Below, piece after piece: positions 1-37,702 of a stretch of DNA of 37,702 nt. The notes beneath the pieces are model-generated. The model ran no database searches, had not been told where the DNA came from, and was given only the letters and a program-made list of their open reading frames with translations. Position 1 is the stretch's first letter; each line of letters opens with the position of its first letter. The stretch is from a virus: positions 1 through 37,702 of the IMG/VR virus record IMGVR_UViG_3300030107_003074; one strand, written 5' to 3'. The position numbers and the translations under genes are program-made.

Positions 1-465
1 GTTTCTGACTAAAGTAGCCATTACTTTTTTGTCTTGTTTTAGTTCATTTAATGATTTTTTTAAAACTAAACCACGTTCTTTTAACAAAGTTTGTTTTATA
101 GTTTCTTTGCCAAATAAACTTAATGTCTCTACATCTTTGCTGCCAGCTTGTAGTGCCTCTCTTATGTAAAATGATGCCTCCACAACACTGCTGGGATTAG
201 ATTCTTTTAATACTTGCATTACACTAAGGTGCAAAGCTGGATCATCTACCATTCTTCCTACTAATGCTGCATAATGATCTGGTACTTTATTATTTAACCA
301 AAATCCCCATGCATCATCACTTAATTTAATTAAATCAGATGCATCTCTAATGACAGATGATCTTTCTGAGAGCATTCCAATAACTCTGTTTAGATAGCCT
401 GGATCAACTCTTAAAATTTTTGCAACATCAGAAGCCTTAGCAGTGCCAGCTCCAACATTTACCAT
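1..465. repeat. Terminal direct repeat, left copy
   Basis: This segment is repeated in direct orientation at the other end of the window with no indels and 8 substitutions (at 31, 97, 181, 247, 295, 337, 370 and 388). Every substitution falls on a third codon position of the gene it encodes. The simplest reading is that the contig wraps around a circular or terminally redundant genome and that the ends come from two co-occurring variants. A true physical duplication is less likely but not excluded. Confidence 0.95.
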
Positions 466-2079
466 CATAGCCTCCACCATAACCTCAGGTGCAGTCCATC
501 CATCTATTTCTCTGCGCACTGATGCATTTAGAGTAATTTTTTGTGACGGATCATTTTTTTTAATTCTTTGAGCTAATCCTAATCGTTGGTGTCCATCTGC
601 AATAAAATATGTACCATCAGCTTTTTGCCAAACCATTACTGTTTGTGCCATATCAGGATTCCAAACTTTTACATCTTGTAATTTTTGTGAAACTCCTAAT
701 GAATCACCATCAGTTTTAAATTGAAATGTTTTTGCATCTACTTTTATTTCATCTGGTGCTAACTCTTGATTTCTTAAAATAGTTCTAGTTTCTTTAACTG
801 TTGGTATTAAATCAGTTTCTACAACTTTCATTTCTTCACCAGTTAATAATGATTTTTGTGCCTCTAATTCATTTATAGTTTCAACTTTTTTGCCTTCTCT
901 TGTGTTTGGATAAACTGTTTCTTTGTGAAGTTCTTTTCCAATCTCTATATCTTGTATAGCAGCTTTAATTTGTGGCTTGTCTAATATTTGTGGTGCTATT
1001 TGTTCTATAAACAAAATGTGTTCGTGTGGTTGCAGTTTATTAATATTATCTAATATATAATTTAAAGTTTCAGTTGGATTTAATTGAGCTGATTTTTTCT
1101 TAAACTCACGACCAATTATTTTATTTCTTAATTTAGGACTTAATTTTGCCAATTGTGTTTCTAAAGTTGAAAAGGTTATTTTTCCATCTTTAATAACAGT
1201 TTTGCCAAAAGTTCCACGAATTACACCACCAAAAATTGGACCAGCAACCGCACCACCAATTGTAACCATGCCAATATTTGCAGCAGATGTTTTTAAAGTG
1301 TAATTTTCATCACCCATTCTTTCTTTAAATGGAAGTATTTGGCTTTCAACTAATGATTGACCAAATAAACCCATAGCAGAACCTATTGCAGCTTCTCTTA
1401 ATAAAAAAGCTGGCCAAGTTGCACCGCCTGAAAAAGCAGCTAAAGGTAGTGTTGCAATAAATGCTGGATCTGTGAAAGCTGCAACTGACATTCCAGCCAT
1501 TGGAGCAAGAGCTTTGCTAACTGCATTTCCTTTTTGATATTGAGAATATAAAGCAGTTTTATATTCAGATGCTTGCATTCTTTTTAGAGTTTCATCTACA
1601 TAATGTTGATAATCTTTAAATTGTTTTCTTCTTGGATCTTGTCGATCTAAATTGCCTATAAAATTTTGTACCTCACGATTCATAAATTCTAATTTTTTTT
1701 CATAAGGTAAATCTTCAGGTAACTGCAATGGATTTATAACCTGGTTATCTTTATAACTATTGTTATATGCCTCATTTATAGGAACATTAGAATTCATACT
1801 TTGTTGAAATGAAATCCAATTTTGTATATCTTCCTCAGTATCTCTACCAAATGATGCATATTCCATTGGATGTCTTATTTTGGCCTCAGGAAACAATGTT
1901 TGAAAATCACTTAAAAAATCATCAGCAATTTTATATTCATTTAAAGCAGCTCCAACAGTATGATGCCAATTCATGTGATTGTTAAAATTTTGAGCAGCCA
2001 CATCATAAAAACTTTTTGGAGTTAATTTTGCTTGAGAAACATTATTAAGACTTACGTTGCTTTTTAAAAATCCAGTCAT
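1..2079 (-). CDS. Giant ejection-type virion protein with ParB-like domain, N-terminal part
   Basis: The frame opens with ATG at 2079 (TAATG overlap with the stop of the 754-residue gene) and stays open to base 1. Because bases 1-465 match 37238-37702 in the same frame, it continues into the gene at 35906-37702, giving a joined protein of 1136 residues. Residues about 185-300 are Gly/Ala-rich and hydrophobic, as in phage proteins that insert into the host envelope during DNA ejection. Residues 514-523 read ADGHQRLGLA, the signature of a ParB/sulfiredoxin-like domain (GxxR-type loop), followed by a helical region resembling the ParB HTH. The position after the gp13/14/15-like genes matches T7 gene 16. 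Seen: the motif, the open frame and the position. Inferred: injection with the DNA. Whether the ParB domain is a nuclease or only binds DNA or CTP is unknown. Confidence 0.8.
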   Translation of the reverse strand, partial: MTGFLKSNVSLNNVSQAKLTPKSFYDVAAQNFNNHMNWHHTVGAALNEYKIADDFLSDFQTLFPEAKIRHPMEYASFGRDTEEDIQNWISFQQSMNSNVPINEAYNNSYKDNQVINPLQLPEDLPYEKKLEFMNREVQNFIGNLDRQDPRRKQFKDYQHYVDETLKRMQASEYKTALYSQYQKGNAVSKALAPMAGMSVAAFTDPAFIATLPLAAFSGGATWPAFLLREAAIGSAMGLFGQSLVESQILPFKERMGDENYTLKTSAANIGMVTIGGAVAGPIFGGVIRGTFGKTVIKDGKITFSTLETQLAKLSPKLRNKIIGREFKKKSAQLNPTETLNYILDNINKLQPHEHILFIEQIAPQILDKPQIKAAIQDIEIGKELHKETVYPNTREGKKVETINELEAQKSLLTGEEMKVVETDLIPTVKETRTILRNQELAPDEIKVDAKTFQFKTDGDSLGVSQKLQDVKVWNPDMAQTVMVWQKADGTYFIADGHQRLGLAQRIKKNDPSQKITLNASVRREIDGWTAPEVMVEAMMVNVGAGTAKASDVAKILRVDPGYLNRVIGMLSERSSVIRDASDLIKLSDDAWGFWLNNKVPDHYAALVGRMVDDPALHLSVMQVLKESNPSSVVEASFYIREALQAGSKDVETLSLFGKETIKQTLLKERGLVLKKSLNELKQDKKVMATLVRN

Positions 2080-4343
2080 TAGTTATTTAAAATTTCATTT
2101 TTTATTTTGTTCATATTAATAACAACAGCTTGTTTGTTTTCATCCATGTAAATTTCTTCAGACATTGTTGGGTTGCCATTGATTAATAGATATTGGTTGT
2201 CTCCTATAAAATACAAATTTACATCTGGTTCACCAAATAAATCTTCTGCTTTTGCTGGCTCTGTGTATTCTTCTCCTTCATCGTTTCTTAACACTTCAAC
2301 TATTTGTTTTCCTCCCGTTGCTTTTAACAATAATTCATCATCCATAATTCTCGATAGGATGCTTGCAAAATCAGGATTTTTATCCAATGGGTTTATTGTT
2401 GATTTTTGATTTGGTAAAAAATCAGGAATAATTGTAGTAACATCAAAATAATCTTGTAAGCCACCTTTGCCGTCATGGTGACCAGCAGCAATTTGTAAAC
2501 TTTCCTTCCACAAATTATTTGCTAGATTAGTGTCTGCTGGATTTTCTTGACTTGTTTTATTTAATAAAGTTGGTTCTTTTAATAATTTTCCATAAAAAAT
2601 TATTTCTGCACTATCAAATACTTGTTTGTATAAATTTGTATCATCACTAAAAGTGTTTAAACGAAAAACATCTAAAGATAAGGATGTTTCAGATAATTTA
2701 GTTCCTTCTTTTCTTGGATCAAAATTTTTAAAAATATCTTTGTTTTCTTCACGGTTCATTAAAACATGTGCATCAATTGCATTTTCTAATTCAATTGATG
2801 GACCATTTATTGACCTTAAAGTAGCAACATGAGCTAATCCAGTATAACCAGACAATCCTACTTCATTAAAAGCTAATGGTGCATTTTCTGAACCAGCAAT
2901 ATCAGTTATTGCTGCCATTGTTTTAGTTATTTCAAGTTTATTTCCACTAGCAAATATTTCATTTATTTGATTACGTTCCTCAGGTAAGAAAAATTGTGGC
3001 AATTTTTGATATGTTTCAGCAACGTGTGGTACTATTAATTTTCTATTTAATAATTCTGTTGGTTCAAAATTTTCAAAATCAATAACTGCAACATGTGCGT
3101 TATTATTTTTAATATTACTTGTTTGGGCTATTCCTAATAAATTAGATTCTTCATTTTTCTCTCTAAAAACCTTAATTTTTTCTAAGGCTTTTTGTCTATA
3201 CATATTTTGAATATTAAAATTTTCTGTTCCAGTTGTAGCTGCTAATTCTTCAGTAAAATATTGAATGCCAGGATAAAACTGTTCTTGAGTTTTATCTTCA
3301 TCACCTTGTGCCATATAGCCATTTTCTAATTCTAAAGTTGGTTTATTTAAAAAAGGTTGGACATATTCATAGGTGTCAAAAGCACTTTCTAATTCAAAAA
3401 TTTTATCATCTATATTAGGCTTGCCATTTGCTTTTAAAGTTTCATTTATAATTTTTGCCTGGTCAATTAAACTATTCACACTATCTACATTAAATGAAAA
3501 ACCCTCTTTTAATGGATCTAATGCAATATTAATTTTATCTAAAATTTCATTTTTTTGACTTGTCAACATTGTGTTAGCTGCTGATGCATTACTATTTTTA
3601 GTCGCATTTGCTTTTGATCGTAATGCTATTAAAACTTTTGGCTCAAGATTGTTGTATTTTTTTTTCTTATCTAATTCTAAAAATTGATCAACATTGGTAT
3701 CAATAAGAAAATTTGCTTGTGCATATTCAAATTCATTTTCAAGAGTTTGTCTGTATGATTCTTCAGTTACACCTCCTGGTATAGTTCCAGCATCCAGTTC
3801 CATTTGATAAAAACTATTAGGTCCAGTAAAATATGTTTGATAATCTTTATTTTGCAAATCTAAATTACCAGTTATCATTTCATTAAAAACTTCATTTTTT
3901 TTAAGTTCTATTGAATCTTTAAATATTTTTGCACTATTTGTTCTAATGTTTTTACCAATATCAATTTTGTATGCACTGTTGTGTCTTAATGCATGTTCTT
4001 CAACACGTCTTTTTACATTATTGTTTTTAATATTTGCAGTTGTGTTGGTTAGCAATTCATTAGTAGCTGTTTCATAAGACAGCATACCTTCGTCATAATT
4101 ATTTAATTTATTATGATCTACAATAATTTGATTAAGATCTTCATTGTATTTAGTTGTTTGCTCAATAAATTCCTTATCCTCTTGCATTGATCGGTGTCGT
4201 TGCTCAATCTCCATTGTTGTATTTAGCAATTGTTGTTGACCTTCAAATACAGCTTGTCCAAAATTACCTTCTAATTTAGCAGTTGGAACAGACGATTGTT
4301 GTTTTGAAACATTAACCTGAGATTTATATAATTTAATAGCCAT
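2079..4343 (-). CDS. Internal virion (ejection) protein, T7 gp15-like position
   Basis: A 754-residue, largely hydrophilic and helical protein rich in Asn, Lys, Glu and Gln, with no catalytic motif that I can see. It sits between the gp14-like small protein and the giant ParB-containing protein, which is the place of the gp15 core protein in T7-like phages. Large helical proteins in this position form the internal core and are ejected with the genome. The start ATG at 4343 lies 4 bases after the stop of the upstream gene, and its own stop overlaps the next start as TAATG, so the genes are probably translationally coupled. The role rests on synteny and composition rather than on a recognised domain. 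Confidence 0.65.
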   Translation of the reverse strand: MAIKLYKSQVNVSKQQSSVPTAKLEGNFGQAVFEGQQQLLNTTMEIEQRHRSMQEDKEFIEQTTKYNEDLNQIIVDHNKLNNYDEGMLSYETATNELLTNTTANIKNNNVKRRVEEHALRHNSAYKIDIGKNIRTNSAKIFKDSIELKKNEVFNEMITGNLDLQNKDYQTYFTGPNSFYQMELDAGTIPGGVTEESYRQTLENEFEYAQANFLIDTNVDQFLELDKKKKYNNLEPKVLIALRSKANATKNSNASAANTMLTSQKNEILDKINIALDPLKEGFSFNVDSVNSLIDQAKIINETLKANGKPNIDDKIFELESAFDTYEYVQPFLNKPTLELENGYMAQGDEDKTQEQFYPGIQYFTEELAATTGTENFNIQNMYRQKALEKIKVFREKNEESNLLGIAQTSNIKNNNAHVAVIDFENFEPTELLNRKLIVPHVAETYQKLPQFFLPEERNQINEIFASGNKLEITKTMAAITDIAGSENAPLAFNEVGLSGYTGLAHVATLRSINGPSIELENAIDAHVLMNREENKDIFKNFDPRKEGTKLSETSLSLDVFRLNTFSDDTNLYKQVFDSAEIIFYGKLLKEPTLLNKTSQENPADTNLANNLWKESLQIAAGHHDGKGGLQDYFDVTTIIPDFLPNQKSTINPLDKNPDFASILSRIMDDELLLKATGGKQIVEVLRNDEGEEYTEPAKAEDLFGEPDVNLYFIGDNQYLLINGNPTMSEEIYMDENKQAVVINMNKIKNEILNN

Positions 4344-4347
4344 GTGT

Positions 4348-4812
4348 TTATCCTATCATTCCAGCATCTGAAGCACCGCCAAGCAACGTACCAGCTGCCC
4401 CAAGCCTAGATCCATATTTGGCATACTTGCCACGTTGTATAGAGGCTGCACCTTGAAATCGTGAACGGCCAGCTTGATTTTGTAAATTAGCTTTTTCTAT
4501 GTTTGCGTTGTATTGAATTAAATTTTGATCTATTTCAAATTGTTCTTGGTTTTGTTCTAAAATTTCTAATACAGTTCCTGATCCAAGATCAACACCGCCT
4601 CCAGCAAAACCAACTCGAACATCACCCTGGACACCTTCAAATTGATCTCTAAGTCTTGTTTTTTCTAACTGTGCTTTTTGCTGTACGACAATGGCCTCAT
4701 TTTCTGCATTAACTGCATCCATTTCATAAAGCTGCGCATTGTAGTTTGCTACTCGTTGTGCTTGTCTCCCAGCCTGTATCTGAGAAAATGCCATCACTGT
4801 TGCTGCTGCCAT
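4348..4812 (-). CDS. Internal virion protein, T7 gp14-like
   Basis: A 154-residue protein. Residues 1-30 are Ala/Gln-rich and mildly hydrophobic, the middle is a long predicted helix or coiled coil (Glu/Gln/Asn-rich), and the tail is Gly/Ala-rich (AAGTLLGGASDAG). A short helical protein with a Gly/Ala-rich end, placed directly downstream of the acetyltransferase-like gene and upstream of a gp15-like gene, matches internal virion protein B of T7-like phages, which helps form the DNA translocation channel. The start follows the preceding stop by one base. The family call rests on order, length and composition. Confidence 0.65.
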   Translation of the reverse strand: MAAATVMAFSQIQAGRQAQRVANYNAQLYEMDAVNAENEAIVVQQKAQLEKTRLRDQFEGVQGDVRVGFAGGGVDLGSGTVLEILEQNQEQFEIDQNLIQYNANIEKANLQNQAGRSRFQGAASIQRGKYAKYGSRLGAAGTLLGGASDAGMIG

Positions 4813-4813
4813 G

Positions 4814-5245
4814 TTATTTAATCCTTGCTACCATGATGTAATCTTTGCTGTCTGGTCCATATTTTTTCATCACACCTTCAGGTGTCATATCAAACCATTT
4901 TGCAAATCGTAATCCGTCAGTAAAATCAGATCGAACTACTGCCTGGACACGATGATAATTACGTTTTGTTATTGTTTCTTCAAATTTTTCTTTTATGTTT
5001 TTCAGCATAAAAAATTTATGTTTGTTAGAACCCTTTTTCATAATAATCCAAACATCAGCAACACCATCCCAAATAGGGTTGATGCCACCACAAACGATTG
5101 GTTGATCATTATAAAAGCCAGTCCATGCATCCTGTGTTTCAAGTGCATCTGTTGGGTAATCTTTTGAGTAGTTTTCAAATTCACCCATCAAGATAATTTC
5201 ATCAGCATGTGCTGATTGAAACGACTCAATTTTATAGTTATCCAT
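4814..5245 (-). CDS. GNAT-like / T7 gp13-type internal protein
   Basis: About 143 residues, resembling the acetyltransferase-fold proteins (DUF2833 type) found as gp13 in T7-like phages. The N-terminal half contains a stretch on status and gain (VCGGINPIWDGVADVWII) typical of the phage family, then a helix and a strand-rich end (DYIMVARIK). In T7, gp13 is needed for assembly of the internal core and is not known to acetylate anything. I chose ATG at 5245 over the TTG at 5248. The gene overlaps the tail tubular B stop by 8 bases, which suggests coupling. The canonical acetyl-CoA loop is not clear, so activity is doubtful. Confidence 0.7.
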   Translation of the reverse strand: MDNYKIESFQSAHADEIILMGEFENYSKDYPTDALETQDAWTGFYNDQPIVCGGINPIWDGVADVWIIMKKGSNKHKFFMLKNIKEKFEETITKRNYHRVQAVVRSDFTDGLRFAKWFDMTPEGVMKKYGPDSKDYIMVARIK

Positions 5246-8200
5246 CAAATGTATTTAATCGAGGGAACAGTGCCACAACATTTAATGGTAATGGCTGTTC
5301 TTGTTTTACAACTATATGTCCGTCTGTTTCATAATCACCACGAAACTCAACATCTTTATCACCAGTGTAGTAGGGTATAGATGATGTCAATGGTAATGCT
5401 GAAGTACGGTACGTTAATAATTCTAAATTTTGTAAGTTAGGCCCAACTGATCCACCCATAGACCGATCTACTCTCACTGTTACTCCATGAATACGTTTTG
5501 TTTTGCCCTGGGCCGTTCCATCTTGTGATCCTGATTCTATTCTCATGGTTTCCAAGATTGAATCATATTGCAATCCAACATGCACTTTTTCACCATGATC
5601 ATCTAATGTTATGTTGCCTGATGCCACTGTTTCATCAGTGTGTGTTGCACCGTTGTTTAAGACGTTACACAATTCACCTTCTAGGTGATGCAGCCTGGTT
5701 ATAGTTAATGTCTTGCTGCCATCATACGTTAAACCACTATCAAGAAAGAATGCATCCTCATCATCATTGCCGTAATCAAATGGTGTTAAAAATTCTACAT
5801 AGTGAACTGTTGCACCATTGATGTATCGTTCAACAATCATATACAATTCATCTTCTGCATTTTCAGTTGGTATTGTTGCAATTGTTTTTACTTTTGCATG
5901 TGTTAACCATTTATGAGTTGTCTTTGTTGTACTAACAGTTCCTGGATCTAAATAATCTCGTAATTGATAATTTACACCAGCAGTTTGATAATCTTTAAAT
6001 ACAAATTTGTTTTTTAAACGAAAACTATAATTAGTTATAGGATCGACTTTGTATGGCACATTTTTATTTAAACCAGTTAGTTTGTGTGTGCTGCTTAATG
6101 GATAATAATAAATTTCTTCATCTTCACCAAACCCATGGCCAGTTGCATAAAATACATTATTAGATTTATTAAAACCTAAATAAATATAATGCGTTTTGCT
6201 ACCAGTCCCTGATGTAATATCTATAACTGGTGTACCAGCTGTAGCATCTTCAGGTGTCAACGCTAATTTAATAGTGTTAGCATCAACAACAATTACAAAA
6301 TAAAATACGCCTTGTGATATACCTCCAACTGGTGTTTCAGTTGTGTAATAAGTTACTGGATCACCTGTAGATAATCCATGTGAACTTATGGTAATTGAAT
6401 CTTCACCAGTATCAACTGCTGTAAAACTTAATTTTTGTGTAACTGTTGTTTTGCCAGTATCACAATATCCACCAAGGATGTGTCGATGCCAGGCTATAAC
6501 ATTTTCTGTACGTTGATATGTCAATCCAGCTAACACACCATCAGTGCGCACAACCCATAAAATAGAAGCTGGCTCTTGTTGGTATGCAAAGTCAACAACC
6601 AGGCTTTCAGTTATATGGTCAGCAAGAACTGTTAAATCAGGTGCAATGTAGTTATCACTATCGTAGTTATATGTAAGTTCTCGTATTTTGCGTTTAGCAC
6701 GATGTATAAACAAGACAAGATTGCCAACTGTAATAGCATCTTTGTTTGCACTGCCGTAAGCTGATTGTTTACGAATATTAATGTTAGTAGGGGATAGTCC
6801 ATTAACACTATCTGATCCTGTTACTAAAAATTCTGCACCCGTTGTACCAATCAATAATGATCGTGATGCAGCTAAATAACGTATGGCATTCACTTTGTTA
6901 CTTGCAATGGTAAAGTTCATTGCATCATCTGCATCTGTGCCTTCTGTAAAATTTTCGTAATCACCAGATTGTGACAACCACAATGTTTGTGGATTATTGT
7001 TTGTGCCAGCAAATGCTAATCGTTGTTCAAAAAACGATACACAAGATGGATAATTGCCTGTACCTAAATTTAATACTGGATTGTTAAGTTTTGTAACAGT
7101 TCCCGTTGATCCACTAAATGAACTATAAGCCGATGTATCAACATTAGTGCCAGTGCTATCTTGTATTTCAAAATGTTGATCAGGGCCAGTTAATGTACCT
7201 GAGACAAATGTTGTGTAAGCAGATGTATCAATGTCAATACCGTTGCCGTTTTGTAAATTAAAAGTAGTAGTTGATCCAACGGTTCCAACTTTAAAACTGT
7301 TACCATTTAATTGTGTCATACCAACTACATCTGAAATATCAAAACTGTCACCAGCTACTAATCCATGAGCTGCTGATGTTGTAACCACACCAGGACTTGC
7401 TTTTGTAATACCACTTATAGTTATAACATTCTTTTGTTCCCCAACTTTAAAAACACCACCATTAAATTGTGTCATGCCACCAATGTTTGCAAATGTAACA
7501 AAATCACCTTTGCGTAAACCATTATCTAAAATGGTTGATACAACTCCAGGATTAGCTTGTGTGATGCCTGATACAATAAAATCAGTTCCCGTTGTTAGTG
7601 TTGGTGTTGAAAATGTCCATGATGTGTGTGCAGTTCGTGATAGTTTACGGATTGGAAAACTAGGATGTGTAATGTATAAAACATCAGCTGATTGTGCGTA
7701 TTTTAAATCAGGCAATGAATCAAAACCGTATGGTGATGCAATTTGGTATATTGGGTAGACAACGCCACCCGATGCATACGTTGTTAATGATGATGTGTCA
7801 AAGTTTGTTCCATCTGTATTTAATAATTGAAACGTAGTTGATGATGGCACTGTGCCAACTCTAAATTGTCGGCCATTTAATTCTGTCATGCCAACAATGC
7901 CATCTAATATAACATAATCACCAGCTGATAATCCGTGTGTAGCAGATGTAACAACACCTGGATTGGCTTTAGTAATAGCTGATATGTTTAAACCAGTTTT
8001 TGTAATAATGCCGTTGTCTTTATAAAAACGTACATATTGATCACCAAATTCAAGAACATACGTTTGCGTTGTTGAAAATTCAAACGGTATTAATCTATAT
8101 GCTCTGCCATCAACAATAGTTTGATTAGCTTCGGCAATAAATTTAGTGCCTGGCCGTCTAGCAGCAGTACCATGTGGATAGACAATCATGTTTTCAACTG

Positions 8201-8303
8201 TCTTACATCCAACTTTGTACTTATCTAAATCTATACGACCATCTAACTGATCTGATAATTCACCACCAGTAAAACTGGTGTACGGATAGGCTGATCTGGC
8301 CAT
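5238..8303 (-). CDS. Tail tubular protein B / stabilisation protein with FCCH-like repeats
   Basis: A 1021-residue nozzle protein. The N-terminus (FTGGELSDQLDGRIDLDKY, then NMIVYPHGTAARRPGTKF) is characteristic of T7 gp12-type tail tubular B proteins of marine podoviruses, which form the tail nozzle below the gp11 ring. Inserted in it are three related modules starting near residues 108, 245 and 297. Each contains an NPGVV/SPGVV strand, a GL..GD turn and GMT(E/Q)(L/F)NG; they resemble the FCCH fold seen in phage nozzle proteins. The second copy is short (about 45 residues). A fourth, more divergent HGLSTGD copy lies near residues 620-690. The ATG overlaps the stop of tail tubular A by one base. 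Confidence 0.9.
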   Translation of the reverse strand: MARSAYPYTSFTGGELSDQLDGRIDLDKYKVGCKTVENMIVYPHGTAARRPGTKFIAEANQTIVDGRAYRLIPFEFSTTQTYVLEFGDQYVRFYKDNGIITKTGLNISAITKANPGVVTSATHGLSAGDYVILDGIVGMTELNGRQFRVGTVPSSTTFQLLNTDGTNFDTSSLTTYASGGVVYPIYQIASPYGFDSLPDLKYAQSADVLYITHPSFPIRKLSRTAHTSWTFSTPTLTTGTDFIVSGITQANPGVVSTILDNGLRKGDFVTFANIGGMTQFNGGVFKVGEQKNVITISGITKASPGVVTTSAAHGLVAGDSFDISDVVGMTQLNGNSFKVGTVGSTTTFNLQNGNGIDIDTSAYTTFVSGTLTGPDQHFEIQDSTGTNVDTSAYSSFSGSTGTVTKLNNPVLNLGTGNYPSCVSFFEQRLAFAGTNNNPQTLWLSQSGDYENFTEGTDADDAMNFTIASNKVNAIRYLAASRSLLIGTTGAEFLVTGSDSVNGLSPTNINIRKQSAYGSANKDAITVGNLVLFIHRAKRKIRELTYNYDSDNYIAPDLTVLADHITESLVVDFAYQQEPASILWVVRTDGVLAGLTYQRTENVIAWHRHILGGYCDTGKTTVTQKLSFTAVDTGEDSITISSHGLSTGDPVTYYTTETPVGGISQGVFYFVIVVDANTIKLALTPEDATAGTPVIDITSGTGSKTHYIYLGFNKSNNVFYATGHGFGEDEEIYYYPLSSTHKLTGLNKNVPYKVDPITNYSFRLKNKFVFKDYQTAGVNYQLRDYLDPGTVSTTKTTHKWLTHAKVKTIATIPTENAEDELYMIVERYINGATVHYVEFLTPFDYGNDDEDAFFLDSGLTYDGSKTLTITRLHHLEGELCNVLNNGATHTDETVASGNITLDDHGEKVHVGLQYDSILETMRIESGSQDGTAQGKTKRIHGVTVRVDRSMGGSVGPNLQNLELLTYRTSALPLTSSIPYYTGDKDVEFRGDYETDGHIVVKQEQPLPLNVVALFPRLNTFDG

Positions 8304-8869
8304 TAAAACCTCGATGATATAAATGGAAAGTCTGCATCAATTTCATCTGGCATACCTTCGGTAGCATCTGCAAATCGTGCATCTTTTAATTTCTCTTTGT
8401 ATCGTTCTTCCATAATCTGAATCATTGTTGTTGATCCAGTTATGCCGTATGCAATATCAGCTGCAAGTGCAGCTGTTAATGTTTCGACTAAACTTGTGTC
8501 GTATTCTGTGGTGTCAGTAATTTTTGCCACATATAAAATTTTCATTGTTGTGGCATCTGTTAAAATTTTTCTTCCTTCTACTTTAAAATCAACATCATCT
8601 CTCATTTCAAATGTTTGCAGCACTCTTAGACAATCAGCTGGCAATGTATAAGCATACGAATACTCATACGCTGGTGCTGTTGCGTCAGCTGCAATACTGA
8701 CTCGTTTTAATAAACAATTCCACGGATGTTCACGAAACACACGATCTCTTACCATGTCGTATCGTTGATTTAACATTCGTGCATTTTTGCTGTCATCTGA
8801 CAGACTTATAATTGTTGAAGCCCCTAATTGGTTTAATGCTCCATTACAAATATCGACTTGTGAACTCAT
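8303..8869 (-). CDS. Tail tubular protein A (T7 gp11-like adaptor)
   Basis: At 188 residues this is the usual length for the gp11 family. The N-terminus (VDICNGALNQLGA, then a run covering RYDMVRDRVFREHPWNC) is a clear signature of the tail tubular A proteins that form the dodecameric ring joining portal to nozzle. The mid-region includes YTLPADCLRVLQ, and the C-terminal helix ends in FISSRF. It lies immediately upstream of tail tubular B, with which it interacts. A hairpin (8893-8913) separates it from the decoration-like gene, which may lower its expression relative to capsid genes. Confidence 0.93.
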   Translation of the reverse strand: MSSQVDICNGALNQLGASTIISLSDDSKNARMLNQRYDMVRDRVFREHPWNCLLKRVSIAADATAPAYEYSYAYTLPADCLRVLQTFEMRDDVDFKVEGRKILTDATTMKILYVAKITDTTEYDTSLVETLTAALAADIAYGITGSTTMIQIMEERYKEKLKDARFADATEGMPDEIDADFPFISSRF

Positions 8870-8892
8870 ATAAAATATCTCTTAATGTATGA

Positions 8893-8913
8893 GGGTAGCC
8901 ATATCGACTACCC
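8893..8913. terminator. Hairpin, possible partial terminator
   Basis: GGGTAG (8893-8898) pairs perfectly with CTACCC (8908-8913) across a 9-base loop. On the plus strand a run of six T follows five bases later. On the minus strand, in the direction of the late genes, no T-run follows. It sits between the abundant head genes and the tail tubular genes, so it could be an attenuator or an RNA-processing or stability hairpin. Function is inferred from position only. Confidence 0.45.
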
Positions 8914-8934
8914 CCATAGTTTTTTGCTTAGTGC

Positions 8935-9414
8935 TTAGTTTACAACGTATTGTATGTTGAAGCTCATGTCTCCAGCAGTACCACCATCAGCAGCCATTGT
9001 AGCAGCTATATAGTAATATCCACCTGGATCACTTGAGTCTCCAGCTAACGTATACATCTTCTGACCAGCAGTGTTGATGTCAGCAGCTTCAAAACGAACA
9101 TCTGCCATAGCAGCAGCATCTGCAACAGCCGTTGCAAATACATCTTCGTCTTTTACTACTCCAGCAGAAGTGTAAATTCCAACATTGAACGTACACGATC
9201 CACCAAGGGTATCTGAACCAATAAATAGTTGAGATACAACAGCATTACTTGGTATTGGTGCAAGCATAACGACATCATCGTTATCACTGTCACCAGCAGC
9301 AAGTGCAATAGTGCCTTGTGCTACACGGACAACTCCGTGTAATAATCCAGCATCATTTGCAACCTGAGGAGCAGCTTCAAAATTAGCCACTAAGTCTGAG
9401 TTTTTAGTACCCAT
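8935..9414 (-). CDS. Probable capsid decoration / head-associated protein
   Basis: A 159-residue, beta-rich protein high in Ala, Gly, Asp, Val and Thr, without cysteine-based or enzymatic motifs. It lies directly downstream of the major capsid gene, behind a strong ribosome site (AGGAGA just upstream of its ATG). Small acidic beta proteins in this position in podoviruses are often capsid decoration or head-stabilising proteins. The alternating Ala/Asp-rich loops (FATAVADAAAMADVRF) fit a surface-exposed beta-sandwich. A hairpin follows the gene and may help keep its level near that of the capsid protein. Function is inferred from context. Confidence 0.55.
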   Translation of the reverse strand: MGTKNSDLVANFEAAPQVANDAGLLHGVVRVAQGTIALAAGDSDNDDVVMLAPIPSNAVVSQLFIGSDTLGGSCTFNVGIYTSAGVVKDEDVFATAVADAAAMADVRFEAADINTAGQKMYTLAGDSSDPGGYYYIAATMAADGGTAGDMSFNIQYVVN

Positions 9415-9431
9415 AATTTATCTCCTATCTA

Positions 9432-10304
9432 TTATTCATCACACGGAATTTGGAATACTTTATTTTCTTCCATTCTTACCGCACCAATACTCATGCATGT
9501 GTACACTTGAGTTGCATAACTTTTGTCAGGTCGAACATCAATTTTAGCAGTGATGTCTTTGCCAACGCCAAGTTTGATAGCATCTTGTGTAAATGCAAAT
9601 ACTAGACGGTCATCCGTATTAGTTGCGTCAAAGTTTAATCTATTAGACAAGATGAATTTGAAACCCATAAAAGTATCAACGTCACCAGCTGCAAGAGCTT
9701 TGACTGTGTTAAAATCACTTGATGTTACCTGGGTTGTTCCAAGTAAGTCAGCAATCTGAGTTGCCCCACATACAATGTATCTAGGGATTGAAGGATCTAC
9801 ATCGTTCAAGTCAAAGAACTTTTTAGCTGCAATCATTTTTGCAATTGTTAGTCCGTCAGACTGGTTAGATGTTGCAAATTTACTTCCTGATGGAAGTGCA
9901 ACAGAAGTTGCTCCAGCAACACCAGCTTGTGCTGATCCTTGTAAAGCAGAAATGATAACATCATCCATTGATCTACCCATTGCAGCAGCAGCAGCTTTTG
10001 CATAAGAAGAAGTTGGATCAATTAGCATTCTTACTTTGTCTTGATCGTCAATTAAATCGGCCCATTCGTAATCGGACAAACTTAATCTACGTCTTGAGTG
10101 CGGAGTGTCAATCTGAGGGGTATCTGCATGTCTTGACGTTCTAACCTGAGCAGCTGTTACACCGACCTGATCAAAAAATGCATTCTTGCCCGTCACAGTT
10201 TCAACATCCACAGCAGCTCTCAAACGGCTTCCCATTTGTTGAGCTAACATAGCCACGTTAGAACTATACTGTTCTACGAAAGCTGTGGTTATTTGTGTTG
10301 ACAT
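9432..10304 (-). CDS. Major capsid protein
   Basis: A 290-residue protein with an N-terminus (FVEQYSSNVAMLAQQMGSRL) and following VTGKNAFFDQVG, RRRLSLSDYEWADLIDDQD and GRSMDDVI segments that I recognise from HK97-fold major capsid proteins of marine podoviruses and related prophages. The C-terminal part (YIVCGATQIADLL, then FMGFKFILSNRL) fits the A-domain. The ribosome site AAGGAGACA precedes the ATG at a good distance, as expected for a very highly expressed gene. The 139-base leader upstream is the longest untranslated gap in the head region and contains two hairpins. Confidence 0.9.
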   Translation of the reverse strand: MSTQITTAFVEQYSSNVAMLAQQMGSRLRAAVDVETVTGKNAFFDQVGVTAAQVRTSRHADTPQIDTPHSRRRLSLSDYEWADLIDDQDKVRMLIDPTSSYAKAAAAAMGRSMDDVIISALQGSAQAGVAGATSVALPSGSKFATSNQSDGLTIAKMIAAKKFFDLNDVDPSIPRYIVCGATQIADLLGTTQVTSSDFNTVKALAAGDVDTFMGFKFILSNRLNFDATNTDDRLVFAFTQDAIKLGVGKDITAKIDVRPDKSYATQVYTCMSIGAVRMEENKVFQIPCDE

Positions 10305-10443
10305 AAAATGTCTCCTTGTTGTTAAGTTTAAGTTTTATTGTCAGCCAATTATCCCGTAGGGTTGTCTTACATTTAACACCTGGTAGGTGATAGTCTGTCC
10401 TATTGTCTTTTAGAGCTGGTAAACCAGTTGTTCTAAATAGTGG
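10305..10443 (-). promoter_or_regulatory. Structured leader between scaffold and capsid genes
   Basis: This 139-base gap separates scaffold from major capsid protein in an otherwise tightly overlapped operon. It contains two small inverted repeats: CACCT ggt AGGTG at 10377-10389 and CTGGT aa ACCAG at 10416-10427. It ends with the strong capsid ribosome site. No convincing -35/-10 pair is visible on the minus strand. A role in raising capsid expression (processing, stability or a weak promoter) is inferred. Confidence 0.4.
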
Positions 10444-11271
10444 TTAGCCTGAGACTATTTCTCTCAATGCTAAAACTTTTTGCACCGTTGCCTCGTGTTG
10501 AGGATCCATCTTGTTCCAGTAAGGACCATTAGGTGCAGTTAAATCGTTAATTTGCTGTTGCATGTTTGCATTAGACGATGCAGCTGTTTTGTCTCCAGCA
10601 AATACATCCTCTGATACTACACTTGCCATTTTTGATAGACCTTTAATTAATGCTGGATTATCTCCAAGCACTGATCCATCTGCCATTTGTAGTCTAAACA
10701 TATCATCACCAAAAAATTTTTTTCCAAGGGTTGAAGATTTTTTTAGATTTTCTTCGTAGCTTCGGCCCCATTCTTCACGCAATTCTCTTTGGCTTTGTTC
10801 TTGTGCAAGCACAGCATTGTTTTCTAAATCAACTAATGATTGATTTGATATGCTATTATAATAATCAAGCAGTCCTTGTGCTTGTGCTGGTGACAATCCA
10901 TGCTTGTGAGCTGTTTCTTTAAAACTACTCATCAATTGTTCATCAATTGCTTCACCTTCACCAACTTCTGCTGTTAGTTCATAACCATTTGGATCTGACG
11001 GCCTACCTAATTTATCGTAGATGTCACTCCATTCTTCCTCAGTTGTATTAGCTCCTGGCACTACCATCTTGTCTTTGCCAATCATTGACTCAGCATTGAT
11101 GTAACTTTTTGCTAATGTTGATACGTCACTAAATTTTTCTAGTGATGCATTTGTTTTTAGTTCCTCTGGTAAACTGTCTCTCCAGCTAGCTTCTGCTACT
11201 GGAGCTTCTGTTGCAGTTGACTCAGACGGTTGGCTTTGTTCTTCGACAGCCGTTACCTGATCTTCTGACAT
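10444..11271 (-). CDS. Capsid scaffolding protein
   Basis: A 275-residue acidic, helical protein immediately upstream of the major capsid gene. Residues about 28-100 hold the recognisable phage scaffold signature: WRDSLPEELK, then a stretch ending LAKSYINAESMIGKDK, then VPG and EEWSDIYDKLGRPSDPNGYEL. The remainder is Gln/Glu/Lys-rich coiled coil, and the C-terminus is the probable capsid-binding end. Scaffolds of this family direct procapsid assembly and then leave. The start ATG follows AAGGAGACAACT, a strong ribosome site that lies just past the stop of a tiny membrane-peptide gene. Confidence 0.88.
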   Translation of the reverse strand: MSEDQVTAVEEQSQPSESTATEAPVAEASWRDSLPEELKTNASLEKFSDVSTLAKSYINAESMIGKDKMVVPGANTTEEEWSDIYDKLGRPSDPNGYELTAEVGEGEAIDEQLMSSFKETAHKHGLSPAQAQGLLDYYNSISNQSLVDLENNAVLAQEQSQRELREEWGRSYEENLKKSSTLGKKFFGDDMFRLQMADGSVLGDNPALIKGLSKMASVVSEDVFAGDKTAASSNANMQQQINDLTAPNGPYWNKMDPQHEATVQKVLALREIVSG

Positions 11272-11281
11272 AGTTGTCTCC

Positions 11282-11389
11282 TTATGTTATGATTAAATAA
11301 ATTAAAATTAATACGACAGCAGCTGAGATAATTTTTATTTTCTTATCTGCGTTCCACCATAGTAAAAAGTATTGCTTTAATTCTTCCAT
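11282..11389 (-). CDS. 35-residue single-TM peptide
   Basis: A short gene starting at ATG 11389, which overlaps the preceding stop as TAATG, and ending with TAA at 11282-11284. The peptide has a charged N-terminus (MEELKQYF, then WWNADKKIK) and a hydrophobic C-terminal half (IISAAVVLILIYLIIT) long enough to span a membrane. The scaffold ribosome site follows directly. Its tight placement between two structural genes argues that it is translated. I do not recognise a family; a minor virion or membrane role is possible. Confidence 0.55.
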   Translation of the reverse strand: MEELKQYFLLWWNADKKIKIISAAVVLILIYLIIT

Positions 11390-11637
11390 TAAATTTTCCT
11401 ATTTAAAATGTTAATAATAAACAAAATGACGGCACGTTGACCTTCCATAAAAGCTGACTCATGTGAATCATTTTTTACATTGGTTGTGCTAAACAAGTGG
11501 CATCGTCTTTGCAAATCTTCTAAGACTTTTGCCCCTTCTTTACTTTCAAAAGTTAGTTTGTATGATTTAACTAACTCCTTAAATTTTTCTTCATTCTGTT
11601 CTTGTTCTTGGTTCTGATTTTGTTGCTCATCAGCCAT
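11389..11637 (-). CDS. Bbp19-like small phage protein
   Basis: 82 residues. After a Gln/Glu-rich N-terminus (about 20 residues) comes a domain with VLEDLQRRCHLFST and, near the end, a pattern of the type AFMEGQRAVILFIIN. This matches the short Bbp19-type proteins (conserved acidic helix, then EGxR and a hydrophobic helix) commonly encoded beside podovirus portal genes. The molecular role of that family is not established. The start follows AAGGAGAAAAAT and lies 11 bases after the portal stop; the stop overlaps the next tiny gene. Confidence 0.65.
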   Translation of the reverse strand: MADEQQNQNQEQEQNEEKFKELVKSYKLTFESKEGAKVLEDLQRRCHLFSTTNVKNDSHESAFMEGQRAVILFIINILNRKI

Positions 11638-11648
11638 AATTTTTCTCC

Positions 11649-13247
11649 TTATTGTTGTTCTTCAACAGCTTTAAGCATCGGTGCAGCTGCGCCAGCAGCT
11701 TGTGCCGCTTCAACTGCTTGTTGTTGCTCCATAGCTTGTTGTTGTTCTTCTTGTCGTTCTTGTCTTAGTTGTGCTACTTCAGCATCAGATTTAATAATCC
11801 GTGCTGGCAAGCCCAACATTTTTTGGACATACTTCACTAACCCATCTGAGTCTAAGTAATCCAAAACTGGTGCAAATTGTGACATTGATCCAAAGATTTC
11901 TATGCCACGCATTACAGAATTTAAGTCTCCTGATTTTTGTGCTTTGGCAAGTGGGCTAACGTATTCAATGTCTATTGTTTGATTGGTTAATATTTCAGGC
12001 ATTGGTCTAAACACATCAGCTCTTATTAAAATATTGAACACTCGTTCAATAAGGGGTTGTAGTAGTTCTGATTGCAATCGACCTAACACTGGACCAAGTA
12101 ACCTCATTTTTTCTTCGTTACGTTGCAGCACTTCTGTTGCTGTCATTTGACCACCTTGTGCTAACAACAACTGATCGACATAAAATGTTTTTTGTATTGC
12201 CAGTTGTCTGTCCTGGATCATGTTGACAGTAATAGGATTGTTGGCTCCAATGTTTAATGGTTCAATACGATCTCGTGAACCTGAACGGTAGAAGTTTAAA
12301 CCACCTGGCACTGTCCTGACTGGTAACATAAAACCGTCATCAGGAACCATAAGGGGAGGATCAATTTGTTTCTGCGCAGCTTTGATTGTTACCTCAGACA
12401 TTTTGTTTAACATCTTTACGTCAGGGAGTGCATTCATGGATGGGGATCTTCCATAAATTTCATAACTAGCTTTTAAATAACGTGGAACAACGTATGGAAA
12501 CTCTTTAAAACCACCTTCGTTGATCATGTGAACATCATCAGGATCTACATAACATGACTTAAATGGCATGTTGGCTGCATCTTCTTTTGATGCGTCATAA
12601 CTGTCTCGTGGCATAACCACATGCAAAATGTTTACATCTGCATCTAAATCTTTTTTATATTTGTTAAATATGCCTGGGCCAACTGCCTCACCAAATAATT
12701 CAACAGCTGAACGTGCATTCATTGTAAAATGTCTAAACACCGTGTCCACTTCACCTTTTGAATTTTCAGAAATAAATATTTCTTTAACGTGCCTGGTGTT
12801 AAAACGTATTAGATTTTTTTCGTCTGTTGATACAAACATAGCTGACGTACCAAAGGATATTAAATCTTGGTATAGCTCTTGGATTTCTTGTTGAAAGTTT
12901 GAACGATTAAAAGCAACATACATATCCTCAGTTACTGAGTCTAACCATTCTCTAGCATCATCATCTTCAGATAAAGCAAGATCCTTGTAAGCTAATGTAA
13001 ACCATGGAGTAGCTGAGTTAGTCAACATACCATGCAGACTAGAACTTAATAGTTCTAATGCATGAATAGCCGTACCATCAAATATAACCTCAGTTCTTTT
13101 ATCACCACGAGTCCGTTGTGTAGTAATGTCAGCTTTACGAGGCAGCATGTAATCAGCTATTTCTTGCCAATGACTTTCCCATGTTGACCGATTTGTTCTT
13201 AACGTAGCAAAACGGTCTACTAGCATTTCTGCGTTTTTGTTTTTCAT
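11649..13247 (-). CDS. Portal protein (T7 gp8-like head-to-tail connector)
   Basis: A 532-residue protein, the usual length for T7-type portals. The N-terminus (RSTWESHWQEIADYMLPR) and a following segment with GDKRTEVIFDGTAIHA and SSLHGMLTN are hallmark sequences of this family. The later region DPPLMVPDDGF and the stretch with QGGQMTATEVLQRNEEK are also typical. The C-terminus is a Gln/Ala-rich coiled tail. It forms the dodecameric portal through which TerL packages DNA. It starts immediately after the stop of a small upstream gene and is followed by the Bbp19-like gene. Confidence 0.94.
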   Translation of the reverse strand: MKNKNAEMLVDRFATLRTNRSTWESHWQEIADYMLPRKADITTQRTRGDKRTEVIFDGTAIHALELLSSSLHGMLTNSATPWFTLAYKDLALSEDDDAREWLDSVTEDMYVAFNRSNFQQEIQELYQDLISFGTSAMFVSTDEKNLIRFNTRHVKEIFISENSKGEVDTVFRHFTMNARSAVELFGEAVGPGIFNKYKKDLDADVNILHVVMPRDSYDASKEDAANMPFKSCYVDPDDVHMINEGGFKEFPYVVPRYLKASYEIYGRSPSMNALPDVKMLNKMSEVTIKAAQKQIDPPLMVPDDGFMLPVRTVPGGLNFYRSGSRDRIEPLNIGANNPITVNMIQDRQLAIQKTFYVDQLLLAQGGQMTATEVLQRNEEKMRLLGPVLGRLQSELLQPLIERVFNILIRADVFRPMPEILTNQTIDIEYVSPLAKAQKSGDLNSVMRGIEIFGSMSQFAPVLDYLDSDGLVKYVQKMLGLPARIIKSDAEVAQLRQERQEEQQQAMEQQQAVEAAQAAGAAAPMLKAVEEQQ

Positions 13248-13454
13248 TTAGCTTAATAGTGTTGGCTTGTATGTTGGTGCGTCACCTCCAAGGCCCATTG
13301 ATGTTGTTTCAATCAATGAAGATTGTCCTGGCTTTTTCTTTTTCTTAGCAGCCTGAACGTCTTGTGCCATGTCTTGCGTTTTAGTCGTTTGCACTTCAGT
13401 TGGTGTCATAGCAACTGGTGCTTTTGGTTTACGACCTCCGATTATTCCACTCAT
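13248..13454 (-). CDS. Small basic protein with YKPTLLS tail
   Basis: 68 residues, low complexity and basic: N-terminus MSGIIGGRKPKAP, a Lys run (AAKKKKKPGQ) and C-terminus APTYKPTLLS. The end matches that of the 66-residue protein at 13676-13876 (DSYKPSLLG), and both start with MS. They look like diverged paralogues. Proteins of this kind, ending in a (K/Y)xTLLG-like motif between terminase and portal genes, are widespread in podoviruses and have no known function. A good ribosome site (AAGGAGAAT) precedes the ATG. Confidence 0.7.
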   Translation of the reverse strand: MSGIIGGRKPKAPVAMTPTEVQTTKTQDMAQDVQAAKKKKKPGQSSLIETTSMGLGGDAPTYKPTLLS

Positions 13455-13471
13455 AATATTCTCCTTAATTA

Positions 13472-13507
13472 TTATTTACCGTATGGTTTTTTCTTTTTCT
13501 TTTTCAT
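13472..13507 (-). CDS. Possible 11-residue Lys-rich peptide
   Basis: A minimal open frame, ATG at 13507 to TAA at 13472, encoding MKKKKKKPYGK. It follows the 52-residue gene by five bases and has AGGA about nine bases upstream. Its composition echoes the Lys runs of its neighbours. It could be a real micropeptide or a chance product of A-rich DNA; conservation in relatives would decide. Confidence 0.25.
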   Translation of the reverse strand: MKKKKKKPYGK

Positions 13508-13512
13508 TATAA

Positions 13513-13671
13513 TTATCCTAATAAAGTTTTCTTTGCTGTCTTTGCAGATCGTTTAAAATTAGCAGCAGTTGGTGCACCTTTTGATCCTGGTGTTCTCATT
13601 TTTTCACCTGAGCCAGCTTTAATTCTTCTGCGTTTTGCATGTATGTTTGCGTATAGTCCTGGTCTTGCCAT
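13513..13671 (-). CDS. Conserved 52-residue basic phage protein
   Basis: The ATG is at 13671 and TAA at 13513-13515. The sequence opens MARPGLYANIHAKRRRI and continues AGSGEKMRTPGSKGAPTA, ending in a Lys/Ala-rich helix and LLG. I recognise this strongly conserved pattern (GLYANIHAKRxRI, GSGEKMRxPGxxGAPT) as a short protein found next to terminase and portal genes in many marine and T7-like phages. Its role is not known; the charge suggests nucleic-acid contact or a packaged protein. It fits exactly between two small genes with a four-base gap upstream. Confidence 0.8.
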   Translation of the reverse strand: MARPGLYANIHAKRRRIKAGSGEKMRTPGSKGAPTAANFKRSAKTAKKTLLG

Positions 13672-13675
13672 AGTA

Positions 13676-13876
13676 TTATCCTAGTAATGATGGTTTATAA
13701 GAATCTTCGTCTTGGTTTTGTAATCCACTGTTTGATGTCAGTATGGTTGCTTTTTTGCCACGTCTTTTTCGTTGTGCATCAGGATCTTCTTTTGCAACAG
13801 ATCCAGTTGGTGTTAATGGAACAACTTGTTTTGGGGGAGGCGGCATGCTCATTTTGGGGCTAAGTATTCTACTCAT
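13676..13876 (-). CDS. Small protein with SYKPSLLG tail
   Basis: 66 residues. A Pro-rich N-terminus (MSRILSPKMSMPPPPKQ) is followed by a basic patch (QRKRRGKKATILTS) and the end DSYKPSLLG. The RRG-ATILT-GL-LLG arrangement is typical of a short protein encoded between TerL and portal in podoviruses, function unknown. It overlaps the TerL stop as ATGA, so it is translated by coupling to TerL. It shares its C-terminal motif with the 68-residue protein two genes downstream. Confidence 0.72.
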   Translation of the reverse strand: MSRILSPKMSMPPPPKQVVPLTPTGSVAKEDPDAQRKRRGKKATILTSNSGLQNQDEDSYKPSLLG

Positions 13877-15153
13877 TGTATTCCTAACGGGTTGTAGTTG
13901 TTATCGGCCAGCTGTTGTGGCACTTGTTCATTTGTTTTTAATTCTTCCATACCAACAGCCAGGCAACGTAAAGCATCACAAGCATGTGAGCTCCAGTCGT
14001 GTACTGGTTTGGCATTGAAGGTTTGCAATGCGTCATTAAATTTGCGGTGATAGTTCCTCAAGGCATCTAACAGTTTCTTACAACTATCCATGTCTATCCA
14101 ACATCTATTGAGTAGCAGCTGCGTATAGTGCAGCCCATCCTCTATGCTTAATTTTGGTACTATCTTAAATCGTAAACCAAGTTCGTATGCAATCTCACGT
14201 CTTGATTTTCCATTTGTAAACTCACGTTGTTCTAGGTCGTGAGGTCCATAATGATCCTTGTAAACGTAATCTTTCTTGTTAATCACACTAATGTAGTGTG
14301 GCAGTCCTTCATTGCTGCTTTCGTAATAATCTATAATTTGTACTGATCTGCCAATTTGTTGAAAAAATATAATGGTTGTTTTGTCTGATACACCAATGTC
14401 CCAGGCCGTTGATACGGGGTAGGTAGCATCATAAGGTACGCGGCCTACTTGTCCTTTTTCTTCTATTTTTTCTATTACATCTCCGTATATGGCTCCTTCT
14501 AGTGCGGCCACCCAATCACATTCAAACTCTTGTCTGTACTTTTTTTGCCCCATCAAATCCAATGCAGCATCTAATTCTTCCTGGTCCACAATGCCAGTTT
14601 CAGATGCTTTTGCTATTCTGACGTACCAGGTAGGATCTTGTAATCCGTGTTGGTACTTAGAATAAAAATCATTGCTCATGCCCTGGGGAGTCCCAATGAA
14701 AAAGCAAAATCCTTTTCTATCTGATAGAGCTGGTCTTATAATCTCAGGAAACAATCGTGGATTGACCTGAGCATATTCATCAACAATAATTCCATCAAAG
14801 TAAGATCCTCTTAAACTGTCTGGGTTTTCAGATCCTAATAAGACAATTTTGGCACCAGTTGGAAACGTGCAACTTAGTTCTTGTTCGTTAAACTTTGTTC
14901 CAGGTATGACACCAGCATAAAATTTTAAATAATCAAATATAATTGATTTTACTTGTTTGTATGTCGGGCCGATGTATGCGTACCGTGGGTTCCACATGGT
15001 GTTTGTTAAAGCTCGTTTTATAAGCTCGTTTATGCACAACACCGATTTGCCCGCCCTCCTATGAATAGAAAGTACGGCCCATCTGTGTTTTGCTAAATTC
15101 TCGTGTATCTCTCGTTGCAGCTCTCGTGGGCTGTACGGTATTGTAATATCCAT
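13873..15153 (-). CDS. terL: Terminase large subunit
   Basis: A 426-residue packaging motor. The ATPase half has a Walker A-like loop HRRAGKS (residues 31-37), Walker B IIVDEY (122-127, with E126 as catalytic Glu) and the coupling motif FIGTPQG (152-158). The nuclease half has the RNase H-like acids D252 (AWDIG), D275 (IIDYYE) and D393 (HACDALR). This set is complete, so the protein should be active in cutting concatemers and pumping DNA into the prohead through the portal. The ATG overlaps the previous stop as TAATG and its stop overlaps the next start as ATGA. Confidence 0.96.
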   Translation of the reverse strand: MDITIPYSPRELQREIHENLAKHRWAVLSIHRRAGKSVLCINELIKRALTNTMWNPRYAYIGPTYKQVKSIIFDYLKFYAGVIPGTKFNEQELSCTFPTGAKIVLLGSENPDSLRGSYFDGIIVDEYAQVNPRLFPEIIRPALSDRKGFCFFIGTPQGMSNDFYSKYQHGLQDPTWYVRIAKASETGIVDQEELDAALDLMGQKKYRQEFECDWVAALEGAIYGDVIEKIEEKGQVGRVPYDATYPVSTAWDIGVSDKTTIIFFQQIGRSVQIIDYYESSNEGLPHYISVINKKDYVYKDHYGPHDLEQREFTNGKSRREIAYELGLRFKIVPKLSIEDGLHYTQLLLNRCWIDMDSCKKLLDALRNYHRKFNDALQTFNAKPVHDWSSHACDALRCLAVGMEELKTNEQVPQQLADNNYNPLGIQ

Positions 15154-15335
15154 TAATGTACTGTTGGTTTTTCGTCACCAAACTCTAATTGATCAATATT
15201 TAATGTTTCTAATATCCAATCAGATACATCTCTGCCGTGTAAATTATTACGAAAACCAGTAATGTTTATTAAAACACTGCGGGTGTTTTTGTCGTAAAAC
15301 ACCATGGCAATTAAATCTTTTAAATCATCATCCAT
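15153..15335 (-). CDS. Small acidic protein upstream of TerL
   Basis: 60 residues (MDDDLKDLIAMVFYDKNTRS, then ITGFRNNLHGRDVSDWILETL). It is acidic with alternating hydrophobic positions, suggesting a compact beta-strand and helix fold. I do not recognise a family. It is coupled to TerL by a TAATG overlap, and GAGG lies about eight bases before its ATG. The coupling suggests a packaging-related role, but that is only context. Confidence 0.6.
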   Translation of the reverse strand: MDDDLKDLIAMVFYDKNTRSVLINITGFRNNLHGRDVSDWILETLNIDQLEFGDEKPTVH

Positions 15336-15477
15336 CCAGGGACCTCGAAGTCGGGATATATATATATATAAAAACTGCGGCCATTTTTTCGGGGTGTGCC
15401 ATGGCCAAAAACTGGGAAAAATTGTACCCCTACGGGCTCACATCCCGCAATAATCGTTGGAAATCCTACCTTTATTG
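15336..15477. other. Non-coding gap between TerS and TerL block, possible packaging or promoter site
   Basis: A 142-base gap in a dense operon. It contains an uninterrupted AT dinucleotide run (15356-15370), an inverted repeat GGCCAT (15379-15384) / ATGGCC (15401-15406) that includes the palindrome GCCATGGC (15398-15405), and locally GC-richer sequence. Phage pac or cos sites often lie within or beside terS, so this is a candidate recognition site. The AT run read on the minus strand could also serve as a -10 region for terL. Neither is proven. Confidence 0.35.
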
Positions 15478-15930
15478 TTAATTATTCTGTACCTTGGTTG
15501 CGTCTAACTTCTGAACTCCTACTTGCGTGCCCGTGACCGTGCGTTGCTGCTCAGAGCTGGGGAGGTTTGGCATCTCCCACTTGATAGTCAATGAACTATC
15601 TCCAGTTTGTTTGATCTCTTGCTTGTCAGAGTACAAGCTGATCAGCTTACTGGCTACGAACCTAATGTGATGTAACTTCTCACGAACCAATTGCATTTGC
15701 TGCGGTGGAATATCTTCACGGTCTAGTATCTCCATTGCTGTGTCAAGCCAGGTCTGCGCACCAGTCCGTCTTGCCTCTGTTACTTGCTCACTAAAATCTT
15801 TATCGTCACGCATCCATTTGTATATTGTCGATAGTCCAGGCATATCTTTTTCTTTTGCTATCCTGGTCAGTGGTTTGCCCAGCTGAAGTTGCTCTAGTAT
15901 TTTGTCTGAGTATTTCTCTAATTTCATCAT
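15478..15930 (-). CDS. terS: Terminase small subunit
   Basis: 150 residues. Residues about 18-45 form a helix-turn-helix (PLTRIAKEKDMPGLSTIYKW) followed by a helical oligomerisation region, the pattern of Sf6/phBC6A51-type small terminases that recognise the packaging site and regulate TerL. The C-terminus is a polar tail. Two adjacent ATGs (15930 and 15927) are possible starts, neither with a Shine-Dalgarno sequence. The 5' 125 bases overlap, in another frame, the end of the HGG-motif gene, so translation probably depends on the upstream gene. Confidence 0.85.
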   Translation of the reverse strand: MMKLEKYSDKILEQLQLGKPLTRIAKEKDMPGLSTIYKWMRDDKDFSEQVTEARRTGAQTWLDTAMEILDREDIPPQQMQLVREKLHHIRFVASKLISLYSDKQEIKQTGDSSLTIKWEMPNLPSSEQQRTVTGTQVGVQKLDATKVQNN

Positions 15931-16135
15931 CGGTTTTATTTTTCATTGAAACTAAATTTTTCAATGCCTTCAATCTACCTTCAATTGATTTAGGTCCAGT
16001 TGAAAAACCTCCATGGTTTTTACAACGGTAAAAGCCAGACTTCATCAAATAACCTTTGGCTCTACATTGCACAGTAAAGTTACTTTTTCGAGTCATAGAC
16101 TCACAAAATACTTTTTTAGATGGTCTCCCTGGCAT
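15806..16135 (-). CDS. HGG-motif protein upstream of TerS
   Basis: 109 residues. The first 65 contain Cys (CRAKG, then YRCKNHGGFSTGP) and a following KSIEGRLKAL segment. The C-x-x-HGG-x-STGP-KT/S-x-EGR pattern is a well-known small phage and prophage family, probably metal-binding, often beside terminase genes; its function is unknown. The last 40 residues are encoded over the start of terS in a different frame and are polar and low in hydrophobic residues, so they may be a by-product of the overlap. It is the first gene of the late operon, downstream of a perfect TATAAT. Confidence 0.7.
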   Translation of the reverse strand: MPGRPSKKVFCESMTRKSNFTVQCRAKGYLMKSGFYRCKNHGGFSTGPKSIEGRLKALKNLVSMKNKTDDEIREILRQNTRATSAGQTTDQDSKRKRYAWTIDNIQMDA

Positions 16136-16165
16136 GACTTTTAATGCTACACATAGTGATTTGCA

Positions 16166-16171
16166 ATTATA
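16166..16171 (-). promoter_or_regulatory. -10 element of probable late promoter
   Basis: On the minus strand this reads TATAAT, preceded by TTTTGA, about 30 bases before the ATG of the HGG-motif gene that opens the late operon. No good -35 is found at 16-18 bases, so it may need an activator or an extended -10. The inverted repeat at 16194-16222 overlaps the expected -35 side and could be the control site. Confidence 0.5.
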
Positions 16172-16193
16172 TCAAAATTAGTAGGTTATTTGT

Positions 16194-16222
16194 GGCATAT
16201 TGTCCAATAAAAAAAATATGCC
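16194..16222. promoter_or_regulatory. Inverted repeat between divergent promoters, possible operator
   Basis: GGCATAT (16194-16200) and ATATGCC (16216-16222) are perfect inverted copies separated by 15 bases. They lie between the minus-strand TATAAT and the plus-strand TTGACT promoter. A regulator binding here could switch between the early accessory genes and the late operon. An RNA hairpin role is an alternative, since the loop contains a long A-run (T-run on the minus strand). Confidence 0.45.
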
Positions 16223-16240
16223 CCGTAGTGAACTTTTTTC

Positions 16241-16269
16241 TTGACTGTAACCTTTTTGGCTACTATTGT
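16241..16269 (+). promoter_or_regulatory. Sigma70-like promoter for the accessory operon
   Basis: TTGACT (16241-16246) and TATTGT (16264-16269) are separated by exactly 17 bases and point toward the gene starting at 16312. The match to TTGACA/TATAAT is 5 of 6 and 4 of 6. Transcription would start around 16276, leaving a short leader with a ribosome site. Confidence 0.65.
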
Positions 16270-16311
16270 GTTCATGTGAGACAATTAATAAATAAAAATA
16301 CGGAGATAAAT

Positions 16312-16530
16312 ATGAACGAGTCAAATAGTTTGTACGATAGGTTGTGGATGCCAAGGCAAATAGCTTTGGATGTTCTAGCCAATAACATTCAAGAAACAAT
16401 TAAATGGGCCAAGGAAAATGATTTGGACACTACTGCATTACTTTATTTACATACTGCCTACAGATGTAGTTCTAAAACATACGACAAGGCCAGTGATCAA
16501 AAAGCAAAAAAATTAAGAGGGGGTAAATAA
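16312..16530 (+). CDS. Small hypothetical protein, first gene of accessory operon
   Basis: 72 residues from ATG 16312 (MNESNSLYDRLWMPRQIALD). I chose this start because GGAG lies at 16302-16305 with correct spacing and because the promoter at 16241-16269 leaves no room for the longer upstream frame. The protein is helical and ends in a Lys-rich tail (QKAKKLRGGK). I recognise no domain. The stop overlaps the next ATG (TAATG). Confidence 0.65.
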   Translation: MNESNSLYDRLWMPRQIALDVLANNIQETIKWAKENDLDTTALLYLHTAYRCSSKTYDKASDQKAKKLRGGK

Positions 16531-16853
16531 TGAAATTACTTACTAAATCATTAGAAAAAAAGCTGAGGGATAATTCTTCAGCTCAAGACGGCAGCAAGTC
16601 ATTTGCTGCTGTCGTCAAATTGTTCAATCCAGCTGGAACTGGCACTTGGTATTTATCAGAGCTAGACGATAACGGCATAGCTTACGGACTTTGTGACCTG
16701 GGTTACCCAGAGCTCGGATATGTATCACTTGACGAGCTCAGTAGATACAACGGTGCGTTTGGTCTAGGCATTGAAAGAGACAGATATTTTGATGCCAACA
16801 AACTAAAACTTGAAGATATTAAATCAACACTAGATGCGGGAGGGCATGTATGA
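16530..16853 (+). CDS. DUF2958 domain protein
   Basis: 107 residues with the DUF2958 signature: VVKLFNPAGTGTWYLSELD (about 28-46), GLCDLGYPELGYVSLDEL (about 53-70) and an IERDRYFD segment near 81-88. DUF2958 proteins are small, found in plasmids, integrative elements and phages, often near antirestriction genes; their biochemical role is not established. The length matches the family. The start is coupled to the upstream gene by TAATG and its end overlaps the next start by ATGA. Confidence 0.88.
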   Translation: MKLLTKSLEKKLRDNSSAQDGSKSFAAVVKLFNPAGTGTWYLSELDDNGIAYGLCDLGYPELGYVSLDELSRYNGAFGLGIERDRYFDANKLKLEDIKSTLDAGGHV

Positions 16854-17206
16854 AAACAGTTAAAGCAACTGCAATAAATTTAGATGACGGTATTAAAAAC
16901 ATGATGCTGGCAGCAAAAGAAGATTATAGTGAGATGGGTACATCTGATTATTATAAACAACAAACTTTAGAGTGGGATAGTAAAACCAAAATACTTGACG
17001 GTAAAAAATATATTAAAGTAGTTCAAAATGGTGGTGTGTTTTGTTTTGTTTGCAAAGCAGATTTTAAGCATTTTAAGAAAGGTGATATATTATTTCCAGC
17101 AAGTTACAAAGCTCCAAGTTTAAACCAGGCAAGGGGTAATGTGTTGGATGGTAACTATTCAATAAATTGGACTGGACCACTTTCTTTGACAGGAGGGCTT
17201 TTATGA
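16850..17206 (+). CDS. Hypothetical accessory protein
   Basis: 118 residues; the ATGA overlap with the DUF2958 stop fixes the start at 16850. The sequence has a helical N-terminal third, then strand-rich segments (KKYIKVVQNGGVFCFVCK) and a polar C-terminus (PLSLTGGLL). The middle resembles small surface-barrel proteins carried beside DUF2958 genes, but I do not recognise a family. The two Cys in FCFVC could bind metal or be incidental. It is followed at its stop by another coupled gene, with a ribosome site (AGGAGGG) inside its last codons. Confidence 0.65.
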   Translation: MKTVKATAINLDDGIKNMMLAAKEDYSEMGTSDYYKQQTLEWDSKTKILDGKKYIKVVQNGGVFCFVCKADFKHFKKGDILFPASYKAPSLNQARGNVLDGNYSINWTGPLSLTGGLL

Positions 17207-17577
17207 CAATTGATATAATTAAAAAAACTGAATCAAAACACAGCAGAGACATATTTGTCAAATTAGACAATGACAATTCAGTTCACTACAAAGTGAGTGT
17301 TTATTGGTGTGCTTACGGTTATGTCATGAAAGCATGGGATTGTTTTTGCCATGACACAGATCCCAATGGAGTTACAAAAATTACATACAACAGCATGTTC
17401 TGTTCAATAAAACCAACTTTATTACAAGCTAAAACAACTGGGTATTCAAGATTTAGCAAAAAAGCCTTGGACACTTTAACAGCTGATTTTTTAGATGTTA
17501 AAAATGATGTATTTATTTTTACTCTAAATGCTGCGGTCGATAACTATAAAAATAATGGAATTACCTATGCTGCTTGA
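17203..17577 (+). CDS. Hypothetical accessory protein
   Basis: 124 residues from ATG 17203 (MTIDIIKKTESKHSRDIF). This start is preferred over a longer upstream one because AGGAGGG lies just before it and it overlaps the previous stop as ATGA. The sequence contains strand-like stretches (HYKVSVYWCAYGYVMKAWD) and a helical C-terminal part. I recognise no family. It belongs to the same coupled accessory operon. Confidence 0.65.
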   Translation: MTIDIIKKTESKHSRDIFVKLDNDNSVHYKVSVYWCAYGYVMKAWDCFCHDTDPNGVTKITYNSMFCSIKPTLLQAKTTGYSRFSKKALDTLTADFLDVKNDVFIFTLNAAVDNYKNNGITYAA

Positions 17578-17680
17578 ACCTACTTTGGCTCACTACTTGC
17601 TGTCAGGACTCTTTGTCCTGGCAGTGGGTTTTTGTGTTGCCAAGGCAATATTTGATATTTTTAACCAGGAGGAAAAATAA
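17555..17680 (+). CDS. 41-residue single-TM peptide
   Basis: ATG 17555 to TAA 17678-17680, in a different frame over the end of the preceding gene. The peptide (MELPMLLEPTLAHYLL, then a hydrophobic core covering LFVLAVGFCVAKAIF, then DIFNQEEK) is a plausible small membrane protein with a charged C-terminus. The second ATG (17567) is an alternative start. It fills the gap before the next gene and contains that gene's AGGAGG. No strong ribosome site of its own is visible. Confidence 0.45.
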   Translation: MELPMLLEPTLAHYLLSGLFVLAVGFCVAKAIFDIFNQEEK

Positions 17681-17681
17681 C

Positions 17682-17903
17682 GTGAAAAAAGTAAAAACCA
17701 ATGAAGAACACGCAGCTGCTATGAAAGCTGTTGATGCTAGATACAAAAAATTGTCAGCAATTGAGAAAAAATATAAATCAATTGACAACAAAAAATTAAA
17801 AAAAGATTTCAATAAAAAATTAGCCAAAAAATTAAAAGAAAGATTTGGTGGAATCAAAGTCAAAAATGTCGGTGATGGCATGATGGAGATTTCATTTGAT
17901 TAA
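17682..17903 (+). CDS. Small Lys-rich protein, GTG start
   Basis: 73 residues, starting at GTG 17682 because AGGAGG (17667-17672) lies nine bases before it; the longer frame would begin inside other genes. The composition is very basic (many Lys in helical spacing, such as KKLSAIEKKYKSIDNKKL), with an ending that looks beta-like (GIKVKNVGDGMMEISFD). Possible roles are nucleic-acid binding or a host-factor inhibitor; nothing specific is recognised. Confidence 0.65.
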   Translation: MKKVKTNEEHAAAMKAVDARYKKLSAIEKKYKSIDNKKLKKDFNKKLAKKLKERFGGIKVKNVGDGMMEISFD

Positions 17904-17976
17904 AAAAATATATGAAAGTGACTACACGTTAGTTGCAGTTGTTGCTGTGGCTTTTTTAGTCAGTGTGTTTGTATGA
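17896..17976 (+). CDS. 26-residue TM micropeptide, TTG start
   Basis: TTG at 17896, with GGAG at 17884-17887 at good spacing, running to TGA at 17974-17976. The peptide has a short charged N-terminus (KKIYESDYT) and a hydrophobic run (LVAVVAVAFLVSVFV). The stop overlaps the next ATG as ATGA. The coupling and the clean TM argue that it is real, although it is very short. It parallels the 26-residue peptide at 23323-23403 in design. Confidence 0.5.
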   Translation: MIKKIYESDYTLVAVVAVAFLVSVFV

Positions 17977-18158
17977 AAATACACAAAGAAACTTTTACGT
18001 CTTACCATGAGCTTGAAACATATTTTGTAGATAAAATTCTACCTAGAAAAGATTTATCAAGTAAAGTGATTGGTAAGACTATTTTGTATTGGAAACGTCA
18101 GCGTTCAAACGTGGTAACTTTTCCATCAAATCCGCAGAAATTGCAATCCTCATCCTAA
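17973..18158 (+). CDS. Small hypothetical protein
   Basis: 61 residues from ATG 17973, coupled by ATGA to the TM micropeptide. It is basic (ILPRKDLSSKVIGKTILYWK) with a polar C-terminus. Its last 80 bases overlap, on the opposite strand, the end of the HTH gene of the Cro operon, so the two transcripts converge and overlap here. The N-terminal two-thirds lie outside the overlap. No family recognised; the C-terminal tail may be only a product of the antisense overlap. Confidence 0.45.
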   Translation: MKIHKETFTSYHELETYFVDKILPRKDLSSKVIGKTILYWKRQRSNVVTFPSNPQKLQSSS

Positions 18159-18510
18159 GCATTCTAATTGTTTCCAGGTATCGTTTTTTTGCAGTGTGAC
18201 GACTGCATTTTAAAATATTAGATCCTATCCAATGCCATGGAGCTCCAAATGTCCTGGCCTGTATCATCTTGCGTTCTTGTACTCCCATAATCGGATATAA
18301 ATAAAACAAGCAATATTCATATATTTTTATTTCCTGGCTTGTGGCTGCAATGCGCACTGGGTTCTTACTCCAGGCACCATGATCTGATTTTTCAGGCACA
18401 ATATCAAACTTCATTGAGTTGGCCCCCTTTTTATACACAGCTGGTAGTTTTTTATCAGTGTCATGGGCTATTTGAAACATATCAATAATTTGTGTACTTG
18501 TAATAGTCAT
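18079..18510 (-). CDS. HTH protein, DUF6362-like
   Basis: 143 residues from ATG 18510, chosen because it overlaps the previous stop as ATGA; a longer frame exists. The C-terminal third has an arrangement resembling a sigma-region-4-like HTH (RTFGAPWHWIGSNIL, then SRHTAKKRYLETIRMLRMRI), as in small phage proteins of the DUF6362 type. Such proteins are often encoded near replication or late-switch genes. Last gene of the Cro-led operon. Its position would suit a late-gene activator, which could explain the poor -35 of the late promoter, but that is inference. Confidence 0.6.
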   Translation of the reverse strand: MTITSTQIIDMFQIAHDTDKKLPAVYKKGANSMKFDIVPEKSDHGAWSKNPVRIAATSQEIKIYEYCLFYLYPIMGVQERKMIQARTFGAPWHWIGSNILKCSRHTAKKRYLETIRMLRMRIAISADLMEKLPRLNADVSNTK

Positions 18511-19040
18511 GCCTTGCCTAACCTTGGAAGTTCTTCTGGCCACTCTATTTCACCATCAATCAGCTTTTTCCAAAACGTAGCCATATCACCTCGTGATTTC
18601 ATGTGCATAAAAAATTTGTCTTTCAGCAGTTGGTCCGTTTTTTTTAACTTCTTCCCCCCCTTTATATCTTGCACTGCTGACTTGTAAGAATACTTCATGT
18701 TCTTACCCAGATAGGACATATCTGGCATCTTTCTTTTAGTATTATTATTAGTATTAGTATGTTTACTAATATACGCCATATTTGTCTTATCACTATGAAG
18801 TAGGCCCAAATGCACAGAATAATCACATGAACTTTTCAATCGTTTGCGGCTGATCATGTTGGCCTCGGTCAGCTCTTTGATGCACCTGGCAATGGTTCTC
18901 TTGCTCAGTTTTAAATCTTTGGCCATTGTTGCCTGGCGGACAAACACTCTTTTGTGTCGGGCCATAAATTCTTCCAGGTAAAGATATATTACCTTAGCTT
19001 GCGGTGAAATATCAGCTCGAATGAAAGAGGACCAGCTCAC
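18507..19040 (-). CDS. Winged-helix replication protein, lambda O-like
   Basis: 177 residues starting at GTG 19040, which overlaps the preceding stop as GTGA. The first 70 residues form a winged helix of the HTH_36 type (SPQAKVIYLYLEEF, then QATMAKDLKLSKRTIARCIK and ELTEANMISRKR), as in the N-terminal DNA-binding half of phage replication initiators. A polar Asn/Thr linker (around residues 90-105) is encoded by AT-rich repeats that could be the origin. The C-terminal 70 residues are basic and include WKKLIDGEIEWPEELPRL. No helicase loader or helicase is visible, so the protein would need to recruit host machinery. Confidence 0.6.
   Translation of the reverse strand: MSWSSFIRADISPQAKVIYLYLEEFMARHKRVFVRQATMAKDLKLSKRTIARCIKELTEANMISRKRLKSSCDYSVHLGLLHSDKTNMAYISKHTNTNNNTKRKMPDMSYLGKNMKYSYKSAVQDIKGGKKLKKTDQLLKDKFFMHMKSRGDMATFWKKLIDGEIEWPEELPRLGKA
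18733..18775. other. AT-rich repeats in the O-like gene, candidate replication origin
   Basis: Between 18736 and 18771 the plus strand carries repeated TTAGTA/TATTAGTA units followed by TTTACTAATATA, an inverted relative of the same unit. They encode the Asn/Thr linker of the winged-helix protein. In lambda the origin iterons also lie inside the O gene, between its two domains. This is an analogy, and the repeats are short. Confidence 0.3.
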
Positions 19041-19528
19041 TGTATCACCTCAATTGGGAGTAGGGCCGAAAGTGGTACTTTGTAAAATGGTGGTCGGCTG
19101 CCAACAGATGTTTGCCAGTGTTTCTGTTTGGCATCAGCTCCTCTAATATAGCCTTTGACCTCGTAATTTGTCAGTGAGTGACATAGAACCAGGACATAGA
19201 AATATTCTGAGCTCATGTTGTCACGCACTATCAAATAATTTTCATTTTTGGCATGATCAATTTGTTTGTGCATCTGACATTTAACTTCGATGTTTTTGCC
19301 AATGTCTGGGAGGCTAAAAGTGTTCACAGAATGGCTGTAGAAACGATTTAGAGCACGACTACAGGCCATTTCAGCAGCTGCGGAGACTACTTGCCAGCCA
19401 ACGTCTTGAACGGGGTTAAAAACGACTCCATACGCATCTTTGTGTTCGTTTGCAATGGATTGACTTTTGCGCAAAACACCCGTTGTAGCCGCGGCAAAAA
19501 ATTCGTACCATTTCAAATCAATCATCAT
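19037..19528 (-). CDS. PD-(D/E)XK nuclease-like protein
   Basis: 163 residues from ATG 19528. A TTG upstream extends the frame, but GGAGG abuts it with no spacing, so the ATG is preferred. Residues E53 (in SAAAEMACSRALNRF), D75 (LPDIGKN) and E81-V-K83 form the E...D...ExK arrangement of restriction-endonuclease-fold enzymes. The tail has a strand-rich portion (EYFYVLVLCHSL). A Holliday-junction or structure-specific nuclease acting with the O-like protein, or a homing/restriction-type role, is possible. It lies in the Cro operon and is coupled by GTGA to the next gene. Confidence 0.6.
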   Translation of the reverse strand: MMIDLKWYEFFAAATTGVLRKSQSIANEHKDAYGVVFNPVQDVGWQVVSAAAEMACSRALNRFYSHSVNTFSLPDIGKNIEVKCQMHKQIDHAKNENYLIVRDNMSSEYFYVLVLCHSLTNYEVKGYIRGADAKQKHWQTSVGSRPPFYKVPLSALLPIEVIQ

Positions 19529-19694
19529 ACTTGCAGTCAACCTCCATGCAGATCAGCTCAATGTTTTCACGGGCAATTGTGATCTCGTACCATTGGTCCT
19601 CCAGGATGAAATATACTTGTGATAGATGGTAACTGAGCACCAGGCAGCCAATGAATAGCAAGATGTTTGCAGCAATCAAAAATTTACCAGCCAT
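19518..19694 (-). CDS. 58-residue single-TM protein
   Basis: ATG 19694 to TGA 19518-19520. The N-terminus has a TM segment (residues about 4-27, FLIAANILLFIGCLVLSYHL) followed by an acidic C-terminal domain ending VDCKYDD. It fills the gap between the metallopeptidase and the nuclease and overlaps the nuclease start. An AGAAGAAG stretch before the ATG is a weak ribosome site. No family recognised. Confidence 0.5.
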   Translation of the reverse strand: MAGKFLIAANILLFIGCLVLSYHLSQVYFILEDQWYEITIARENIELICMEVDCKYDD

Positions 19695-19709
19695 ATTCTT
19701 CTTCTGGGT

Positions 19710-20090
19710 TCATAAATCTTTTTCTATATTTTTTTTAATGAAGTCGAACAGATACGGATTATCACGCAGCATACCTACTAAATAATTTGTGATTTGGTTA
19801 ACGGCTATTTCTTCAGCATCATCTTCTTTGAGTGGACCGTTAGCCTGGTTCAAGCCGCTGCCATATACGATGGCGTGCATGCATTCATGTAAAAAAACAT
19901 TAACCTTTTCTTGTCCGCACAATGTGTCCTGGATCAAGATTTTGCCTTCACGAGCTCGATACTCCCCGTAATTGTCTGTTAGTTGGTCCGTTTTAAAGTC
20001 GGGGCCAACCCATTCAATAGCAATATCACGATAGCCAATTTTGACTTTTGTTGGTTCAGAGCTTAATAAATTAAATTTCTTTTTCACCAT
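19710..20090 (-). CDS. ImmA/IrrE-like zinc metallopeptidase
   Basis: 126 residues with a clear gluzincin-type motif: HECMH (about residues 68-72) followed about 20 residues later by EEIAVNQ, giving HExxH...E. This is the ImmA/IrrE (DUF955) arrangement. ImmA of ICEBs1 cleaves its partner repressor to release an element from dormancy. Here the gene overlaps the Cro-like gene by 20 bases and faces the CI-like repressor across the control region, so cleavage of CI is an obvious hypothesis. Known: the family and motif. Inferred: the substrate. Confidence 0.72.
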   Translation of the reverse strand: MVKKKFNLLSSEPTKVKIGYRDIAIEWVGPDFKTDQLTDNYGEYRAREGKILIQDTLCGQEKVNVFLHECMHAIVYGSGLNQANGPLKEDDAEEIAVNQITNYLVGMLRDNPYLFDFIKKNIEKDL

Positions 20091-20292
20091 GATGTTCAGC
20101 CCATTGTTCTACAAAATCATTTGGTGTCACTGCACCATCAGTAATTTTTATTATCCTGATCAAATCTTTTGGTTTAGGAAATCGTTTTGAATTAGTCCAT
20201 CGTGCAACCGAAGTGGCTGAGATGTCCCCTAATTTTTTTGCTAGGCTTCTACGGCTCGTGTTAGTTAGATGACACCATTTTTCTAAGTACAT
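20071..20292 (-). CDS. Cro-like HTH regulator
   Basis: 73 residues from ATG 20292 (MYLEKWCHLTNTSRRSLAKK). The sequence has an HTH with LAKKLG and SVARWTNSKRFPKP, then IIKITDGAVTPNDF, closely like Cro/YdaS-type phage repressors. It is divergently transcribed from the CI-like gene and heads the replication and metallopeptidase operon. A TATATA lies 8 bases before the ATG and no Shine-Dalgarno is seen, so the mRNA may be leaderless. A longer frame from 20328 lacks any ribosome site. Confidence 0.75.
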   Translation of the reverse strand: MYLEKWCHLTNTSRRSLAKKLGDISATSVARWTNSKRFPKPKDLIRIIKITDGAVTPNDFVEQWAEHHGEKEI

Positions 20293-20447
20293 GAATTGAC
20301 TATATAAGATAGACCAAAAATGATACACATTCTAAATATACACTAATTAAACACTATGTTGACATTATTGGCTACATTTGATAAAAAATATAAAAAACCA
20401 TTTTGGTCATATAAAAATTAGAAATTTTATAAAAGGAGTATATATTG
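20293..20447. promoter_or_regulatory. Divergent immunity control region (CI/Cro)
   Basis: Holds the plus-strand CI promoter, TTGACA (20359-20364) with a weak -10 TAAAAA 17 bases later (20382-20387), and on the minus strand a TATATA just before the Cro start. GACCAAAAATG (20312-20322) and CCATTTTGGTC (20398-20408) are near-perfect inverted copies 75 bases apart, one near each promoter. They are good candidates for CI/Cro operator sites. AAAGGAG (about 20432-20438) is the CI ribosome site. Confidence 0.6.
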
Positions 20448-21137
20448 ATGAAAAAGGAATCAAATGTAAGCACATTACATTTTGGGGATGGATTTTTAAT
20501 GAAACCAGTTTTAGCTGCACGGGATATTCCAGTAACTGACATTTACACACGTTATAGTAGGGGATCAAAAAAATGGTATTCCAGGACTCACCTGGCACGA
20601 ATTGTTAATGGTAAAAGACCAATACCAGTTGAGCTGGCAAAAGATATTGCAGAAGTTTATAATTTTTCCTGGACCGATTTTTTTGAAGTTGCAGAAAACA
20701 AAATTAAGCCAGTTGATGCTGTACCTTGTAAAACCCACGATATGAGGGTTATTTTTAAACCACAAATAGCAAGATTTTACTGTCCAAATGATTTTATAGA
20801 TAGTCATTATGCTATTTGGGCTGACCAGAACCATCCGCAAACCACATATTTTGGTAACCAAGTTAGAGCAGTACATTTGTTTAGTAAAAATAAAACAGAT
20901 GCAACAGCAGATAATTTAGCTGAGTCCATTGCTCACCCATTATTACTTCAAATCAAAAAAAATAAAGATTGGTTTTGTGGATTTTTAACTGGACATAGCA
21001 CACCAGTAAACGAAACAGAGCCACACATTTATTTAGCTGATATTTACAACACAAGAACTATTAAATTTAAAGTCAAAGAAGTGTCTCATTTTCATTATTT
21101 AGATCATATAATTGTTAGACCTAAATTAATTGATTAA
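20448..21137 (+). CDS. CI-like repressor
   Basis: 229 residues from ATG 20448; a TTG three bases upstream is possible but less well spaced from AAGGAG. Residues about 27-80 look like an HTH of the XRE type, ending IVNGKRPIPVELAKDIAEVY. The rest is a beta-rich C-terminal domain (AIWADQN, then DWFCGFLTGH and YLADIYNTRTIKFKV) laid out like the S24 domain of CI repressors. I cannot find the Ser and Lys of a self-cleaving peptidase, so RecA-induced cleavage is doubtful. That fits the presence of a separate ImmA-like protease. Divergent from cro. Confidence 0.68.
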   Translation: MKKESNVSTLHFGDGFLMKPVLAARDIPVTDIYTRYSRGSKKWYSRTHLARIVNGKRPIPVELAKDIAEVYNFSWTDFFEVAENKIKPVDAVPCKTHDMRVIFKPQIARFYCPNDFIDSHYAIWADQNHPQTTYFGNQVRAVHLFSKNKTDATADNLAESIAHPLLLQIKKNKDWFCGFLTGHSTPVNETEPHIYLADIYNTRTIKFKVKEVSHFHYLDHIIVRPKLID

Positions 21138-21341
21138 AATCCTAGTTTTTTTTATTACTAAAAATTGACACAAAATGTCATTTATAACTAATTTCTAATT
21201 ATATTAATTACTAATAAACAGCCAATTATTTAAAAATAAACATAAACAATGATAATTTAAGTGTATCACCAGTGGTTACTTATACCCAAATATGTCATTT
21301 TAATTATTGACGATATTTAACAAATACTATTAATCTGTTGC
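21138..21341 (+). promoter_or_regulatory. Control region upstream of recombination operon
   Basis: A 204-base AT-rich gap. It contains TTGACA (21165-21170) inside the dyad TGACA caaaa TGTCA-like sequence, and a second TTGACG (21307-21312) with TATTAA 15 bases later (21328-21333). The latter would start transcription close to the ATG at 21342, which has no Shine-Dalgarno, so a leaderless message is possible. ACCAGTGGT lies around 21269-21277 as a small palindrome. No gene is seen. Confidence 0.4.
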
Positions 21342-22277
21342 ATGGTTGAGCAACAAAAACCAAAATCGTTAGATGAAGAACTGGGTATCATACCTCAAGA
21401 ATTTATTGAACTAGACATCAATCATTACAGTCCGACACAATTAAATCAGCCCATGTGGTTGTGGGCTTTATTGTACGGAGCATTTTCACAGCAGCAACGC
21501 AGACGCAACAAAACAAACATCAATATGTTTTTTGGCACAGAGATTGGATCAATTACACAAATGATGTTTTGTGATGAGATTTGGACTTATCAAAGCAACA
21601 AAGTTGAAAACAATAAAAAGTTATCAATGGACCAGGCATTGGAAACGTTAAACGATTACATGAATGCATACGTTCCTTGGGATGAAAAAGATCAAGAAAA
21701 ATACGAGGCTATAAAACACCTGGCCCCAGATTATTTAAAACAAAGTTATAACGGTTGGAAGTCATTAAATTTTAAATCACCAGTTGTAGCTGAGAGAAAC
21801 GTAACAACAGAATTTACACACATAAATGGTTTAGGTCGCATAGATGGTGAGGATGAGCTGCATTTTGTGGAGCAAAAATGCAAACTACCAAAATTATTAA
21901 AACCAAAAAAAGACGGCACTCGATCTGTCAGCACACAAAAAATACCTGATACGCCACTGATTAGTCATTGCAGACAAACAGCATTTTATTATGCATGCAC
22001 AAAAAAAAGACCGTTTTTACTTTACGTCAATGACAAAGAATACAAAGTTTTTGATTCATCAAATTGTGATTTGCTTACTGTTGATGCCATGCAAGATCAC
22101 ATGGAATATTACAGACAACAAGCACGTTTAAGAGATCGTCACATTTTAAATAGTGGTGGTGATCCTTTACGATTGTTAAGTTTGCAAGATCCTGATTGGG
22201 ATAGTTTTTATGCAGACATTGGTGAAGAAAATTTAAACGCAGCAAAAGATTTATTTAAACAAGCACACAACTTATAG
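21342..22277 (+). CDS. RecB/Cas4-like PD-(D/E)XK exonuclease
   Basis: 311 residues. Motifs in order: FGTEIGSITQ (residues 64-73), D168 in GRIDGEDE, E177-Q-K179 in HFVEQKCK, and QTAFYY (212-217). This is the D...ExK...QxxxY arrangement of PDDEXK_1 nucleases related to RecB and Cas4. In phages such enzymes act as the exonuclease partner of a single-strand annealing protein, like Red-alpha. The next gene encodes such an annealing protein 8 bases away, strongly supporting this. No Cys cluster for an iron-sulphur centre is evident, so it is not a typical Cas4. Start codon lacks a visible ribosome site. Confidence 0.8.
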   Translation: MVEQQKPKSLDEELGIIPQEFIELDINHYSPTQLNQPMWLWALLYGAFSQQQRRRNKTNINMFFGTEIGSITQMMFCDEIWTYQSNKVENNKKLSMDQALETLNDYMNAYVPWDEKDQEKYEAIKHLAPDYLKQSYNGWKSLNFKSPVVAERNVTTEFTHINGLGRIDGEDELHFVEQKCKLPKLLKPKKDGTRSVSTQKIPDTPLISHCRQTAFYYACTKKRPFLLYVNDKEYKVFDSSNCDLLTVDAMQDHMEYYRQQARLRDRHILNSGGDPLRLLSLQDPDWDSFYADIGEENLNAAKDLFKQAHNL

Positions 22278-22285
22278 GAGCAAAC

Positions 22286-22936
22286 ATGGCACAAGCAGCA
22301 TCAGCAAATACATTGTTACAAAATGCAATGAATGAATTATTGTTAAAAGAAAAAGATATATCTACCGACATCAAAGGTAAAGATTATTTAATGGTAGCAC
22401 CCAGGCTGCAAATGCTGCGCAAGCATTTTGGAACCAGAGCATGTTTAAACTCAGAAATTATAGAAAACACAGCAACACGAGTTGTTATGAAGGCTACAAT
22501 ACATATTGATGGAATATTTGTTGCAACGGGTTCAGCTGAAGAATTTAGAGCAATAGGTCATATAAATAGAACCAGTGCATTAATGAATTGTGAGACCAGC
22601 TGCTGGGGTAGATGTTTAACTAATTTAGGTTTAACAAATGATAAAATTGCATCGGCAGAGGAAATGAAAAATGCAAAAGAAACTGAAACAATGTTAAAAA
22701 ATTCTAATCAAGAGCACACTGGTTTAGCACTTGTTAGAGAATTGGTGACTTATGACAGTGTGATTCAAAAAATTAAGAATGCCAGTCATACTGAAAGTTT
22801 GAAAGCTGTTATAAGTCAACCTGAGATCAAAGAATTTTTAAAATCATTAAAAGTTAATGATCCAAAAAAGATGAGGGCCGTTGATGCTGCTTATCAAAAA
22901 GTTCAACAACAACTAACAGAAGGAAAAACACAATGA
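22286..22936 (+). CDS. Single-strand DNA annealing protein, ERF/Rad52-like
   Basis: 216 residues. Residues 93-128 contain the recognisable segment INRTSALMNCETSCWGR followed by CLTNLGL and IASAEEM, matching the TSAxEtxETSAvGRALaxLG and IASAeE pattern of phage ERF/Rad52-related annealing proteins. An N-terminal MVAPRLQMLRKHFG and KATIHIDG region supports the fold. It should anneal complementary strands, giving recombination and concatemers. AGGAG (22276-22280) precedes the ATG; the gene forms an operon with the exonuclease and the SSB-like gene. Confidence 0.75.
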   Translation: MAQAASANTLLQNAMNELLLKEKDISTDIKGKDYLMVAPRLQMLRKHFGTRACLNSEIIENTATRVVMKATIHIDGIFVATGSAEEFRAIGHINRTSALMNCETSCWGRCLTNLGLTNDKIASAEEMKNAKETETMLKNSNQEHTGLALVRELVTYDSVIQKIKNASHTESLKAVISQPEIKEFLKSLKVNDPKKMRAVDAAYQKVQQQLTEGKTQ

Positions 22937-23250
22937 GTAATCAATATATAGACATTGGAAAATGCAGTTTATATGTAAACAAGGACAGCCAGGGCAATCA
23001 GCCTAACAATGGTGGTAATTTTTACATTAATAAAAAGGCATTAGAAAGTGTTCCAGTAATTACTGATAATGAAGGCAATGAGGTTTACAAATGCAATGTT
23101 GCTGCCTGGATATTTGATCAACCAAAAGACAGCAAGTTTGGACCTCAAACGGGATCATTCAATGTGCAATATAAGCCACCAAAGTCTAACACTGATGGTG
23201 TTGTAGCAGCACCAGTGGACAAAGACATTGCTGACGAAATACCGTTTTAA
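22933..23250 (+). CDS. Small protein with SSB-like acidic C-terminal tip
   Basis: 105 residues, overlapping the annealing protein as ATGA. The body is beta-rich with Gly/Asn (NNGGNFYINKK, then YKCNVAAWIF), compatible with a small OB-type fold. The C-terminus is disordered and ends DIADEIPF, close to the E. coli SSB tail DDDIPF, through which SSB recruits repair and replication proteins. Together with exonuclease and annealer this suggests a dedicated phage ssDNA-binding protein. The OB fold is inferred; the tail is seen. Confidence 0.65.
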   Translation: MSNQYIDIGKCSLYVNKDSQGNQPNNGGNFYINKKALESVPVITDNEGNEVYKCNVAAWIFDQPKDSKFGPQTGSFNVQYKPPKSNTDGVVAAPVDKDIADEIPF

Positions 23251-23259
23251 ATTTTTTAT

Positions 23260-23308
23260 GGTGAGTAGGGTTTCGATTCGTTCATAACATTACCTTTACC
23301 TACTCACC
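23260..23308 (+). other. Long-range hairpin in intergenic region
   Basis: GGTGAGTAGG (23260-23269) and CCTACTCACC (23299-23308) are perfect 10-base inverted repeats around a 29-base loop. They lie between the SSB-like gene and the ribosome site (CAGGAG) of the next micro-gene. No T-run follows, so it is not a classical terminator. It may be an mRNA processing site, an operator, or a small RNA structure. Confidence 0.5.
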
Positions 23309-23322
23309 GCCCAGGAGAATAA

Positions 23323-23403
23323 ATGAGATATATATCACCGTTTGGATGGAAATTGATTGGAATGATTTTGTTTGCAGCAGTAATCATAGTGGTGAGTTTA
23401 TGA
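23323..23403 (+). CDS. 26-residue TM micropeptide
   Basis: ATG 23323, with AGGAG at about 23313, to TGA at 23401-23403. The peptide opens MRYISPFGWKLIG and then runs MILFAAVIIVVSL, a single TM. The stop overlaps the ATG of the DUF3310 gene as ATGA. A good ribosome site and the coupling support it. It may serve mainly to deliver ribosomes to the next gene, or be a genuine membrane peptide. Confidence 0.55.
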   Translation: MRYISPFGWKLIGMILFAAVIIVVSL

Positions 23404-23618
23404 GCCACGATCCAGTCAATCATCCAAAACATTACACAAGTAGTGACATAGAAACAATTGATGTCATACAAAATGGATTAACTCCAGACATGTTTAAAGG
23501 ATATTGCTTGGGCCAAATATACAAGTACATCTCACGAGCTGAGATAAAAGGCAATGCACTCCAGGATTATCAAAAGGCTGAGTGGTATTTAAAAAAATTG
23601 ATTAAGGTCGTAGAATGA
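23400..23618 (+). CDS. DUF3310 protein (T7 gp1.7-like nucleotide kinase family)
   Basis: 72 residues from ATG 23400 (MSHDPVNHPKHYTSSDIETI). A longer frame from 23346 is disfavoured because SxVNHPKHY is the typical DUF3310 N-terminus and the ATGA overlap sets the start. The remainder contains GYCLGQIYKYISRAE and an ending QKAEWYLKKLI, all characteristic. T7 gp1.7, which has this domain, is a nucleotide kinase active on dTMP/dGMP; smaller DUF3310 proteins such as this are common in phages and may not be active alone. It is coupled to the next gene by ATGA. Confidence 0.88.
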   Translation: MSHDPVNHPKHYTSSDIETIDVIQNGLTPDMFKGYCLGQIYKYISRAEIKGNALQDYQKAEWYLKKLIKVVE

Positions 23619-23812
23619 CACAAAAACAAAAAAAAGTTTTAGATTTTATTAAAAAGTTTTTAGAAGATAATGGGTACAGTCCATCACAAATGGAAATAGC
23701 TGGGGCACTTGGTGTTACTCAGGGCACAGTCAGGCAGCATATCAAACAATTAAAAGATCGTGGATTTATAGCAAGCAAGCCAGGATATATTAGATCATTG
23801 GAAATTGTATGA
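23615..23812 (+). CDS. LexA-type winged HTH protein without peptidase domain
   Basis: 65 residues matching the LexA DNA-binding domain: MTQKQKKVLDFIKKFLEDNG, then PSQMEIAGALGVTQGTVRQH (the HTH) and LKDRGFIASKPGYIRSLEIV (the wing). There is no S24 peptidase domain. It could compete with host LexA or act as a phage operon regulator. Coupled to both neighbours by ATGA overlaps, so it is regulated with the recombination genes. Confidence 0.82.
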   Translation: MTQKQKKVLDFIKKFLEDNGYSPSQMEIAGALGVTQGTVRQHIKQLKDRGFIASKPGYIRSLEIV

Positions 23813-24162
23813 GCAACAGCAGCCCAGAACAGTTTGAAATAAAATCAAATAGACGGCAGTGTTGCCGCGTTCCATTGTATCATAACAATCAAAAAATTTA
23901 TTTAGAGATACAGCTTGATCCAGCAACTGGTGAATTAAGAGTAGTAAAGCCATGGCCAGAAATGAAGGAAGGCACTGAGCTGTATTCAACAATCGTAGAG
24001 GCTGGTTTTGATATAACTGCGCAGCTCGATTCATATCCCGATCCATTACAAGCATTATCTGTATTAAAAGAACGTACATTGCGCAGAGGAGATGGCACAC
24101 CAATAACGGTCCGAGGAGCTATCATTGATCGTTTGTTTGAAGATCCATACCTGGAGAAATAA
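23809..24162 (+). CDS. Hypothetical protein
   Basis: 117 residues, start fixed by ATGA overlap with the HTH gene. The N-terminal half is basic and beta-like (RRQCCRVPLYHNNQKIYLEI), the middle includes LDPATGELRVVKPWPEMK, and the C-terminus is acidic and helical (LYSTIVEAGFDITAQL). I do not recognise a domain. Membership in the recombination operon is the only functional hint. Confidence 0.65.
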   Translation: MSNSSPEQFEIKSNRRQCCRVPLYHNNQKIYLEIQLDPATGELRVVKPWPEMKEGTELYSTIVEAGFDITAQLDSYPDPLQALSVLKERTLRRGDGTPITVRGAIIDRLFEDPYLEK

Positions 24163-24402
24163 ATGAAACACACACCAAAAGAAAACGGCTGGCTGTACGT
24201 TGCATTTAACATGGATCCAGTGATGAAGGAGAACTTTGACGGCATGATGAATGATTTAGTCAAAGACCTTGGAATGAAGAAAAAAAAGATAATTTACAAA
24301 TTAGTGCTGCGTGAGTGGCTAAACACGAAAAAAAAACCTTCTAGGATGCACGAGGATGAAAAGATTGAGGGCAGCCCATACCAGGGCCACCCCCCAAATT
24401 AA
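24163..24402 (+). CDS. Small protein, possible ribbon-helix-helix
   Basis: 79 residues. After a short strand (GWLYVAFNMDP) come two helices (VMKENFDGMMNDLVKDLG and a following KKKIIYKLVLREWL), the layout of a ribbon-helix-helix DNA-binding protein. It ends in a polar tail. TGGAGA precedes the ATG. The stop converges with and overlaps the integrase stop by four bases. A regulator or excisionase-like role is possible given its place beside the integrase, but nothing more specific is visible. Confidence 0.5.
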   Translation: MKHTPKENGWLYVAFNMDPVMKENFDGMMNDLVKDLGMKKKKIIYKLVLREWLNTKKKPSRMHEDEKIEGSPYQGHPPN

Positions 24403-25613
24403 CCATTTTCTGCGTAAAATTCATTTAATTTATTAATTTGCTTTTCATGTTTGACGGGATCAACAATGTACTTCACATATTTTTTGTGAGTAAATCCAAT
24501 GTTGGTATGACCAATTTGTCTAGTCACATCAGCTGGATCCCAAATCTTATTCATTTGGCTAAACAAAACACTGGCATAATAGTGTCTCAATGAGTGCAAG
24601 CAGCCATGCCAGGACAAGCCTAATTGTTTTTTAACTCTATTAAAATTATCTTTAGCAGTTGCATGAGGGATCCATGTTTTGTTTTTACCAAACACAAACA
24701 CATCATCTGAATCTGAGTGTTGTTGCCACTGTTTTAATTTACTTAATAAATTATCAGAAACAGTAATTGTTCTTGATGCAGCTTCTGTCTTACCATCTTC
24801 ATTACTGTCATCACTACAATCAATCAATTCTGCCTTACCATTTTTTCTACGACTGACAACGTGGTCAACTGTAATTTCATTACTATTCCATCCAATTCTG
24901 CTCCACATCAAACCAGCCATCTCTTGCCACCTTAATCCAGTTTGAGATAAAAACAGAAACATTAATGAATAAAGACCAGGTGCATTATCAATAATTAATT
25001 TCATGTCTGATTTTTTATAAACTGGTGCTGGTTTAATTTTACGTCTGCCAGGTTTATATGTATATAATCGAAGTGGATTGGCATCCATTAATGGTTTTGG
25101 AATCTTACCATTTACAACTGGAGGATTTATACATGCATCAATACATGCTTTTAATGTATCTAACACACGACCAATTTTACTGTTTGAACATCCCTTAGCC
25201 AACAATTCATTTACAATGATCTCACATGAGTTGGGCTGCAAATCTTTCAAAGGAATATTAATTATAGATGTTTGCGCAATGTGACCATCACAATTATAAA
25301 CTTGCATTTTGTATTCATCATGGCTTAGCTGGCCCTGGTTGTATTGACTTTCTTTTTTTAATTTAAATAATTGAATTGCTTTTGCAACTGTACGACCACT
25401 AAAAAATTTACCAACACCAACTTTATTTATATCATTGACACTAGCATAAGCATCTAGCATGGCTTGTTGTTTGGCATTGGGTAAGTTTTTGTATTCTTCG
25501 TTGTTTGGATTAAATCGTTGATAATGATATTTGTTTGTATCAGGATTGTGTGCTTTAACTAAGTAAGCAACACGGCCCAAAGAGTTTTTATATTTCTGTA
25601 CTACGGCTGTCAA
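24399..25613 (-). CDS. int: Tyrosine-family integrase
   Basis: 404 residues. Catalytic residues seen: R228 (TGLRWQEMAGL), probable K275 (EDGKTEA), H340-x-x-R343 (LHSLRHYYASVL), H369 (QIGHTN) and Y379 (HKKYVKYI). Residues about 80-180 form the core-binding domain. The start is TTG 25613, chosen because AGGAGG lies about five bases upstream. It faces away from a tRNA 3'-end sequence 210 bases upstream that is the likely attP core. It should integrate the phage into a host tRNA gene. Convergent with the early operon. Confidence 0.93.
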   Translation of the reverse strand: MTAVVQKYKNSLGRVAYLVKAHNPDTNKYHYQRFNPNNEEYKNLPNAKQQAMLDAYASVNDINKVGVGKFFSGRTVAKAIQLFKLKKESQYNQGQLSHDEYKMQVYNCDGHIAQTSIINIPLKDLQPNSCEIIVNELLAKGCSNSKIGRVLDTLKACIDACINPPVVNGKIPKPLMDANPLRLYTYKPGRRKIKPAPVYKKSDMKLIIDNAPGLYSLMFLFLSQTGLRWQEMAGLMWSRIGWNSNEITVDHVVSRRKNGKAELIDCSDDSNEDGKTEAASRTITVSDNLLSKLKQWQQHSDSDDVFVFGKNKTWIPHATAKDNFNRVKKQLGLSWHGCLHSLRHYYASVLFSQMNKIWDPADVTRQIGHTNIGFTHKKYVKYIVDPVKHEKQINKLNEFYAENG

Positions 25614-25822
25614 AGTGTCCTCCTATATGTATTATTAAATGTCACTACGGGCTTATAATAGCACACCGTAAACTTCTTGGTCAATAGCAAAAAAATATAT
25701 GTTGTCTGTCTGTGGTTGTGTTTTTTTTTATTTTTTTTTATTTTTAATGTTGGAAAACTAGGAAAAATTTGCAATAGGTATATTGCATAATCGTTGACAA
25801 TGCTGGAAATAGGTGTATCATA

Positions 25823-25850
25823 ACGGGTTCGAATCCCGTAGGGACCGCCA
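25823..25850 (+). other. attP core identical in form to a tRNA 3' end
   Basis: The sequence has a T-stem ACGGG, T-loop TTCGAAT, T-stem CCCGT, an acceptor strand AGGGACC, discriminator G, and CCA. No 5' half of a tRNA is present, so it is not a gene. Phages that integrate in tRNA genes carry exactly such a 3' fragment so that insertion restores the gene. The discriminator G and acceptor strand suit a tRNA-Glu or similar; the identity is tentative. Confidence 0.85.
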
Positions 25851-25915
25851 TTTTTCGTTGAAATTGCTGTGTTTTTTGGAGGGTGTTTGCGTACTTGTTT
25901 GTAAAATATTTTTTT

Positions 25916-25955
25916 CATACCAATGAAACGACTTTACTGAAGCCAAAATGGTATG
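25916..25955. other. Inverted repeat near attP
   Basis: CATACCA (25916-25922) and TGGTATG (25949-25955) are perfect inverted copies 26 bases apart, just after the last late gene and next to attP. On the plus strand a run of seven T precedes the repeat, that is, a run of A follows it on the minus strand. Possible weak terminator of the lysis operon or a binding site for integrase or an excision factor. Confidence 0.4.
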
Positions 25956-25965
25956 TCAATTATTT

Positions 25966-26148
25966 TTAATCACTACGGTTAAACTCTGTAAAGCAACTTT
26001 TTTTGTCCCTTGAATTATGGCACAAATACTCCTTTTTTATGGAGGGAAACATGCGTTCATGGATCACAAATGAGTCGTGTCGATAGACATCTTTACCGCA
26101 ATGCTCACACTCTCCGAGCTTTACGTTAGGAAACTTTTTGTAGGCCAT
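25966..26148 (-). CDS. Small zinc-ribbon-like protein
   Basis: 60 residues with CEHCGKD near the N-terminus and, later, YLCHNSRDKKSC, giving CxxC...C...C and several His. This suggests a small zinc-binding domain. It is the last gene of the late block, overlapping the previous stop at base 26148. No known function recognised. Confidence 0.65.
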   Translation of the reverse strand: MAYKKFPNVKLGECEHCGKDVYRHDSFVIHERMFPSIKKEYLCHNSRDKKSCFTEFNRSD

Positions 26149-26366
26149 TACTCTATGATTTTGGTAATTCTTTTTCTATCACCCATGTCAATCTCAATTT
26201 CAGCAGTAATTTGTTTGCATTGCATTGAGATGCCATCTTGATCCTCACCAATCTGACGAGATACAATACGTTTCTGTTCCAGGCAGTCAGCCATACCGTT
26301 AGTAGGTACATACTCTATAACTTGTCCATTGCTTATCATTAATATTGCAAACACTACCTCAATCAT
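26148..26366 (-). CDS. Small protein with N-terminal hydrophobic segment
   Basis: 72 residues. N-terminus MIEVVFAILMISNGQVIEYV, a short hydrophobic or signal-like stretch, then an acidic domain with two Cys (ADCLEQKR, SMQCKQIT). Its layout resembles the 76-residue protein two genes upstream, with a hydrophobic start then a pair of Cys. A small exported or periplasmic protein, perhaps in lysis, is possible. Overlaps the preceding gene by eight bases. Confidence 0.6.
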   Translation of the reverse strand: MIEVVFAILMISNGQVIEYVPTNGMADCLEQKRIVSRQIGEDQDGISMQCKQITAEIEIDMGDRKRITKIIE

Positions 26367-26715
26367 GTCCGTTCCTTAATTTATCTGTTAGTGTTTCCAA
26401 ATCTATAACTCTTTCTTCTAAGAACTGAGAATGCATATCTACTTTATCAATCATAGGTAATTTTTCTTCTACATCTGTTTTTAATTTTTCATGTTCCTTA
26501 GAAAGAAACTCCAATAACATGTACTGTTCTTGGTCGATTGGTTTTTGTTCAGCTGCTTTTAGTAAGTCAGCTTGCATTAGTTGTAGTTCTGTTTCTATAA
26601 TATTAAGTCGTTCAATGACACCAAACCCGAACCAAGCACCCACAATAACAGCACCAATAATAGAGATAAGGTTACGAGCTGGCATTGAGATAGAGGTGTT
26701 TTCACTTACTTTCAT
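26359..26715 (-). CDS. TM plus coiled-coil protein, possible i-spanin
   Basis: 118 residues. A TM helix near residues 16-33 (ISIIGAVIVGAWFGFGVI) follows a short polar N-terminus; the rest is a long helical, Glu/Lys/Leu-rich coiled coil. An N-terminal anchor with a periplasmic coiled coil, next to holin and endolysin genes, is the layout of an inner-membrane spanin. I see no lipobox partner (o-spanin), so the assignment is tentative. Start overlaps the previous stop as ATGA. Confidence 0.5.
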   Translation of the reverse strand: MKVSENTSISMPARNLISIIGAVIVGAWFGFGVIERLNIIETELQLMQADLLKAAEQKPIDQEQYMLLEFLSKEHEKLKTDVEEKLPMIDKVDMHSQFLEERVIDLETLTDKLRNGHD

Positions 26716-26942
26716 ACCTCATCCAATTCAACAAACTTGCCTTCACAAAAATATTCAAATGATTTCATTGTCATGCCATCTACTATTCTAAATTTTTCAA
26801 GTAGGCTATCAACAAGGACAACTCGGTTATCAAACAAATATTGTTTGCATGCATCGTCAGAAATAAATTGCATTCCTTGTAAGTAGGTGTTTCTAGTTTG
26901 ATCTCCTTCGTACCACATCATTACTGTTAAGATCCAAATCAT
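26712..26942 (-). CDS. Small protein with hydrophobic N-terminus
   Basis: 76 residues, beginning MIWILTVMMW, then a polar part with Cys in DDACKQYLF and FEYFCEGKF. It probably has a short signal or membrane anchor and an external domain with a disulphide. Coupled by ATGA to the holin gene upstream and to the coiled-coil gene downstream. Its layout parallels the 72-residue protein. No family recognised. Confidence 0.6.
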   Translation of the reverse strand: MIWILTVMMWYEGDQTRNTYLQGMQFISDDACKQYLFDNRVVLVDSLLEKFRIVDGMTMKSFEYFCEGKFVELDEV

Positions 26943-27346
26943 TTTCTTATTTTGTTTAGAGTTGTTACTCCAAATGCTCCACCAACTATTGTTAATATTA
27001 TAATCCAGTAATAATCATTAGCATTGGCTAGTATCTGCCATCCACGATCCATAAACGGTTGCAATGGGCCAACAAAGTGAGCAACAAAAATTAATGTAAA
27101 CACGACAGTGATCCACTCATCCTTCCAACTATTTTGTGTTTGTCTTACTTGCTCCAGCTGCACACCAATCTTTGCAATATCTATTTCTTTGGCAGCTTGT
27201 ATTTCTTTTGCTTTTATAATTTTATCTTTTTGCAACTTGTGTTGTATTGCACCAACTGTTTTCTCAGTTACAATTTTTGCAATAGGATTGCTCATCAATC
27301 CACCAGCCAAACCCATCAACGGTTTTATAAATAATAAAGGGTTCAT
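26939..27346 (-). CDS. Holin, 3-TM (GTA_holin_3TM-like)
   Basis: 135 residues. The N-terminus is hydrophobic (LLFIKPLMGLAGGLM), followed by a charged amphipathic helix, the hallmark NSWKDEWITVVFTLIF, a second TM to about FVGPLQPF, and a third TM (YYWIIILTIVGGAFGV). The SWKDEW sequence before the TM pair is typical of the 3-TM holins found in gene transfer agents and alphaproteobacterial phages. It should permeabilise the inner membrane to release the M15 enzyme. The start overlaps the previous micro-gene's stop as ATGA. Confidence 0.82.
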   Translation of the reverse strand: MNPLLFIKPLMGLAGGLMSNPIAKIVTEKTVGAIQHKLQKDKIIKAKEIQAAKEIDIAKIGVQLEQVRQTQNSWKDEWITVVFTLIFVAHFVGPLQPFMDRGWQILANANDYYWIIILTIVGGAFGVTTLNKIRK

Positions 27347-27462
27347 AATCCTAATCTTCTTCTTGTATGTTTGTTCTTTGGTCTTGATAGTTTGCTTTTG
27401 CCAATGCTTGTACGTTTTGGCGGCCCTGGCACATGAGCTGTATAGTTCTTAGCTTTTCTCAT
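27343..27462 (-). CDS. 39-residue very basic peptide
   Basis: ATG 27462, overlapping the Cys-rich gene's stop as TAATG, and TGA at 27343-27345, overlapping the holin start as ATGA. The peptide opens MRKAKNYTAHVPGPPKRTS and ends in a run of Lys/Arg (KNKHTRRRLGL). Over one third of residues are Lys or Arg. Being locked between two genes by stop/start overlaps suggests it is translated. It could bind nucleic acid or act on the membrane; no family recognised. Confidence 0.5.
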   Translation of the reverse strand: MRKAKNYTAHVPGPPKRTSIGKSKLSRPKNKHTRRRLGL

Positions 27463-27623
27463 TAATCTTGATGTTTCTGTAAATTCATTAATGATTTTGC
27501 ATTTTGATTAATTCGTTTCCAAAATTCATCTAATGCGTTGTGTTCACACATTGAGCAAGCACACACCTTACATTGTCCATTGTTTCCACAATGGCAATCG
27601 TGTTGACAGTTTTTACACTCCAT
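27462..27623 (-). CDS. 53-residue Cys-rich metal-binding microprotein
   Basis: ATG 27623, overlapping the M15 stop as TAATG. Eight Cys lie in the first 26 residues (positions 3, 6, 10, 12, 18, 21, 23, 26) with several His, in a CxxC...CxC...CxxCxC...C layout. The C-terminal half is a normal amphipathic helix (LDEFWKRINQNAKSL). This looks like a compact zinc- or copper-binding fold. Its place in the lysis operon is unusual. No family recognised with confidence. Confidence 0.6.
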   Translation of the reverse strand: MECKNCQHDCHCGNNGQCKVCACSMCEHNALDEFWKRINQNAKSLMNLQKHQD

Positions 27624-28015
27624 TAATATTTCCAGATGGTTGGTGGTGAATCTGTTCTTCGATCAAGATGTATGAACGATGGCACATTGATTCCAATTCC
27701 TGTCCACCCCGTAGCTAGGGCAACTTTTAAAATGTGTATAGCAGACGAACCTTGTGCTGCTATATCAACGGCTCCTATTGTATGATGCTTACCTGGAGTG
27801 GACTTGCGTGCCTCAATGGGATGTGTACTACACCTATAACCTGATGTTATAGTTAGTGGCATATCCACAGCTTCTCTTAATTTTTGAAGCTCTATGAGAA
27901 AATCTTTTGATAAATTCATTGTACCAGTATGTTGACATGCTAACTCCTCGTAAGAAAAGTTAGGCCACATTGCCTGGTGTTCATTAAAACTCAATTTGTC
28001 CGTTATCATTAACAT
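27623..28015 (-). CDS. Endolysin: M15-family D-Ala-D-Ala peptidase
   Basis: 130 residues from ATG 28015; an internal ATG at 27970 (MWPNFSYEEL) is the alternative start and looks more like the usual family N-terminus. Motifs of the Peptidase_M15_3 group are clear: TSGYRCSTHP (57-66), H78-TIGAVD84 and H116 (SFIHLDRR), giving the His/Asp/His zinc site. The enzyme should cut peptidoglycan cross-links. It is followed by a Cys-rich microprotein and the holin, and overlaps the upstream nuclease gene by 32 bases if the long start is used. Confidence 0.85.
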   Translation of the reverse strand: MLMITDKLSFNEHQAMWPNFSYEELACQHTGTMNLSKDFLIELQKLREAVDMPLTITSGYRCSTHPIEARKSTPGKHHTIGAVDIAAQGSSAIHILKVALATGWTGIGINVPSFIHLDRRTDSPPTIWKY

Positions 28016-28289
28016 AAATTATTTCTACTTTTACTGGTTGTGGAAGTTTGCGTTGTGCGTCAGACAAACTTCGGTTTATTCTTGGATTGTGTGTTGGTTT
28101 ATGTGTCTTGCGTTGTGATGCATATTTTACATCATAATATTTATGCTCACCTGTTTTTCTGTTAACAGAAATCAAATCTATTGGTCCTAAACCACCCGAA
28201 CTTTGAAAGGTTAGCAAGTTGGGATCTTTTGCTAAATGTGCAAGTGCAGTCAATTCAGCAAACAAGCCCCTATTATTTTTAAGAGCCAT
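27984..28289 (-). CDS. Small PD-(D/E)XK nuclease-like protein
   Basis: 101 residues. E12 (GLFAELTALAHL), D38 (GLGPIDLI) and D53-V-K55 (YYDVKYAS) give the E...D...DxK arrangement of Holliday-junction resolvase-like restriction-fold proteins, with the spacing expected for a minimal enzyme. The C-terminus is strand-rich (VKVEIIYVND). Similar proteins in T7-like phages are encoded near lysis genes. A role in resolving branched DNA before packaging is plausible. It begins right after the stop of the XhlA-like gene. Confidence 0.65.
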   Translation of the reverse strand: MALKNNRGLFAELTALAHLAKDPNLLTFQSSGGLGPIDLISVNRKTGEHKYYDVKYASQRKTHKPTHNPRINRSLSDAQRKLPQPVKVEIIYVNDNGQIEF

Positions 28290-28493
28290 CTACATAAAGA
28301 AGGTCTTAATTAATAATGTAACAACGCCTGAAAACAAGATAGTAGATACCGTTATTAAAATCTTAGTTAAAACGGCAACATCACGGTTAAGGTGAAAAAT
28401 ATGATTTGACACCAGAGTGTCCAATTTTTGATTAATCAACTTTAATTCACCACGGATCTCCGTGATTGCCAACTTATTATCTTGCTCAGACAT
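28290..28493 (-). CDS. XhlA-like small membrane protein
   Basis: 67 residues. The N-terminal 40 residues are a polar helix (ITEIRGELKLINQKLDTLVS and HIFHLNRD), followed by a TM segment (ILITVSTILFSGVVTLLIKTFF). This coiled-helix-plus-C-terminal-TM layout is that of the XhlA/hemolysin-type phage proteins that assist holin function. It lies at the start of the lysis cassette. Confidence 0.6.
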   Translation of the reverse strand: MSEQDNKLAITEIRGELKLINQKLDTLVSNHIFHLNRDVAVLTKILITVSTILFSGVVTLLIKTFFM

Positions 28494-28497
28494 TGTA

Positions 28498-28794
28498 TTA
28501 ACTTAGAGTGCTGACATCAAAACTGTTGTCAACTGTATCTACTGCTGGTGGGTTCTTGTAAACATTATGTTTTTTATTAAACATATCATCCCAATGTGCC
28601 TCATCCATAAGTGTCAACAGTTCAGCTTTTGTATAATCACTTGGTACTTTTGATGGTACGTCTATCTTTTCAGATTTAGTAAATGTATGAGAAAAATCAT
28701 CTTCAGTATATTTATACTCAACTGACCATTCTGTTACATTCCCATCAGCATTGACTTTAGGTTTAGCTGATACCCATGTTTTAGTTATTGCCAT
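28498..28794 (-). CDS. Small protein next to tail fibre
   Basis: 98 residues, beta-rich first half (MAITKTWVSAKPKVNADGNV, then EWSVEYKYTE) and a more helical acidic second half containing KAELLTLMDEAHWDDMFNKK. Proteins of this form are common directly downstream of tail fibre genes in marine phages, with unknown function. It starts one base after the tail-fibre stop, with a good ribosome site. A tail-associated or fibre-chaperone role is a guess from position. Confidence 0.6.
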   Translation of the reverse strand: MAITKTWVSAKPKVNADGNVTEWSVEYKYTEDDFSHTFTKSEKIDVPSKVPSDYTKAELLTLMDEAHWDDMFNKKHNVYKNPPAVDTVDNSFDVSTLS

Positions 28795-28795
28795 T

Positions 28796-31700
28796 TTAAT
28801 CTCCTTTAAGATCGTTTATTTCTTGTTGTAGAGTTGTAACAGTAGCCGACAACTCTTGTACGGCTTTTACTAACATTGGAATCATTCCAATGTGAGATAC
28901 GCTTTGTCTGCTGCTTTTTTCTTCTGTAGCTTGTTTCCAAATTTCTTGGCCATTTTTTATTTCTGGATGATTATCTATTACAGTTTTTATTTCTTGTGCA
29001 ATAAATCCGTGTGCAACTTCATCTGTATAACCATCAGTATCAGTTGAGTTTGCATCATAACCATATAAATCTGTATCAAGTTCATTCTTTTGTTTAAATT
29101 TAAATGTTACAGGTCTTAGGTCATTGACAAATGATAAGCCAGCAGTTGAATCTGATATATCTTTTTTATATCGTTCATCAGATACTGCAGCCCAAGATGC
29201 CGAACCGTGACTTGTTGCAATCTCAGTTGTGTCATAACCAATTGTAGTTGTACTGTTACCTGAACCAGCAACATTGTGTCCAATAACAAATTGATAAGTG
29301 GCAGCACCTGTACTTGGTTGTGTGTCATGTCCAAGCATTAGATTTTGACTACCTGTTGAAATGCCTGATCCTGAATCAGAACCAAGACAAGTGTTATCAT
29401 CACCATCTGTTGCAGATGTCAGTGCGTTTCTTCCCACTGCTGTATTTTCTGCACCACTTGTAATTGCATCACCAGCACCAAACCCCACAGCAGTATTGTT
29501 ATTACCAGATGTATTTTCACCGAGTGCAGCATACCCTATGCCTACATTCCTATCACCAGACGTTAAAGCATCTAATACGTAGTTACCAACTGCTACGTTG
29601 TATTCACCTCCAGAATTTACAACTTCTAAAGCTCCGTGACCAATTCCTAAATTATGTTGTTCTGTATCTTGTGTAAATAATGCAGCATTACCAATAGCTA
29701 TATTATAATCTCCACCCGTACAACTTTGTAAAGCACTCACACCAAAAGCTTGGTTATATCCACCACCAGCTAATGCATATAAAGCAGCATGCCCAACTGC
29801 ATTATTATTCACTCCAGTAATTGTACCGTTTGATGCAGCTCCGTGTCCTATAAAAGTGTTTAGTCCACCAGTCGTTAAACTACTACCAGCATTGTAACCA
29901 ATAGCTGTAACTTTATCAGCAGATGTAAGAGCATCTAATGAATAGTTACCGATAGCTACATTTTGTTCACCACCAGCAACCGATCCACCCAATGCACCTT
30001 CACCTATTGCAAGGTTATCGTTTTCAGTGTCAGCAGCATCATACGCTTCAACACCTATTGCTATTATTCTTGACCCTGAAGTATTAGATTTTGCAGTTTC
30101 TTTACCAATAGCTATGTTACCAGTTCCTGTGGTGTTTCTTAAAGTTTGATAACCAACAGCTACGTTGTTGCCACCACTATTACAGTTTTCTAAAGCCTGT
30201 TTACCTACGGCCACATTTTGACTACCAGAAGTAGTGTCTAATAATGTTTCAGTTCCTATGGCAACATTACCAGCACCACTTGTAAGATTTTTTAATGCTC
30301 TTCTACCAAGTGCTTCATTTTCAGAACCAGTAACAGTACCAGCCCCCATAGCCTCAAAACCAACAGATGTGTTAGACGTACCAGAAGTTAAGCCAGTGCC
30401 AGCAAGATAACCAACAGCAGTATTATTACCACCTGAAGTTGCTACATACAAAGCTCTATATCCAACTCCAACATTATTATCACCAGATTGTGAAGCATTA
30501 CTTAAAACATAAGAACCTAATGCAGTATTATATTCACCACCACCGTTAGCACCATTCATAGCATAGTACCCAATAGAGGTGTTGTGTTGTTCAGTATCAG
30601 CAGATTTTTGATTAAAAGCACCAACTCCTGTGTTATATGAGGAAGTTGTTTGATCTTCCCCAGCTTGATGACCAATCATAGTTACATATGAAGCACCATC
30701 ATAGTTGTGTGCTCGACCAGCTTCAAAACCTACAAAAGTAGCACCAACTGTACTAGCCATATTTGCACCACAATCTGCTCCAACTGCAACGTTACTATTA
30801 CCACTTGTCATTAATGCTCCAGCACTGTTACCAAAAAAACTGTTTAGATTACCTGTCATTGTACCACTAGCACCACCAGCAAAACGGCCTACAACAGTAC
30901 ACCCATCAGCAGTAGTTGCTTCTTTTCCAGCTTGATAACCAATAAATACATTTTGTTGTCCTGTCGTTAATGCTTCACCAGCAAGGTGTCCCATAGCAAC
31001 ATTATAATCACCTGAAGTTGCACCCAATAAAGAATTTTTACCAATGGCTATGTTATATTCTCCACCAGCTACAGAACCACCTAATGCATTAGTACCTATT
31101 GCTATATTATTAGTTTCAGTATCAAAACCATCGGCAGTATTATAACCTATACTTATGTTGTGTTCTCCAGTTGTTAATGCACCTAAAGATCCTTTACCCA
31201 CGGCAACGTTTTTATCACCAGTCGTAATGGCATCCATGGCTTCAATACCATAAGCAGTATTATTTTCCGCTGTGCTATCTGTACCAGATACATCGTGAGT
31301 ATAAATAGAACCTGTATCACCTTGATAAAAAGGAATACCATTAATAGTGCCTCCCGATATTGCACCAGTCGTTGTAATTGTAGATGATCCGTTATCAATG
31401 TTGCCAAAGCCAGATGTAATAGAACCACTGTTTAATGCACCAGTAGTGACAATATTTGAACTGCCAGCAATAGGACTATAAATAGCAGTGAGGTTAGTAC
31501 CACCAACAGTAATTGAATCAGCCTCTAATGTGCCGTCAAAATCACCATCCACTGCATCAATGTTACCTTTAAATATTGTTGCTGATACTGTTCCAGTGCT
31601 AGGGTTGTATGCAAAGTCTCCGTCTGACTCTAATCCAACATTACCAGTAGCAGATGCATCTTCTATAAATGGTATTAAATTTTCTTCATTGGTACTTTCA

Positions 31701-33280
31701 TTGTCTGCAACAGATACATGAGTTGAGTTTACAGCATTAGTTGCATTAGTAACTGTAACTCCAGCAATAACTGTATTAAGTGCCGTACCATTAACCGTGA
31801 TTGCATCTGCTTCAAGTGTACCGTCAATATCTGCATCACCTGATATATCAAGACTAGCAGCTTCAATCTCACCACTAGCTTTAAATACAACACCGTCATT
31901 AGCACTCACTCTAAATGTAATCTGATTGTCTGTGGTAAAATCGATGTCATTGTCTGCATCTCTACCTAACACCAGACTTGCATTTGTAACTGATGTGATT
32001 CCAGTTTGAGCTGCGTCAACAGATAATGTGACGTTGTTACCAGATGCAGATGACGCTAATCCAGTGCCACCTAAGATGCCTAATGTTTCTGAATCAAGAT
32101 CAATTGCAATAGCAGATGATCCATCAGATACATCTAGGTCTTGTGCATTTAATGATGTTGTAACAGCATCAACATATGCCTTAATAGATTGTTGGGTTGC
32201 AAGGTGAGTATCAGAGTCTGAGGCCATGTTGTCCTCATCTTTGACAGCCGTACCACTTACTCCAGTATTAAGAACTGGTGACGTTAATGTTTTGTTGGTT
32301 AATGTTTGTGAACCAGTGAGTGTTGTAACAGTTGAGTCTATGGCAAATGTCAGATCAAATGGATCTGCATCAGAACCAGTTGACGTGTCAGTCCAGTTAA
32401 TATCTATACCACCACCTTCAACAAACTTAACTTCACTATCTTTTACAATCTGTACTTCAGTGCCATCACCATCTTCTAGTACAAATTGCATGTCAGCTTT
32501 TTTAGAATCTACATAAGCCTTAATACTTTGTTGCGTGGCAAGTTGTGTAGCTGAGTCAGATGACATATCATCTTCATCAAGAACTGCCGTACCTGACACT
32601 GATGTGTTTATAACGGGGGAGGTTAGTGTTTTGTTGGTAAGAGTTTCAGAACCAGTCAATGAAACAAGACTTGCTTCAGCTGGTGTTTGGTTAATCCATT
32701 TGGAACTAGAACTGTCGTATGCCAGGACTTCGTTATCAGCAACTGATGTAATCGTAACATCAGTCATTTCATCTAAGGTATCAAGATTTGTAAATGCAGT
32801 GGCCTCTAAGTTACCTGATGCATCAAATGATAATATTTTGTTAGCACGATCAGCAGCTGACGTTGTTATTTCTGATGTCGTGATGCTGTTGGTTTTTGAT
32901 ACTTTAAATGATCTATCAACTGCGTTACTGACTTCTTGGATCTGCATTTGCAGATTGTCAAAGCTATCTTCTAAGCCTTCAGCACTAAACGGATCGTTTT
33001 CAATAAGATCAGTGCCTTGTGTTTTAGTTGTGTTTCTAATTAAGAATAATGTTTCACCTGATGCTGGGGCAGTTCCCATCGTAACGGTTCCACCAGAATC
33101 ACCAGCCAATGCAACGGTATAATCACTTGTTAAAGTTTTTGTGGTTTCTACACCAGTTGCGTCTGTTTTAATAATAACCAGCAATTCAGATGCTGAGTTA
33201 ATAGGGTAGGTATATGTGAAATCTACAACAGATCCGTTACCTGAGAAACTGTTTAGTAATGTTGTGGTTGATATAGTCAT
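28796..33280 (-). CDS. Tail fibre with YadA-like beta-roll and S74 chaperone
   Basis: 1494 residues. Residues 1-130 match the N-terminal virion-binding domain of T7-type fibres. Residues about 180-400 contain two copies of a module with SETLTNKTLTSPV and ATQQSIKAYVD. Residues about 671-1347 are more than 25 repeats of the kind GxNxAxG(Y/x)xA, with a period of about 22-24 residues, forming a YadA-like left-handed beta-roll trimer. The C-terminal 128 residues form a peptidase S74 intramolecular chaperone beginning S1367-DERYKKDIS (Ser-Lys dyad) and containing HGFIAQE. The chaperone should cleave itself off after trimerisation. It is the host-recognition protein. AGGAAAA precedes the ATG. Confidence 0.92.
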   Translation of the reverse strand: MTISTTTLLNSFSGNGSVVDFTYTYPINSASELLVIIKTDATGVETTKTLTSDYTVALAGDSGGTVTMGTAPASGETLFLIRNTTKTQGTDLIENDPFSAEGLEDSFDNLQMQIQEVSNAVDRSFKVSKTNSITTSEITTSAADRANKILSFDASGNLEATAFTNLDTLDEMTDVTITSVADNEVLAYDSSSSKWINQTPAEASLVSLTGSETLTNKTLTSPVINTSVSGTAVLDEDDMSSDSATQLATQQSIKAYVDSKKADMQFVLEDGDGTEVQIVKDSEVKFVEGGGIDINWTDTSTGSDADPFDLTFAIDSTVTTLTGSQTLTNKTLTSPVLNTGVSGTAVKDEDNMASDSDTHLATQQSIKAYVDAVTTSLNAQDLDVSDGSSAIAIDLDSETLGILGGTGLASSASGNNVTLSVDAAQTGITSVTNASLVLGRDADNDIDFTTDNQITFRVSANDGVVFKASGEIEAASLDISGDADIDGTLEADAITVNGTALNTVIAGVTVTNATNAVNSTHVSVADNESTNEENLIPFIEDASATGNVGLESDGDFAYNPSTGTVSATIFKGNIDAVDGDFDGTLEADSITVGGTNLTAIYSPIAGSSNIVTTGALNSGSITSGFGNIDNGSSTITTTGAISGGTINGIPFYQGDTGSIYTHDVSGTDSTAENNTAYGIEAMDAITTGDKNVAVGKGSLGALTTGEHNISIGYNTADGFDTETNNIAIGTNALGGSVAGGEYNIAIGKNSLLGATSGDYNVAMGHLAGEALTTGQQNVFIGYQAGKEATTADGCTVVGRFAGGASGTMTGNLNSFFGNSAGALMTSGNSNVAVGADCGANMASTVGATFVGFEAGRAHNYDGASYVTMIGHQAGEDQTTSSYNTGVGAFNQKSADTEQHNTSIGYYAMNGANGGGEYNTALGSYVLSNASQSGDNNVGVGYRALYVATSGGNNTAVGYLAGTGLTSGTSNTSVGFEAMGAGTVTGSENEALGRRALKNLTSGAGNVAIGTETLLDTTSGSQNVAVGKQALENCNSGGNNVAVGYQTLRNTTGTGNIAIGKETAKSNTSGSRIIAIGVEAYDAADTENDNLAIGEGALGGSVAGGEQNVAIGNYSLDALTSADKVTAIGYNAGSSLTTGGLNTFIGHGAASNGTITGVNNNAVGHAALYALAGGGYNQAFGVSALQSCTGGDYNIAIGNAALFTQDTEQHNLGIGHGALEVVNSGGEYNVAVGNYVLDALTSGDRNVGIGYAALGENTSGNNNTAVGFGAGDAITSGAENTAVGRNALTSATDGDDNTCLGSDSGSGISTGSQNLMLGHDTQPSTGAATYQFVIGHNVAGSGNSTTTIGYDTTEIATSHGSASWAAVSDERYKKDISDSTAGLSFVNDLRPVTFKFKQKNELDTDLYGYDANSTDTDGYTDEVAHGFIAQEIKTVIDNHPEIKNGQEIWKQATEEKSSRQSVSHIGMIPMLVKAVQELSATVTTLQQEINDLKGD
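29240..31270 (-). repeat. Degenerate tandem repeats in tail fibre
   Basis: About 2 kb coding for more than 25 degenerate repeats of roughly 66-72 bases, each with a GxNxAxG-like core. The repeats vary in length by a few codons and several carry extra loops (such as the EQHN-type insertions). This is a natural substrate for recombination and unequal exchange, so repeat number may differ among relatives. Confidence 0.85.
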
Positions 33281-33289
33281 AGTTTTCCT

Positions 33290-33317
33290 AAAAAAAAAGG
33301 CAGCTTTAAGCCACCTT
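33290..33317 (-). terminator. Rho-independent terminator before tail fibre
   Basis: On the minus strand, AAGGTGGC (33317-33310) pairs with GCTGCCTT (33304-33297) including two G-T pairs, across a five-base loop, and is followed by a run of nine T. It lies between the 838-residue ejection gene and the tail fibre, inside the late direction of transcription. The fibre's ribosome site begins just after the T-run. Confidence 0.8.
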
Positions 33318-33392
33318 TAGTTAAATCTTGGAACAGAATATTGGGTAATTGTATATTAATAATTAGGTTATTCGGTCTAAGATGTCAAAAAT

Positions 33393-35909
33393 TTATTCAA
33401 ATATAGACGGTAATGAATTTGGTGTTTTATCTCCTGGTTTCCACCAATAAGAATTTTTCTCGTCTCTTATTGTTTTGTTAATTTTTCTTCTATTTTTTTG
33501 ATAATAGTTATCATCTGTGAGTTCTTGTATGTATTCAAATAAATATCGTTCTAATAATAATCTCATATACCAGGCTGAACTACCAGGTGTATTTCCTTTA
33601 ATAAAACTAGATATATCTGCACCCAAATTGACATCTTTGCCAGATAAGAAATCAACCATATTTCCAGCAGTTAAATCTAAAAATTCAAATCCTAATGCAG
33701 CAGTTGGTCCAATAAATTCTGATGCTCTACCACCAACTGAGTCATGGCTGTAACGACCTCCAAATATCATGTCACCAGCAAAACCTAATCCTCCACCATG
33801 CAACATGCTATCCAACCAATATCTAGGATCATTCCAACGATCATCAACACTAACATTTTTACCTTTGAAAACATCTTTTAATACACCAGACATTGCACCA
33901 AACAAAGTTGTAGTAATAAGTAAAGGCAACAAATAACCCATTTTACCTTTAATAGTTTTTCTCCCTAAACCTCGTGCTATATGAGTAAACATAAAAGTTA
34001 ATGGAAATTGTTTAAACTGTAATACACCTCTTGCTATTTCACCAATAGGTGTTCCTGGCTTTGTAACATTTCCACCTATTGTTGCACCTCTTGCATTAGC
34101 AACGGGTACGGCAAAATTTACAAACTCTTGCGCAGCATGGTTATATTTTAAAGCTATCTGTGCATCAACTATATCATCAGGTCTTAAATATAAAGCACCT
34201 TGCCATTTTGGATCGTATTCACCAGCATCAAATAATTTTGTATTACGAATAACATCCCAATCAGCATCTGTAATTCCATAATTTTCTAAATAGTCTGCAA
34301 ATCTTTTATTTTTTTTACGCATTTGTTTTAAAGACATATCAACATTTCTAGCAGTAAATGCTTGAAATTCTGTAAATGCAGCCCATCGACCAGCTTGAGT
34401 CATGTGTGATAATTGTGTAGTTCTTAATATAAAATCTGATATTCTTCTTGCAAATTCGTGACTTTCCACTTTATCAGCAGACATACGAGCTGCACCAGAT
34501 GCATAAGTGCTCCAATGTTCAGCTGCTGCACCAGAAGTACCAGCTATTTTAATTCTTGTATTATTGTCAACTCCTGACAATGGACTTAAAAACATTTTTA
34601 AATTTTCAGCCATTGCTTTTGCCTGGGGCATTCCAGCAAAAGATGCAGTTGCTCTAGTTAAATTAAAATCACCAATTGCTAAAAATGCTGCTGATCCTAA
34701 AAAAGATGCAGTTGCAATTGATCTAAAACTAGCACCATATTTTGCCATTTTAGGATTTACTGGAACATTTAAATCACCTTTAATATATAAATACATGGCA
34801 TCAGCTGAATTTAATGATGATGCAGTTTTTCTTTTAGCCTCATCTTTTGGAACTGCATTTTGTGTATTAGCATATTTTTCGGACTCAAATCTCATTTTAC
34901 GCATAAAATTATCAGGATTAGGCCCCATGACTTGCATTAAACCAATATCACGAGACATAGAGTCTATGTGCGCAAGCATTGAATTAAAAACATCAGTTGT
35001 TCCAAATTGATCATTGTATTTCAACCAGCTGTCATAATCTTTAAAATATAAAAATTTATGATCTAAACGAGTGTTAGCACGGCTTGGGCCAAATCCTCTT
35101 GTCTCTTTATTTAGATAACCCTCACTTACAATATTGTCGTAAACTTGCTTTAATGCAGTTTTTAAATCTTTGTCACCAAAAACTTTGCCAGTTGTGTAAT
35201 CAATCATTTTGTTTTGATCTAACAATGGAATAATATCATCTACCCATTTTTCCTTAGGAACTAAATTTACTTTTATTTGATCGTGCACTGTTGGCACTGT
35301 CCAAAATTTATTTTTTGGGATAGAACCTCCAGCTTTGTTAAACATTTTTCTTGCTTTTTCAGCTACACGAAACCAAGTTTCAGCCAACTCTCTTGCATTT
35401 TGATTACCAGATGATCCTAATTCATATATTTCTTTACCCATATCATGCATTGTGGCTTTATTTCTTGTGCTACCTACTAATGTGTGTCTAAATTCTTTTA
35501 AAACATCAAACCATTCTTTGTCTAATTGCCCCTTAACAACACGCAATCTAGTTTCTACATTTAAAAATTTATTAATTCCTTCTGGTGTTTCCATAAAACC
35601 AATAATTCTTTTTAATGCCTCTCCTGGATTTATGTTGCCTTTGCTATCTCTGTAAATACTAAACATATATTCCATTGCCTCGTTATCTACTTTACGTTGT
35701 AATAATGCATGACGTTTTTTATTAGCTGCTTTGTATTCAAAACTTTCAAAAGCATCTTTTGCTCCTTTTAAAGCAGCTGCATCAGGATCATCACCTAAAT
35801 TTAAATATTTTTGTGTATGTTCAGTTATTAAATCTTTTAACAAACTTTTTTTATCATCAGGTATAATGCCTTCTTTAGATGCATTATCTATACAATTAAT
35901 CAAACTCAT
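33393..35909 (-). CDS. Second ejection-type internal virion protein
   Basis: 838 residues. The N-terminal 400 residues are helical and charged; around residues 395-420 there is a hydrophobic Ala/Ser-rich region (FRSIATASFLGSAAFLAIG) and around residues 645-675 a second hydrophobic stretch (MGYLLPLLITTTLFGAM). Large internal proteins of marine podoviruses have this mix of helical bulk and membrane-active segments. It follows the giant protein with an ATGA overlap. The C-terminus (NSYWWKPGDKTPN) is polar. I see no lysozyme or transglycosylase motif. Assigned as an ejection protein by size, position and composition. Confidence 0.65.
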   Translation of the reverse strand: MSLINCIDNASKEGIIPDDKKSLLKDLITEHTQKYLNLGDDPDAAALKGAKDAFESFEYKAANKKRHALLQRKVDNEAMEYMFSIYRDSKGNINPGEALKRIIGFMETPEGINKFLNVETRLRVVKGQLDKEWFDVLKEFRHTLVGSTRNKATMHDMGKEIYELGSSGNQNARELAETWFRVAEKARKMFNKAGGSIPKNKFWTVPTVHDQIKVNLVPKEKWVDDIIPLLDQNKMIDYTTGKVFGDKDLKTALKQVYDNIVSEGYLNKETRGFGPSRANTRLDHKFLYFKDYDSWLKYNDQFGTTDVFNSMLAHIDSMSRDIGLMQVMGPNPDNFMRKMRFESEKYANTQNAVPKDEAKRKTASSLNSADAMYLYIKGDLNVPVNPKMAKYGASFRSIATASFLGSAAFLAIGDFNLTRATASFAGMPQAKAMAENLKMFLSPLSGVDNNTRIKIAGTSGAAAEHWSTYASGAARMSADKVESHEFARRISDFILRTTQLSHMTQAGRWAAFTEFQAFTARNVDMSLKQMRKKNKRFADYLENYGITDADWDVIRNTKLFDAGEYDPKWQGALYLRPDDIVDAQIALKYNHAAQEFVNFAVPVANARGATIGGNVTKPGTPIGEIARGVLQFKQFPLTFMFTHIARGLGRKTIKGKMGYLLPLLITTTLFGAMSGVLKDVFKGKNVSVDDRWNDPRYWLDSMLHGGGLGFAGDMIFGGRYSHDSVGGRASEFIGPTAALGFEFLDLTAGNMVDFLSGKDVNLGADISSFIKGNTPGSSAWYMRLLLERYLFEYIQELTDDNYYQKNRRKINKTIRDEKNSYWWKPGDKTPNSLPSIFE

Positions 35910-37702
35910 ACGCAGTCTTTTAACCTCTCTATAATAGCTCTATCATTATCAACATCGTCTATAAATTTTTTAACTGTCATTTCTTTGTTTACAAGATTGC
36001 CATCAACAGCAACACTTTCAACATTTAACATTTCATCTTTTGGTATTTCATTTAACAAAATATTTTCATAAGTTTCTTGAAACAATTTTTTATCAGCAGC
36101 TTCATATTCATCGTAAATTTTTCTTTGTTCTTTGTTTAATTTACTTATGCCGCCATATTTTTCTGCAAATCGTTTTGATTTTCCTTTATTTTTAACAGCA
36201 TCTAAAAATGTTGCATGGTGTATTTGCAACTCAAACCCTAAGCCATCAGGTGTGATTAATTGAAAATGATAAGCTCTATAATTAGTATCTGTTCTTGGAT
36301 CTTCAAACATATCTTTTTCACGCACAATTTTAAAATCTTTGCGTAATTCGTTTTTAATTTTTTCAACATCAGCCATTTGTTTGACAATAATTCGACCAGC
36401 TAAAATATCTGGTTCGTATGCAGCAGTGTATGTTTTTCCAAAATCATCTTGTTTGCCTGATACATTTTGGATAATTTTTTCCCGTTTTTTGACTCTTATT
36501 TCTGTTGTTGCATTTTCGTATTTAGAGCTTATACTTACAAGTGTATTCCTAACATTATCAATGTTGTTTTCGGCAAGTCTAATCAATGTTGGTATGTCAT
36601 CGAATACATGATATAATTGACTATCAAATATGGCATTAAAATCACCAACACGCATTTTAGGATCAGTTCGAGACTGGAATGACTCAGCAGTAGCTTTAGC
36701 CGAAACAAATGATGGAGGTGCATCTGTTGTTCTATTTAGTAGATTAAAATCTTCCTGGGTAGAAACTGAGGCAGTTTCAGCAGCTAAACTACTTTCATTA
36801 CCTTTGCTTGAAAAATCACGTTCTGACTCAATCCTTAAAGATTCAAAATCTTGATCAGCATTTTTATTAAATTCTAATTTATTATTAGGATTATCAAATT
36901 GATTTAAGACTATATTATCTTCTATGATGTTTGGTTTTTGAGAAACTTGTTGTTGCGTTTCCTCAATTGGTCTAATGCGTTCACTTCTGCTTGGAGAAAC
37001 CCCCTCGTAATTGCCTGACTCAATTGTCTCTCGGACAACTTGTTTAAAAGTTTCAATTGCTTCTCGTTTGCTGCCATCGGCCCACTGCCTGGCTGCTGCG
37101 TTAAGTCCATCTGAGATTGGCCCTTTTTTGGTTGCAAGGATTTCAATGGCATAGATTGCTTGGTCATATATTTGTTCCTGGGTTTTGTTGTAGTTAGTAT
37201 CTAATTTGTTTTTACCTTTTTCAATTATTTTTTGTTCGTTTCTGACTAAAGTAGCCATTACTTTTTTATCTTGTTTTAGTTCATTTAATGATTTTTTTAA
37301 AACTAAACCACGTTCTTTTAACAAAGTTTGTTTCATAGTTTCTTTGCCAAATAAACTTAATGTCTCTACATCTTTGCTGCCAGCTTGTAGTGCCTCTCTT
37401 ATGTAAAATGATGCCTCAACAACACTGCTGGGATTAGATTCTTTTAATACTTGCATTACACTAAGGTGCAAAGCTGGATCATCAACCATTCTTCCTACTA
37501 ATGCTGCATAATGATCTGGTACTTTATTATTCAACCAAAATCCCCATGCATCATCACTTAATTTAATTAAATCTGATGCATCTCTAATGACAGATGATCT
37601 TTCTGAAAGCATTCCAATAACTCTATTTAGATAGCCTGGATCAACTCTTAAAATTTTTGCAACATCAGAAGCCTTAGCAGTGCCAGCTCCAACATTTACC
37701 AT
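35906..37702 (-). CDS. Giant ejection-type protein, C-terminal part with RelA/SpoT-like domain
   Basis: This frame runs off the window end; the ATG at 37702 is internal, not the real start. Joined with 1-2079 it gives residues 539-1136 of the giant protein. After a helical region and a disordered Asn/Ser/Gln-rich stretch (about residues 790-890), a RelA/SpoT nucleotidyltransferase-like domain lies near residues 930-1045. Its motifs are D970 in DILAGRIIV, NYRAYH (1012-1017), and E1029 in FELQIHH. These align with the D, GYxSLH and ExQIRT signatures of (p)ppGpp synthetases, including both metal-binding acids. A basic KKREK segment precedes it. Activity and substrate are unknown. The stop overlaps the next gene as ATGA. 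Confidence 0.8.
   Translation of the reverse strand: MVNVGAGTAKASDVAKILRVDPGYLNRVIGMLSERSSVIRDASDLIKLSDDAWGFWLNNKVPDHYAALVGRMVDDPALHLSVMQVLKESNPSSVVEASFYIREALQAGSKDVETLSLFGKETMKQTLLKERGLVLKKSLNELKQDKKVMATLVRNEQKIIEKGKNKLDTNYNKTQEQIYDQAIYAIEILATKKGPISDGLNAAARQWADGSKREAIETFKQVVRETIESGNYEGVSPSRSERIRPIEETQQQVSQKPNIIEDNIVLNQFDNPNNKLEFNKNADQDFESLRIESERDFSSKGNESSLAAETASVSTQEDFNLLNRTTDAPPSFVSAKATAESFQSRTDPKMRVGDFNAIFDSQLYHVFDDIPTLIRLAENNIDNVRNTLVSISSKYENATTEIRVKKREKIIQNVSGKQDDFGKTYTAAYEPDILAGRIIVKQMADVEKIKNELRKDFKIVREKDMFEDPRTDTNYRAYHFQLITPDGLGFELQIHHATFLDAVKNKGKSKRFAEKYGGISKLNKEQRKIYDEYEAADKKLFQETYENILLNEIPKDEMLNVESVAVDGNLVNKEMTVKKFIDDVDNDRAIIERLKDCV
37238..37702. repeat. Terminal direct repeat, right copy
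   Basis: The right-hand copy of bases 1-465, differing at 8 third-codon positions (7 silent, one Ile/Met). It encodes residues 539-693 of the giant ejection protein. Removing one copy leaves a circular map of 37237 bases. Confidence 0.95.

What the first reader, a model, noticed from the sequence alone, without database searches (positions are those of the whole stretch)
35906..37702. RelA/SpoT-like domain in a giant ejected virion protein that also carries a ParB-like domain
Joining the frame across the window ends gives one 1136-residue protein with membrane-active N-terminal segments, a ParB-like motif (residues 514-523) and a RelA/SpoT-like domain near residues 930-1045. The latter keeps the D (970) and E (1029) that bind metal in known synthetases. 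Its gene lies where T7 has its ejected proteins. If it enters the cell with the genome, the phage could deliver an alarmone synthetase, or a toxSAS-like enzyme that modifies tRNA or nucleotides, before any phage gene is expressed. This resembles the 'polyvalent protein' idea of multi-domain proteins injected to counter the host, but a nucleotidyltransferase in a podoviral core protein is unusual.
Basis: partly seen in the sequence, partly recalled or inferred. Interest (0 to 1): 0.88.

Follow-up and report, generated by a model that had tools for sequence, protein, structure and literature searches.

The report
Alarmone-synthetase cargo in phage ejection protein
A temperate marine short-tailed phage carries an intact-looking alarmone synthetase (the enzyme type that makes the bacterial 'starvation signal') on the end of a protein that is probably injected into the host with its DNA; related phages carry other toxin-like enzymes, or nothing, at the same spot, which looks like an exchangeable cargo bay.

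Summary
The window's ends overlap by 465 bp (8 mismatches, all in register with codon third positions). The joined minus-strand frame encodes 1136 aa, and relatives align to it end to end. Residues 941-1034 match Pfam RelA_SpoT above the curated cut-off (E 1.6e-8). An AlphaFold model (pLDDT 85.5) has the small alarmone synthetase fold. K943, D970, Y1013, H1017 and E1029 are invariant in 19 sequences as little as 21% identical to the window. The "ParB" part is a motif only, at residues 494-499. The phage is not a lytic T7: it has an integrase and no T7 RNA polymerase, and its virion genes follow epsilon15/phiV10 and pelagiphages.
The main new result is comparative. The protein belongs to a large family in one syntenic ejection-protein slot. 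Among 107 complete non-redundant members, the same C-terminal place holds a RelA/SpoT-type domain (48), a zeta-toxin kinase (24), nothing (25) or something else (10), and never both enzymes. Some RelA-type domains match the toxin Tas1. Near-identical genes differ only in this cassette, and a cysteine-ended tail follows nearly all cargo types.
RelA/SpoT in phage polyvalent and MuF proteins is already published, so this is a new variant of a known kind. Ejection, activity and product are inferred.

The parts
35906..37702 (-). C-terminal part (residues 539-1136 plus stop) of the 1136-aa ejection-slot protein
1..2079 (-). N-terminal part (residues 1-693) of the same protein; bases 1-465 repeat 37238-37702
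1..465 (.). left copy of the terminal overlap (8 mismatches to the right copy, all third codon positions)
37238..37702 (.). right copy of the terminal overlap
36032..36604 (-). RelA/SpoT-type synthetase domain, residues about 905-1095 (Pfam match 941-1034 = 36215-36496)
36488..36490 (-). K943, invariant; in the R-x-K that aligns with the ATP-side motif of YwaC/RelP
36407..36409 (-). D970, invariant catalytic Asp (DILAGR, syn2-like)
36392..36394 (-). R975, near-invariant (D-x4-R)
36266..36280 (-). Y1013-R-A-Y-H1017, syn3-like acceptor motif with the His typical of RSH enzymes
36230..36232 (-). E1029, invariant catalytic Glu (ELQIH, syn4-like)
35909..36028 (-). conserved C-terminal tail, residues about 1097-1136, ending ...IIERLKDCV
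466..780 (-). first part of the conserved family core (residues about 434-538), with the ADGHQR motif
583..600 (-). ADGHQR (494-499), the ParB-like motif; ParB fold not confirmed
37241..37702 (-). second part of the core (residues about 539-692); matches phrog_10691 and phrog_21 profiles
1210..1512 (-). hydrophobic Gly/Ala-rich stretches (residues about 190-217 and 265-290), possible membrane-active segments
   Evidence: hydropathy only
2079..4343 (-). 754-aa upstream protein in the gp15-like (tunnel) slot
   Evidence: gene order and synteny; no PHROG match
4348..4812 (-). internal virion protein (phrog_418), gp14-like slot
33393..35909 (-). 838-aa virion structural protein (phrog_684; homologue of phiV10p20 and of a pelagiphage 'internal virion protein'); starts with a 4-nt overlap, so no immunity gene lies between
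24399..25613 (-). integrase (temperate lifestyle)

Best explanation
The gene encodes an ejection (internal virion) protein of a temperate short-tailed phage, which carries an active small-alarmone-synthetase-type enzyme as exchangeable C-terminal cargo between a conserved core and a conserved C-terminal docking tail. On infection the protein leaves the virion, its hydrophobic segments help bridge the envelope, and its C-terminal part reaches the cytoplasm ahead of or with the DNA. There the domain moves pyrophosphate from ATP to a guanosine nucleotide and makes a burst of (p)ppGpp-type alarmone before any phage gene is transcribed, pausing host growth and tilting the cell towards phage takeover or lysogeny. 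Shown here: the joined gene, the domain, its fold, the conserved catalytic residues, purifying selection in relatives, the virion-gene synteny, and the exchange of cargo in relatives. Inferred from epsilon15, T7 and P22 biology: packaging and ejection. Inferred from motifs: activity and guanosine as acceptor. Inferred only: the effect on the host.
For: Domain: Pfam E=1.6e-8 above cut-off; profile against PDB, Rel synthetases 3.6e-11 and Tas1 only 1.7e-4; AF2 pLDDT 85.5, Foldseek top hits RelP/SAS2 and RelQ, with CapRel also high. Catalysis: K943, D970, Y1013, H1017, E1029 and Q1031 invariant in 19 sequences 21-35% identical to the window; dN/dS 0.02-0.15 in the domain among relatives of the L017 type. 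Product: syn2 (A-G-R), syn3 (Y-R-A-Y-H) and, in the L017 type, syn4 (Q-I-R) resemble guanosine enzymes (AVR, SxH, IR), not the GxN of (p)ppApp synthetases (motifs from PMC12226406). Slot: gp12 - 144 aa - gp14 - gp15 - THIS - 838 aa - tail fibre, conserved in relatives and in pelagiphage HTVC035P, whose protein in this slot is annotated 'putative internal virion protein'. Epsilon15 ejects its internal proteins (PMC8954989). Cargo: RelA-type 48, zeta 24, empty 25, other 10 of 107, never both; cassette exchange at DNA level; shared tail.
Against: No virion proteomics or activity data. No cultured phage with this cargo was found. The window's RelA/SpoT subgroup changes only 3 times on the core tree, so it is inherited fairly stably; the freely swapped cargoes are the zeta, Tas1-like and A7 types. 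The ATP-side motif is reduced compared with RSH enzymes: only K943 is invariant. syn4 in the window is I-H, not I-R. Slot proteins of phiV10 and HTVC035P show no detectable sequence similarity to this protein, so the position, not homology, links it to known ejection proteins. tRNA or another acceptor cannot be excluded.
Confidence: 0.55

Rival explanations
1. Same delivery, but the enzyme is a toxSAS-type toxin: it pyrophosphorylates tRNA CCA ends (FaRel2, CapRel) or makes (p)ppApp (Tas1, Apk2), so it arrests translation or drains ATP instead of signalling by (p)ppGpp.
For: CapRel is among the top Foldseek hits (E 3.9e-8). Sister proteins carry a domain whose profile hits Tas1 at E=6e-18 in the same place. 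The alternative cargo is a zeta-toxin-type kinase with intact Walker A, Asp and Arg motifs.
Against: The window's own group scores far better against Rel synthetases than against Tas1 (3.6e-11 against 1.7e-4) and has His, not Asn, in syn3. No immunity gene adjoins it.
Confidence: 0.3
2. A polymorphic-toxin-like weapon: temperate virions deliver the enzyme to kill or stall competitors, while the lysogen is protected by an immunity factor.
For: MuF-Apk2 phage toxins are of this kind, with IapK and Aph1 immunity (PMC12226406). The window phage has an integrase.
Against: In 90 of 93 cargo-bearing loci the next large virion gene starts within 100 nt (median 4-nt overlap), leaving no room for an immunity gene. 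No alarmone hydrolase was among the 25 Pfam families listed for the window's other ORFs (11 further families were not shown).
Confidence: 0.12
3. The domain acts in the producing cell (late infection or induction), for example to shut down the host before lysis, and is only incidentally in a virion protein.
For: The gene sits in the late structural operon and would be made in quantity late.
Against: A fusion between a conserved virion-slot core and a conserved tail is not needed for that. Many copies of an unchecked synthetase made late would hurt virion production.
Confidence: 0.12
4. A catalytically dead domain kept for structure or nucleotide binding.
For: Reduced ATP-side motif; 25 of 107 relatives do without any cargo.
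Against: Catalytic residues invariant in proteins as little as 21% identical; dN/dS 0.02-0.15; replaced by other enzymes with intact active sites.
Confidence: 0.07

Closest known systems
Phage polyvalent proteins with RelA/SpoT domains (Iyer et al. 2017, PMC5512222)
   Same: Large, probably injected phage proteins with conflict-related enzyme domains, among them RelA/SpoT; zeta-type kinases are also recorded fused to MuF.
   Different: [quoted passage not shown] Here it lies in the ejection-protein slot of marine temperate podoviruses, one cargo per protein, exchanged as a cassette, with a conserved C-terminal tail.
MuF-Apk2 phage polymorphic toxins (PMC12226406)
   Same: Alarmone-synthetase-fold domain at the end of a virion-associated protein of temperate phages.
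   Different: Apk2 makes only (p)ppApp and is followed by immunity genes. Here the window's domain is RSH-like in its motifs and no immunity gene follows. The carrier has no MuF match in Pfam.
Tas1/Apk1 type VI effector (PDB 6ox6)
   Same: Same fold; a sister cargo group in the same slot hits it at E=6e-18.
   Different: The window's own group is closer to Rel synthetases; delivery would be by virion, not by type VI secretion.
Small alarmone synthetases RelP/RelQ (6fgj, 5ded)
   Same: Best structural matches; shared catalytic Asp, Glu, Tyr-x-x-x-His.
   Different: About 18-20% identity; fused into a 1136-aa virion-slot protein; reduced ATP-side motif.
Epsilon15/phiV10 and HTVC035P ejection-protein slot
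   Same: Same gene order; the neighbour (838 aa) is homologous to phiV10p20 and HTVC035P gp47; slot proteins also end with a near-terminal Cys.
   Different: Their slot proteins (600 and 489 aa) show no sequence similarity to this one and are too short to hold the same core plus cargo.

Membership tests
RelA/SpoT synthetase (SAS-type) domain, PF04607 | Profile match above the curated cut-off | tested here: met
   35.2 bits against 27
RelA/SpoT synthetase (SAS-type) domain, PF04607 | Synthetase (Pol-beta NTase type) fold | tested here: met
   AF2 pLDDT 85.5; Foldseek RelP/RelQ E about 1e-8, TM up to 0.58/0.69
RelA/SpoT synthetase (SAS-type) domain, PF04607 | Catalytic Asp and Glu, acceptor Tyr-x-x-x-His | tested here: met
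   D970, E1029, Y1013, H1017 invariant
RelA/SpoT synthetase (SAS-type) domain, PF04607 | Full ATP-side R-x-K...S-I motif | tested here: inconclusive
   K943 invariant; R941 in the window and near relatives L088, L090 and L091 only; rest degenerate
RelA/SpoT synthetase (SAS-type) domain, PF04607 | Makes (p)ppGpp | not testable with these tools
   needs enzyme assay
Tas1/Apk (p)ppApp synthetase | Closest sequence relative is Tas1/Apk, with syn3 G-x-N | tested here: not met
   Window group prefers Rel and has His in syn3; the sister group A6 does match Tas1
MuF polymorphic toxin | MuF domain at the N-terminus | tested here: not met
   No MuF in Pfam scans
MuF polymorphic toxin | Adjacent immunity gene | tested here: not met
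   Next gene overlaps by 4 nt; same in relatives
Phage polyvalent protein (Iyer 2017) | Several fused conflict-related domains in one phage protein beside virion genes | tested here: inconclusive
   One enzyme domain certain; ParB-like second domain not confirmed; virion-gene context met
DdrB-like ParB domain | Profile similarity to DdrB/ParB | tested here: not met
   hhalign probability 0.2% against P1 DdrB (single sequence, so a weak test); no ParBc in Pfam
Podoviral ejection protein | Position between the gp14/gp15-like genes and tail fibre genes | tested here: met
Podoviral ejection protein | Present in the virion and ejected | not testable with these tools
   needs proteomics or tomography
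T7-type (Autographiviridae) phage | Single-subunit RNA polymerase gene | tested here: not met
   0 of 24 incl. the window; positive control 2 of 3

The most novel reading that the evidence does not exclude
One ejection protein of a widespread group of short-tailed phages is a general delivery vehicle with an exchangeable cargo bay. Between a conserved core and a conserved cysteine-ended docking tail it carries exactly one nucleotide-modifying enzyme: a (p)ppGpp-type synthetase, a Tas1-type synthetase, a third NTase-like group, or a zeta-type kinase. The enzyme is injected with the genome, without immunity genes, and acts before any phage transcription; cargoes are swapped by recombination in the flanks.
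Probability: 0.5. Interest if true: 0.8.

Novelty: new variant of a known kind. Interest (0 to 1): 0.63.

Why it matters
If delivered and active, these phages manipulate host nucleotide signalling within seconds of DNA entry, before phage transcription. The nearest cultured relatives by tail protein infect SAR11 (Pelagibacter) bacteria, whose cells are so small that even a few enzyme molecules per virion could shift nucleotide pools (my estimate from general knowledge, not measured). Natural pairs that differ only in cargo (L116/L121) would let one ask directly what an injected enzyme gains a phage, and the shared tail offers a testable docking or loading signal.

Tried and rejected
Searches with single sequences found no RelA-bearing relatives; profiles of the core did. 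NCBIfam gave nothing useful; PADLOC gave only a weak candidate, PDC-S33 E=4.8e-6. The ParB reading was tested against P1 DdrB and Pfam and left unproven. A first AF2 run with 11 sequences gave pLDDT 60.8, and the second with 19 gave 85.5; only the second is relied on. My iterated RelA profile drifted into divergent groups, so I split them: A5 (the window's group) confirmed by Pfam and PDB; A6 confirmed only through Tas1; A7 joined only by a profile comparison (88%, E 3e-6) with no PDB match, so its 10-11 members count as RelA-type provisionally. The T7 lytic model was rejected. A chimera or misassembly was rejected because relatives align end to end. Homology of the slot protein to phiV10p19 or HTVC035P gp48 was not found. 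Literature searches found no paper describing this cargo slot, but only open-licence papers were searched.
Full report
THE THING ITSELF. The window is a 37,702-base virus record. Its first 465 and last 465 bases are the same sequence with 8 mismatches, all spaced by multiples of three, so the contig closes on itself and records two strains. Joining gives a minus-strand ORF of 1136 aa. Relatives L088-L091 (35-37% identical over the full length) align from residue 12 or 18 to 1136 without a break, so the join is real.

THE RELA/SPOT DOMAIN IS REAL. Pfam RelA_SpoT matches residues 941-1034 at E=1.6e-8, above its cut-off. A 19-sequence alignment of the domain hits solved GTP pyrophosphokinases at E=3.6e-11. 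The AlphaFold model (pLDDT 85.5, pTM 0.77) finds RelP/SAS2 and RelQ/SAS1 as best PDB matches, with CapRel, RelSeq, Rel and Tas1 also matched. K943, D970, Y1013, H1017, E1029 and Q1031 are invariant and R975 nearly so, in sequences 21-35% identical to the window. In close relatives of the L017 type, dN/dS within the domain is 0.02-0.15. By the motifs of PMC12226406, syn2 (AGR) and syn3 (YRAYH) look like guanosine enzymes rather than the (p)ppApp makers with GxN. The same paper failed to switch specificity by swapping these motifs, so they do not settle the product.

THE PARB PART IS NOT CONFIRMED. The conserved ADGHQR lies at 494-499, not 514-523. Pfam gives no ParB, and P1 DdrB does not match (a single sequence, so a weak test). 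I treat the region 434-692 as a conserved family core of unknown fold, matching phrog_10691 and phrog_21.

WHAT PHAGE THIS IS. The late genes run terminase, portal, capsid, tail tubes A and B, two small internal virion proteins, 754 aa, 1136 aa, 838 aa (phrog_684), tail fibre. An integrase and an ORF with a LexA-type DNA-binding domain point to a temperate phage. T7-type RNA polymerase is absent from the window and 23 related records, while the same search finds it in two autographivirus controls. Integrase is found in 12 of those 24 records. The 838-aa protein is homologous to phiV10p20 and to proteins of other podoviruses, and tail tube B is nearest to pelagiphages such as HTVC010P and HTVC035P. 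HTVC035P has the same gene order, with a 489-aa 'putative internal virion protein' in this slot. The G+C of 35.7% fits such a host, but the host is not known. Epsilon15 and P22 eject their internal proteins on infection, and T7 gp16-C reaches the cytoplasm (PMC8954989). Ejection of our protein is inferred from this position.

THE CARGO SLOT. A profile of the core found 479 relatives in IMG/VR and 35 in GTDB genomes, mostly Alphaproteobacteria. Among 107 complete non-redundant proteins, 48 carry a RelA/SpoT-type domain after the core, 24 a zeta-toxin-type kinase (Pfam E 1e-14 to 1e-19 in those scanned; active-site motifs intact), 25 nothing, 10 something else; none carries both. The RelA-type domains fall in three groups: the window's (A5); A6, whose profile hits the type VI effector Tas1 at E=6e-18 and A5 at 97.6% by hhalign; and A7, weakly joined. 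Near-identical genes differ only in the cargo. L116 (Tas1-like) and L121 (zeta) are 97.8% identical in DNA up to base 7152, unrelated for about 830/940 bases, then 95.9% identical again; their N-terminus plus core is 99.5% identical and the last 45 residues 98%. Four further pairings (L099/L100, L127/L134, L127/L142, L123/L133) break within about 45 bases of the same left point. On the core tree the zeta label needs 19 changes, Tas1-like 18, A7 10 and empty 15, but the window's RelA/SpoT group only 3: its cargo is inherited stably, and the rapid exchange is in its cousins.

THE TAIL AND THE MISSING IMMUNITY. Nearly all cargo types, and the empty forms, end in a short tail with a cysteine in the last 12 residues: 100 of 103 against 22 of 423 other long ORFs. 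It scores as a separate segment behind other cargoes. Even the dissimilar slot proteins of phiV10 (...VACFLRG) and HTVC035P (...INCRIGK) end this way. I read it as a docking or loading signal; that is inference. The next virion gene usually overlaps by 4 nt and starts within 100 nt in 90 of 93 cargo-bearing loci, so no immunity gene follows, unlike MuF-Apk2.

MECHANISM. Best supported: an ejection protein whose C-terminal cargo reaches the cytoplasm and makes a burst of guanosine-type alarmone before transcription. Shown: gene, domain, fold, residues, selection in relatives, synteny, cargo exchange. Inferred: packaging, ejection, activity, product, effect. The main rival is a toxSAS-like action on tRNA or adenosine nucleotides.

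WHAT IS KNOWN. Iyer et al. 2017 (PMC5512222) list RelA/SpoT among phage polyvalent domains, with DdrB-ParB in Helicobacter prophages and with MuF, and zeta-type kinases fused to MuF. MuF-Apk2 toxins are assayed (PMC12226406). Hence a new variant: new carrier, new phage group, demonstrable cassette exchange, an apparent docking tail, no immunity gene.

Noticed in passing
L116:7153-7981 and L121:7153-8092: Cassette exchange between near-identical phages: Tas1-like cargo against zeta cargo, with 98% and 96% identical DNA on either side.
   Followed up: yes
window:35909-36028; L166 phiV10p19; L167 gp48: A near-terminal cysteine ends nearly all family members and also the dissimilar slot proteins of phiV10 and HTVC035P: a possible common docking signal.
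   Followed up: partly
L148, L126, L083, L141, L127 (alignment A7): A third conserved cargo group (RDSYRFKT ... WGWR ... PNGQLVEWYLP) with no Pfam or PDB match, weakly linked to RelA-type domains.
   Followed up: partly
L120:4999-7470: 97.6% identical to L116 in DNA but the ORF stops inside the Tas1-like domain (824 aa): a broken cargo or a sequencing error.
   Followed up: no
window:1-465 and 37238-37702: The two copies of the overlap differ at 8 third codon positions, i.e. two co-existing strains assembled into one contig.
   Followed up: yes
window:5238-8303: Tail tube B homologue of 1021 aa contains four E1_FCCH-like stretches (Pfam PF16190, E 5.8e-29), an unusual insert in a tail protein.
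   Followed up: no
L003 (HQ332136, 'Dunaliella viridis virus SI2'): Recorded as a virus of a green alga, but it has typical podophage virion genes and a cargo-less member of this family; the host entry is probably wrong.
   Followed up: no
L081, L084, L087, L040: The same core, with zeta cargo in L081, L087 and L040; L081, L084 and L087 are long (2100-2700 aa) proteins in Gastranaerophilales and an elusimicrobial genome, i.e. also in gut.
   Followed up: no
window:2079-4343: The 754-aa protein in the tunnel slot has no PHROG, Pfam or phage-record match although its position is conserved.
   Followed up: partly
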